Virus record (IMG/VR): IMGVR_UViG_3300048597_000182
Location: 1-40,403 of that record
Origin: a virus
DNA length: 40,403 nucleotides
Direction: 5' to 3' (one strand)
Below, in pieces: positions 1 through 40,403 of this stretch. The translations under genes and the position numbers were made by a program. The notes beneath the pieces were generated by a model. That model made no database searches. It was given only the letters and a program-made list of their open reading frames with translations, and was not told where the DNA came from. Every line of letters starts with the position of its first letter. Positions within the stretch are counted from its first letter, which is position 1.

Positions 1-65
1 ACGTAGTCGCGGACAGGGTCCGCAGTGTCGCCGGCAAACGCCGGCACTGATGCAATGACACTCAC
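1..65 (-). CDS. possible start of a gene leaving the window
   Basis: After the csrA stop codon, a GTG overlapping it (GTGA-type junction, 4 bases shared) opens a frame that runs off the left edge. Only about 21 codons are visible, so no function can be given. The overlap matches the style of other junctions in this window, which is the main reason to list it. A second GTG four bases further on opens another frame, so the frame choice is uncertain. The stretch contains an inverted GCCGGC pair that could instead form a hairpin. Confidence 0.3.
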   Translation of the reverse strand, partial: MSVIASVPAFAGDTADPVRDY

Positions 66-232
66 TTCACGGTCTCCTCGATTGACTTGACCACCTCAGC
101 CCGCACGATCCCAATATCACGCGGTGCGTCGATGTAGATGCGCGTCGCGTGCGACACGCCCAGAGTGATCCGCCGCCCGTCGGGCAGTTGGATCAGGATG
201 ATCTCTCGCGGCTTCCTTGAAATCGCCAGCAT
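62..232 (-). CDS. csrA: CsrA/RsmA-family RNA-binding regulator
   Basis: A 56-residue protein that lines up with E. coli CsrA without gaps over its length. It begins MLAISRK (CsrA: MLILTRK). The A36-P37 pair, R44 and E46 fall at the same residue numbers as in the E. coli protein. R44 and the first beta strand (residues 2-7) are the RNA-binding surface in the family. CsrA dimers bind GGA motifs in mRNA leaders and usually block ribosome binding. The start is ATG 232, preceded by a strong AAAGGAGT ribosome site. It is the third gene of a minus-strand operon (728 to 62) facing the XRE regulator. CsrA is normally a chromosomal global regulator; copies on mobile elements are known, for example in Legionella integrative elements. 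The family call is firm; its role here is inferred. Confidence 0.88.
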   Translation of the reverse strand: MLAISRKPREIILIQLPDGRRITLGVSHATRIYIDAPRDIGIVRAEVVKSIEETVK

Positions 233-243
233 GGTCTACTCCT

Positions 244-369
244 TTAGAACTCACCCCACATCGTGCGGATCGTCTTGCTTTTCCGCCGGCTTCGCCGGCT
301 GGCGTCGTACAGCAGTGCGCCGGCCACCATGCCGATGCCGACGCCGGTCAGGAACGCGACGAAGTCCAT
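244..369 (-). CDS. small single-pass membrane protein
   Basis: A 41-residue product starting at ATG 369, which overlaps the stop of the upstream gene as TGATG. Residues 3-21 are hydrophobic and glycine-rich (FVAFLTGVGIGMVAGALLY), followed by an Arg/Lys-rich tail (RRSRRKSK), the layout of a one-helix protein with a positive cytoplasmic end. It lies between an unknown gene and csrA. I do not recognise the family. The coupled start and membrane-like composition support it being real. Confidence 0.6.
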   Translation of the reverse strand: MDFVAFLTGVGIGMVAGALLYDASRRSRRKSKTIRTMWGEF

Positions 370-728
370 CACTCGCCCCCCTGCCCGAAGCAGATGCGAG
401 CCGCGACCAGCGCCGCCGAGGTCGCCGGCCATGTTTCGACGCGCGCCACCGGGTACCACGATGTCGGCACCTCGGACACAGACAGCCACGCCGTTGCGGC
501 ATCGGCGAGATCCTGTTCGCGAAGTGGCAGCCAGCCGGCGGACAGGCCGCAGGCGAGCTTGACCAGCGCCCTCGCCCGAATGCCAGCGTCGGCATCGGTG
601 GTCGCAGGCCCGATCACCTGCGTCACCGTCACCCGCCGCCCGTCGTCGGGCTCGCGGGCGTCGATCCAGTATTGGAGCATCTCGATCAGCCCCTCCTTGC
701 TGAGGTCGATCGCGTGTACCGTCGTCAT
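369..728 (-). CDS. hypothetical protein, first gene of the csrA operon
   Basis: A 119-residue protein starting at ATG 728 with an excellent GGAGGGAAGG site just upstream. No motif is recognised. The sequence looks helical and soluble, with several Trp residues and no membrane segment. It is translationally coupled to the small membrane gene downstream, then csrA, so the three probably share a message. The promoter would lie in the operator region around 880-910, leaving a leader of about 150 bases. Confidence 0.6.
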   Translation of the reverse strand: MTTVHAIDLSKEGLIEMLQYWIDAREPDDGRRVTVTQVIGPATTDADAGIRARALVKLACGLSAGWLPLREQDLADAATAWLSVSEVPTSWYPVARVETWPATSAALVAARICFGQGGE

Positions 729-854
729 CGCCTTCCCTCCCCGGCAACGCGCGGACGATCAGCGGACACGCTGAGCCGGCGCGTTGCGACCCGAAAAAAT
801 GTTGAATCTTGTCGGCCGGGGCCGTAACCTAAGTGGTTAGCGACCTGCGTTCGG

Positions 855-883
855 TTGACTGGCACCCGGCCGACGTGGATAAT
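855..883 (+). promoter_or_regulatory. sigma-70-type promoter for the XRE regulator gene
   Basis: TTGACT at 855-860, a 17-base spacer, and GATAAT at 878-883: 5/6 matches to each consensus hexamer at ideal spacing. The first operator (885-898) starts two bases after the -10 box, so a bound repressor would block the polymerase. This is the best-formed promoter seen in the window. Confidence 0.75.
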
Positions 884-909
884 ATTCCGAATTCGGAACA
901 CAGAGTCAA
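879..909 (-). promoter_or_regulatory. possible divergent promoter toward the csrA operon
   Basis: On the minus strand TTGACT (909-904) is followed 19 bases later by TATTAT (884-879). The spacer is longer than ideal, but the first 14-bp operator fills it exactly between the two boxes. That would let one repressor control both directions. The TATTAT box overlaps the -10 of the plus-strand promoter. Confidence 0.4.
885..898. promoter_or_regulatory. operator 1: perfect 14-bp palindrome
   Basis: TTCCGAATTCGGAA is a perfect dyad. It sits immediately downstream of the plus-strand -10 box and between the putative minus-strand promoter boxes. A one-mismatch copy follows 34 bp away. It is probably the binding site of the XRE protein encoded at 954. 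Confidence 0.7.
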
Positions 910-918
910 TACGGGTTG

Positions 919-932
919 TTCCGAATTTGGAA
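919..932. promoter_or_regulatory. operator 2: near-copy of the 14-bp palindrome
   Basis: TTCCGAATTTGGAA differs from operator 1 by a single base. Its start is 34 bp from that of operator 1, a little over three helical turns, and it lies 21 bp upstream of the XRE start codon. Paired operators of this kind are typical of repressors that bind cooperatively. Confidence 0.65.
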
Positions 933-953
933 TTTTTTTCTGGAGTGCCGACC

Positions 954-1283
954 ATGAACGGGACGATAGCAGCCGGGCCACTCGCCTTCCGGCTGCCGAC
1001 GATCATGCACGCCGAAGGACGCTGGAACGGCGCACGCGCCGCCGAAATCCGCGAGGCTGCCGGCATCATCGCGCGCCATGCGGCCGTCGCGATCGGGGTC
1101 GGGCAGTCGTCGCTGCACAGATGGGAACAGACAGAGGACGAAACAGCGGGCGAACCCCGCGCGTCCGCCGTCGCCGCCCTCGCCGAGCTGTACGGCGTGT
1201 CGGCCGACGAATTCTTCAAACCCGTCGGGTCGCCGATCAAATTCCGTCGCCGGCCGAAACCCCCGGCCGATCCCGACAACTGA
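954..1283 (+). CDS. XRE-family helix-turn-helix regulator (candidate phage repressor)
   Basis: A 109-residue protein. Residues about 30-87 form a Cro/CI-type helix-turn-helix: a helix with REAAGIIARHAAVAIGV, the recognition helix QSSLHRWEQ at 51-59, then AALAELYGVSADEFF. Such proteins bind short palindromes as dimers. I chose ATG 954 because TGGAGTG lies upstream at a good distance and because an upstream start would overlap the operators. The two 14-bp palindromes and the promoter just upstream point to autoregulation. It lacks the C-terminal peptidase domain of lambda-CI-like repressors, so if it is the lysogeny repressor it is a short one. The role is inferred from position. Confidence 0.8.
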   Translation: MNGTIAAGPLAFRLPTIMHAEGRWNGARAAEIREAAGIIARHAAVAIGVGQSSLHRWEQTEDETAGEPRASAVAALAELYGVSADEFFKPVGSPIKFRRRPKPPADPDN

Positions 1284-1298
1284 TTACGCCAAGTCACC

Positions 1299-1322
1299 AT
1301 GCCCGGTAGTATCACCGGGCAT
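1299..1322. terminator. hairpin after the XRE gene
   Basis: ATGCCCGGT and ACCGGGCAT form a perfect 9-bp stem with a 6-base loop, 15 bases after the XRE stop codon. There is no run of T on either side, so it is only a weak match to an intrinsic terminator. Confidence 0.4.
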
Positions 1323-1332
1323 AGGTTCCAAA

Positions 1333-1370
1333 TGAATTCCACTTGCGTGCATGCACCTAAGTGGAATTCA
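1333..1370. repeat. 38-bp nested dyad between convergent genes
   Basis: Outer arms of 12 bp (TGAATTCCACTT and its complement) are perfect. The centre is a perfect 10-bp palindrome, GTGCATGCAC, sharing the same axis. Only two base pairs in each half-site fail to match. The last three bases contain the stop codon of the winged-helix gene. It could be a bidirectional terminator, an operator, or a recombination site near the integrase. Confidence 0.6.
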
Positions 1371-1748
1371 ATCTGCCCGCACTTCCGCGATAGCATACCC
1401 CCGACGATTGACGCGATTGAGCCGGCCCGACTTCACCAGCCGGGCCAACGCCTTGACGATCGTGCTTTCGGCGTGGTCGCGTTCGAGGGCGTCCACGATC
1501 GCCGGCCGCAGCCGACGTTGACCGTCGGACAACAGCCGCAGGATCGCGGCCTCACACGGCGTCGGGATGTCATCGTCGTGGACGACGGTGATGGCGTGCG
1601 ACGGGGTCAGCGTCACAGTCCCGACCAGGCCGCCGAGGCAGACGGTCGCGGTCACAGGTCGCGTGACACAGTCGCGCCAGCGCAGCAACAGGGCGGCAAG
1701 GTCGCATTCGAGCAACAGCTCGGGAGTCTCCACGCGGGGGAGGGGCAT
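1368..1748 (-). CDS. winged-helix DNA-binding protein
   Basis: A 126-residue protein if ATG 1748 is used. The last 60 residues look like a winged-helix domain: CEAAILRLLSDGQ, then AIVDALERDHAESTIVKALA as helices two and three, and SGRLNRVNRRGYAI as the wing. The N-terminal half has no recognised motif. There is no clear ribosome site before ATG 1748; a TTG at 1793 in the same frame would add 15 residues. The ATG is three bases from the ATG of the divergent HTH gene, so each promoter must lie inside the other gene. It may be a regulator of integration or lysogeny, which is inference from position. Confidence 0.55.
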   Translation of the reverse strand: MPLPRVETPELLLECDLAALLLRWRDCVTRPVTATVCLGGLVGTVTLTPSHAITVVHDDDIPTPCEAAILRLLSDGQRRLRPAIVDALERDHAESTIVKALARLVKSGRLNRVNRRGYAIAEVRAD

Positions 1749-1751
1749 GGT

Positions 1752-1991
1752 ATGGGTAGGGGCTTCAGCGGCGGCGGGTGGTCGAATATCCAATCGGCGA
1801 ACGCATCGGCCGAAGTTGAGCCGCTACTGACGGAATCCGAGGTCGCCCGGCGGCTGAGAATCGCCCGGTCGGTCCTGTTCGCCTTGCGGTCGTCCGGCAA
1901 GCTGGGTTACGTTCGCGTCGGCCGCTCGATCCGCTACACGCCGGCACAGGTCGCGGCGTTCGTGCGGCAGCACTCGCAGGAGGCGAGGTAA
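1752..1991 (+). CDS. small helix-turn-helix protein, excisionase-like
   Basis: A 79-residue protein. Residues 25-72 form a MerR/excisionase-type winged helix: LLTESEVARRLRIARSVLFA, then VRVGRSIRYTPAQVAAFV. Proteins like this act as recombination directionality factors or as regulators of the adjacent integrase. The start at ATG 1752 has a GGGGAGGGG site 6-8 bases upstream. Its stop codon overlaps the integrase start (TAATG), so the two are translated together. A small HTH plus recombinase pair of this kind is, from general knowledge, common in planctomycete genomes. Confidence 0.75.
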   Translation: MGRGFSGGGWSNIQSANASAEVEPLLTESEVARRLRIARSVLFALRSSGKLGYVRVGRSIRYTPAQVAAFVRQHSQEAR

Positions 1992-3055
1992 TGGCGAGAT
2001 TGGTGAATGAGCAGGGCGTCGGTTGGCGTCTGTTCGCGCGGGCCGACGACCGCTGGCGGTCGGTGCGACTGGGGGCGTGCTCGCAACGCATCGCGGAGGA
2101 AATTCGCCGGCGGGTCGAGGCCCTCGAATCCTGTCGCCGGTTCGCCCTGCCCGTCGATGCGTCCACGCTGGCATGGGTCGCTGCGCTCCCCGACGACATG
2201 CACGCACGCATTGCCCGGCTCGGTCTGGTCGAGTCGCGGTCCGCCGTGACGGTCGGGCAGTGGATCGAGCGGGCCGCGAGTGGCTCGGGCAAGAGGCCGC
2301 ACACTGTCCGCAACGACGCGCAGGCCGTGCGGGCGTGCCTGTCGCTGATCGACCCCGCCCGCCCGCTGTCGAGCGTGACCGAGGCCGACGCGGTCGCCGT
2401 GCGGGATGCTCTCTCCGGGCGGTTCGCACAGGCGACATGGGCCAGACATTTGAAACGCATCCGGTCATGGTTCGCCAGTGCCGAGCGGGCCAAGATCATC
2501 GAGTCGAATCCGTTCGCGGGCGTCCGCTGCCCGGCATCGACCAACCCCGCCCGCAAAGCGTTCATCGACCGCGACACGTTCGCCCGCGTGGTCGATGCCA
2601 CCGACGATCCGCATTGGCGGCTCGTGCTCGCACTGGCCCGCTACGGCGGGTTGCGGGTACCGTCTGAGGTGTTGGGGCTGCATTGGTCGGACATTGACTG
2701 GCGGGCCAACACGATCAGGGTCCGGCAGCACAAGACCCGCGAGCGGACGATGCCGTTGTTTCCCGAACTGCGTCCGTTCCTCGAAGCGATGCCGCGCACC
2801 GGCTCCGATCATGTGGTGACGCGGGCCAGGGCAAGCGCCCCGAACTGGCGCGGGCATGTGCTGCCGATCGTGGCGCGGAGCGGCGTGCGCGCGTGGCCGA
2901 AGCTGTTCCACAATCTGCGGGCGTCCCGCGAGACGGAGTTGTGCCAGTCGTTCCCGCTGCATGTCGTCGCGAGCTGGCTCGGCAACTCGCCAGAGGTCGC
3001 GACGACCCACTACCTCACGGTCACGCCGGCCGACTTCGCGGCGGCGGTGGCGTAG
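1991..3055 (+). CDS. int: tyrosine recombinase (phage integrase)
   Basis: A 354-residue site-specific recombinase. The N-terminal SAM-like core-binding domain spans about 88-180, and the catalytic domain about 190-345. Visible catalytic residues are Arg222 (GGLRVPSEVL), Lys248 (QHKTRER), His307 and Arg310 (HNLR), and Tyr341 (THYLTV). Trp329 in SWLGN replaces the usual second His of LGH, a substitution found in many family members. It should integrate and excise this element. It is translationally coupled to the small HTH protein upstream and followed by terminator-like hairpins. The attachment site is not identified with confidence; the non-coding stretch after the gene is the natural place to look. 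Confidence 0.93.
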   Translation: MARLVNEQGVGWRLFARADDRWRSVRLGACSQRIAEEIRRRVEALESCRRFALPVDASTLAWVAALPDDMHARIARLGLVESRSAVTVGQWIERAASGSGKRPHTVRNDAQAVRACLSLIDPARPLSSVTEADAVAVRDALSGRFAQATWARHLKRIRSWFASAERAKIIESNPFAGVRCPASTNPARKAFIDRDTFARVVDATDDPHWRLVLALARYGGLRVPSEVLGLHWSDIDWRANTIRVRQHKTRERTMPLFPELRPFLEAMPRTGSDHVVTRARASAPNWRGHVLPIVARSGVRAWPKLFHNLRASRETELCQSFPLHVVASWLGNSPEVATTHYLTVTPADFAAAVA

Positions 3056-3059
3056 GCCG

Positions 3060-3099
3060 AAAAAAGTGAGAGGCCGGGAGTGCTAGTCCCGACCTCTCG
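3060..3099 (-). terminator. hairpin with T-run on the minus strand
   Basis: Twelve-base arms 3069-3080 and 3088-3099 pair with one G-U on the minus strand and are followed there by ACTTTTTT. It therefore has the form of an intrinsic terminator for leftward transcription, although no leftward gene lies just to its right. It shares the GGTCGGGA/CCCGGCC stem with hairpins near 8.3 and 11.4 kb. Confidence 0.55.
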
Positions 3100-3126
3100 A
3101 TCACCCGAAGGAGGGCAAGTGACACG

Positions 3127-3183
3127 GTGATAATATCACGCCGTCCCGCGCTCCAGTAATTCTTACAAGACCCTCTGGAGCGC
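3127..3183. repeat. palindrome and spaced inverted repeat after the integrase
   Basis: GTGATAATATCAC (3127-3139) is a dyad with a single central base. Directly after it, GCGCTCCAG (3148-3156) and CTGGAGCGC (3175-3183) form perfect 9-bp arms around 18 bases. The whole 435-bp gap from 3056 to 3490 has no credible gene. These repeats, next to the integrase, could be integrase binding sites of the attachment site, or control elements. Confidence 0.45.
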
Positions 3184-3238
3184 AATCCGGACCACCGCCC
3201 CGGTCGCCGACGTCCGCCGGGGTCCGCCGGCGCGGGCG

Positions 3239-3264
3239 AAAAACGCCGGGAATCCGGCATTTTT
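3239..3264. terminator. bidirectional intrinsic terminator after the integrase
   Basis: AAAAACGCCGG, a GAAT loop, then CCGGCATTTTT: a GC stem flanked by A5 on the left and T5 on the right. On the plus strand GCCGG-GAAT-CCGGC is followed by ATTTTT. It should end integrase transcription, and would also work leftward. Confidence 0.75.
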
Positions 3265-3409
3265 CGGACGCCGTAGGGAATTTTTGGACACTGTTAATTA
3301 CCCCCGGCAGGGGTCGAATATTGATGTTTTCAGCTTAGGAATTCGCAGGTTTTTGGAAGCTGGATCAGAATCCGGACCAGATTCCCGAAAAGATTTTTGC
3401 CGAATCCGC

Positions 3410-3437
3410 TTGACTTCTTTTTGACGGCTGTTAAGAT
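3410..3437 (+). promoter_or_regulatory. promoter for the small plus-strand genes
   Basis: TTGACT at 3410-3415 and TAAGAT at 3432-3437 with a 16-base spacer, in a locally AT-rich stretch. It lies about 50 bases ahead of the gene at 3491. A second TTGACG at 3421 could give an alternative -35. Confidence 0.55.
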
Positions 3438-3490
3438 ACCTACATGACCGGACGCGACAACCGCGACGGCAGACACGAGGAGAGACGACG

Positions 3491-3733
3491 ATGACTAAGT
3501 ACGCTCGACCGGCACGGGGGCTGCTTTACCGGGTCCGCTTGTCCCGCGACTGCGGGCGGACTTGGGAGACTGTCTCTAGGCACCGCACGGAGCTGGCGGC
3601 CGTCCGGGCCGCCATACGCGACCGCGACCAAACAACTCGCGCGATCGGCCCATCGCTGCTGGAGTGGGCCGTCGGGTCGTGGTCTGCAGATCGCGGCTGG
3701 ACTCGTCAGCCGGTGCCAGATCTCGACGACTGA
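3491..3733 (+). CDS. hypothetical small protein
   Basis: An 80-residue protein of unknown function. The start ATG 3491 has GAGGAGAGA upstream, and a promoter lies about 50 bases before. It has the form of a small phage-type protein: a basic N-terminus with aromatic residues, a short acidic C-terminus (VPDLDD), no membrane segment. The segment VRLSRDCGRTWETVSRHRTE looks like a beta hairpin followed by a helix. No family is recognised. Confidence 0.6.
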   Translation: MTKYARPARGLLYRVRLSRDCGRTWETVSRHRTELAAVRAAIRDRDQTTRAIGPSLLEWAVGSWSADRGWTRQPVPDLDD

Positions 3734-3744
3734 CCCCTTCCCCC

Positions 3745-3764
3745 GCCCCGGCTTCGGCCGGGGC
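3745..3764. terminator. UUCG-loop hairpin
   Basis: GCCCCGGC-TTCG-GCCGGGGC: a perfect 8-bp stem with a stable UUCG tetraloop, 11 bases after the stop codon of the preceding gene. It has no T-run, so it may act as a transcript 3' end stabiliser or a weak terminator. Apart from this hairpin and a ribosome site at the end, I see nothing in the gap 3734-3877. Confidence 0.45.
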
Positions 3765-3877
3765 TGACCCGCCCGCCTCCCGGCCCCGGAGGTGAGCGAG
3801 TCGGCCCGCAGTGGGCAGACTGACCCGCCGCCCCGTGCGGCCCGCGCCGGCGGAATCCGGGCGAGGAGGATGAGACG

Positions 3878-4126
3878 ATGGAGCTCACCGGATACGACCT
3901 GCCCCCCTGGGGCCTGCCCAAGCCCTGGCACGCCGCCCTCGACGCGGGCCGGATCGTGGCCTACGGCCGCACGCGGCTGATCGGGGACGGCCCCGACAGC
4001 CGGTACCTCAAGGAGGTGACGGTCGCGGTCGCCGACCCCGCCGGGCTGCCGACCGAGCTGGAGAGCCGGACCGGCGACGTGGTCCGGATCACCTATGTCA
4101 CGGAGGCCGCACCCCGTGCCGTCTGA
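3878..4126 (+). CDS. hypothetical small protein
   Basis: An 82-residue protein starting at ATG 3878 behind GAGGAGGA. It is predicted to be beta-rich (RIVAYGRTRLIG, EVTVAVADPA, GDVVRITYVTE). The pattern resembles small phage proteins with an SH3- or OB-like fold, but no family is recognised. Its last 11 bases overlap the next start at 4116, so the downstream genes are probably translated with it. Confidence 0.6.
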   Translation: MELTGYDLPPWGLPKPWHAALDAGRIVAYGRTRLIGDGPDSRYLKEVTVAVADPAGLPTELESRTGDVVRITYVTEAAPRAV

Positions 4127-4259
4127 CTACCTCACGACCGCTGCCGCCTGTGCCAGACTGCTGGCCCGGCGGTTGCGGTCGCCTTACGAGATCCGGCGCG
4201 AGTGGCGGCTGATCCGCCGTGCCGCTCGCCAGCCCGGCTGGGCGCCGTATGCCGTCTGA
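4116..4259 (+). CDS. very small basic protein
   Basis: A 47-residue product from GTG 4116, overlapping the previous gene by 11 bases and the next by 11 bases. It is Arg-rich (about 12 Arg), with LLARRLRSPYEIRREWRLIRRAA as an amphipathic helix. Both of its ends carry the same TGCCGTCTGAC sequence, so start (VPSD) and end (AV-stop) are encoded by a repeated junction. No family is recognised. Confidence 0.5.
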   Translation: MPSDYLTTAAACARLLARRLRSPYEIRREWRLIRRAARQPGWAPYAV

Positions 4260-4260
4260 C
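4116..4260 (+). repeat. two-fold repeated plus-strand gene junction
   Basis: RTGCCGTCTGAC occurs at 4116-4127 and 4249-4260. In each case it encodes the end of one gene (AV-stop) and the start of the next (V/M-P-S-D), with an 11-base overlap. Confidence 0.7.
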
Positions 4261-4455
4261 CTGATCACCGTCGCCGAGGCGGGACGCCGCCTCGGCATCA
4301 CCCGGCAAGCGATCCACCACCTGATCGAGTCGGGCCAGCTCAAGGCCCAGTGGATCGAGACCGGGCCGTCGCCGTACCGAGTCGTCCGCCAGGCCGACGT
4401 GGACGCGCTGGCAGGCAGCCGGCGGAAGCCCAATCGAAAGCCGGCCGGCGAGTAA
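4249..4455 (+). CDS. MerR/excisionase-type helix-turn-helix protein
   Basis: A 68-residue protein. LITVAEAGRRLGITRQAIHHLIESGQLKA is a typical helix-turn-helix of the excisionase/MerR family, followed by the wing (SPYRVVRQADVDALAG) and a Lys/Arg-rich tail. Such proteins often serve as directionality factors or small repressors, so this is a second candidate excisionase beside the gene at 1752. I chose ATG 4249 because it overlaps the preceding stop through the repeated TGCCGTCTGAC junction. It converges on the methyltransferase fragment at 4468. Confidence 0.7.
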   Translation: MPSDLITVAEAGRRLGITRQAIHHLIESGQLKAQWIETGPSPYRVVRQADVDALAGSRRKPNRKPAGE

Positions 4456-4474
4456 GGTAAAGCGGGTTTACCTT
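4454..4474. terminator. inverted repeat joining two convergent genes
   Basis: AAGGTAAA-GCGGG-TTTACCTT: a perfect 8-bp stem with a 5-base loop. It contains the stop codons of both the plus gene (TAA ending at 4455) and the minus gene (TAA starting at 4470). It probably ends transcription in both directions. Confidence 0.5.
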
Positions 4475-4830
4475 GCGACCGCGAACATCCCTTCATCGGC
4501 GGGCTTTACGCTGCCGACCCGCTCGGCGATCAGCTTGACGTACTCGGGATTCAGTTCGCATCCGACCGCATCCCGACCCAGCCGCACCGCCACCGCCAGC
4601 ACCGTGCCCGATCCGGCGAACGGGTCGAGGACCGTGCCGCCCTTCGGACAGACCGCCTTGATGCACGGCTCCACCAGATCGGCAGGTATCACCGCGAAGT
4701 GGGCACCTCGGTACGGCCGTGGTGCGATCGTCCAGACGGACCGGCTGCGACACCTACTGCCCGCGCTCGGGCTGACGATCGCGGACCAAGGCCCCGCCAC
4801 ATCGTGACGATTGGCGGAGCTTTGGCTCAA
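4468..4830 (-). pseudogene. truncated DNA methyltransferase (C-terminal part)
   Basis: 120 residues. From about residue 29 on it matches the C-terminal part of beta-class DNA methyltransferases: SVWTIAPRPYRGAHFAVIP, then DPFAGSGT at 69-76 (the S-adenosylmethionine-binding FxGxG motif), then GCELNPEYVKLIAERV. The N-terminal part with the catalytic DPPY motif is missing, and the first 28 residues look unrelated. A family member would be 250-400 residues. The ATG at 4830 overlaps the stop of the C39 peptidase gene. It is probably a remnant left by a deletion or recombination; it could not methylate DNA by itself. Confidence 0.7.
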
Positions 4831-5318
4831 TCCGGCACCCCCTTCACCGGCCGCGCGAGTCGCGGCCTGATCCTCATCGACACGGCCACGCGATCCACCC
4901 GCCGGCCGCGTCGATCAGTATCCCACCACCGCCGGTAAAACTCAGTCACCGGCAGCCACCGATAGCACCTCTGCACGCTCGCCGGGTCCATCACCGTGAC
5001 CCGCGTGCGGCTCATGCCGACGACAACGACCCAGTGACCCGTGCCGTAGGCTTGCATCGCCGCGATCACCGGCCCGCTGAGCAGGCAGCCGGCCAACTCG
5101 TCGAGATCGCTGTCCACGGTCCACGAGCATGGCACGCCAGCCGCCTCCAGGACGCCGGCCAGGTCGGCCGCGTCGCAGCCGTGCCGACGGCTCGCCAGCC
5201 TGATGAGCTGGTCCGGCAACGGGCGGAACCCGGCGTAGGTCAGCACGGCATCGAGGCAGGCCGGGCCGCAATCGTGGTCGTCGCGTTGATGCACGACGGG
5301 GATGGGGTGGGAGATCAC
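4827..5318 (-). CDS. C39-like cysteine peptidase
   Basis: A 163-residue papain-fold protein. Gln11 and Cys17 in QRDDHDCGPACLDAVL, His95 in GTGHWVVVVGM and Asp111 in VTVMDPAS reproduce the catalytic set of peptidase family C39, which cleaves leader peptides at double-glycine sites or, in free-standing members, unknown substrates. There is no signal peptide or membrane segment. The start GTG 5318 overlaps the stop of the metallophosphoesterase gene (GTGA). It is unusual as a phage gene; possible roles are virion maturation, lysis or attack on host proteins. Confidence 0.75.
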   Translation of the reverse strand: MISHPIPVVHQRDDHDCGPACLDAVLTYAGFRPLPDQLIRLASRRHGCDAADLAGVLEAAGVPCSWTVDSDLDELAGCLLSGPVIAAMQAYGTGHWVVVVGMSRTRVTVMDPASVQRCYRWLPVTEFYRRWWDTDRRGRRVDRVAVSMRIRPRLARPVKGVPD

Positions 5319-6610
5319 GCGTCCCGCACCGGCACGACCGCATGACCAGCGTACCCGCGCCGTTCGCCGTACCAGTAGACTTCGGCCGCCCGCGTCGTCC
5401 CGACATACCCGCGACGGTGATGCCATGCGTCGGTGCCGGCAATCGACCGCAGCACGCGGACGACCGTGCCGTCGTGCGTATCGACCGGCTGAGTCTGCCA
5501 CTGCCTCGACCGGTGATGATGCCCGAGTAGCCATTCGCGGCAGGTCGCCGCCGCCCAGTCGTCCGGCCGTTCCGTCGCCATGAGAGCCGGCAATGACTGC
5601 GGCTTTTCTTCGCTGCCGTGCGTCATGCCGATGAGCGTGCACCCGTGCCGGACGTACTTACGCGGGCTCGGCGAGTAGTCCACGGTGACAGCCTTCGCTG
5701 CGCGGAACCAGGCCGCGACCGTGCGGGCGAGGTGATAGCTCGTCGTCGGGTCGTGATTGCCCGGCACCCAGACCACGTCCACCGGGGCGATGTTCAGCAA
5801 CGTCTCGACCGCCCACACGACTGCCATTTCCCCGGCTTCGATGAGTTTGGCGTACCGCCCGTCAACGTCTTGCGGCGTGCCGGCGTAGGTCGTGTTGCGT
5901 GAGTTGTCAACGTGGAAAAAGTCGTTGCCGATGGGCAGCAGGAACCGCCCGACCTTGCGGCCCTCCGACTCGCCGATCATGTCATCGACTGCATTGCGGT
6001 ACAATCGCTCGGCTGTAGACAGGTCGTAGTTATGGCCCGTCTCGGCGCCCCAAGCGAGCTTGCCAAAGTGGGCATCGAACAGACCGACGACTGTAAGAAA
6101 TCGCTCTGCGTTTTTCTTACTGACCAGCTTCGGTTCGGGATACTTTGGGGCCTTGCTGGCGAGCCGGTTGTAGATCGCGTCAAGGGCGGCTTGCAGATGC
6201 CGCGAAACGATCCGCTTCGCCTTGATCCGCACGCCGTAGTTCTGCTTGATGACTATGTCATCGTGGTCTCCGGCCCGGACTTTCGCCGTCGTTGTCCATG
6301 TCTTTGTTTCGACTTCGACGATGGTGTATGTCGTGGTGTCGATCCCCGTCGCCGCGATGGCCTCATCGACTGTCTTGATTGGCGTGTCACTGACGGCCGA
6401 GAAGAACGCCGTGCCGTCCTCGCGTTCGACGAACCCCGGCTCTAGTGGCCGGCTCTTTTGCGACTCAGGCGGGGCGTAGCCGCGTGTGTGATTTTCGATC
6501 GCGCCGTAGCTGATGCCGAGCGCTTCGGAAATCTCGCGGATCGACCGCCCGGCCGCCCGCAACTCGCGAGCCTTCGCCTTGACGTCAGCGGGTAGGCCGG
6601 GGTTCGGCAT
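5315..6610 (-). CDS. HTH-metallophosphoesterase fusion
   Basis: A 431-residue protein. Residues 8-45 form a helix-turn-helix (RSIREISEALGISYGAIENH). Residues 172-400 form a calcineurin-like metallophosphoesterase with its metal ligands visible: Asp179 and His181 (FDAH), GND at 228-230, GNHD at 284-287, His331 (THGSE) and GHHH at 363-366. The enzyme should hydrolyse a phosphodiester, perhaps of nucleic acid. Similar HTH-phosphoesterase proteins are found in phages, without an agreed role. It is followed with GTGA overlap by the C39-like peptidase and preceded with overlap by a small coiled-coil gene. The fused HTH suggests that it acts on DNA. Confidence 0.82.
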   Translation of the reverse strand: MPNPGLPADVKAKARELRAAGRSIREISEALGISYGAIENHTRGYAPPESQKSRPLEPGFVEREDGTAFFSAVSDTPIKTVDEAIAATGIDTTTYTIVEVETKTWTTTAKVRAGDHDDIVIKQNYGVRIKAKRIVSRHLQAALDAIYNRLASKAPKYPEPKLVSKKNAERFLTVVGLFDAHFGKLAWGAETGHNYDLSTAERLYRNAVDDMIGESEGRKVGRFLLPIGNDFFHVDNSRNTTYAGTPQDVDGRYAKLIEAGEMAVVWAVETLLNIAPVDVVWVPGNHDPTTSYHLARTVAAWFRAAKAVTVDYSPSPRKYVRHGCTLIGMTHGSEEKPQSLPALMATERPDDWAAATCREWLLGHHHRSRQWQTQPVDTHDGTVVRVLRSIAGTDAWHHRRGYVGTTRAAEVYWYGERRGYAGHAVVPVRDA

Positions 6611-6782
6611 TCTGCCCCCTCATGCGTGCCAATTCGGTTTCGACCGCGTCGAGCCGCTGTTGCAGTATCTCGCGGGCCGCCTCGCTTGCCGCAAGCTGCC
6701 GGCGCAGGTCGTCGAACGTGTCGCACGGCGCCTGACACGGCGACAGATGGCGGGCGAGCCGCCAGCAGGAGGGCGGGTTCAT
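6585..6782 (-). CDS. small coiled-coil protein
   Basis: A 65-residue protein starting at ATG 6782, which overlaps the methyltransferase stop (ATGA), and ending inside the start of the next gene. Residues 22-54 form a heptad-patterned coiled coil (FDDLRRQLAASEAAREILQQ followed by RLDAVETELARM). The family is not recognised. It could be an accessory subunit of the neighbouring enzymes or a spanin-like structural piece. Confidence 0.5.
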   Translation of the reverse strand: MNPPSCWRLARHLSPCQAPCDTFDDLRRQLAASEAAREILQQRLDAVETELARMRGQNAEPRPTR

Positions 6783-7948
6783 GGCGCGGCCCCAAACAGC
6801 CCGGCCTTGCCCGCCGCATGCGTAAGCCGGGCCACGGCAATCTCAGCGTAGTCCGGCTCCTTTTCGATGCCGACGAACCGAAAGCCCCCAAGCAGTGCCG
6901 CCTTGCCCGTCGATCCGCTGCCGGCGAACGGGTCGAGGACGATGCCGCCGGGCGGAGTGACCAGCCGGCACAGGTAACGCATCAGATCGGTAGGTTTAAC
7001 GGTGGGATGGTTGTTGCGCTTCAGCGGCATCGGTGTCTGCCCGATGTAATTTTTGGGGTTTTCTGGGTTACGCCCGTCAATGTTGTGGCATGGCGCAATA
7101 CGCTTATCAAACCCCTCGCACCCCTCATCCCGATCCCGCTTGCTCGCCTTCGCACAGTAGAAGTACCGGGCGGCTTTGCCCATGCCGGCCGTCGCCTCCT
7201 CGCTGCCGTCGTGGATCAAGTTGGCGGGCCAGCGGCCAGCGGGGGCTGCGCCAGTAGTCTGGGTGTCTCCCTTGCCGCCCGGCTGAAACTGTCCGGGCGC
7301 ATAACTCTTCGACGTCGGCCACGTTTCCACCGTGCTGCCCACCCTGCACCCATCAATGTTCAACGCCCCCGTCCCGTACCGCGTGACGTTCGCGGCGACG
7401 GTGCCGGCGAGCGGCTTGCGGGCCACGATGATCGGTTCCCATGCGGGTTTCAGGGCGGTCCCCCAGCCCTGCCAGCGGGCCGCGAGGGGCGTGGCTGGCA
7501 AATCATACCGTGGCCTTGTGTGACTACTGCCCGTGTCCCAGCCGCCGTATCCATCGCGCTGCACGACCCCTGCCCTTGTTACCTCCCGCACCGCGCCCGC
7601 TTCCTTGTCAATCGCCTTGCTGACGTCGTGCGACTTGGGGAATCCACTGCCGTAGACCCACATGATGCAATCCCTAATCTCCCAGCCCGCGTCCTCAATG
7701 GCACATGTCAGCCGGTGATACGTCCGCGTGCCGCCGAACGCGAGCATGTGCGTGCCGGGCTTGGCGACTCGCAACGCCTGCAACCAGAAGTCAACGTCGG
7801 GGATGCCGTGGTCCCAATGCTTGCCCATGAATGACAGACCATAGGGCGGGTCGGTGACAATGCTATCCACCGACTCATCCGCCATGCCGGCCATCACGTC
7901 GAGGCAGTCGCCGACGTGGAGCGTCCACCCGTCGCCCTGATGCGTCAC
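6779..7948 (-). CDS. beta-class DNA N6-adenine/N4-cytosine methyltransferase
   Basis: A 389-residue enzyme. The catalytic DPPY motif is at 33-36 (SIVTDPPYGLSF) and the S-adenosylmethionine-binding FAGSGST at 341-347; this order defines the beta class. Between them is a long target-recognition region of about 250 residues. No restriction endonuclease lies alongside, so it is most likely an orphan that protects phage DNA from host restriction. The GTG 7948 start overlaps the preceding stop (GTGA). The specificity cannot be read from the sequence. The methyltransferase remnant at 4468 belongs to a related class. Confidence 0.9.
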   Translation of the reverse strand: MTHQGDGWTLHVGDCLDVMAGMADESVDSIVTDPPYGLSFMGKHWDHGIPDVDFWLQALRVAKPGTHMLAFGGTRTYHRLTCAIEDAGWEIRDCIMWVYGSGFPKSHDVSKAIDKEAGAVREVTRAGVVQRDGYGGWDTGSSHTRPRYDLPATPLAARWQGWGTALKPAWEPIIVARKPLAGTVAANVTRYGTGALNIDGCRVGSTVETWPTSKSYAPGQFQPGGKGDTQTTGAAPAGRWPANLIHDGSEEATAGMGKAARYFYCAKASKRDRDEGCEGFDKRIAPCHNIDGRNPENPKNYIGQTPMPLKRNNHPTVKPTDLMRYLCRLVTPPGGIVLDPFAGSGSTGKAALLGGFRFVGIEKEPDYAEIAVARLTHAAGKAGLFGAAP

Positions 7949-8181
7949 TCCGCCAACCTCCAGTTGTCGCCGGGCTGACGGGGCTGACCCTTCACCCCGC
8001 TCACCCGCATCTCAATCAGCATGTCGAGATGCCGCACCAGCAACGCCGCGTCGCCCCGCATCCGGCGTAGCGTGTCTACGCCGTAATGAAGCGATGCCAT
8101 GTCCGCGATGTACTCGGCACGACTGGCGGCCATCACGAAGTTTGCCACGGCGACTTCGGCGTTGTCGGGTTCGGGTGTCAC
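7945..8181 (-). CDS. hypothetical helical protein
   Basis: A 78-residue protein starting at GTG 8181 in a GTGA overlap with the small membrane gene upstream, and ending in a GTGA overlap with the methyltransferase. It is predicted to be mostly helical (AVANFVMAASRAEYIADMAS, then LLVRHLDMLIEMRV). No family is recognised. Tight coupling on both sides supports it being real. Confidence 0.55.
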   Translation of the reverse strand: MTPEPDNAEVAVANFVMAASRAEYIADMASLHYGVDTLRRMRGDAALLVRHLDMLIEMRVSGVKGQPRQPGDNWRLAE

Positions 8182-8294
8182 TGCTTTCTTTTCTCCCACC
8201 ACTCCACAACCATCGCGTGGATATGCCCGAGCATGTAACCCATGAGACCGACAGCGAGGAGTTGGGGCGTCGTCCAGAGGTCGGGGATGAGCAT
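8178..8294 (-). CDS. 38-residue single-pass membrane protein
   Basis: Starts at ATG 8294. One hydrophobic helix (PQLLAVGLMGYMLGHIHAMVV) is followed by a basic end (WWEKRKQ), a holin- or spanin-sized protein. The stop codon overlaps the next start (GTGA). No strong ribosome site precedes the ATG, so translation may be coupled to a possible upstream gene (8296-8505) whose stop lies one base before this ATG. Confidence 0.5.
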   Translation of the reverse strand: MLIPDLWTTPQLLAVGLMGYMLGHIHAMVVEWWEKRKQ

Positions 8295-8295
8295 G

Positions 8296-8505
8296 TCAGA
8301 CTCGAATAAAAACGGCCGGCCGGATGATCCCGACCGGCCGCCCCTGGTAGCGAAGTTCCTTTTGCTGCACGACCGGGGGACCACCTGAAGACATTGCCCG
8401 GCGCCGTCGCTGGATCGGCATGGCATCTTGCCCCGGGCAAACCGGTTGCCGGGGTGTCAGCCCGGCGTGATATCGGATCACCTCCCCTCCCGGACGGCCC
8501 ATCAT
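8296..8505 (-). CDS. possible small basic protein overlapping a terminator-like hairpin
   Basis: A 69-codon frame from ATG 8505, or shorter from GTG 8478, ends with TGA one base before the ATG of the next gene, the junction style of this operon. The product is basic, with LRYQGRPVGIIRPAVFIRV at the end. Against it: the frame runs through a hairpin with T-run (8306-8340) that looks like a terminator, and codon use is less GC-rich at third positions. If it is not coding, the stretch 8295-8534 holds only that hairpin. Confidence 0.3.
   Translation of the reverse strand: MMGRPGGEVIRYHAGLTPRQPVCPGQDAMPIQRRRRAMSSGGPPVVQQKELRYQGRPVGIIRPAVFIRV
8306..8340 (-). terminator. intrinsic terminator
   Basis: On the minus strand CGGCCGGTCGG and CCGGCCGGCCG form an 11-bp stem (one G-U pair) with a 6-base loop, followed by TTTTTAT. 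It is the strongest intrinsic terminator in the minus-strand gene array, splitting the lysis-type genes from the methyltransferase block. Confidence 0.65.
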
Positions 8506-8534
8506 CGGGCCAGCCCGATCCGGCAGGCCCGGCC

Positions 8535-8780
8535 TCAGGCCGGCTCAGCCGCAAGCAGCGCCACTTCCGCGCGGACGAGGTCAAGCAGGTCGTTCTCGGC
8601 CGCCCGCGCGGCGGCTTCGAGGTCGGCCCGATTGCTCGGCAGCGCGGCGAGCTGCTGCCCGAGGGCGACGATTTGGGCGATCACGGCTTCGCCGGCGCCG
8701 GACGCGGCGGCGGCCTGTCGTCGGAGTTCGACGGCCTCTTGCAGTTTCGCGCGAGTCTGCTCGCTCAGCTTCTCGATCAT
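8535..8780 (-). CDS. coiled-coil protein
   Basis: An 81-residue protein starting at ATG 8780 behind GAGGTG. Nearly all of it is helical and Ala/Leu/Glu-rich (KLSEQTRAKLQEAVELRRQA, later LAALPSNRADLEAAARAAEN), with heptad spacing. The family is not recognised. In this position, beside small membrane proteins, it could be a spanin-like or tail accessory protein. Confidence 0.6.
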   Translation of the reverse strand: MIEKLSEQTRAKLQEAVELRRQAAAASGAGEAVIAQIVALGQQLAALPSNRADLEAAARAAENDLLDLVRAEVALLAAEPA

Positions 8781-8802
8781 GATTGCACCTCGATTGTAGG
8801 TA

Positions 8803-9030
8803 TCACTTTTTGGCGGCCATCGCCGCGTTCACGAGTGCGGCGGCGGCAGCGGCTTGGGCCGCGTTGGGGTCCGGCGGCGGGGCCGACACGGCCGCCCGCA
8901 ACTTCTCAACTGGGGTCACTTCGCGGCGTTCCTCCGCGAGCCCCGTGTTGACGATGTGCGCGCACAGGTCGGGCCAAAACCGGTACGCGACGAAGAACCC
9001 GACCAGAATCAGAACCAGAGTCAGCGTCAC
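8803..9030 (-). CDS. small membrane-anchored protein
   Basis: A 75-residue product from GTG 9030 behind GAGAGGTGAG. Residues 2-18 are a hydrophobic anchor (TLTLVLILVGFFVAYRF), followed by a charged stretch and an Ala-rich C-terminal helix. The layout resembles inner-membrane spanins or holin accessories; no family is recognised. It lies just downstream of the large membrane-anchored cysteine peptidase. Confidence 0.6.
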   Translation of the reverse strand: MTLTLVLILVGFFVAYRFWPDLCAHIVNTGLAEERREVTPVEKLRAAVSAPPPDPNAAQAAAAAALVNAAMAAKK

Positions 9031-9040
9031 GTCTCACCTC

Positions 9041-10846
9041 TCAGCGGCGTCGCCGCGGCGTCAGGACCAGGAACAGGAGGAACCCGCCGACCGCCACCAG
9101 GATCGTCGGGTCGATGTTTGCGAGTGGGTCGCTGCCCTTGCGGCGGGCCAGTTCGGGGCGGTAGTTGGGGTCCACCTCGCGCAACGCTTCGTGCAACGTG
9201 TCCGCGAGGACGGCCGGACCGGGGTAACTGTCAAGCCGTCCGAGATCGACCGCCTTGCCCTGATCGGTCTCGGGCCCGAGCAACTGGATCGTCGGCGCCC
9301 CGCTCGACTGGATGCCGACGGCGAGGGGCCATTCGCCCGCGGCGTAGGACTGCACGACGATCCGCGGCTTAAACGGGGCCAACTCGGGGTTGGTCTCGAG
9401 ATCGCGGAGGACGGCGGACCGCTGCTCGGGCGTGCCGCCGGCGACGACGACCCACACCTTGCCTTTCACGTCGGGCAGCACCCCGCTACCCGCCGCGTGA
9501 ATCGCCCCGAGAAGCTGCTCGCGGCTGACCGGCACGCCGTTGATCTCGTAGCCCGGCGACCGCCTGACCTTATCGGGCTCGACGCCAAAGATCGGCTGGT
9601 GATCGCCGCCGCGCGGCGTGCCGGCCGTCGCCCACGCAGACTCGGGGATCGGCACGGGCGGCAACACGTCGTGCTGGAACTGGCCATCGGTCCCGAGCGA
9701 GCTGTAGAGATCATCCCGCCGGCGATAGCACCCGACCTGTTTGCCGTCCTTGAACAGGCACCAGTACCCGGCCGGGTCCGTGACTGACTGCCGCCATTCC
9801 CAGCCGCTCGAACCGCTCGCCGATGCGGCAGTCGAGATCGACGGCGCCGCCAACGCAGGGGCCACCATCGCAGGCGGCGGAACGTATGCAGGTCCACAAC
9901 TGGCACATTGTCCGATCATCACTGGTTCCCTCGCTGCCGTGCGGTTGACCGGCACCGGAGGCGGCGGCGGCTTCAAGAGCGCCACGGCCCATCCACCACC
10001 ACCACCTTCCTTCCACCGCTCCACAAAGTCCTTGCAGCTCATCCACAGAAGTTGCCCGGGGTAGTTGTTGTCCAAGATCGCCGCCCGGTCCGCGGCTTTG
10101 TCGTAACAGACCAGGTTGACCATGTGCGGGACGCTCGACCGGTAGTAGATGCCGTCGCGGCCGGAGTACGTCACGGCGAGCATGATGCGATGCTCGTGGG
10201 CCTCTTCGAGGATCGCCACGTCGCCGTTCGTGACTTGCAAATAGGGCGGCTCAGTGATGCCGGTCTCACGGGAGAACTCGGCGATCATTTTCTTGAGCTT
10301 GTCCGGGTAGCCACCGCCCGGTCGCGACTTCATCCAGTCGCGGAACTTGGTCAACTGGTTCTCGCCGTGCCAGTCGGCACAGTGACCGACCGAGGTGAAC
10401 ACGCACAGGCCCGCCCCGTCGCTGCCGCCGGTGTTCCGCTGGTGTCGCGCGGCCGGCAGGTCGCACGCGACTTCGACGCCGTCCATCGACGGGCCGCCGA
10501 CCACGAACTTTGCGGCCGTCCGCTGGCCATTGACGGCAACCGGCGAGCCGATCAGTGCGACCGGCTCCGGGCCCCACTTCGGCTGCGGGCAGTTCGGGCC
10601 CGGACACTTCGGCTGCGGGGTTCGCGGCGCCGGCTTCGGCCGTGGCGTCGGCAGCGGGAAGGGCAGAGGTTGCGGCGTCACGGGCTGCTGCCCGCCCCAC
10701 CGCAGACCGAGCACGTCGCGCAGCCACGCCGGCATCGACGGCCCGGTGAGATCGCGCAGCCACCACGGCTTGTTCGATTCGACCGCGACGTTGATACCGA
10801 TCACCAGCCCGAGCAGGACAACAACCGGCCAGAACAGACGACGCAT
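9041..10846 (-). CDS. membrane-anchored papain-fold cysteine peptidase (candidate lysis or entry enzyme)
   Basis: A 601-residue protein. An N-terminal signal anchor (residues 4-22, FWPVVVLLGLVIGINVAV) is followed by a Pro-rich linker with CPGPNCPQP, then a papain/C39-like domain at about 120-290. Its likely catalytic residues are Cys148 (GAGLCVFTS), His241 (SSVPHMVNLV) and Asp259/Asn260 (ILDNNYPG). A Pro/Ala linker, an uncharacterised C-terminal half and a final membrane helix (TILVAVGGFLLFLVL) ending in five Arg follow. No standard endolysin was seen elsewhere, so this is the best candidate for cell-wall or envelope attack, though that is inference. Two anchors would leave the catalytic domain on one side of the membrane. 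Confidence 0.7.
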   Translation of the reverse strand: MRRLFWPVVVLLGLVIGINVAVESNKPWWLRDLTGPSMPAWLRDVLGLRWGGQQPVTPQPLPFPLPTPRPKPAPRTPQPKCPGPNCPQPKWGPEPVALIGSPVAVNGQRTAAKFVVGGPSMDGVEVACDLPAARHQRNTGGSDGAGLCVFTSVGHCADWHGENQLTKFRDWMKSRPGGGYPDKLKKMIAEFSRETGITEPPYLQVTNGDVAILEEAHEHRIMLAVTYSGRDGIYYRSSVPHMVNLVCYDKAADRAAILDNNYPGQLLWMSCKDFVERWKEGGGGGWAVALLKPPPPPVPVNRTAAREPVMIGQCASCGPAYVPPPAMVAPALAAPSISTAASASGSSGWEWRQSVTDPAGYWCLFKDGKQVGCYRRRDDLYSSLGTDGQFQHDVLPPVPIPESAWATAGTPRGGDHQPIFGVEPDKVRRSPGYEINGVPVSREQLLGAIHAAGSGVLPDVKGKVWVVVAGGTPEQRSAVLRDLETNPELAPFKPRIVVQSYAAGEWPLAVGIQSSGAPTIQLLGPETDQGKAVDLGRLDSYPGPAVLADTLHEALREVDPNYRPELARRKGSDPLANIDPTILVAVGGFLLFLVLTPRRRR

Positions 10847-10850
10847 CAGA

Positions 10851-11066
10851 TCACTCCCCGGGCCATGCCGTGTTGTCGCCGCCCGGCCCGTCTCGCAACA
10901 GCCAGACGATGCCGACGACGGCCGCGAGCAGCACGAACGACAGCCGCGGCGCGTGCCACGCGAGGCCGCCGACGCAGACCATCACCACGAGGGCGAGGGC
11001 GACGAACACCGCCAGCCGGACCGGGATGACGGCGAGTTTCGCCAGCCAGGCTTTGACCACGGCCAT
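10851..11066 (-). CDS. two-helix membrane protein, holin candidate
   Basis: A 71-residue protein starting at ATG 11066 in a TGATG overlap with the upstream gene. Two hydrophobic helices (LAVIPVRLAVFVALALVVMV and APRLSFVLLAAVVGIVWLL) flank a short loop, and the tail is charged. Size and topology match small class II holins. It is followed four bases later by the membrane-anchored cysteine peptidase gene. The holin role rests on topology and position only. Confidence 0.6.
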   Translation of the reverse strand: MAVVKAWLAKLAVIPVRLAVFVALALVVMVCVGGLAWHAPRLSFVLLAAVVGIVWLLRDGPGGDNTAWPGE

Positions 11067-11329
11067 CACGACGGCTGCTCCACGACGTCACCGAGCTGGC
11101 CCGGCTTGCGGAACGGCGGGGCCGGCACACGGGGCTTGCACGGACAGTTCGGCCCGCACGGACAGGCCGGCCGCCCGTCGGGCGCGAGCGCCGGCGGCGT
11201 CGGGCCGGTGACGATCTCGGGCCGCGCGGCGATCACGCCGCAGACAAGGCCCGCGAGCAGCACTGCCACGATCAGCAGCACGAGGAAAAACGACTCGGCG
11301 AACGAGCCGCGTTGAGTGACTTCTGGCAT
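11066..11329 (-). CDS. single-pass membrane protein with Cys-rich tail
   Basis: An 87-residue protein from ATG 11329, with GGAGG seven bases upstream. Residues 14-34 form a membrane helix (FFLVLLIVAVLLAGLVCGVI). The tail has CPCGPNCPCKP, echoing the CPGPNCPQP of the neighbouring peptidase, and many prolines. The four closely spaced Cys suggest disulfides or a metal site outside the cytoplasm. No family is recognised. Confidence 0.6.
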   Translation of the reverse strand: MPEVTQRGSFAESFFLVLLIVAVLLAGLVCGVIAARPEIVTGPTPPALAPDGRPACPCGPNCPCKPRVPAPPFRKPGQLGDVVEQPS

Positions 11330-11412
11330 AGAGAGCCTCCGGCGTAAGTGACGCCGAAGACCGTACCACAGACGGACGAACGCGGGCAAATCGGGCGGGA
11401 ATGGTAGGGCTG

Positions 11413-11449
11413 AAAAGGGGGAAGGCCGGGGGCCTAATCCCGACCTTCC
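11413..11449 (-). terminator. terminator-like hairpin
   Basis: On the minus strand GGAAGGTCGGG and CCCGGCCTTCC form an 11-bp stem (one G-U) followed by CCCTTTT. It lies 76 bases after the stop of the membrane gene at 11525. The short T-run makes termination partial. The gap 11330-11524 holds this hairpin and a small CGGCGT/ACGCCG stem ahead of the next gene. Confidence 0.55.
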
Positions 11450-11524
11450 GATCTACAGCAAAGGGGTTTCAGTCAGACAGCATCAGTCTAACCGCCGCAT
11501 CACCGGCGGTCAATCATCGTAGCG

Positions 11525-11857
11525 TCACTCGCGAGCTATCAGGTACACCACGCCGCCGACGAATGGGAAGCAGAGCGCGACCAGACACCAGACAGCGGTT
11601 TCGGTGCCCTTCCCTTTCGAGTCGGCCGCCACGCCGATCGCTGCGATAAGCTGGCCGACGAACACGATCAGCACGAACGGCACCCAGTGGATCGCCAGCG
11701 TCAAAGCGCCGGCGACTTGAATCGCCAACGCGAGGCCGATCAGAAATCCGGCCGTACCGTCTGATTTTGGCGTCGGTCGTCGGTAGTTGTACCGGCCATT
11801 GGCCGGGGTCAACTGTTCGGAAAAGTCGAAGAGTTGGCGGTCTCGCGGGTCGGACAT
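11525..11857 (-). CDS. multi-pass small membrane protein
   Basis: A 110-residue protein from ATG 11857. The first 35 residues are polar; three hydrophobic segments follow (AGFLIGLALAIQVAGALTLA; WVPFVLIVFVGQLIAAIGVA; TAVWCLVALCFPFVGGVVYL). This looks like a phospholipase D-nuclease N-terminal or PMP3-like membrane protein, or a holin. Start and ribosome site (AAGGACC) lie in the 3' arm of a 15-bp hairpin that also displays an ACAAGGAT site, suggesting translational control. Confidence 0.65.
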   Translation of the reverse strand: MSDPRDRQLFDFSEQLTPANGRYNYRRPTPKSDGTAGFLIGLALAIQVAGALTLAIHWVPFVLIVFVGQLIAAIGVAADSKGKGTETAVWCLVALCFPFVGGVVYLIARE

Positions 11858-11896
11858 GGTCCTTGATCCTTGTGGCAATCCATCAAGGACCATATC
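11853..11896 (-). promoter_or_regulatory. start-codon hairpin with CsrA-like site
   Basis: In the transcript, 12 perfectly complementary bases (AUGGUCCUUGAU with AUCAAGGACCAU), extended by three further pairs including one U-G, enclose a 14-base loop. The 3' arm contains the ribosome site and the AUG 11857. The loop ends in ACAAGG and runs into AU, giving ACAAGGAU, a full match to the core of the CsrA consensus (ACARGGAU). A second AAGGA overlaps the ribosome site. Confidence 0.6.
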
Positions 11897-11913
11897 GGAC
11901 GCAGAACGGGCCG

Positions 11914-12282
11914 TCAATCGGCCGGGTCACGGAATAATCCCAGCTTCCGCCCCCGCACCTCTTGAATCCGCCGCTTCACCTCAACGTCGTCGCAGAAACG
12001 GTCGGGGAAAAGTGTCGCCATGCAATCGGCGTACTCGTCGGTTGAGAGGTCGAGCACCCCGGTTCCCCAGGCGAATTCCAGCACCTTGAGAACCTTGTCG
12101 ATCAGTATTGCCCTATCCCGGCGTTTGTTTCCTCGGGTCGGGGTGTGCATACTGACCGCCTCGGGGTTGCCGGGGTCGTGCGGCCGTATCCGCTCGACCA
12201 GGTCGCTCAGCCGGAACAATCCTTCGTGAAGCGCCCCAATGATAGTATCAGCTTCGGCGATAACCCGATCAAGGTCAGTCAC
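11914..12282 (-). CDS. hypothetical protein
   Basis: A 122-residue protein from GTG 12282, coupled by a GTGA overlap to the 48-residue gene upstream. The N-terminus is helical (DLDRVIAEADTIIGALHEGL), and the C-terminus is rich in charged residues (DDVEVKRRIQEVRGRKLG). It has no membrane segment and no recognised motif. Confidence 0.55.
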   Translation of the reverse strand: MTDLDRVIAEADTIIGALHEGLFRLSDLVERIRPHDPGNPEAVSMHTPTRGNKRRDRAILIDKVLKVLEFAWGTGVLDLSTDEYADCMATLFPDRFCDDVEVKRRIQEVRGRKLGLFRDPAD

Positions 12283-12425
12283 TCGCCAGACTCACCGCCC
12301 GCGTCGGCCGTGACGGCGTTGATCTTGTCAATCAGAACAGCGACCGCCGCATCGTATTTGGCCTGAGCCGCGTCGGCGTCTGCCTTGCGGGTCTGCACGA
12401 GTTGAATCGCTTCAGTAATAGTCAT
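12279..12425 (-). CDS. 48-residue helical protein
   Basis: Starts at ATG 12425, one base after the upstream stop codon, behind a GGCGGGTG site; ends in a GTGA overlap with the next gene. It is a single predicted helix (ITEAIQLVQTRKADADAAQA, then VAVLIDKINAVTAD) with a Gly/Glu tail. No family is recognised. Coupling at both ends and sensible codon use support it. Confidence 0.55.
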   Translation of the reverse strand: MTITEAIQLVQTRKADADAAQAKYDAAVAVLIDKINAVTADAGGESGE

Positions 12426-12426
12426 A

Positions 12427-13185
12427 TCACCCGCCCCCCACCGGGTACGCCAGCGTGATCGCCTCCAGCGCAGTCAACACCTTCGCCACGCTGCCTGCCG
12501 ACAAAGCCGCGTTGTGTGCCGCGATCGCCAGCGTTTGAACTCCGGCGTCCGTCCACTGAAGGGACGCCGGGCGACCGAGCAACAGGTCGAGCGTCAGCGT
12601 CCCCGACAGCGTGCCGAGCGATACTTCCGAGCCGCCCTGGGCCTGCGCCTTGACGGCGTTCGCCCCGTCCCGCCAAACGTGCAGCCAGTGCGTGCCGGCC
12701 ACGGATGTCACGGCGTTGTTCACAAATCCGCCATCGTCGCGGATGACATAGACGGCGTTGTCGTTCCACCATTGGATTGCCGGGTTTCCGGACGCCTGGC
12801 CGGACCAGATCATCAGCTTCGACCCGGCGGACCGCGTGCCCCGCCAAAACACATGGAAGGCGCCGGAACAGGCCAATGCCGTCGCGCAATTCATGCGGAT
12901 TTCGGCCCCGGCTTCCAGCCACCGTTCGCTACCAGAGACTCGCCAGACAGGCACAAACAACGGGTTAGACTGCGTTGCCTGAATCACGTTTGGGCTACGG
13001 TCGATCCACCACATAATGTTTGCCGTATCGAGTTCCGCGCCTGGGGCTTCCGCGCTGTCCGACACGAGGCAGTACGCCGACGGCAGGGCCGGACCGACTT
13101 CGTACCAGCGGGATACGAGTTGGTGAGCAGGCGGCGATGCCAGCTTCCCGCCCAACCCCACGCCGACGCCAACGCCCACGCCCAT
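12427..13185 (-). CDS. tail-tip protein, lectin-like
   Basis: A 252-residue protein starting at ATG 13185 in a TGATG overlap. It begins with a repetitive MGVGVGVGVGLGG. The rest is beta-rich with Trp and Gly (MIWSGQASGNPAIQWWNDNA, THWLHVWRDGANAVKAQ), the pattern of concanavalin/LamG-type sandwich domains that bind sugars in phage fibres and spikes. It follows the spike-base-like protein, fitting a receptor-binding or fibre role. The fold assignment is my reading of the pattern, not a match to a named family. Confidence 0.55.
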   Translation of the reverse strand: MGVGVGVGVGLGGKLASPPAHQLVSRWYEVGPALPSAYCLVSDSAEAPGAELDTANIMWWIDRSPNVIQATQSNPLFVPVWRVSGSERWLEAGAEIRMNCATALACSGAFHVFWRGTRSAGSKLMIWSGQASGNPAIQWWNDNAVYVIRDDGGFVNNAVTSVAGTHWLHVWRDGANAVKAQAQGGSEVSLGTLSGTLTLDLLLGRPASLQWTDAGVQTLAIAAHNAALSAGSVAKVLTALEAITLAYPVGGG

Positions 13186-13451
13186 CAGTAGTACCCCACG
13201 ATGCCGGTCGCGCCGGTGCCGGTCGAGAACACCCGCCGCACGGCGAGAGCGTGCTGCACCCCGGCCGCGAGGGCTCCGTTCGGAATCGTCACGTCGTCGC
13301 CGTCAAGCGTCAGCACACGCAGAGCGCCGGCGCCGGCGAACGAGATCGCGTACACCGCGTTGGCGAGGTCGTTGGTGTCGTGGGGCGTGATGAGCACGCA
13401 CCGACGCGGATGCATCGGGCTGCGTGCTGAATGAGTGTCAACCGCCGGCAT
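13185..13451 (-). CDS. spike base protein (RCAP_rcc01079-like)
   Basis: An 88-residue beta-rich protein from ATG 13451 behind GGAGG. ITPHDTNDLANAVYAISFAG, then LRVLTLDGDDVTIPNGAL, then VRRVFSTGTGATGIVGYY match the pattern of small spike base proteins (RCAP_rcc01079 family) found in gene transfer agents and siphophages. That family sits between baseplate and spike. The next gene, coupled by overlap, would be the spike or fibre. The match is from memory of the family pattern. Confidence 0.7.
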   Translation of the reverse strand: MPAVDTHSARSPMHPRRCVLITPHDTNDLANAVYAISFAGAGALRVLTLDGDDVTIPNGALAAGVQHALAVRRVFSTGTGATGIVGYY

Positions 13452-13508
13452 GTCGTTTACCTCCGGGCGACGATCCTACCCGCCCGACCGCCCGACCGGC
13501 AAATCGGC

Positions 13509-14645
13509 TCACAACCGCTTGCGGGCCGGCCACCGTTGATAGGCTGCTTCGGCACGCCGCACCTCGTTCAGCCGGTACATCGTAAACCGTCGCCCGCCGT
13601 AGAAGACGCACCCGGCCTCCGACCGCCGGTAGTTCCTCGCCGGCCAGAGTTCCGTACCTCCGTAGTGGCGTGGTACGGTCCGCCAGTCACGGCCGGCGAA
13701 GTCAGCGAGCCTCAGCCAGTAGAACGTACCGTGGTAGTGCCAGTTCGCCGCGCCGGCGAAGCACGGGCCGTCTTTCAGAAACGCCCCGACAATCGCCTTT
13801 TCCTTGAGCATGTCAGCCACGTCAGGCCAGTGGTCGAGATTGGCCGCGTACATCAGATCAACCCACCGATGCACGGCCACGCCCGGGTTGACCGGCTTTG
13901 TGACCCCCTTCGCGTGAGCGTAAAACGCCACGTCACGCGGCCCGGCGTGCGGCAGGATGCGCTGCCAGAGCGGCGCCCACGCGGCCACCTCGCCGATGTG
14001 CTCCGGCGTGCCGTCGGCCCGGGCAACGGTCTCGGCGGGCACCTCGACAAAGTCATACCCGTCGCCAAACGCCTCGCGGACCGCGTCGGGCGGGTCGAGC
14101 GGGAACCTCGTGCATCCGGTCGAGATCGCTACGACACGCCGGCCGTCGAAGAGATGCTCACGCCGTCGGATGTGGTCCACGTTCCGCCGCCAGACGCCGT
14201 TGCCCGCGACGGGGTAAACGAAGTACGCCAGATGCCTCGCACCGGGGGGAGCGTCCGCGTCGTAATCCGGGCAGCTCGCACAGCACGCCACTCCGTCATA
14301 CGCCACGGCCCGCGTGCAACGCCCGTGCAACTCGCACGCCCACACCTCACGCCCGGGGCAGCCGCACGCCACGCCGAGCGGGTCAGCGGGCGGGAGTTGG
14401 CGCCGGCCCAGATGCACGCACGGCGGGCGGATTGTCGCGGCGGTTTTCGTCGGCTTCGGCTGCCGTTGCCGACGGTTCGGAACCGCCGGCGATTCCTCCG
14501 GCCATTGTTCCGGGGGAACGCCGGCCATCCGGAGTCGGAACCGCCCGTTGGTCTGGCACTGCCCCCACTGGCCGACCGTCATCACGCGGTTCAGCGCCGG
14601 GCATTGCCCCGGCCCACTGCACTCGCACCGCTCCGGGAAACTCAC
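13509..14645 (-). CDS. glycosyltransferase-like protein with Cys-rich N-terminus
   Basis: 378 residues from GTG 14645 (GTGA overlap). Residues about 85-130 hold a Cys-rich block (PCVHLG, CGCPG, CELHGRC, CCASC) of a type I associate with planctomycete proteins. From about 135 on, HLAYFVYPVAGNGVWRRNVD, FYAHAKGVTKP, HRWVDLMYAANL and HYHGTFYWLRLADFAGRDW resemble a glycosyltransferase-like fold. It may modify a virion protein or a host glycan. Genes on both sides are tail-tip-like, so it might also be built into the particle. The substrate cannot be told. Confidence 0.6.
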   Translation of the reverse strand: MSFPERCECSGPGQCPALNRVMTVGQWGQCQTNGRFRLRMAGVPPEQWPEESPAVPNRRQRQPKPTKTAATIRPPCVHLGRRQLPPADPLGVACGCPGREVWACELHGRCTRAVAYDGVACCASCPDYDADAPPGARHLAYFVYPVAGNGVWRRNVDHIRRREHLFDGRRVVAISTGCTRFPLDPPDAVREAFGDGYDFVEVPAETVARADGTPEHIGEVAAWAPLWQRILPHAGPRDVAFYAHAKGVTKPVNPGVAVHRWVDLMYAANLDHWPDVADMLKEKAIVGAFLKDGPCFAGAANWHYHGTFYWLRLADFAGRDWRTVPRHYGGTELWPARNYRRSEAGCVFYGGRRFTMYRLNEVRRAEAAYQRWPARKRL

Positions 14646-15619
14646 GGCCCCGTCCCGAGGCTGATGACCATCGTCGGCTGGGGAGTCGCGGGCGGGCAAT
14701 CAGCCAACGCCGGCAAACATCCGCATGACACAAGGTCGTAGGTCTCGCTGTTGCCGGTCATCCAAGAGTCGATCGCCATAGTTAACGGCAGAATGCCGCC
14801 ACCGGAAAACGCCGCGCACGTCGGTGCGAGGAACAGACCGACCGCGTTTGCGTTGCCGGCAACGTCCATCTGCACGCGAAAGGCTCGCAAGCCTGCGGAG
14901 TCGCCGTCCATGACATAGACGGCAGACCAACGAACCAACACTTTCTTGCCAAGCGTCGGGTCTTCGCAAAAGCCGATGTTTACGACGATCGCCAGGTAAG
15001 CGTCGATGGTCGTCGTGCCGAGCGCGGACGTGGCGGTCGTCTGCCCGATGTAGGCGTACCTTGGGCCGTCCACCGTTGGGCCGAGCGTGCCGCCGCTACA
15101 CGCGTTGGTGAGACCGTAGAGGTCGAGAACCTCGTCTTCAGCCAGCGTGCCGTGCTGGTAGACGGCTTCGCACTGAGCGACCCCGGCCGCGTTCGGGTCG
15201 TCGGCCGGGATGCGTCCGAGGCTGTAGAACTTGTTTTCGCGCGGGCCGTTCCAGTTCACATCACCGTCGAAAAGCGCTTGCATGTTTGACGGCCAGCGGC
15301 AGTTATCAAAAAGTCCGCCAAAGCCCAGCGTGATGAAGTTAGGGATAACTACGGTGCCGCCGGCGCAATCACACAGCGTCGATCCGCCGGGATAGCCGCC
15401 GCCCCCGCCGTCGTTCGGGCATGGGCACGGGCAATTGAGCGTAATCCAACGGTCGTGCGTGCGGTTGGACGTCGCCGGCGCCGGTGGAGGCGGCGCAGCG
15501 GCTGGCGAGCCGAACAGCGACTGCGCGATCTGCCCCCACGCGCCCGGCTCCGTCGTCGTCTTGACGAACGTGCCGCCGACGTGCGAAAGGACGCCGCCCT
15601 GTCGCAGCCCGTCCGACAC
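14642..15619 (-). CDS. putative minor tail protein, Cys-rich
   Basis: A 325-residue protein from GTG 15619 behind AGGGGTAAG. After a Pro-rich linker there is a Cys-rich block (NCPCPCPNDGGGGGYPGG, then CDCAGG). The remainder is beta-rich with many Gly/Thr. A second Cys pair lies near the end (SCGCLPALADC). No catalytic motif is seen. Position between the tail genes and the spike-base gene, plus composition, suggest a tail-tip component. Confidence 0.5.
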   Translation of the reverse strand: MSDGLRQGGVLSHVGGTFVKTTTEPGAWGQIAQSLFGSPAAAPPPPAPATSNRTHDRWITLNCPCPCPNDGGGGGYPGGSTLCDCAGGTVVIPNFITLGFGGLFDNCRWPSNMQALFDGDVNWNGPRENKFYSLGRIPADDPNAAGVAQCEAVYQHGTLAEDEVLDLYGLTNACSGGTLGPTVDGPRYAYIGQTTATSALGTTTIDAYLAIVVNIGFCEDPTLGKKVLVRWSAVYVMDGDSAGLRAFRVQMDVAGNANAVGLFLAPTCAAFSGGGILPLTMAIDSWMTGNSETYDLVSCGCLPALADCPPATPQPTMVISLGTGP

Positions 15620-15622
15620 GGC

Positions 15623-16444
15623 TTACCCCTGGGCGATTTCGAGGACGACTTGCGGCGTGCCCGTCGATGTACTATCCGGCGTGACAACCAGCATGAGCGC
15701 CGACGTAGAAAACAACTCCGGCATGCCCGTCATGTCCGGCCCGTATTGCATGGCATAATTGCCGACGCGGCCCTGCCATAGCCGCCGCATGACCATCACC
15801 ACAACGGCCCCGGAAGCGCTGGCAATGCCGTTGACCGCGTACTCCTCAAGGTCTCGCGTGCCGTAGTCATCGGCCGCCCACGGCATCCGCATCAGGCGAT
15901 TGATCGCCCGGTTCTGCGTGCTGACGTTGCCTGTCGATGCCCCGGTGTTGCCCGCTTGGTCCGTGTAGGTGATCGCCAACGTATGCGCGTGATTGCTCCA
16001 CGCCGTCGATGCCCACGCCCACAACTCCGTTTGCCGGTAATCGCGGGTCGTTCCGTCGGCGAGGAACGGCAGCCGCGTCGCAAAACTCGGCCGCGTGGAC
16101 AAACTCACCGTCGTCGTGCCGCTCGTCGGGATCGTCGTCGGCCCGGCCCAGAATAGCACGTCGTAGATTGCCAGCGTGGCCGCGACCGACGAGTATGCCT
16201 CAACTCGCGACAGGTACAACTTGTTCGACCCGGCCGGCGCGTCAATGGTCGGGAACCCCGTCGTCGCCGAGGTCGGCACCACGCCCGTCGTGGTGTTGCC
16301 GGGCGTCGATCCGGCCCCGGGGAAACCGGCCGCCGTGAACGTCGTCGCCGGCTGACCGGCCACGGTCGTCACGGATGCCGTCTTGCTGATCTGGATGTAC
16401 TGCTTGTGTGCGCCGAGGTATTGGTCGAACGTGGTGATTGCCAT
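15623..16444 (-). CDS. putative tail protein
   Basis: A 273-residue protein from ATG 16444 behind CCGGAGTAAAC. Thr/Ala/Gly-rich and beta-rich (AGFPGAGSTPGNTTTGVVPT; LYLSRVEAYSSVAATLAIYD), typical of phage surface proteins. It resembles structural proteins coded in tail modules of phages with similar gene order, but no named family is recognised. It lies three bases from the next gene on each side. Confidence 0.5.
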   Translation of the reverse strand: MAITTFDQYLGAHKQYIQISKTASVTTVAGQPATTFTAAGFPGAGSTPGNTTTGVVPTSATTGFPTIDAPAGSNKLYLSRVEAYSSVAATLAIYDVLFWAGPTTIPTSGTTTVSLSTRPSFATRLPFLADGTTRDYRQTELWAWASTAWSNHAHTLAITYTDQAGNTGASTGNVSTQNRAINRLMRMPWAADDYGTRDLEEYAVNGIASASGAVVVMVMRRLWQGRVGNYAMQYGPDMTGMPELFSTSALMLVVTPDSTSTGTPQVVLEIAQG

Positions 16445-16446
16445 GT

Positions 16447-17073
16447 TTACTCCGGAGGTCCGCCCGCGATGATGTCATTGGTCAGCGGATCGACCAGCGC
16501 GAGGAACAACGCCGCCTGCTGCCCGCTCGCGTTGACGATCCGCAAGCAACCGTCGGCCACCTGCGTCATGCCGTTTTCGTCGCACCCGAATAGGTCGTAG
16601 GCCGACAGGCCGCCGGCCGCCGCGCACGCATCGCCGCCGCTCCCGCTCGCCGTGTCGTCCCCGTCGCCCTCCGCGTCCGCCAGCCCGGCCCCCGGATTGA
16701 CGACCACGAATAACGGCCGCGTGTCGCCATTCAATACCTGATCGCCGCTCTCCAAGCCGAGGTAGACCCGCCCCACGGCAAGGGCGTCGTCGTTGGCGTC
16801 CTGCACCCAGACCAGCCCGAGCACGTCGAATCCGTCGAGGTCGGTGTCCCACACCTCAACCTGCCCCGGCCAGAACCCCGCGTCGCCGCCGCTGTAGTAG
16901 CTGCCACTCTCGTAGCTCGTCGCATCGTAGATTTTCCGGCCGATGATGCGAACGAACTGAAGGTTCCCCGCCGACGGCCGGTTGATCTTCGGCCGGGGCG
17001 AAGCGCCTTCGACCGTGCGGACCGCCGCGACGATCCGCCGGACGCCGTCTTCGTTGAATCCGTAACCGCTCAC
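16447..17073 (-). CDS. putative minor structural protein
   Basis: A 208-residue protein from GTG 17073 in a GTGA overlap. The acidic, Gly-rich centre (GLADAEGDGDDTASGSGGDA) follows a beta-rich part, and several Cys lie near the end. No family is recognised; a tail or fibre component by position. Confidence 0.5.
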   Translation of the reverse strand: MSGYGFNEDGVRRIVAAVRTVEGASPRPKINRPSAGNLQFVRIIGRKIYDATSYESGSYYSGGDAGFWPGQVEVWDTDLDGFDVLGLVWVQDANDDALAVGRVYLGLESGDQVLNGDTRPLFVVVNPGAGLADAEGDGDDTASGSGGDACAAAGGLSAYDLFGCDENGMTQVADGCLRIVNASGQQAALFLALVDPLTNDIIAGGPPE

Positions 17074-17558
17074 GGGTTGGCCGATTCCCGCAGGATCGTT
17101 TGCACGAGCAGGCCCGTCCCCTTGCTGCCGCCGCCGGTCGTGGTGACGACCACGCGGAACAGGTCGTTCGCGACGTAGCTCGTGACCGACAGAGTGCCGG
17201 TGAGGATCGAGTCGGGCGTCGTCGCGTCGGTGACGCTGATCGTGCTCGACAGGATCGTAACGCCGTTCTTCTGAACATCGATCGTGTAGGAGTTGCCGGC
17301 CGCCGGCGCGGTGTCGATCACGGCCCGGACGCCGACGATCGTCCCCGCCCCGCGTGCGATGTGCGTGTACTCGGTGACAGTCACCGGGGTCGCCACGCGA
17401 TAGCTCGCGAGGTACTGCTGTTGCACCTTGGTCGCGTCGATCGCGGCCGCCGCGTCGACCATCGCGTTCGTGATCGATCCGGTTGACGGCCGCATGTCCG
17501 CCGCCGTCAGCACGCCGGTAACGTGTACGTCGCCTTCGAGAATGCTTTGCGCTGCCAT
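17070..17558 (-). CDS. putative tail fibre-type protein
   Basis: A 162-residue protein from ATG 17558 behind AAAGGGCGAG. The start, SILEGDVHVTGVLTAADMRP, resembles the head-attachment ends of phage fibre proteins. A middle segment (NAMVDAAAAIDATKVQQQYL) matches a motif often seen in such fibres (xxDAAAAIDATKV), and the rest is beta-rich (TVTEYTHIARGAGTIVGVRA). This suggests a short fibre or fibre-attachment protein. Confidence 0.55.
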   Translation of the reverse strand: MAAQSILEGDVHVTGVLTAADMRPSTGSITNAMVDAAAAIDATKVQQQYLASYRVATPVTVTEYTHIARGAGTIVGVRAVIDTAPAAGNSYTIDVQKNGVTILSSTISVTDATTPDSILTGTLSVTSYVANDLFRVVVTTTGGGSKGTGLLVQTILRESANP

Positions 17559-17571
17559 TGGTCTCGCCCTT

Positions 17572-18528
17572 TCAGGAAGCCCCGAGGTTGGGGATGTTCA
17601 GGTCGGCGAACCGCGCCGACAGCTTCGTCTCAAACCGCAGGTTGACAGGCTCGCCGGTGTACTTGCCCGTGACCGGGTTGCGCGGCAGCGGGTTGCCGTT
17701 CCCGTCCAGCAGTTGGTCGCCAATCGGGCGTCCCGTGCTGTCGCGGAACTCCTTCGGCTTCCGTCCGTCGCCGTTGTCTTCGGTCAGGTAGTTCGGCCCC
17801 TTGTCCAGTAACTCAGTATCGTGGTGGTCCGCGAAAAGGAACGTGTACGTCACGTCCCAGTACCGCACCGAGTTTTCGTACTGCTCGGTTCCGACGATGT
17901 TTTCGCAGAGGACCGTGTAGGCCGGGTAGCCTTGAAAAACGTCGTTATTGACACGCCAGATGTAGAGCAGCGTCTGATACGGGCGAAACGTGCTTTCGTT
18001 CCGCCGGAACGTCAGCACCCGCATCGGTTCTTGTTCGGTCGGCGGCGGGTCGTAAGGCGTGCCGGCGCTGTTGGCGATCGGCCGCTTCTGCGACCGTGGC
18101 AACTCGTCCACGGTCGTCAGCCGCGCGACCGTGCGGTATCGCGTTTGCCAGTCCACCGAGGGCGGGCGTAACAGCGGGTTACTCGCCTGCGGTTGGCCCG
18201 GCTGGCCACCACCGCCACCGCCGCCGCTTTGCTTCGACGGGTCTTTTGTCTGCGACTGGTAGACGACCTCAACCGTCCACAGCGTCGGAACGTCCGGGTC
18301 GAGTCGCTTCGGGATGATATCGACCACGATCGATCCGAGGTCGAACGTCCCGCCCGCGACGTAGTAGTCGCCGATTCGCGGCAGCCCCGGCGCCAACGCG
18401 ACTTCGAGCGAATCCACGTCGGCGGACGAGGTCTCAACTTCCCAGACCGTTTTCCACTGACGCCGGAGCTTGTCGAGCGAGATCCGCCCGTCGCCTTCGC
18501 CGACCCGCTGAACGTAGAGAATGGCCAT
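17572..18528 (-). CDS. tail protein downstream of the tape measure
   Basis: 318 residues, starting at ATG 18528 in an overlap with the tape measure stop codon. It has two beta-rich parts joined by a Gly-rich linker (about 105-115, SGGGGGGGQPGQPQ). The second half contains TFRPYQTLLYIWRVNNDVFQ. The position right after the tape measure is where the distal tail protein or baseplate hub normally lies, but the sequence is not a recognised match. Confidence 0.5.
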   Translation of the reverse strand: MAILYVQRVGEGDGRISLDKLRRQWKTVWEVETSSADVDSLEVALAPGLPRIGDYYVAGGTFDLGSIVVDIIPKRLDPDVPTLWTVEVVYQSQTKDPSKQSGGGGGGGQPGQPQASNPLLRPPSVDWQTRYRTVARLTTVDELPRSQKRPIANSAGTPYDPPPTEQEPMRVLTFRRNESTFRPYQTLLYIWRVNNDVFQGYPAYTVLCENIVGTEQYENSVRYWDVTYTFLFADHHDTELLDKGPNYLTEDNGDGRKPKEFRDSTGRPIGDQLLDGNGNPLPRNPVTGKYTGEPVNLRFETKLSARFADLNIPNLGAS

Positions 18529-19619
18529 CAGAAGGTCGCCACCAACGGGGCCTGGTTGGCGAGCTGGTCCGCCAGCTTCTCAAACGCCTTGAGCTGCGCG
18601 TCCTCCGTCGCGGCCATGCGTTCGAGGGCGTCCTTCAGCCGCTCGGTCGGGTCGCGGAACTTGTACGCATCGGCCTGCGAACGCAGCATAAACGACGCGG
18701 CTTCCTGCGATCCGGCACGCACGGCCGTCGCGAGCCGCGAGTCCGGCGGCGGGGCGAAGGATTCGGCCTGTTCAAGCGTGCGGGCCGCGAACCGTGCGAG
18801 ATCGCCCCGGCCGATGAGGTTGTTACGGGCAAGCAGGCCGGCGTTGGCCATGTCGCGTTGCATCGTCTGCGACGACGGGCCGTTGCCGACGCGGAACTGG
18901 TCGGCCATCTGATTCAGCCGCAACCATTCGGCCCCGGCTTCTGCCGCCCGCAACTGCTGGAACAGCGGGTTGAGTTGCAGCAGACCCACGCGGTTCATCC
19001 GCAGCGGGTCAACCGGGTTGAAGAACCCGCGACGGTCGCCGACCGCGTCACCCTGCCGTTGAGCTTCCTGCAACGCGAATCGCGGGTTGAACGCCTGATC
19101 CGCCGTCAGCAACCCGCGTTCGACCAGCTTCAGTTTCGCGGCGTACAACTGGGCATTCTCGCCGCCGGCCTTGAGCATCCGCACCTGTTGCGAAAGTTGC
19201 TCCGTGACTTGTTGCATCGACTTCAACGCTTCGCTGTCGGCCAACGCCTTCGCGCGGGCCGGGGCCATCTTGGCCTCACGCTCTTCCGCCAACTTCGCCG
19301 CCTGCGTGTCGGTCTTGTTCTTGCTGTAATCCGCGTACATGTCGTACGCGCTCTTCGCTCCGGTGATGACCGAGGACAACGCCGTCGCCGCCAGACCGAT
19401 CGGGCCGGCCATGCCGGCAAGCGAACCCGTCACGCTCGACAACGCACGAAACGCCCCGCCGTCGGCGCCGAAGTCGAAGATGTCTTTCGCCAGCTCGACC
19501 GAGTTGCTGTACTTGCCCTGAAAGCCCTTCAGCTTGCTCGCCGCTTTGTCAACGACCTGGTCGATCCCGCCGGAGCCGACGAGGCGGACGTTGACCGTGC
19601 TGAAATTACTCCGCGACAC
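18528..19619 (-). CDS. tail tape measure protein (short)
   Basis: 363 residues from GTG 19619 behind AAGGTGG. Mostly helical with long Ala/Leu/Gln-rich stretches (EALKSMQQVTEQLSQQVRML), a hydrophobic segment at about 61-87 (SVTGSLAGMAGPIGLAATAL) and helical C-terminus. It lies directly after the frameshifted chaperone genes, the invariant position of tape measures in siphophages. Its length is at the low end for the family; at 0.15 nm per residue it predicts a tail of roughly 50-55 nm. Confidence 0.75.
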   Translation of the reverse strand: MSRSNFSTVNVRLVGSGGIDQVVDKAASKLKGFQGKYSNSVELAKDIFDFGADGGAFRALSSVTGSLAGMAGPIGLAATALSSVITGAKSAYDMYADYSKNKTDTQAAKLAEEREAKMAPARAKALADSEALKSMQQVTEQLSQQVRMLKAGGENAQLYAAKLKLVERGLLTADQAFNPRFALQEAQRQGDAVGDRRGFFNPVDPLRMNRVGLLQLNPLFQQLRAAEAGAEWLRLNQMADQFRVGNGPSSQTMQRDMANAGLLARNNLIGRGDLARFAARTLEQAESFAPPPDSRLATAVRAGSQEAASFMLRSQADAYKFRDPTERLKDALERMAATEDAQLKAFEKLADQLANQAPLVATF

Positions 19620-20366
19620 GAGGCACCACCTTCAACCCGAGAGCGCCGGCCGCCTTCATCAGCACCGACGGACCGCCCTGACCCTTCTGCTTTCGCCGTC
19701 GCCGCACCCGCTGGTACTCGCCCGGTTTGAGCGTGACCGTCTCACCACCGAGCAGCGGGGCCAACTGCACCTGGTGCCGGCTCTCCCGCAAGCCTTCTTC
19801 CATCGCCGCGAACGCCGTCAGCCGTTCCGCCACCCGCCACAGGGCCAACTCCCGGCTGCTGATCCGCCGCGAGGCTTCGGCGTAGGTCATGCCCATCGCC
19901 AGCGCCAGCCGGCAGACGAGCAGGCCCCCGCCCTCGGTCAGTTTTTTTCCAAGTCCTCTTCGTCCTCGTCGGTGAGACCGTTCAGCCTGCTGACCACCCG
20001 CCACAGTCGCATGAGACCGACGCTGTTCTTGCCCGCGACCGCTTCGTAGTGGGCGCAGGCTTCCTTGACCTTGTCGGCAGTGGCCAGCTTGCGGACCGCC
20101 TTGCCGCCCACGCGGGCGAACGCCCACGCCCCGTCGTCGTCCACCACCGACCACGCGACCGCCCGAGGGATCAGCAGCCGCCCGGCCTCCTCCTCGCCGA
20201 GCGTGGCCTCGATCGCCGACGACTCAACGTCGAAGTCGCACCGGTCCGCCGCCGTCCACGACTTCAGCCGGACCTTGATGTTCCCCCACTCGCGGACCAT
20301 CACGTTCGCGATGGTGATATCCGCCGCTTCGAGGATCGCCTTCGCCGCCGGGTTCATGTCACTCAT
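19606..20366 (-). CDS. tail assembly chaperone, frameshift product (gpGT-like)
   Basis: Made when ribosomes slip -1 on A-AAA-AAC at 19947-19941. The shared N-terminal part (20366 to the slip) is joined to about 113 residues read in the -1 frame down to 19606. The extension carries TYAEASRRISSRELALWRVA, the typical motif of tail chaperone T domains. The long form binds the tape measure and recruits tail tube subunits, as in lambda. The next gene is the tape measure, overlapping by 14 bases. Coordinates enclose both frames. Confidence 0.8.
19938..20366 (-). CDS. tail assembly chaperone, short form (gpG-like)
   Basis: A 142-residue protein from ATG 20366, in a TGATG overlap with the tail tube gene. 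The order tail tube - chaperone with frameshift - tape measure is diagnostic. The end is very acidic (DEDEEDLEKN), with the last codons forming the slippery site. The short form is made by ribosomes that do not slip; a fixed ratio of short to long form is needed for tail assembly in lambda-like phages. Confidence 0.8.
   Translation of the reverse strand: MSDMNPAAKAILEAADITIANVMVREWGNIKVRLKSWTAADRCDFDVESSAIEATLGEEEAGRLLIPRAVAWSVVDDDGAWAFARVGGKAVRKLATADKVKEACAHYEAVAGKNSVGLMRLWRVVSRLNGLTDEDEEDLEKN
19941..19947 (-). promoter_or_regulatory. programmed -1 frameshift site
   Basis: The message reads GAA AAA AAC TGA in the zero frame. A-AAA-AAC is a canonical X-XXY-YYZ slippery heptamer placed directly before the stop codon, and the -1 frame stays open for another 113 codons with the right protein motif. 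Confidence 0.85.
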
Positions 20367-20770
20367 CACGCCTTCGTCCACGTGGTGTCGCCGTCCACAT
20401 CGAGGGTCACGTCAAAGACGATCCCCTCTTCGTCCTGGTAGGTCTTGCTGAGGTTGGTCAGCCGGGCGTTGAACACCTCGGTCGAGCCTTCGGGCCCGGT
20501 CAGGCGGTATTCGTAACTCGTGTTGCCCTTGATCGCCAAAACGAAGATGTCGTAGTTGTTTTTGTTGTACCCGAGCTTCAACGACACCGGGCCGACGTTG
20601 AGCCTGCCGAGTTTCTTTCGCGCGACCGCGTCACGCAGCGCACGAAGGACAATGCTTTTCCGTTCGTAGCCCGGGCCGCTGATGTCGTACACTTCGGCGA
20701 TTTCGACGAAGCTGCCGGACGGCTTGTACTCCAGCTTCGTCCCGTAACTGATTTCCTGATCTTGCGACAT
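20366..20770 (-). CDS. major tail (tube) protein
   Basis: A 134-residue protein from ATG 20770 behind GGCGGGT. Beta-rich (GTKLEYKPSGSFVEIAEVYD; GPVSLKLGYNKNNYDIFVLA; YEYRLTGPEGSTEVFNARLT), in the size range of small phage tail tube proteins, and located between a tail-completion gene and the chaperone genes. Tube subunits polymerise around the tape measure. Confidence 0.7.
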   Translation of the reverse strand: MSQDQEISYGTKLEYKPSGSFVEIAEVYDISGPGYERKSIVLRALRDAVARKKLGRLNVGPVSLKLGYNKNNYDIFVLAIKGNTSYEYRLTGPEGSTEVFNARLTNLSKTYQDEEGIVFDVTLDVDGDTTWTKA

Positions 20771-21216
20771 TACCCGCCCTCGTAATGCTTCGGCCGGCCC
20801 GGCCGGTTGTCACTCACCCGCGCTTCAACTTCGAGCCGACGACGGTGCCAGTAGATATCACTGTCATCGCCTTCGGGTTCGTCGTCCTTGCCTTCGACGA
20901 CGGCCGTCATCATCAGCACATGGCAGCCGCCCAACCAGCCGCGAAAGCCGTCGAGGCAGTCCTCGACCGCCGCCGCCGCCCGTGCGCACCGCTCGGGGTC
21001 AGTGTCCCAAATCTCAAGCTGGTAACGCAAATTGGCCAGCCCGTTCCGCCGACTCATGAACCGCCCGTTGTCCCGGCCGACGATCCGGTACGTCATGTAC
21101 GGCTGACCGGCCTCCGTCTGCCGTGGCGGACCGTCGCTGATCCGGTCGCCGATGTACTGAGACACCGACGCCTCGCGGGTCAACTCGCGTACCAGCCCCT
21201 GTTCAAAGGCGATCAT
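20770..21216 (-). CDS. tail completion / terminator protein (DUF3168-like)
   Basis: 148 residues starting at ATG 21216 (overlap with the previous stop). The pattern of an N-terminal helix (EQGLVRELTREASVSQYIGD), RISDGPPRQTEAGQPYMTYR and YQLEIWDTDPERCARAAAAV is that of DUF3168/tail completion proteins. It probably caps the tail tube. The position between the HK97 gp10-like gene and the tube gene fits. Confidence 0.75.
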   Translation of the reverse strand: MIAFEQGLVRELTREASVSQYIGDRISDGPPRQTEAGQPYMTYRIVGRDNGRFMSRRNGLANLRYQLEIWDTDPERCARAAAAVEDCLDGFRGWLGGCHVLMMTAVVEGKDDEPEGDDSDIYWHRRRLEVEARVSDNRPGRPKHYEGG

Positions 21217-21794
21217 TTTGCCGCCTCCGCGCCGATCTCGTATTTGACGTAGTCGCGGAGCATCGACGCCGTGACGGTCGCGCCGTACTCCGCCGCCGGC
21301 CGCAGAAACGGTTGTGCCTTGCTGTGTCGCGTGCCAAGTTCGACGAGGTGCGCGTACTTCGAGGGGTTGTTGTAGATCGGCTTGCCCTTGTTCTTGCCGC
21401 GGCTGACCGTGCCGATCCGCTCGCGGAACCCGTCACGCGGGCCGACGATCGCCACGACCGCCCGCTTGTAGACGCGGACTTTGTGACCGATCGACTTTTT
21501 CAGGGCGCCGCCGTTGTACGTCAGCAAACCCGTGGCGCCGCCGATGTCGAATTGCACGCTCGTTTTCGTGCCGTACTTCTTGATCGTCTTTTTCGGCCCG
21601 CGACCACCCAGCCGCACGCGGACCTTGCGGAACGTGATCCGCTTCGGGGCGAGTTGCTTGGCCATCTTGGCGACAGCCTGCGCCCCCTTCGTGATCGCCT
21701 TTTTCATGACTTTGGTGCGGAGTTTCTTCGAGAGGCGGTCAAGCCGCTTGATCGCGTCTTCGATGCCGATCTCGGCTCGCACCTGGAACGCCAT
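21213..21794 (-). CDS. HK97 gp10-family head-tail connector
   Basis: A 193-residue, very basic protein from ATG 21794. Features of the HK97 gp10 family are visible: the helical N-terminus IEDAIKRLDRLSKKLRTKVM, followed by ALKKSIGHKV, then YAHLVELGTRHSKAQPFLRP near the end. gp10 proteins act at the head-tail joining step. It sits between the joining protein and the tail completion protein, as in HK97-type phages. Confidence 0.85.
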   Translation of the reverse strand: MAFQVRAEIGIEDAIKRLDRLSKKLRTKVMKKAITKGAQAVAKMAKQLAPKRITFRKVRVRLGGRGPKKTIKKYGTKTSVQFDIGGATGLLTYNGGALKKSIGHKVRVYKRAVVAIVGPRDGFRERIGTVSRGKNKGKPIYNNPSKYAHLVELGTRHSKAQPFLRPAAEYGATVTASMLRDYVKYEIGAEAAK

Positions 21795-21797
21795 GCG

Positions 21798-22139
21798 TCA
21801 CGCCTGCACCCGGCACGCCAACTCGATCTGACGCCGCGTCCCGTCGGGGTCACGCACCGCGACGACGTTCAGCGTCCGCCCCGTCCCGTCCTGCAACTCG
21901 ACCGCGTCCGTGATCCTCGGCAGACGGGGAAGGCAATAATCCATCGAGATCAGCACCGGCAGACCGCCGCCCCGCTGGTCGTGGCCTTGCGTCTCTTCCC
22001 CGACGCCCTCCTCGACCTTGCACCACTCCTCAGCCCACACCCGCCACTCCTGGCGGACAAAGCCCGACGCGCTGCGCGGCAGGTCTTTCGGCTCAAGGAG
22101 CTTCGCCTTCCAGCGCAGTTCTCCACGGTGCCGGAACAT
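21798..22139 (-). CDS. head-tail joining protein
   Basis: A 113-residue protein from ATG 22139 in a TGATG overlap. WRVWAEEWCKVEEGVGEE, then ISMDYCLPRLPRITDAVELQ, then LNVVAVRDPDGTRRQIELAC show the beta-barrel pattern of head closure proteins (SPP1 gp16-like). The place between the phiE125 gp8-like connector and the gp10-like gene fits. Confidence 0.7.
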   Translation of the reverse strand: MFRHRGELRWKAKLLEPKDLPRSASGFVRQEWRVWAEEWCKVEEGVGEETQGHDQRGGGLPVLISMDYCLPRLPRITDAVELQDGTGRTLNVVAVRDPDGTRRQIELACRVQA

Positions 22140-22720
22140 CAGAAGAACCCCGTCCATCGGTACGGTTCGATCAGGTCGCGAACGCCCATCGGCAACTCGA
22201 ACGTCCGGGCGTCGGAGCCGACCACGACGGCCTGCGGGTTTTCGTGGAAGTGGGACGCCAGCATCAACACGGCACGCCGGAGGTCCGCCGGGACGTTGGA
22301 TGCCGTGGCGCCGTAGCCGGCGAGAAAGATGACCTGCACGCTTGCCGGCACGTCCATCGGCTCGGGCCACTCCTCGCCGATCGGAGGAGTCACCCGGGCC
22401 GGCTCATACGTGGCCAGCAACCGCGACGAAGTCGCGACGTAGTCGCCCGCCTCTTCGTCGAAGTACTCAACGTCTGCGCTGATGACTGGCGCGATGGGAA
22501 GGTGAATTTCCCCAGACTCGGGGAACCCGTCGATGTACAGCGTCCACTCAGTTTGGAGCAGAGACCGGGCTAACTCCCGCTCGACAGCGGCAACCGCCGA
22601 ATCGAGCAGTTCGTTGACCGCGCCGTCGCTGATCCCGCTGGCGATCCGGCACCTCTCCCGCAACTCGGCGGCCGTGTAGAGCCGGTACGGGCTGCCGGCG
22701 CTCTTCAGACCGCTCGCCAT
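22139..22720 (-). CDS. head-tail adaptor (phiE125 gp8-like)
   Basis: A 193-residue protein from ATG 22720 behind AAAGGGTAAG. Typical features: LRERCRIASGISDGAVNELL, helical ELARSLLQTEWTLYIDGFPE, VQVIFLAGYGATASNVPADL and RRAVLMLASHFHENPQAVVV near the end. This pattern marks the phiE125 gp8/HK97 gp6 adaptor family, which forms a ring under the portal. Confidence 0.85.
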   Translation of the reverse strand: MASGLKSAGSPYRLYTAAELRERCRIASGISDGAVNELLDSAVAAVERELARSLLQTEWTLYIDGFPESGEIHLPIAPVISADVEYFDEEAGDYVATSSRLLATYEPARVTPPIGEEWPEPMDVPASVQVIFLAGYGATASNVPADLRRAVLMLASHFHENPQAVVVGSDARTFELPMGVRDLIEPYRWTGFF

Positions 22721-22723
22721 CGC

Positions 22724-23053
22724 TTACCCTTTCTTGGGCAGGATCGGCCGGGGCTTGAGAACCGGGCCGGGCCGCGCCGCCGGCTTCGGCTGTTCTTCGA
22801 CGGCCGGCTCTTCCGCCGGCTCATCTTCGCTGGTCGAAGGCCCCTCCTCCGCGCTGGGGGTCTCGGGGTCCGGCAACGGGGCCGGCTCAGATTGAGACTC
22901 GGGCGGAGGAGGGGCGAGGTCGTCGGCCGTCGCCGGCACGGCCGCCCCGCACCCGATGAGGGCTTCCGCCTGGCCTTTCGGCAGGTCGAGCACGTCGCCC
23001 GGTTTCGCGGAGCCGGCCGGCGAGGCCCAGCAGAGGTTAAATTTGATCTTCAT
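22724..23053 (-). CDS. small protein with Pro/Glu-rich tail
   Basis: A 109-residue protein from ATG 23053. Residues 1-42 (NLCWASPAGSAKPGDVLDLP, then QAEALIGCGAAVPA) form a small domain of a type common beside capsid genes of phages. The rest is low-complexity, rich in Pro and Glu, ending in LPKKG. Its function is unknown; it may be a minor head component. Confidence 0.6.
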   Translation of the reverse strand: MKIKFNLCWASPAGSAKPGDVLDLPKGQAEALIGCGAAVPATADDLAPPPPESQSEPAPLPDPETPSAEEGPSTSEDEPAEEPAVEEQPKPAARPGPVLKPRPILPKKG

Positions 23054-23057
23054 CGGA

Positions 23058-23534
23058 TCACCCGTAGTTCGCGGTCACGAGGGCGGCCGACACAACCGTC
23101 TTGTCGAGGCCCGGCACCTGAGCACAGACCCGGAATCCAGTCTTGGCCGTGTCAGTGATCGACAGCACGTAGACGCCAGTCGCGAGCGTCTGCACGCGGA
23201 TTGCCTTCTTGGGGGAGAACACCGACAGGTCGGTCCCGCTCGAAGACTTCGCGGCCACCGCACCGCTTGCGCTCGTCGCCGTCAGACCCGCGCCCGTCGC
23301 GGCGTCCGACAGCCAGAGGTCGAAATTGAACACGCCCGCGATCGCGTTGCCGCGAGCGTCCCGCACGGTCACGGTCACTTCGCAGACGTTCGTAGTCCCG
23401 GCGGCCGGCGTGAACGTGATGTTCGCCGGCACGGCCACCCCGGCGCCGTCGCGGAGATTCGCGCCGTTGAGGCACAAATCCCCGTTGTCGCGCTCGAAGT
23501 AGGCCATGCCCGGCCGGTAGTTTTCTCTCGGCAT
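23058..23534 (-). CDS. putative head decoration protein
   Basis: A 158-residue protein from ATG 23534 with a GAGGAGGG site. Beta-rich with an Ig-like pattern (VCEVTVTVRDARGNAIAGVF; IRVQTLATGVYVLSITDTAK). Position after the capsid gene fits a decoration or head fibre protein. No named family is recognised. Confidence 0.55.
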   Translation of the reverse strand: MPRENYRPGMAYFERDNGDLCLNGANLRDGAGVAVPANITFTPAAGTTNVCEVTVTVRDARGNAIAGVFNFDLWLSDAATGAGLTATSASGAVAAKSSSGTDLSVFSPKKAIRVQTLATGVYVLSITDTAKTGFRVCAQVPGLDKTVVSAALVTANYG

Positions 23535-23547
23535 GTCGCCACCCTCC

Positions 23548-23979
23548 TCAGATGGTCGTGGTGGCGATCACGTCGCCCTGCGTCCCGTCGAACTCGCGGC
23601 CCTGTCCGTGCAGGATGCCGAACACGCCGTTGAGCACCGCGTTGGCCGTGCCGCGAGTGATGACCACCCGCACGTACCGCTTCGTCAGCTTGCCCACGTT
23701 GACCTGCAACAGCTTGAGGTCCGCATTGCTCGCCCCGGCCGTGAAGCCCACCGACGCGCCGGTGATATCCGTCATGCCGGTCGTGCTGTTGCTGTCGCCG
23801 TGCTGAACTTGCAGCCCGAGGACGCTGCCGGTGGTCACGTCGCCGAGGGCCGCGATGACGGTGATCCCGTCGGCGCCCTGCGTGTCGCACACGATGCTCC
23901 CGTTCAGCGTGGTCGTCGCCGCCGACGCCGCGTCGTGGAGCACCACTTTCCGAAGATTCCCAATTGCCAAAGTCGCCAT
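23548..23979 (-). CDS. putative head protein
   Basis: A 143-residue protein from ATG 23979 behind GGAGCATC. Beta-rich, Thr/Gly/Val-rich (SIVCDTQGADGITVIAALGD; TKRYVRVVITRGTANAVLNG). It lies directly after the major capsid gene, where decoration proteins and auxiliary head proteins are usually coded. The family is not certain. Confidence 0.55.
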   Translation of the reverse strand: MATLAIGNLRKVVLHDAASAATTTLNGSIVCDTQGADGITVIAALGDVTTGSVLGLQVQHGDSNSTTGMTDITGASVGFTAGASNADLKLLQVNVGKLTKRYVRVVITRGTANAVLNGVFGILHGQGREFDGTQGDVIATTTI

Positions 23980-23994
23980 CTGTGATGCTCCTTA

Positions 23995-25311
23995 TCAGCT
24001 TGCGGCCAGTTGGATGCGGGCGAACGCTTCCGGCAGCACCGGAGCCGCGTCCATCTTCCGCCGGTAGATGAACTGATCCTGATTCGCGGCCGCGCCGGTT
24101 TCGATCAGGCGTTGGATCTCGAGGCCCATGCCATCGACGATCCAGTAGTACCGGAGGTCGCCGAGGACCGCGACGTAGCTGTTCGCCGTCAGCGTGTTCG
24201 GCGCGTACTCCGATTCGTAGATCGGAATGCCGTCGAACGTGTCCGGCGTGCCGACCGTGGTCGAGGCCGTGAACAGTTCGAGCGGCTTGCCCGTCCCGTC
24301 GCTCAGCTTCGCCAGTTGCAGCACGATGTCCCGGTGACAGATCAGACCGATACTCGGCGAGGACCGGTGTTGCAGCTTGATCGCGTACTTCGCGTTGAGG
24401 ATCGAATCGTAGGTGATCCCGTTGGTCAGCGACGACCGCACGTCCCGCGTAGTCGGGATGCCGTCATTGCTCGCCGTGAAGATCCCCAGAGCCTGAAGGC
24501 CGGCGCCCGTGCCGGTCATGAACTCCTGCTCCTCGAACGCGCCGACCTCGAACCGGATTTCCTCCTGGACGAGTTGCTCGGGGTTGATCGCCGCCGACCG
24601 CATCAGGTCGCGCGACACATCGACCCGGCCGGTCATGTAGTGCGGGTTGAGGTTCCGGCGCCCGATCTTCCACGCCGTGTCACTGGTCGGGCTTTGCAGT
24701 TCCGACCCGCGAACGATCGAGGCGATTCGGTTCTGACGGTACGGCGTGCCCATCTGCGGGCCGTCGATGAGGAACGTGCGGGCCAGCCGCCGCATCCAGA
24801 GCGTGTTGTCGAGTTCGCGGATCAACTCCGCGTTGAACGTCTCGGGGGCGAGGTAGCCGCCGGACGAAGCGATGTCGGTCTGAAGGACGGCCTGCGGGCC
24901 GTGGCCGGACAGGTACGCCCGGAACGCATCCCGGTATTCGCGAGCGCATCGGCCGTAGGCAGCCGTGCCGGCCCGAAGGGTCGCCCGCCGTTGCTTGCCG
25001 GCCGCGTCCGCCCCGAGCTTCAGCGTGATCGAGGTCCGGCCGTTCGGCTCACGCCCGGCCCGCTGCACCGGCACCCGACGCCCGGCGCTCGCGGCCAGTT
25101 CCGCTTCGGCTTCCTGCTGCCGGAGGTACTGGCGTTCGAGGTCTTTGGCCTTGTCGCCGGCTTCGGCCGCGGCCTTGTGGAGACGATCCACCGACGCCGT
25201 TTCTTCGGCGGTCGGCGTGCGGTTCTCGTCCGCCGCGCGGTTCAGAATCGCGCCCGCATCCGCGATCAGCTTCGCCCGCTCGGCTTTCAGTTGCTCGATC
25301 TGCTTACGCAT
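23995..25311 (-). CDS. major capsid protein (HK97 fold)
   Basis: A 438-residue protein from ATG 25311 behind AGAGGAG. Residues 1-90 form a helical, charged delta-type scaffold region (KQIEQLKAERAKLIADAGAI). The capsid domain follows: SSGGYLAPETFNAELIRELD, VDVSRDLMRSAAINPEQLVQ, EEQEFMTGTGAGLQALGIFT and DRDIVLQLAKL-type helices. The N-terminal region would be removed by the protease coded upstream during maturation. The gap 25312-25393 holds only the ribosome site and no gene. Confidence 0.9.
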   Translation of the reverse strand: MRKQIEQLKAERAKLIADAGAILNRAADENRTPTAEETASVDRLHKAAAEAGDKAKDLERQYLRQQEAEAELAASAGRRVPVQRAGREPNGRTSITLKLGADAAGKQRRATLRAGTAAYGRCAREYRDAFRAYLSGHGPQAVLQTDIASSGGYLAPETFNAELIRELDNTLWMRRLARTFLIDGPQMGTPYRQNRIASIVRGSELQSPTSDTAWKIGRRNLNPHYMTGRVDVSRDLMRSAAINPEQLVQEEIRFEVGAFEEQEFMTGTGAGLQALGIFTASNDGIPTTRDVRSSLTNGITYDSILNAKYAIKLQHRSSPSIGLICHRDIVLQLAKLSDGTGKPLELFTASTTVGTPDTFDGIPIYESEYAPNTLTANSYVAVLGDLRYYWIVDGMGLEIQRLIETGAAANQDQFIYRRKMDAAPVLPEAFARIQLAAS

Positions 25312-25393
25312 AGTGCTCCTCTCCCGCGTGCTGTGATCGCATCGACGGATCGCTGACAATACCAAACCGCCCGCCGACCGCAAAATCGGCCGG

Positions 25394-26308
25394 TCAGGAT
25401 GCCAATTCCAACTGCCGTTGACGCGCCCGCAACGCCGCGAAGCCGCCGTCCTGCCGGCCTTTCTCTTCCTCGACCACCTGCTCCAGCGTCCCGATTCGGT
25501 CCGCCAGCCGGGCCGCGATCGCGTCCGCCGCACACAGGCACCGGGCCTCGCCGTACCCAGCACGAACCGCGTCCGGATTCGCCCCGCGTCCACGGGCCAC
25601 GTCGTCGACGAACATCGTGTAGTAGGTATCAACCTCGCGTTGCCACGCCGACGCCGCCTCTTCGCTCAGCGGCTCGTCGGGGTTGCCTTCGACCTTGTAC
25701 TTGCCGGCGTAGATGTAGGTCGTCTTGACCCCGGCCATCTCCATCGCGACGGAGCAGTCGTAATGCGCGGAGTACACGCCGATCGATCCGACCTGGCCCG
25801 ACGGGCTGACGACGATTTCCGACGCCTGCGAAGCCAGCCAGTACGCCGCCGACGCCGCGAAGGTGTTGGCGACCGCCACGATCCGCTTCGCCTGCCGCGC
25901 CTGCCGCAACGTCGCGGCCATCTCGGGCACGCCAAACACGCTGCCGCCGGGGCTGTCGATGTCGAGGACGATCGTGCCGACCTCCGCGTCCGCCGCCGCC
26001 TGCTCGACCGTCCGCCCGAGCAGCTGCGTCGAAGTCCCGCCGCTGATGTCGTGGAGCACGTTGATCCGGTGGGCGATCACGCCCATCACCGGAATCACCG
26101 CGACCCGCCCGGCCATGTAGTACGGCTTGCCGCCCCGGCCTTCGCCCGGCTGCCGGGCCTCGGCTTCGCCCCGCAGCTTGATCCGCTTCGGCCGGCCCGC
26201 GCCACGCTGGACGAAAAACCGCGACCGCACGACCGCTTCGACCTCGCGGAGCTTCGGCGGATGCAACGCCCACGGCGCCGCGTAGAAGGCTTGACTGATG
26301 TGGTTCAT
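25394..26308 (-). CDS. S49-family head maturation protease
   Basis: A 304-residue protein of the SppA/ClpP superfamily, starting at ATG 26308 (ATGA overlap with the portal stop). Catalytic Ser153 lies in NTFAASAAYWLAS and Lys205 in AGKYKVEGNP; the oxyanion-region motif is DIDSPGGSV at 116-124. It is expected to cut the scaffold part of the capsid protein. It lies between portal and capsid genes, the standard order in HK97-type phages. Confidence 0.88.
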   Translation of the reverse strand: MNHISQAFYAAPWALHPPKLREVEAVVRSRFFVQRGAGRPKRIKLRGEAEARQPGEGRGGKPYYMAGRVAVIPVMGVIAHRINVLHDISGGTSTQLLGRTVEQAAADAEVGTIVLDIDSPGGSVFGVPEMAATLRQARQAKRIVAVANTFAASAAYWLASQASEIVVSPSGQVGSIGVYSAHYDCSVAMEMAGVKTTYIYAGKYKVEGNPDEPLSEEAASAWQREVDTYYTMFVDDVARGRGANPDAVRAGYGEARCLCAADAIAARLADRIGTLEQVVEEEKGRQDGGFAALRARQRQLELAS

Positions 26309-27612
26309 TGCACGCCTCGGAGGTACTCTTGGATCGACCGGCCGTTCGGCCCGAGCAGCCCGGCCCGCTGGTCCTGTTGCGGTTCTTGCGGGCGCAGGAA
26401 ATCACGACTCGGCTGCATGTTTCTCGGAACCATGTACACGTCGCCATCGGGCCCGAGGAGCGGCAGGTTTTCACGCCGCCGCACGTCGTTGACGCTCATC
26501 CAGCCCCACTGCCGGGCCGTCGCGTAGGCCGTGTATCGGTCCGCCACCTTCGCCCGCAGCAAGTGTTCGATGACATGCTCGAAGTACATGTCACGCCGTT
26601 CTTCCACGGTCAGCAGCTTGTAGGACATCTCCTGAGTCCACAGCACCAGCCACGGGAGAATCGAGTAAGTCAGGAAGTCGGCGCCCTGCTCTTCGATGTT
26701 CGAGAACGTCGCCCGGTCGAGGTCTTTGAGCATGTGCGGCGGGACGTTGAACCATCGAGCCACTTCGAGGATGCCGAACTTCCTTGTCTCCAAGAACTGC
26801 GCGTCGTCGGGCGGAGTGCTCAGCGGCTGAAACGCGCTGCCGTCGGCGAGGATCGCGATGCGCTTGCCGCTCTTGCCCTCGCCGTAGATGCTCTGCCACT
26901 CGTCGCGCATCTCCTTCCGCTTCTTCGGGTCGAGCTTCCCCTTGATCGTGAGCAACCCGGACGGCCGGCCGTCGCCGCCGAAGAAGTTGGCGCCGTACTG
27001 TTCGGCGGCCGCGATCGACGCCAGACTCTCGCGGGCCAGCCGGACCGGCGAGTACCCCGTGTAGCCGTCGAACCCAAGCCCCGGAATCCACAGCATGTCC
27101 GCCGATTCGAGGGGGACCTTCGAGTCGATCACGTAGTACGGGTTGCCGTCGTCGTCGATGTCCGGGGCGATCCGGTCCGGCGTGATCGGCCACAGACCGA
27201 TCGGCCGACCGGCCGCGTCCCGCTCAATCTCAGCCCCGGCCCGGCCCCACAACAACACATGAGCCTGCATCGTCTGGATGAGCGTGAACCACGACATCGC
27301 CCGATTCGGCCGGCCGCTCAGCAGATCGCTCAGGGGATGCTCGCGGGCGTGCTCGCGGGAGTCGTCGGCGGTCCGTCGGTACAGGTGCAGGGGGAACGAC
27401 GCGATCGTGTTGGCGACCAGCGTCACCGCGCACCACACCGCCGACAGCGTCGGCGCCGACCGCTCGGTGATCGTCACGCCGGCCGATGGTGGCGTGACGT
27501 TGAAAATCTCAAGGATCGACGACGACGACAGCGGGACCGGCTCGGTCGTGCGGGCGGCTGACGGGCCAGCCCCGAACGTCGCCGAGTCGAACCGAAAATG
27601 TGCCGTCGTCAC
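26305..27612 (-). CDS. portal protein (HK97 type)
   Basis: A 435-residue protein from GTG 27612 (GTGA overlap with the terminase gene). Typical HK97 portal segments are present: SAVWCAVTLVANTIASFPLH at about 57-76, then EHPLSDLLSGRPNRAMSWFT, ARWFNVPPHMLKDLDRATFS and IEEQGADFLTYSILPWLVLW. Twelve copies form the ring through which DNA enters the head. It is encoded between terminase and protease. Confidence 0.92.
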   Translation of the reverse strand: MTTAHFRFDSATFGAGPSAARTTEPVPLSSSSILEIFNVTPPSAGVTITERSAPTLSAVWCAVTLVANTIASFPLHLYRRTADDSREHAREHPLSDLLSGRPNRAMSWFTLIQTMQAHVLLWGRAGAEIERDAAGRPIGLWPITPDRIAPDIDDDGNPYYVIDSKVPLESADMLWIPGLGFDGYTGYSPVRLARESLASIAAAEQYGANFFGGDGRPSGLLTIKGKLDPKKRKEMRDEWQSIYGEGKSGKRIAILADGSAFQPLSTPPDDAQFLETRKFGILEVARWFNVPPHMLKDLDRATFSNIEEQGADFLTYSILPWLVLWTQEMSYKLLTVEERRDMYFEHVIEHLLRAKVADRYTAYATARQWGWMSVNDVRRRENLPLLGPDGDVYMVPRNMQPSRDFLRPQEPQQDQRAGLLGPNGRSIQEYLRGVQ

Positions 27613-29264
27613 AGTTCAAGACTCCCCACGTCGCCTTCCTGCTCCGCCTCAATCGCGGCCCCGATCGCCATCAGCGCGGCCACCGTGCCGTCGATCCGCG
27701 TCGTCGATGACGACTTGCTCGGCGTGCGGTTGCCGGCCCGGGTTTCCTCAAGGGCCGTGTTCGCGACGCACCAACCTAACACCGGGCACCCCGTGTGCAA
27801 AATCCGCCGCTGTTCGATCAGACCTTCAAACTCCAACACCGGGGCCTTGTACATCCGCTCCGTCTGCCGGAACGGCCGGACGACATACCCGTCGGCGTCC
27901 AGTCTCTTCATCGTTTGCACCGCGCCCCACGGGTCGAAAACGAACGCGAGGACGTCGAAGTCCTCGGCGTCGGCCATCAGGTCTTGGCGGACGACGTCGT
28001 AGTCCACGATCCGCCCGGGGATCAGGCTGATATGGCCAGACTCCGCCCATCGGTCATACGGCACGCCGTCCTGCTCGCACCGCTCAGCCAAGTCCTCCTC
28101 GGGCAGCCAGAACCGGGGAACCAGACACCAGACGCCGCCCTCGTCCTCGGGCGGGAACACGTAGACAGCGGCCGTCAGGTCACGCTTCGTTGACAGGTCA
28201 ACGCCTACGTAACACGACCGCCCAGCCAGTTGGGCCACGTCGGTCAGGCCGGCGCACCGGTCCCACGCCTCGCGGCTGATCCACAACGACGCCGCGTCCG
28301 TCGGCATGTTGAGGTTTTTGCGCTTGAAACTGTTCTGTTTGCCCGGGATCGCCTGCGCCTGCCGGACCTTCCGCGCGAACTCCTCCGGGTCGATCGTCAC
28401 CCCGAGATTCGGGTTCGCCTTGACCCACACCGACGGGTCGGTCCAATCGTCATCCTTGTCGAGCGTGGCAATGTAAGCGAAAAGCGAGTCGTCTTCGTGC
28501 TGGCCACGCAGCGCGGCAATATGTGCTTCACGCCGCTCCCACCAAATCGAATGCCGGTCGAACCCGGCCGTCGTGGTAATTAGGATCAGCGGTTGCGAGC
28601 GGGCCCCCATGCCCGTTTCGATCACGTCGTACAGCAGACGCGACGGCCATTCATGAATCTCATCCATGATCGCCGCCGACGGATTCAAGCCGTCGAGGGT
28701 GTGAGCATCGGCCGACAACGGGACGTACTTGCCGCTCATCCGCTCATTGATCAGCGAGTCTTTGTAGACCTTGATCCACTTCCGCAGCCCCGGCGATTTC
28801 TGCACCATCCGCAGCGAATCGGCGTGAGTCAATCGGGCCTGGTCACGCTTCGTTGCCAGCGTGTAGACCTCGGGCCCGTGCTCGCCCGTCATGACCAATT
28901 CCGCGATCCCGATGCCGGACGCGATCGCGGTCTTGCCGTTCTTCCGGCCCACCTCAAGGAACGCCTCGCGGAATCGCCTTGTCCCGTTGGTGCGCGTCCA
29001 TCCGTAGATCGCCCCGACAAAAAACTTTTGCCACGGTTCAAGGACGATCGGCTTGCCGCCCTTCGGTCCCTTGATGTGTCTCAACAGCGTAAAGAATTGA
29101 ACCGCCGCCGACGCCCGATGAGCATTCCACACCAGACCGCGTTCGCGGCCGTTGTCTATGTCACGCAGGTGCCGTTGACACGCCAGCCGAACCAACTCGC
29201 CCGCGACGACCCGCCCGTCTACGACTTCGCGGGCGTAGTCAGTCGCGGCATCACGCCGCGCCAT
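27609..29264 (-). CDS. terL: terminase large subunit
   Basis: A 551-residue packaging motor and nuclease. The ATPase domain shows a Walker A variant VGRKNGKT (106-113) and Walker B AAIMDE (198-203). The nuclease domain shows acidic residues in YVGVDLSTKRD (Asp357), FVFDPWG (Asp445) and RIDGTVA (Asp526-527). This is the HK97/P27-associated Terminase_1 type. I chose ATG 29264, which overlaps the small subunit stop as TGATG; a GTG directly before it is the alternative. Confidence 0.93.
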   Translation of the reverse strand: MARRDAATDYAREVVDGRVVAGELVRLACQRHLRDIDNGRERGLVWNAHRASAAVQFFTLLRHIKGPKGGKPIVLEPWQKFFVGAIYGWTRTNGTRRFREAFLEVGRKNGKTAIASGIGIAELVMTGEHGPEVYTLATKRDQARLTHADSLRMVQKSPGLRKWIKVYKDSLINERMSGKYVPLSADAHTLDGLNPSAAIMDEIHEWPSRLLYDVIETGMGARSQPLILITTTAGFDRHSIWWERREAHIAALRGQHEDDSLFAYIATLDKDDDWTDPSVWVKANPNLGVTIDPEEFARKVRQAQAIPGKQNSFKRKNLNMPTDAASLWISREAWDRCAGLTDVAQLAGRSCYVGVDLSTKRDLTAAVYVFPPEDEGGVWCLVPRFWLPEEDLAERCEQDGVPYDRWAESGHISLIPGRIVDYDVVRQDLMADAEDFDVLAFVFDPWGAVQTMKRLDADGYVVRPFRQTERMYKAPVLEFEGLIEQRRILHTGCPVLGWCVANTALEETRAGNRTPSKSSSTTRIDGTVAALMAIGAAIEAEQEGDVGSLEL

Positions 29265-29728
29265 CACGCCGCGCCATCGGCGAACGCCAGTACCAGCTTG
29301 CCCAGCTCGTCCGGCTCGTCCTTGCCGGCCGGCGTGCTCAGCCGGGCACGGGCAGACGGCGACAGGCCGAACTCCTGCAGAAACGACTTCACACGCGCGA
29401 AGGCGTCACGCTGGGCCCGCATGGCCTGCTTGCTGTCGTCGTGGTATCGCCCAACTTCGTCGAGGTGCCGGGTCGCCAGTTGCAGTTCCGCCGCCGCCTG
29501 ACAGTAGGCCGCAAGCGTCACCTCGTCCGCCGAACTCAGCAGCCGCATCGACCGCAGGATGGGCGTGATGCGTGCCCACTCCTCGCGGGCCTCGCGCGTG
29601 AGCCACGACGGGCACGACGGCTCTTCGGCGGGCGGAGCCGGCTCGTCCTTCGGCAGCCGGCGTTTGCCCGGGTTGCCTTCCAGTTTTTTGACCGCCGTTG
29701 GTTTCGGTGGCGGTCCGCGTCGGCCCAT
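29264..29728 (-). CDS. terS: terminase small subunit (P27 family)
   Basis: A 154-residue protein from ATG 29728. The start RRGPPPKPTAVKKLEGNPGK is the signature of P27-family small terminases (RGRKPKPTALKLLEGNPGK-like). It binds the packaging site and feeds DNA to the large subunit. Its last codons fall in a 13-bp tandem duplication at the junction with terL. The preceding gap (29729-29802) holds no gene. Confidence 0.92.
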   Translation of the reverse strand: MGRRGPPPKPTAVKKLEGNPGKRRLPKDEPAPPAEEPSCPSWLTREAREEWARITPILRSMRLLSSADEVTLAAYCQAAAELQLATRHLDEVGRYHDDSKQAMRAQRDAFARVKSFLQEFGLSPSARARLSTPAGKDEPDELGKLVLAFADGAA

Positions 29729-29802
29729 CGCTCAAAAACTCCGAAAACCTGCGGGGATTTTTTCGCGCGGGCCAAGAACGGTCCCGGCGGGGTCCATAGG
29801 TT

Positions 29803-30153
29803 TTACCCCCTCCCCCCATCGCTTTTGCCTATGGCTCGCTGCCCTTGCGGCGGACGCCCCCACCCACCGTCCGTGCGTGCCGTCTTGCGGCCGTGACACT
29901 TGGGGGCGAGCCACTGGAGGTTGTGCGGCTCGTCCGTGCCGCCCTGCGAGCGTGGCACGATGTGATCGAGGCTGAAGCCCGGATGCCACTGCCGCCCACA
30001 CCCGCACGAGCACGGTGTCGGGGGGATCGTAGCCCGCAGCTTCCGCCAGTCCGTGCCGTACCCTCGCCTCGACGCGCTCGGCCGGTCGTCGGACCGCTTG
30101 ACGCTGAAGGTCGGGGATCGAACGCCACGGAACAGCGGGTCACTCAATGCCAT
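29803..30153 (-). CDS. HNH endonuclease
   Basis: A 116-residue protein. SLDHIVPRSQGGTDEPHNLQ with His64, Asn78 and the following KCHGRK makes an HNH nuclease core, and CSCGCGRQ before it provides zinc-binding Cys. HNH enzymes next to the terminase genes are often needed for packaging by HK97-type phages. I chose ATG 30153; ATG 30162 in the same frame is possible. Confidence 0.88.
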   Translation of the reverse strand: MALSDPLFRGVRSPTFSVKRSDDRPSASRRGYGTDWRKLRATIPPTPCSCGCGRQWHPGFSLDHIVPRSQGGTDEPHNLQWLAPKCHGRKTARTDGGWGRPPQGQRAIGKSDGGRG

Positions 30154-30186
30154 GTGATGCATTTTCGTCGGGTGTGGTGTGGCGGG

Positions 30187-30489
30187 TCAAATCGGGCCCC
30201 GCTCCTCCACCCTCGTCAGCGTCTCCACGCCCACCACCGCCGTGGACGCGCCCCACGCCACCCAGGCTTCCTTGCCATGCACGGCGATCAGTGTGCCCGC
30301 TGGCCCGCCAAGGCTGCTCCGCACCCGATCCCCCGGCTTCAGGGGTTCGGCAAAAAGGCTGCATTCGTCGAAGGAAAACACATAGCCCATAGTGGTGACG
30401 ACCGCTTGGGTCACTCTTTTCACGGTCATCACGTCACCGCCGCGAACGGATTTGACGGTGATCTTGTCCCCCGGTTTGAACTCGCTCAT
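30187..30489 (-). CDS. KOW/SH3-like small protein
   Basis: A 100-residue protein from ATG 30489 with GAGGAGGAG upstream. It is all-beta with repeated FKPGDKITVKSVRGGDVMTV and LKPGDRVRSSLGGPAGTLIA segments, two similar halves like KOW or SH3-type barrels. It overlaps the end of the nuclease gene by 56 bases. The function is unknown; such folds often bind nucleic acid or protein partners. Confidence 0.6.
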   Translation of the reverse strand: MSEFKPGDKITVKSVRGGDVMTVKRVTQAVVTTMGYVFSFDECSLFAEPLKPGDRVRSSLGGPAGTLIAVHGKEAWVAWGASTAVVGVETLTRVEERGPI

Positions 30490-30895
30490 TCCTCCTCCTC
30501 TCAGCCAGATTGGTCAGCACTTCATGGGCCGCGTAGATGCGTTCTGCCAGTCGTAGTATCAGGTCGTCGCGGGCCGCACGCCGGGCAACGTCACCCGAGC
30601 GCACCGCGTCGAGCCACGCCAGCATCTCGCCTGTCTGATTCGGCGCGAACTGCCCGACCCGCCAGCCGAGGGCCTGAGCCGCGTTGATCTTTTCGAGGTC
30701 AGCTAAGTATCCTTTGCCCCGTACATGCCGGCCCCGCGACCAAACGCCGCCGTTGATTTCGACGGCGATGAGCAGGTCGGGCCAAGCCCAGTCGAATCGC
30801 CACCGGCGAGGCGGGGCGAAGCGATGTTCTGCCACCGGCTCACGGACGTTGCGCGACCGCGACCAGACGAGCAGGGCCGGCGGTATGCCGCTCAC
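30434..30895 (-). CDS. PDDEXK-like nuclease
   Basis: A 153-residue protein from GTG 30895 in a GTGA overlap. The core RWRFDWAWPDLLIAVEINGG (Asp35, Glu46), then GRHVRGKGYLADLEKINAAQ and GWRVGQF, fits the phage nuclease family with the signature xFDxAxP...VEVxGGxW...GRHxRGxGxxxDxEKxN. This is a restriction-like fold used by Holliday junction resolvases and repair nucleases. Its role is probably branch or end processing of replicating phage DNA. Confidence 0.75.
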   Translation of the reverse strand: MSGIPPALLVWSRSRNVREPVAEHRFAPPRRWRFDWAWPDLLIAVEINGGVWSRGRHVRGKGYLADLEKINAAQALGWRVGQFAPNQTGEMLAWLDAVRSGDVARRAARDDLILRLAERIYAAHEVLTNLAERRRNERVQTGGQDHRQIRSRR

Positions 30896-31248
30896 CGCCC
30901 CCTCCTCTGCTCGACCCACCGGGCACAGGCGTCGGCGAGGGCGAGGTAGGCGGCGGAGCGGCTCCGAATCATCACGCGCCAAAACTTCGCCATGTCGGAC
31001 ACGCGATTTGGCACGCACGATTCCGGCTGCACGAAAGGCCACCAGCGCCGTGGCCAGTCCCAATATCGACCGAAAGCGCTGGGTTGCGGTTCCGCTCCCT
31101 TCTTCCAGCACCACCGCATCACCCTTGCCCGCACATCGTCGCCGGCATCGGCGTAGGCGTCGGCCAGCTTGCCGACGATGTCCAGGACGTTGGCGCCGGG
31201 TTCGTCGAGGGCAGCGAGCAGGTCGCGGATCGTGGCGGTTGTGGTCAC
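30892..31248 (-). CDS. hypothetical protein
   Basis: A 118-residue protein from GTG 31248 (GTGA overlap), mostly helical (TIRDLLAALDEPGANVLDIV; YADAGDDVRARVMRWCWKKG). The segment FGRYWDWPRRWWPFVQPESC is unusually rich in Trp. No family is recognised. It is part of the run of overlapping small genes. Confidence 0.5.
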   Translation of the reverse strand: MTTTATIRDLLAALDEPGANVLDIVGKLADAYADAGDDVRARVMRWCWKKGAEPQPSAFGRYWDWPRRWWPFVQPESCVPNRVSDMAKFWRVMIRSRSAAYLALADACARWVEQRRGR

Positions 31249-31487
31249 AACGCCCCCCTCTGCCTGCCGAGCCAGATGCCCGCCTCCGATTCGGCGATGG
31301 CCTTCATTGCGTCGGGCGCCACGTCCCCGCACTCCCCCACCACCCTGCCCATCAGCACGATCAGCCACCGCGACTGGTCGCCGTTCACCCCGCGCACGAT
31401 GCGTAGTTCGCACGATTCATCCGCGAGAAAACGCTCCCACTGCTCGGGGCGGGTCGGGCCGTGGGCGGGGCGGTGGGTCCAGGGCAT
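31245..31487 (-). CDS. hypothetical small protein
   Basis: An 80-residue protein starting at ATG 31487, in the repeated TGATG junction preceded by AAAGGCGGGTGAG. It contains WERFLADESCELRIVRGVNG and WLIVLMGRVVGECGDVAPDA, an alpha/beta pattern with no named family. Start choice follows the conserved junction. Confidence 0.5.
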   Translation of the reverse strand: MPWTHRPAHGPTRPEQWERFLADESCELRIVRGVNGDQSRWLIVLMGRVVGECGDVAPDAMKAIAESEAGIWLGRQRGAL

Positions 31488-31693
31488 CACTCACCCGCCT
31501 TTTTTCGCACGGCCCGCCGGAAATCCGACGCTAGAAACGTCAGGTAGACCCGCTTCCTGCCGAGGCTGAAACCGATCTGGATTGTGCCCTCGCTCATGTC
31601 TGTCACATCGGCGACGACGTTGTCCGTCTTACAGTCAGACGCCTCAAACGAGGCGAACACTTGGCATTCCGCCACGAACGACGACTCAACCAT
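31487..31693 (-). CDS. hypothetical small protein ending KKAGE
   Basis: A 68-residue protein from ATG 31693. Beta-rich (VESSFVAECQVFASFEASDC; TIQIGFSLGRKRVYLTFLAS), ending in VRKKAGE, the shared end encoded by the junction repeat. No family is recognised. Confidence 0.5.
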   Translation of the reverse strand: MVESSFVAECQVFASFEASDCKTDNVVADVTDMSEGTIQIGFSLGRKRVYLTFLASDFRRAVRKKAGE

Positions 31694-31893
31694 CACTCAC
31701 CCGCCTTTCTCGTCGCCTGCTCGGCCTGAGCCGTCGCCAACGCGGCGAGGGCCTGACAGGTGAACTCGACCAAGTAGTCGCGTGCCACCTTGGGCGGCAG
31801 CAGCGTCAGCCCGTGAATGATCTCGGCTGACGTGGTTCCCATGCGTTCGATGAACGCCAACATCTCGGGAGTCAGTTCATCCTTGTCCGCCAT
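31693..31893 (-). CDS. hypothetical small protein ending RKAGE
   Basis: A 66-residue helical protein from ATG 31893 (DELTPEMLAFIERMGTTSAE; VARDYLVEFTCQALAALATA), ending in RKAGE. Acidic N-terminus. No family is recognised. Confidence 0.5.
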   Translation of the reverse strand: MADKDELTPEMLAFIERMGTTSAEIIHGLTLLPPKVARDYLVEFTCQALAALATAQAEQATRKAGE

Positions 31894-32141
31894 CACTCAC
31901 CCGCCTTTCTTGAAAGCCCCGTCCCGGCGCATGCCTGGCACGTCACCCACGGTACGCCGACCTCGCCGAGTCCTTCGCACTCCGGGCAGCACGATGGCAC
32001 GTCAGTGACCGGGCACCGCCATTCGAGCGGGTCCGGGGCACGGTACGCCCGGCACCGGCGGCAGTACCAGCCCATCGGGCTGGCGGCTGTCACCTCGCAG
32101 TCGCTCTCCCAGCGGAACAGGCAGCCGCATTGGCAGATCAT
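31893..32141 (-). CDS. DnaJ-type zinc-finger protein
   Basis: An 82-residue protein from ATG 32141. CQCGC, CRRC, CPECEGLGEVGVPWVTCQAC and AGTGL make several CxxC pairs. The last two fit the CxxCxGxG pattern of the DnaJ cysteine-rich domain. It ends in the shared RKAGE. Probably a small zinc-binding protein acting with neighbouring zinc-ribbon products. Confidence 0.6.
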   Translation of the reverse strand: MICQCGCLFRWESDCEVTAASPMGWYCRRCRAYRAPDPLEWRCPVTDVPSCCPECEGLGEVGVPWVTCQACAGTGLSRKAGE

Positions 32142-32368
32142 CACTCACCCGCCTTTCGCGCCGCCTGCTCGCAGTCCCGCGCCGCGATGCACCGCGTGCA
32201 CACCCCGCCCGCGTTCGCGGTCTCGCGGCCGCACGGGCAGACGACGACCCGGTAGCCCGGCGTCGGCGGCACGCACTGCGTGCAGCACACGCCGTTAGCC
32301 GCCATCCGATCCTGGCATCGCCGGCACCATGTCACGGGCTTGAGGTTCGCCGAGTATCTATCCGGCAT
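32141..32368 (-). CDS. zinc-ribbon protein
   Basis: A 75-residue protein from ATG 32368 with AAAAGGCGG upstream, overlapping the previous gene by 11 bases. It has the zinc knuckles CRRCQDRMAANGVCCTQC and CPCGRETANAGGVCTRC. The second closely matches motifs in the sigma-like and frameshifted genes upstream. It ends in RKAGE. Confidence 0.65.
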   Translation of the reverse strand: MPDRYSANLKPVTWCRRCQDRMAANGVCCTQCVPPTPGYRVVVCPCGRETANAGGVCTRCIAARDCEQAARKAGE

Positions 32369-32849
32369 GTGCCACCGCCTTTTGTTTGTCGCGCCATGCT
32401 CGCGCCTTGCAGGCCCGCCCACAGTACACCGCACGGGCATACAGCCGCGTAAAATTCTTCCCGCACACCGCACACACGCCATTAGTCAGCTTGGCTTCGT
32501 CGCGGTGGTACGTCTGCCGCTTCCGCTCATTTTGACACCACTCGGGCAGGTCGTACGCCTGCTCAAGAGCGCGGGCCTCACGCCAGAACCACGGCGGCGC
32601 GTTCTTCAGTTGTTCCGCGACGATCCGCTCAATCGCTGCCTCGGTCAGGTTCTCACACCATCGACATTCCCCGTCGGCGTTGCACTGCCGCCACAGGCCG
32701 CAATCGACGCATCGTTGCAGTGGCGTGTTGCCCCATCGCCGCTGCTGCGCCACGCATCGCGGGCAAAGCCCGTTACGCAGCATCCGGCACCGCTTCGGCC
32801 CACACTTTTTGCATTCGCGGATTTGGTACTTGGCGTACTTTTCGCACAT
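32358..32849 (-). CDS. multi-zinc-finger protein
   Basis: A 163-residue basic protein from ATG 32849 with AAGGGGGCG upstream. Zinc knuckles: CKKCGPKRC with CPRC, CVDCGLWRQCNADGECRWC, and a C-terminal CAVCGKNFTRLYARAVYCGRAC, the last a treble-clef-like finger common in phage proteins of unknown function. A middle helical segment (NLTEAAIERIVAEQLKNAPP) links them. Likely binds nucleic acid. In the zero frame the reading frame extends upstream to ATG 32981, see the adjacent frameshift entry. Confidence 0.65.
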   Translation of the reverse strand: MCEKYAKYQIRECKKCGPKRCRMLRNGLCPRCVAQQRRWGNTPLQRCVDCGLWRQCNADGECRWCENLTEAAIERIVAEQLKNAPPWFWREARALEQAYDLPEWCQNERKRQTYHRDEAKLTNGVCAVCGKNFTRLYARAVYCGRACKARAWRDKQKAVAHAG

Positions 32850-32850
32850 G

Positions 32851-32981
32851 TCACGCCCCCTTGCCGAGGTTGAGACACCGCGTACAGACCCGGCCAGCGT
32901 TTGCCGTCGGCCGGTCGCACTGGCGGCAGCCGTTGTCATCGTCCGCAACGTCGCCTGGTGCGGGTTTTTGATGCGTGCCAT
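32851..32981 (-). CDS. frameshifted zinc-ribbon gene
   Basis: ATG 32981 sits in the usual TGATG junction and reads MARIK. After five A (32969-32965) a shift of -1 gives 39 more codons, KPAPGDVADDDNGCRQCDRP and then TANAGRVCTRCLNLGKGA, a close match to the zinc ribbons of the neighbouring genes, ending at 32851. One more A in this run would restore the frame. Codon third positions favour the shifted frame. It is either a recent indel, a sequencing slip, or slippage. Without a shift the ribosome would read into the next gene (32358). Confidence 0.55.
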
Positions 32982-33217
32982 CACGTATCCTCCGGCGGCG
33001 AGATGATCGCGTAATGCGTGACTTCCGACCACTCCCACCCATACACGTCGCCCCAGTGATCGAAAAAAAACTGGCCGCGATCATTGAAACATGCCCGCGT
33101 GTATCTGTCATGGCCCGTCCGCCAGCCTTTGTTGCTCACGCAGAGTATCGAGCAGCCAGCCAGATTCGGCGGCTTTGCGCCTTCGACGCCGCAGCCAAGA
33201 TTCTTAATCCACTGCAT
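32981..33217 (-). CDS. hypothetical small protein
   Basis: A 78-residue protein from ATG 33217 in a TGATG overlap. It ends with DVYGWEWSEVTHYAIISPPE, similar in layout to small phage proteins of the DUF551 kind that end in THWxPLPxPP. Several Cys and aromatic residues. The resemblance is weak. Confidence 0.45.
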   Translation of the reverse strand: MQWIKNLGCGVEGAKPPNLAGCSILCVSNKGWRTGHDRYTRACFNDRGQFFFDHWGDVYGWEWSEVTHYAIISPPEDT

Positions 33218-33831
33218 CACGCACCCCTTCCCGCCGCGACGATCGCCCTCGCCGTCTCGCGGTTCCGCTGCCGGTCGAGACACCGCGTACACACTCCGTC
33301 CGCGTTGACGGTCGGTCGAGTGCATGCCGTGCAAGGCGAGATCATGCCGCGACAACAGCCGATGCAGATCGCGTCAAACGTCTGGATCTCGCCGCACTGC
33401 TCGCACCACTTCGGTTTTTTCGCCTCGCGTAGCACGTCCGTCACCTCGCTCGCTCGTGTGTCTGGTATCACGTCCCACCCATCGGGCAGTTGCACGCACC
33501 GGACGCGGCGGCCATTCTTCCCGCGCACCACCGCAGCGCCGCCTCCGCCGTTCAACCCGGCCCGGAGTTGATTCGCCACGACCTGTCGCGCCCACGACGC
33601 GAACGCCCCGCGATGCTGCTCGAACCGCTCGTCGGCCCGAACGAGGCCGATCAGGGCTTCGCTCACGGCATCGTCAAGGCTCGGGTATTGGTCGGCGTAC
33701 ATGCGGAGCAGTGGCGTACAGGTCAGCCACGCCCGCACCCGCTCGCGGGGCCAGGCGATTGTCACCCAGTCCCAGGCCGAGCCGAACAGGCCCGGTTTCG
33801 TTGCCTTCGTCCGTCGTCGCGTCTTGGTCAT
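33217..33831 (-). CDS. sigma-region-2-like protein with C-terminal zinc ribbons
   Basis: A 204-residue protein from ATG 33831 (ATGA overlap). Residues 50-95 resemble region 2 of sigma-70 factors: YPSLDDAVSEALIGLVRADE, RFEQHRGAFASWARQVVANQ, as in DLVQEALIGLLRAxxRFDxxRGxxFxTYA. Region 4 is not visible. Instead, residues 143-184 hold two zinc knuckles (CEQCGEIQTFDAICIGC and CTACTRPTVNADGVCTRC). It may be a phage transcription regulator. It is the head of a run of zinc-ribbon genes sharing the NA-GVCTRC motif. Confidence 0.7.
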   Translation of the reverse strand: MTKTRRRTKATKPGLFGSAWDWVTIAWPRERVRAWLTCTPLLRMYADQYPSLDDAVSEALIGLVRADERFEQHRGAFASWARQVVANQLRAGLNGGGGAAVVRGKNGRRVRCVQLPDGWDVIPDTRASEVTDVLREAKKPKWCEQCGEIQTFDAICIGCCRGMISPCTACTRPTVNADGVCTRCLDRQRNRETARAIVAAGRGA

Positions 33832-34103
33832 GTGCTCCCCCTCCTCGGCGGCATGGATCGTAGGGCCGGCATCAGCGGCAGCCGGCCGAATGTCTCGCGG
33901 TACTCGCACATGTCAATCAGCTGCTGGCGATGCTCGCGGATCGCGTCACGGTCGGCTGCGCTGAGTCGCCCCGCGTCCGCGACCATCAGCGACCCGTCGT
34001 CGGCCCGTCGCATGCGATGGCCACGGGCTTCCAACCGGTCAAACAGGGCCTGCCCGTCTTGAGCCTGGCGGACCATCGCTTCGATGGCCGACGTCCCCCT
34101 CAT
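33828..34103 (-). CDS. TubC-N-type docking domain protein
   Basis: A 91-residue protein from ATG 34103. LFDRLEARGHRMRRADDGSL, then LSAADRDAIREHRQQLIDM follows the TubC N-terminal docking domain pattern (LxxRGxxLRxxxGxLxVxxP...LTxxxRxxLRxHKxxLLxLL), which is widespread as a free or fused module in phage replication proteins. It probably mediates contacts to a replication or sigma-like partner. Confidence 0.65.
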   Translation of the reverse strand: MRGTSAIEAMVRQAQDGQALFDRLEARGHRMRRADDGSLMVADAGRLSAADRDAIREHRQQLIDMCEYRETFGRLPLMPALRSMPPRRGST

Positions 34104-34348
34104 CGCATGGCCTCCGGATCGCCACAGTTGCCCCCAGACGCATCCGCCCCGCCGGTCGGCCCGTCCGCCGGCTTGGCCGGCCCGATCGACTCACAGCGCA
34201 AATGGAACGCCCTCAGAGCCACCTTGAGCAGCCGCCGCAGCCGCACCCCCACCGGCACGTCCGACGGCAGCACGGCCAAGATGATCTCGACCCGCCGGAC
34301 CGGCTGGCCATCACTATCAGGGGTCGGAATGTTTACTTTGTTTGTCAT
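34100..34348 (-). CDS. hypothetical small protein
   Basis: An 82-residue protein from ATG 34348 with GAAGGAAAAG upstream, lying in the iteron zone. Basic helical centre (VGVRLRRLLKVALRAFHLRC) and a low-complexity Gly/Asp tail. No family is recognised. Its leader crosses four GTCGGCGC copies. Confidence 0.55.
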   Translation of the reverse strand: MTNKVNIPTPDSDGQPVRRVEIILAVLPSDVPVGVRLRRLLKVALRAFHLRCESIGPAKPADGPTGGADASGGNCGDPEAMR

Positions 34349-34359
34349 CTTTTCCTTCA

Positions 34360-34646
34360 GTCGGCGCGGTCGGCGCACAGTCGGCGCAAAGTCGGCGCGT
34401 GTAAAGGGGTCATAAAATAGTCCTAAAATGATTCATAGTATATATTTACATCATTACTCTTACTTTCAGTCGGCGCAGTCGGCGCATTTTCGTCCCCCTC
34501 AAAACGCCCCTTAATATCTCTCTCTACAGGACGCGCCGACTGCGCCGACCGAACCGACGAAGCAGACGTAAGAGCTTTAGGGTTAAGGACATAAGTGCGG
34601 TTTTTGCTGCGCCGACTCTGCGCCGACTTGCGCCGACTGTCGGCGC
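34360..34646. repeat. iteron cluster with AT-rich core (candidate replication origin)
   Basis: Twelve copies of GTCGGCGC: direct at 34360, 34369, 34380, 34391, 34469, 34478 and 34639, inverted at 34533, 34542, 34609, 34620 and 34630, often 9 or 11 bases apart. A stretch of about 60 bases, 34411-34468, is strongly AT-rich in a GC-rich genome and lies between two repeat groups. The pattern of iterons plus a melting region is that of replication origins. Part overlaps the primase/helicase 3' end. Confidence 0.65.
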
Positions 34647-37065
34647 AGTCGTCGGCCGGCTCAATGACTTCGACCAGACCGAGGTCGGCCAGGTAGTCCG
34701 TGGCAACCCGCAGGCTGTCGGAATTCCCGACACTTCGGTAGATGCTCCGGAGTACCTCGAGATGCCTCGCCGGCGTCGTCGGATCGGGCCGCCGACGCAA
34801 CCAGTCGAGGACACGCATCGCCGCTTTTTCTCTGTCGTCGCGGACGATCAACCCCGCCGCCCGCCGGGCCTGTTGCTTGAAATACATGACCAACCTTGCG
34901 GCCCGCCGAATCGTCATCTCACACACCTCATTTCCAATTTGGCCATCGACGACCTGGTCCAGCATGTGGAGGATCAACGCAAACCGCCCGAGGTATCCGG
35001 GCATGAGTTTGGCGAACGCCCCGGCGAGGCTGGGGTCGAAGTCGCGGGCGTTGACTTCGTCCGCGTGCCGCTCGGTCTCGCGGGTGTACTCGGCCCGGGC
35101 CTCGAGTGACAATGTCACCTCCTCCGGTCCGCCGTGGCTTGCCTGAGGCAATGACAGCAGGTCGTCAACCGCATTCAACCAGATCGCATACGCACCGTCT
35201 GACACCTCTTGCCAGTTCTCGCCGCGTGCGGGCGGCTCCGGCGGGTAAGCGATGAGGAACCGGTCGTAAAATCCGTCGTCGCCCGCGATCTTGCCGCGAT
35301 GATCCACGCCCCGCAGAACCGGCAGCATGTCCGGTTGGATACCGCCGACGATGCTGAGGAACGGCCTGGCGATCAAAATCGACCGCTCGGGGTCAACCAG
35401 GTCGGGCCGAAACGGCTGCTGGTCCCACGCGCTGAGGTAGAATTGCCGGTCGTTGCCCTTGCCGCCCGGCTTGTACTGGTTCATGCCGGCCAGCAGTCCG
35501 CTCAGCTCATCCGCGACGACCGTGATCCCGCGTTGATTCGTGGTAAGTCGATTGATAAGCCCCTCAGTCGATCCGCGTCCGAATGATACGACCCGCCGCA
35601 GCGTCGGCGGACTGCCCGGCCGCCCGGCCTGCTCCCATTCGTCGCGCTGCCGTCGGTAGCTCTCGTCGAACCGCTTTTCCGCCTCAAGCATCGGCCCGGC
35701 GACCAGGCTCAACAGGCTGCTTTTTTTGGAACCCGGCTTCGCCACGAACACGCCGTAAATGGCCGACGACAGGCGAAATTTGTTTTTGACGACCAGCAAC
35801 CGGCTGTTACCAATCGCCCCGCCCGCAACGGCCAGCATGCACAGCCCGGCATAGTCAGCCGGCACGTTCATCGAGGCTGTCACCTCGCGGACAAACGGCA
35901 GCAATTGCACGGGGAACACGTCGGCCGGGAATGCGTCGATGTCGGCGGCTTCGTCCACCGCCACCGGCTCCTCCCACTCGACAGCGTCAAGCGTGTCAGC
36001 ATGGCCCGCCTTGCCGTTCGCCGACGGTTGCGTCACCGTCACGGGAATCTGTCGCGGCTTCTTCACGCCGGCTTCAATACCGCTCCGGATCGTGCGTTCC
36101 GCCTCGCGATCCGGCAGCCCGCACGCACGAGCTGCGTGGAGCAATGCCGCCTCAATCGTGGCACGATCGACGTACCCGCCGCCGACCAGTTGCCCGAGGT
36201 TGTGGGCCGCGATGTTCAGCGTGTCATTCCGCTCGCCCACGCCGCCGCGACTCACCCGCCCGCACTCGCGGTCAATCGCCGATTCGATGTAGCGTTGGAG
36301 CGCATCCCCGGCGCCGTTCGTCGCCGTCGCGATCGGCCACGCCTGAAGCAGTCGGGCCAACGCCGCCGTATTACTCTCGGCGTGCTGTCGCGGGTCGTCG
36401 GGCAGCTCGATCACCGACGACCACCGGGCCGGCCGCTCGGCCGTCGGCTCGCCCTTTTTCGTCAGCGTGTACGGGCATTTCCAAATTCGGGCCGCGTTCG
36501 ACGGCGAGACGTCTACCATCGCCGATGCATTGCTGAACCGCTCATCCAACGCCATCAACAGGTGCTTGACTTGATGCCGTGCGGCCTCGTCATTGGGCAG
36601 CGTGACCGACGCCATGATATGCCAGCCGTTGCCCGAATCGCAGACGACCAGGCCGGCCATCCCGTGCGCGGTCAGTGCGGCGACGATCGCGTCAGCGACC
36701 TGCCGCGAGGCGGCTTTCTCCGCGTCCGTCGCGTTCGTGTCTTTGGGCCGGCGTGAGTCTACGTCGATGAGCAACCACCGCCGTGCCGCGACGTCGGAGT
36801 CTTTCGCCGCCCCGCCGGCCCCGCTGCCCGTCATGCTCTTCAACGGGTTGGGCGTGTAGTAGACGCCACGGGCTTCGGCGGACAGCCGGGCGGCGTATTC
36901 GGCCGCCCGGCGTGCCTCGCCCTGTTTCGATGTGCCGAACATCTTCGACCGCAACGGCGACAGAGACCTGATCTCGACAATCTGCCCTGGCTCCAGAATG
37001 ACGCCGAATGCTTTTTCGATCGCGTCAATCTGCCGGGTCAGCTTGTCGTGCGTCATGCGTGTCAC
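34423..37065 (-). CDS. primase/helicase (DUF3987-type)
   Basis: An 880-residue replication protein. The N-terminal part resembles archaeo-eukaryotic-type primases: WLLIDVDSRRP (Asp101, Asp103) and SGNGWHI (144-150). A primase C-terminal-like helical region lies at about 278-335 (GERNDTLNIAAHNLGQLVGG). A DUF3987 ATPase follows, with a Walker A-like AKPGSKKSS (442-450) and VVADELSGLL as Walker B. The usual Walker A Gly-Lys-Ser/Thr is replaced by KKSS. The C-terminal 90 residues are basic, partly encoded by the iterons. Starts GTG 37065 or ATG 37056. Confidence 0.85.
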   Translation of the reverse strand: MTRMTHDKLTRQIDAIEKAFGVILEPGQIVEIRSLSPLRSKMFGTSKQGEARRAAEYAARLSAEARGVYYTPNPLKSMTGSGAGGAAKDSDVAARRWLLIDVDSRRPKDTNATDAEKAASRQVADAIVAALTAHGMAGLVVCDSGNGWHIMASVTLPNDEAARHQVKHLLMALDERFSNASAMVDVSPSNAARIWKCPYTLTKKGEPTAERPARWSSVIELPDDPRQHAESNTAALARLLQAWPIATATNGAGDALQRYIESAIDRECGRVSRGGVGERNDTLNIAAHNLGQLVGGGYVDRATIEAALLHAARACGLPDREAERTIRSGIEAGVKKPRQIPVTVTQPSANGKAGHADTLDAVEWEEPVAVDEAADIDAFPADVFPVQLLPFVREVTASMNVPADYAGLCMLAVAGGAIGNSRLLVVKNKFRLSSAIYGVFVAKPGSKKSSLLSLVAGPMLEAEKRFDESYRRQRDEWEQAGRPGSPPTLRRVVSFGRGSTEGLINRLTTNQRGITVVADELSGLLAGMNQYKPGGKGNDRQFYLSAWDQQPFRPDLVDPERSILIARPFLSIVGGIQPDMLPVLRGVDHRGKIAGDDGFYDRFLIAYPPEPPARGENWQEVSDGAYAIWLNAVDDLLSLPQASHGGPEEVTLSLEARAEYTRETERHADEVNARDFDPSLAGAFAKLMPGYLGRFALILHMLDQVVDGQIGNEVCEMTIRRAARLVMYFKQQARRAAGLIVRDDREKAAMRVLDWLRRRPDPTTPARHLEVLRSIYRSVGNSDSLRVATDYLADLGLVEVIEPADDCADSRRKSAQSRRSKNRTYVLNPKALTSASSVRSAQSARPVERDIKGRFEGDENAPTAPTESKSNDVNIYYESF

Positions 37066-37099
37066 CGTGCGGTCGATCGTGTCATGTGTCAGGCGTTAA

Positions 37100-37115
37100 G
37101 CGTCAGACGTGACGC
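37100..37115 (-). terminator. hairpin after the SSB-like gene
   Basis: GCGTCA-GACG-TGACGC, a perfect 6-bp stem with a 4-base loop directly after the stop codon of the SSB-like gene and 34 bases before the primase/helicase start. Without a T-run it may attenuate rather than end transcription. Confidence 0.35.
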
Positions 37116-37116
37116 C

Positions 37117-37659
37117 TCAGAATGGGCATTCATCAGTCACGCCGCCCCCGGCCGTACTGGCGGCGGCCGGCGTGGCCTCCAGCGTCGTCAGCGCCGCCAG
37201 CGTGGACGGATCAGCCGGCGGCAGACCGGAGTTGACGTAGAGGTTGTGGTAGGTCTTGCCGGCCTTGTTGTTGGTCTTTTTCGCCCCCTTAAACCGCCGC
37301 CCCGGCATCGTCGCAAGGGCCTTTTTTACTTCGGCGGACAGCGGCCGTTCCGGCGTGCCCCACCGGGCCGAATCGTAGCCGAGCGTGAACAGGGCGCCCT
37401 TGAACCGGGCGACGTTGTCGGCCGTGTCAAGAAACCACGTCAGCGGAACCACCTGTCCCGTCTGCTCGCAGTGACACAGCGCCTCGATGAGGTGACTACC
37501 GCTCTTCGGCGTGGTCCTGGCCGTCGCGCTGACGATCGTGAAATCGTAGTTGCCGTCGGCCAAATCTTCGAGCCGAGGGGACTTGCTCGGCGTGACCGCC
37601 GGGACGTTGTCGAACTTGTCGAGGAATGAGAAATCGAAGTCAAACGTCGGGTCAGCCAT
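37117..37659 (-). CDS. single-strand DNA-binding-type protein (DUF669-like)
   Basis: A 180-residue protein from ATG 37659 behind GGAGAGACGAC. A beta-rich domain (NYDFTIVSATARTTPKSGSH; VVPLTWFLDTADNVARFKGA) followed by a low-complexity linker and the acidic end TDECPF, which mimics the DDDIPF tip of SSB that recruits replication partners. Phage proteins of the DUF669 kind, coded beside a Sak4-like ATPase, are thought to act as SSBs. The neighbouring ATPase fits. Confidence 0.75.
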   Translation of the reverse strand: MADPTFDFDFSFLDKFDNVPAVTPSKSPRLEDLADGNYDFTIVSATARTTPKSGSHLIEALCHCEQTGQVVPLTWFLDTADNVARFKGALFTLGYDSARWGTPERPLSAEVKKALATMPGRRFKGAKKTNNKAGKTYHNLYVNSGLPPADPSTLAALTTLEATPAAASTAGGGVTDECPF

Positions 37660-37777
37660 TGTCGTCTCTCCGTCTGTTGTAGGTGTGTCGTCTTGGCCAT
37701 GTCACCATGACAGGGCCGGAGTTTGTCCGTGCCCGCTTGCGGCGGGTTCTCAAAGGTATCCTCCTACTATCGAGTTG

Positions 37778-38677
37778 CTAGGTTGTGGACGTGTCAGACT
37801 GCGGCAGCTTCGCCCGCAGCCGGTCGATGAGTTGATCCGCCTGTTGTTGCGTCAGCAGGTGGAGTGCTTCAACGCCGAACGCGGAGCGAAGGCCGGCGAT
37901 AAATGGCGTTTCGGCGATGCTGAGCTTGCTCTGAAGCGTTGAGATTTCGACGATTTGATCTTGTGTTATCAACTGCCGGGGCGTGCCGGCATTGAGCCAT
38001 TCGGCGAGCGGCTGCCAGAACGACGGCCCGGGTTGGTACTCACCAAGCCCGGCGTAGATGCTGCATCGGGTCTTGCTCACCCGTAGCTTGTTGTCGGGGT
38101 CGATGTCGCCGACGAGGTCAAATTCGTACTCGATTCCATCGCGCATGACCGGCGCCGTGCCGATCTTGCGCGGGACCATCTTGCCCCGGTGATCCGGTTC
38201 GAGGATGTACTCTGTCTTGGTCCTCATCGTGGTAATGACATGGCACGGGCAAGCGAGGATCGCGTCTACCATGCGCCGGAACACCGGCGTCACCGTCCGC
38301 CACGCCGCGTAGCTGTTGCCATTTCCGGCGACGTTATCAACCATCTCCAACGCCCCGCCTTTGCCCATCCAGGCATGGCTGAGGCTGTCGATCACGAGCA
38401 CTTCGTACCGTTCGGCGGCGGCCGCGTGGATCGCCGCCTCATACTTTCGCGGGTCGTACTCCGTGAGTTCGAGGACGTCGAACTCCCACGGTTTGCCGTC
38501 GGGGGCTTCCCCTGCGTACTTGCTCGCGGCGCCGTGTTCGGTGTCGATGACCGCGACCCGGCTGCCGAACGCCGTCGCGGCCCGCAGGGCCGTGTAGGTC
38601 TTGCCCGACCCCGATGGCCCGTCCAGGGCGATCCGGGCCTTGAGTTGTTCGCGTGTCGCCTTCTTGAACATCGTCAT
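37778..38677 (-). CDS. RecA-fold ATPase (Sak4-like)
   Basis: A 299-residue protein from ATG 38677 behind GGGAGGAAC. Walker A GPSGSGKT at 20-27 and Walker B YEVLVIDSLSHAW (about 91-103). The rest follows phage AAA proteins of the Sak4 type (ITTMRTKTEYILEPDHRGKM; PRKIGTAPVMRDGIEYEFDL). They promote single-strand annealing and recombination. The C-terminal ~70 residues form a helical domain (SKLSIAETPFIAGLRSAFGV, then LLTQQQADQLIDRLR). Confidence 0.85.
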   Translation of the reverse strand: MTMFKKATREQLKARIALDGPSGSGKTYTALRAATAFGSRVAVIDTEHGAASKYAGEAPDGKPWEFDVLELTEYDPRKYEAAIHAAAAERYEVLVIDSLSHAWMGKGGALEMVDNVAGNGNSYAAWRTVTPVFRRMVDAILACPCHVITTMRTKTEYILEPDHRGKMVPRKIGTAPVMRDGIEYEFDLVGDIDPDNKLRVSKTRCSIYAGLGEYQPGPSFWQPLAEWLNAGTPRQLITQDQIVEISTLQSKLSIAETPFIAGLRSAFGVEALHLLTQQQADQLIDRLRAKLPQSDTSTT

Positions 38678-38699
38678 CGTCAGTTCCTCCCGTTGTCAA

Positions 38700-38724
38700 A
38701 ACTCCCCGCCGGGTGCCGCAGTGG
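38700..38724 (-). repeat. leader repeat, copy 1
   Basis: A 25-bp sequence upstream of the Sak4-like ATPase gene that recurs with two mismatches (23/25) at 39736-39760 upstream of the ParB-like gene. On the minus strand both read CCACTG-GGCA-CCGGCGGGG and lie 23 and 32 bases before a start codon. The surrounding gap 38678-38789 has no gene. Confidence 0.6.
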
Positions 38725-38789
38725 GAAAAGTAACCATGCCATACCACGCCCCGCCTTTCCCAGCCCGAGCACGCCTGTCCACACCCGGT

Positions 38790-39704
38790 CTAATCCCCAG
38801 CCTGGTTATCAACGTATCGTGGAGGCCGTCCCAGTATCGCGGGGAACCTCTCGTCGTTTGCCCACTTCAGAAAAGGCACGTTTTTGTGTTCAGCGAATGC
38901 GTTGAACGCTTTGATCAATACGGCCATCGTCCACGGTCTTGAGAGAATGTGCTTGCTTGATCTCGCGTTGTTTACTGTGCGTATCAAAACAGCGACAGGC
39001 TCCGTGGCGCCCCCTGCGATCGTCTCCCTGAGATTGCGCCAGAATCGCTCCACAACTTCGGCGTTAATGGTCGATTGCCTCGACAGAAAATAGCACGAGC
39101 CAGCAATGGCAGGGCCAATGCCGTTAATGCTTTTGTTGATGGCTCTGCCAGCATCGCACGCTTCGATAATTAGGGGCATCGAATTGCCGACGTACGACAA
39201 CAGTTCGTCATTGCTCGCGAAGGCTGACGTGCGTTTGGTGAGACTCAGCATACCACGGTCGTAGTGCATGACTGCTGCCGCCACAGCATGGAGGGTCTTG
39301 GCGTCTGAATGCCCGCTGATCGTCAGCACGTTTGCCCCAGACCTCGAATGTCCGGCGTCAATGGTCGTGAACGCTGCGGGGTTGATGCCAGTCACCACCG
39401 CCGTTGTGATCGGGACGCCGGCTTCCATGATAGCTCTTAGTCTGTGTTCGCCGTTTAGCCTGGCTCCGCATGCCGCGAAAACGATCGGTTCCCCGTTGAC
39501 TTGCCACTGCCCTGCTTTCATTGTCGCAACGTAACGGTTGACGACTCTGTAGTTGATGTTTCGGTTCCTGATATTCACGACCGCCGGCTGATAGCTCGGT
39601 TCGTCCAGAATCTTCTTGGCCAGCTCGGGCGTGATGGTGACGACACGGAACTGTGCCCCGTGCGCGTCAACCTTGTGCTGTTCCATGAGGTCGTTAATGT
39701 TCAC
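38790..39704 (-). CDS. ParB-like nuclease-domain protein
   Basis: A 304-residue protein from GTG 39704 behind GGAGTAAAG. Residues 15-110 match the ParB N-terminal (CTPase/nuclease) fold used in phage proteins: RNINYRVVNRYVATMKAGQW, then ARLNGEHRLRAIMEAGVPIT (GEHRLRA in place of the GERRxRA box), then FTTIDAGHSRSGANVLTISG. The C-terminal part is helical. The gene is noticeably lower in GC than its neighbours, which suggests more recent acquisition. Likely a DNA-binding accessory of replication or a regulator. Confidence 0.75.
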   Translation of the reverse strand: MNINDLMEQHKVDAHGAQFRVVTITPELAKKILDEPSYQPAVVNIRNRNINYRVVNRYVATMKAGQWQVNGEPIVFAACGARLNGEHRLRAIMEAGVPITTAVVTGINPAAFTTIDAGHSRSGANVLTISGHSDAKTLHAVAAAVMHYDRGMLSLTKRTSAFASNDELLSYVGNSMPLIIEACDAGRAINKSINGIGPAIAGSCYFLSRQSTINAEVVERFWRNLRETIAGGATEPVAVLIRTVNNARSSKHILSRPWTMAVLIKAFNAFAEHKNVPFLKWANDERFPAILGRPPRYVDNQAGD

Positions 39705-39735
39705 TGGTCTTTACTCCGTTGCGTGTCCGGCATCA

Positions 39736-39760
39736 AACTCCCCGCCGGTTGCCACAGTGG
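39736..39760 (-). repeat. leader repeat, copy 2
   Basis: The second copy of the 25-bp element at 38700-38724. It lies between the tRNA-like element and the ParB-like gene. The repeats bracket the ParB-like gene as direct repeats, so they may be regulatory leaders or the borders of an inserted gene. Confidence 0.6.
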
Positions 39761-39860
39761 CCACCGCCGCCGCGCTCGCGGTCGTCGGTCGGGACGGGCT
39801 GGCGTGCGTCCGATCGTGTGCCAATCGCGCCGCCCGTTTGCCCCGCCCGGCGGGGTGTAT

Positions 39861-39968
39861 AGCTCTCACCGGGAGTCGAACCCGGCCCGGCAACGCACCG
39901 GTGCAACCCTCGCAGCGGGAAGAGCCGGGGACATTAACCCACCCAAGCCGCTTGCGTGTTGTGAGAGC
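39861..39968 (-). tRNA. tRNA-like element, no clear anticodon
   Basis: On the minus strand GCTCTCA (39968-39962) pairs perfectly with TGAGAGC (39868-39862) as a 7-bp acceptor stem. Immediately inside is a canonical T-arm, CCGGG-TTCGACT-CCCGG, and T follows as the discriminator. GGGTGGGTTAATGTCCC resembles a D-arm. Total length is 108 bases, longer than a normal tRNA, with about 76 bases between acceptor and T-arm. I could not place a standard anticodon stem-loop. It could be a degraded, unusual or inserted tRNA, or a tRNA mimic. Confidence 0.5.
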
Positions 39969-39984
39969 AGGTCACGATTCACTG

Positions 39985-40403
39985 TCATTGTCGCTTCGGC
40001 CCCGATCGCACGAAGTCACGCCGCTTGAGCTTGACCATTCGGCCGTCAATGTGATGCCACACCACGCCCTCGATGTCGCGGGCCATCAGGTACGCGCGAA
40101 GGCCGTCGAAGTCGCGCGGGCAGTCGTGGAGCACGTCAGCGCCATGACGGACCAGAACATGACTGGCAAAGCCCTCGGGGTTGCCTTGGATCTTCGGCCC
40201 GCACAGCTCGAGTGTGCCATCGGACCAGTCATCCAAAACGGCAAACGCCTCGCGGTGCCAGCGGTCCTCCGGCCCGTCTCCGACCGGCAGCCAGCCCGGC
40301 CAATGGCCAGTGATTGTGTCAGCGTCCTGAGCCGGCTCGAATCCGTCCGGCGGCTGCTTGCCTTTTTGGGCGTCGTACCGCTTGTACAGCCCCCCGTCGC
40401 GGA
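39985..40403 (-). CDS. RNA ligase, C-terminal part (cut by the window edge)
   Basis: 139 residues, running off the right edge. GLYKRYDAQKGKQPPDGFEP, then DADTITGHWPGWLPVG, DRWHREAF, and IEGVVWHHIDGRMVKLKRRD follow the RNA ligases of the nucleotidyltransferase superfamily (phage-type, DUF5565-like): EGVVWH is motif IV and VKLKRR motif V, whose Lys residues contact the nucleotide. The active-site KxDG (motif I) would be outside the window. Such ligases rejoin cut RNA, often tRNA cleaved by host defence nucleases. The tRNA-like element lies 16 bases downstream. Confidence 0.82.
   Translation of the reverse strand, partial: RDGGLYKRYDAQKGKQPPDGFEPAQDADTITGHWPGWLPVGDGPEDRWHREAFAVLDDWSDGTLELCGPKIQGNPEGFASHVLVRHGADVLHDCPRDFDGLRAYLMARDIEGVVWHHIDGRMVKLKRRDFVRSGPKRQ

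Follow-up and report, generated by a model that had tools for sequence, protein, structure and literature searches.

A divergent CsrA family gene in a repressor-side operon of a temperate, probably planctomycete-infecting phage

The stretch of DNA analyzed here (the window) is the entire IMG/VR record IMGVR_UViG_3300048597_000182, 40,403 bases long, and its left end is occupied by a small minus-strand operon divergent from a gene for an XRE-type repressor. The first gene, orf119 (369-728, 119 aa, codon score +20.5), matched no family in Pfam and PHROG profile searches and overlaps by 4 nt a 42-aa ORF with a hydrophobic stretch (orf42, 244-372, codon score +11.6), which ends 11 nt before the ATG of the third gene, a csrA-like gene (62-232) encoding the 56-aa protein MLAISRKPREIILIQLPDGRRITLGVSHATRIYIDAPRDIGIVRAEVVKSIEETVK. 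A further operon ORF (1-65, minus strand), truncated by the contig end, begins at a GTG that overlaps the csrA stop codon (GTGA), as read by eye. On the other side of the divergent region come the repressor itself (954-1283, plus strand, 109 aa; PF13560, E 1.2e-9), a winged-helix-like protein (1368-1793, minus strand) with a weak, below cut-off match to Penicillinase_R, a small helix-turn-helix ORF that reads as excisionase-like (1752-1991, plus strand) and, overlapped by the latter at its start, a tyrosine integrase (1991-3055, plus strand; PF00589, E 3.6e-10; phrog_1, E 4e-34).

Two sigma-70-like promoters, both proposed from consensus matches only, face away from each other in the divergent region, i.e., TTGACT-17-AATATT for orf119-orf42-csrA (881-909, minus strand) and TTGACT-17-GATAAT for the repressor gene (855-883, plus strand). 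A putative operator palindrome, TTCCGAATTCGGAA (885-898), falls within the minus-strand promoter-like site (909-881) and directly past the -10 element of the plus-strand one, and a second putative copy, TTCCGAATTTGGAA (919-932), was found by pattern match. The operator pattern has five matches in the window on both strands combined against 0.38 expected, and these two are the sole good copies. The first-pass annotation had put csrA under the control of XRE operators; the location of the palindromes at divergent promoter-like sites bears out this placement, and such control is well supported by the arrangement of the sequence.

The same contig carries, by profile searches, a terminase large subunit (27609-29267, minus strand; phrog_9, E 1.3e-164), which marks the element as a tailed phage, together with portal, protease and major head protein genes, and as these accompany the integrase, the element is, on its gene content, a temperate HK97-type siphophage, so that the csrA homologue is indeed phage-borne as first proposed. 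At the opposite end from csrA, on the same strand, lie a Sak4-like ssDNA annealing protein (37778-38677, minus strand; phrog_1366 and phrog_124) and an RNA ligase truncated at the right contig end (39985-40401, minus strand; positions 49-182 of the 186 of phrog_14301). Given this interrupted gene and the absence of an end repeat, the record is a phage fragment, and the genes that follow csrA are lost at the contig end. An exactly circular genome was ruled out, as the contig ends do not overlap and profile positions 1-48 are missing from the RNA ligase. The ligase has relatives in 46 other viral contigs, only one of which encodes a CsrA (a standard one), and its use as a marker tracking csrA was dropped. 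Elsewhere in the window (4468-4830 and 6779-7948, both minus strand) we noted a DNA methyltransferase and a neighboring ORF similar to just the C-terminal part of such an enzyme (DPFAGSGT motif), as well as an ORF with the appearance of a C39-like cysteine peptidase (4827-5642, minus strand; HQRDDHDCGPACLDAVL) that overlaps an exonuclease-like gene (phrog_704) around its start.

The host was sought through a 601-aa papain-like protein (9041-10846, minus strand; conserved segment CDLPA..H..N.GG.DGAGLCVFTS) that had no match in Pfam or PHROG. Its relatives occur in 57 viral contigs and in nine genome contigs, and because eight of these nine are planctomycete (the ninth belongs to a MAG), the phage host is probably a planctomycete (Planctomycetota).

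The csrA-like ORF is a real gene. Its codon log-likelihood is +16.6 in its own frame and does not exceed +0.1 in any other, all five having been scored, its GC3 (0.79) resembles that of the large genes of the same phage, and a strong Shine-Dalgarno sequence, AAAGGAG (239-245, minus strand), sits immediately before the ATG. The first-pass annotation had called the product a CsrA homologue and named a search with the family model as a check; this search returned PF02599 at 35.7 bits (E 8.5e-9) against a curated gathering score of 27 bits, with residues 1-53 aligned to the full domain (1-53 of 53), and family membership is thereby confirmed. The match to the "CsrA-like regulator" family phrog_9500 was weak (E 0.0012), and the protein fell short of the NCBIfam equivalog cut-offs (24.6 versus 73 bits for NF002469 and 22.5 versus 70.1 bits for TIGR00202), so we do not file it as an orthologue of the housekeeping CsrA and regard it, on its sequence, as a divergent member of the family. 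It carries R6, P37, R44 and E46, the last three at the same numbers as in E. coli CsrA, as had been noticed initially and as alignment to the E. coli sequence confirms. In the MAFFT alignment this equal numbering arises from a four-residue insertion at the beta2-beta3 turn and a four-residue deletion before beta4, whereas the Pfam alignment of the same span shows no net change; the agreement may thus reflect either descent or compensating indels.

Among 28 aligned CsrAs of phage, mobile-element and chromosomal origin, L2, E10, A36 and R44 never vary, and P37 hardly does. The phage protein is 22-52% identical to the others, the nearest (up to 52%) being planctomycete chromosomal paralogues, i.e., those of the probable host. 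Most mobile-element CsrAs have two to six additional residues around the beta2-beta3 turn, and no such insertion was apparent, judging from match lengths, among the best-scoring chromosomal matches listed in a search of 81 planctomycete genomes. A tree built on 50 columns is little resolved and places the phage protein closest to the host paralogues without significant support; a single origin of the mobile-element CsrAs was rejected (p-AU 0.025 for the tree holding them together), a weak result given so few columns. Searches of viral contigs with CsrA and terminase peptides revealed no close relatives of the window phage, and tblastn of its CsrA against INPHARED phages gave no match. Purifying selection is evident in two groups of csrA genes from related phages (dN/dS 0.02-0.26), these being relatives and not the window gene itself. 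One subgroup, from four phage loci (MAGRLNGLVLKIKEGERF...), has lost R6, retains R44 and is under purifying selection.

The best AlphaFold2 monomer of the phage protein (pLDDT 91.8; five models ranging from 82.7 to 91.8) consists of beta1-beta5 and one helix (E2-6, E11-15, E21-25, E30-34, E41-44, H45-55). A fold search of the PDB with this model matched no solved CsrA, whereas a chromosomal control (L119) built from the same 28 rows, in which beta1 and beta5 were left unassigned, matched 15 CsrA chains with probability 1.00, so the missing match reflects the phage model and not a failed search. Compared with a viral CsrA model, it gave a weak match (probability 0.98, E 0.44). By contrast with the control, the prediction suggests a closed chain, though a single-chain model cannot decide the oligomeric state. 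Taken further, the phage protein might have lost the strand-swapped dimer and be a closed, single-site CsrA domain that could not bridge two GGA sites and would compete with the many CsrA dimers of the host, planctomycete phages having, on several occasions, taken up and modified CsrA for such use; we consider this very unlikely as a whole.

In order to see how csrA is distributed in comparable phages, we ran CsrA and integrase profile searches on a related set comprising 50 of the 57 viral contigs found with the papain-like gene. With only a handful of genes in common with the window phage, these contigs are better seen as phages of neighboring host range than as its near relatives. CsrA was present, and uninterrupted, in 13 of the 50, and the conservation in related elements that had been proposed as a check is thus found in part of the set; neither outcome named beforehand as speaking against the homologue (no profile match, or a gene missing or broken in all relatives) occurred. 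An integrase occurs in 26/50, in all 13 csrA contigs versus 13 of the 37 others (Fisher p 3.6e-5, a value that overstates independence owing to near-copies and fragments), and in 12 of the 13 the two genes are no more than about 3.3 kb apart (one of them counted only if read as circular), the exception having a standard CsrA at a distance of about 16 kb. In maps with Pfam matches, the integrase is followed by small helix-turn-helix proteins and these by csrA, after which come RecT or primase-polymerase genes, with csrA upstream of recombination and replication genes (RecT, Sak4-like, primase-polymerase); in one case the gene just downstream of csrA encodes a homologue, 41% identical, of the Sak4-like protein of the window. 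Spacing and gene order vary between lineages, and presence is patchy, as csrA is absent from those contigs whose papain-like gene is most similar to that of the window. One planctomycete genome also contains four mosaic islands sharing blocks roughly 90-95% identical, each with a csrA that has a four-residue EDGRR-type insertion and adjoins a replication-like gene.

The initial view that csrA copies are uncommon in phages stands for catalogued phages (85 of 50,697 INPHARED records matched by tblastn with E. coli CsrA; 30 of 2,517 genomes in a literature count, PMC7366521) and does not hold for these planctomycete phages (13/50), bearing in mind that the frequencies come from different methods and are not strictly comparable. 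Phage CsrAs have already been published (PMC7366521; PMC9144972), and the window gene adds a divergent member. Our survey adds how often csrA occurs in planctomycete phages and that it tends to sit on the integrase side, of which a literature search, with most subscription journals outside its scope, found no earlier account.

A close parallel in organization is the temperate Pseudomonas phage phi297 (Table 3 of PMC7366521), where csrA, again divergent from a repressor (a CI-like one), belongs to an early operon that opens with small ORFs (one a membrane ORF). Starting from the repressor and a divergent promoter, one meets there the small ORFs, then csrA, then a nuclease and RecT; csrA is thus followed by recombination genes, whereas in the window the next genes lie beyond the contig end. 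The two phages differ in host phylum and in the protein itself: identity to E. coli CsrA is 67% for phi297 CsrA (over 51 residues) and 29% for the window protein, the latter lacking a match among catalogued phages. In Vibrio phage VvAW1, csrA is located among exonuclease and SSB genes. The Burkholderia Bcep22-like phage JC1 (PMC9144972) also encodes a CsrA family protein matching the Pfam model, but its gene is situated between portal and capsid genes and the product may be virion-associated, unlike the repressor-side csrA of the window. RsmQ of plasmid pQBR103 is, similarly, a mobile-element CsrA with R44, yet it is plasmid-borne, and experiments have demonstrated GGA/AnGGA binding, a changed host proteome, of which it takes control, and heterodimers with host Rsm proteins (PMC9928087). 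The chromosomal paralogues of Planctomycetota (L115, L119) share the APRD..IVR segment with the window protein, but have a standard beta2-beta3 region, and the modeled chain of L119 matches solved CsrA where that of the window does not.

In bacteria, CsrA acts as a global post-transcriptional regulator. The phage protein has R44 at the beta5/helix junction, and because this residue is reported to be essential for RNA binding and GGA recognition (PMC7366521) and important in RsmQ, where R44A lowers binding (PMC9928087), RNA binding by the phage protein is likely. The gene likely encodes an RNA-binding regulator that is made early, under repressor control, and acts on mRNAs of the host and/or the phage. 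In a lysogen, the XRE repressor would occupy the two palindromes between the divergent genes and keep orf119-orf42-csrA off; upon infection or induction, this operon would be switched on before the genes for recombination and replication, and CsrA would bind GGA-containing mRNA leaders through R44, shifting the translation of host and/or phage mRNAs in the early phase to the presumed benefit of the phage. To this explanation as a whole, a temperate tailed phage of planctomycetes with a divergent, XRE-repressed early CsrA that shifts early-phase host and/or phage translation, we assign a probability of roughly 0.6. Counting against it, GGA sites are not clearly enriched in the leaders of the window phage, no titrating RNA was apparent in the window, neither as an Rfam match nor as an unusual A-N-GGA cluster, gene order and spacing vary between lineages, and the modeled chain, unlike the chromosomal control, does not match solved CsrA.

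The protein could instead act mainly within the phage, timing early gene translation or the lysis-lysogeny choice and autoregulating its own leader, with host effects being incidental. The csrA leader lends itself to this idea, as the Shine-Dalgarno (AAGGAG within the stretch given above) doubles as an A-N-GGA motif that folding predicts to lie in a hairpin loop (a single site) and a second A-N-GGA follows at +16, and the recurring placement beside repressor and integrase would also fit. Such sites are, however, expected often, any Shine-Dalgarno resembles GGA, this is just one such leader, and the other leaders of the window phage follow no clear pattern; we think this role unlikely. Somewhat harder to sustain is that the protein serves as a competitor of host CsrA, blunting the host network through heterodimers or site competition, which we view as distinctly doubtful. 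All 81 genomes sampled from one planctomycete family encode CsrA, in 3-16 copies per genome (median 9), so a phage of such hosts would enter a cell already crowded with CsrA regulators, and the heterodimers of RsmQ offer a precedent (PMC9928087), but the phage protein is 22-52% identical to other CsrAs, and the closed chain suggested by its model would argue against strand swapping with a host chain. That csrA is a mere passenger, acquired from the host and expressed with no benefit to the phage, would agree with its nearest sequences being host paralogues and with its patchy presence, but strong purifying selection in related phages and the repetition of a similar csrA site in separate lineages make this highly improbable.

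Phage copies of csrA have so far been regarded as occasional extras. In the temperate phages surveyed here, the gene is repeatedly found next to the integrase, and their hosts' phylum includes a family that, as sampled, has 3-16 CsrA copies per genome. If phages of Pseudomonas, Vibrio and planctomycetes have repeatedly taken csrA into their early operons, then controlling host translation as infection begins may be a strategy of phages in general, and one open to testing.
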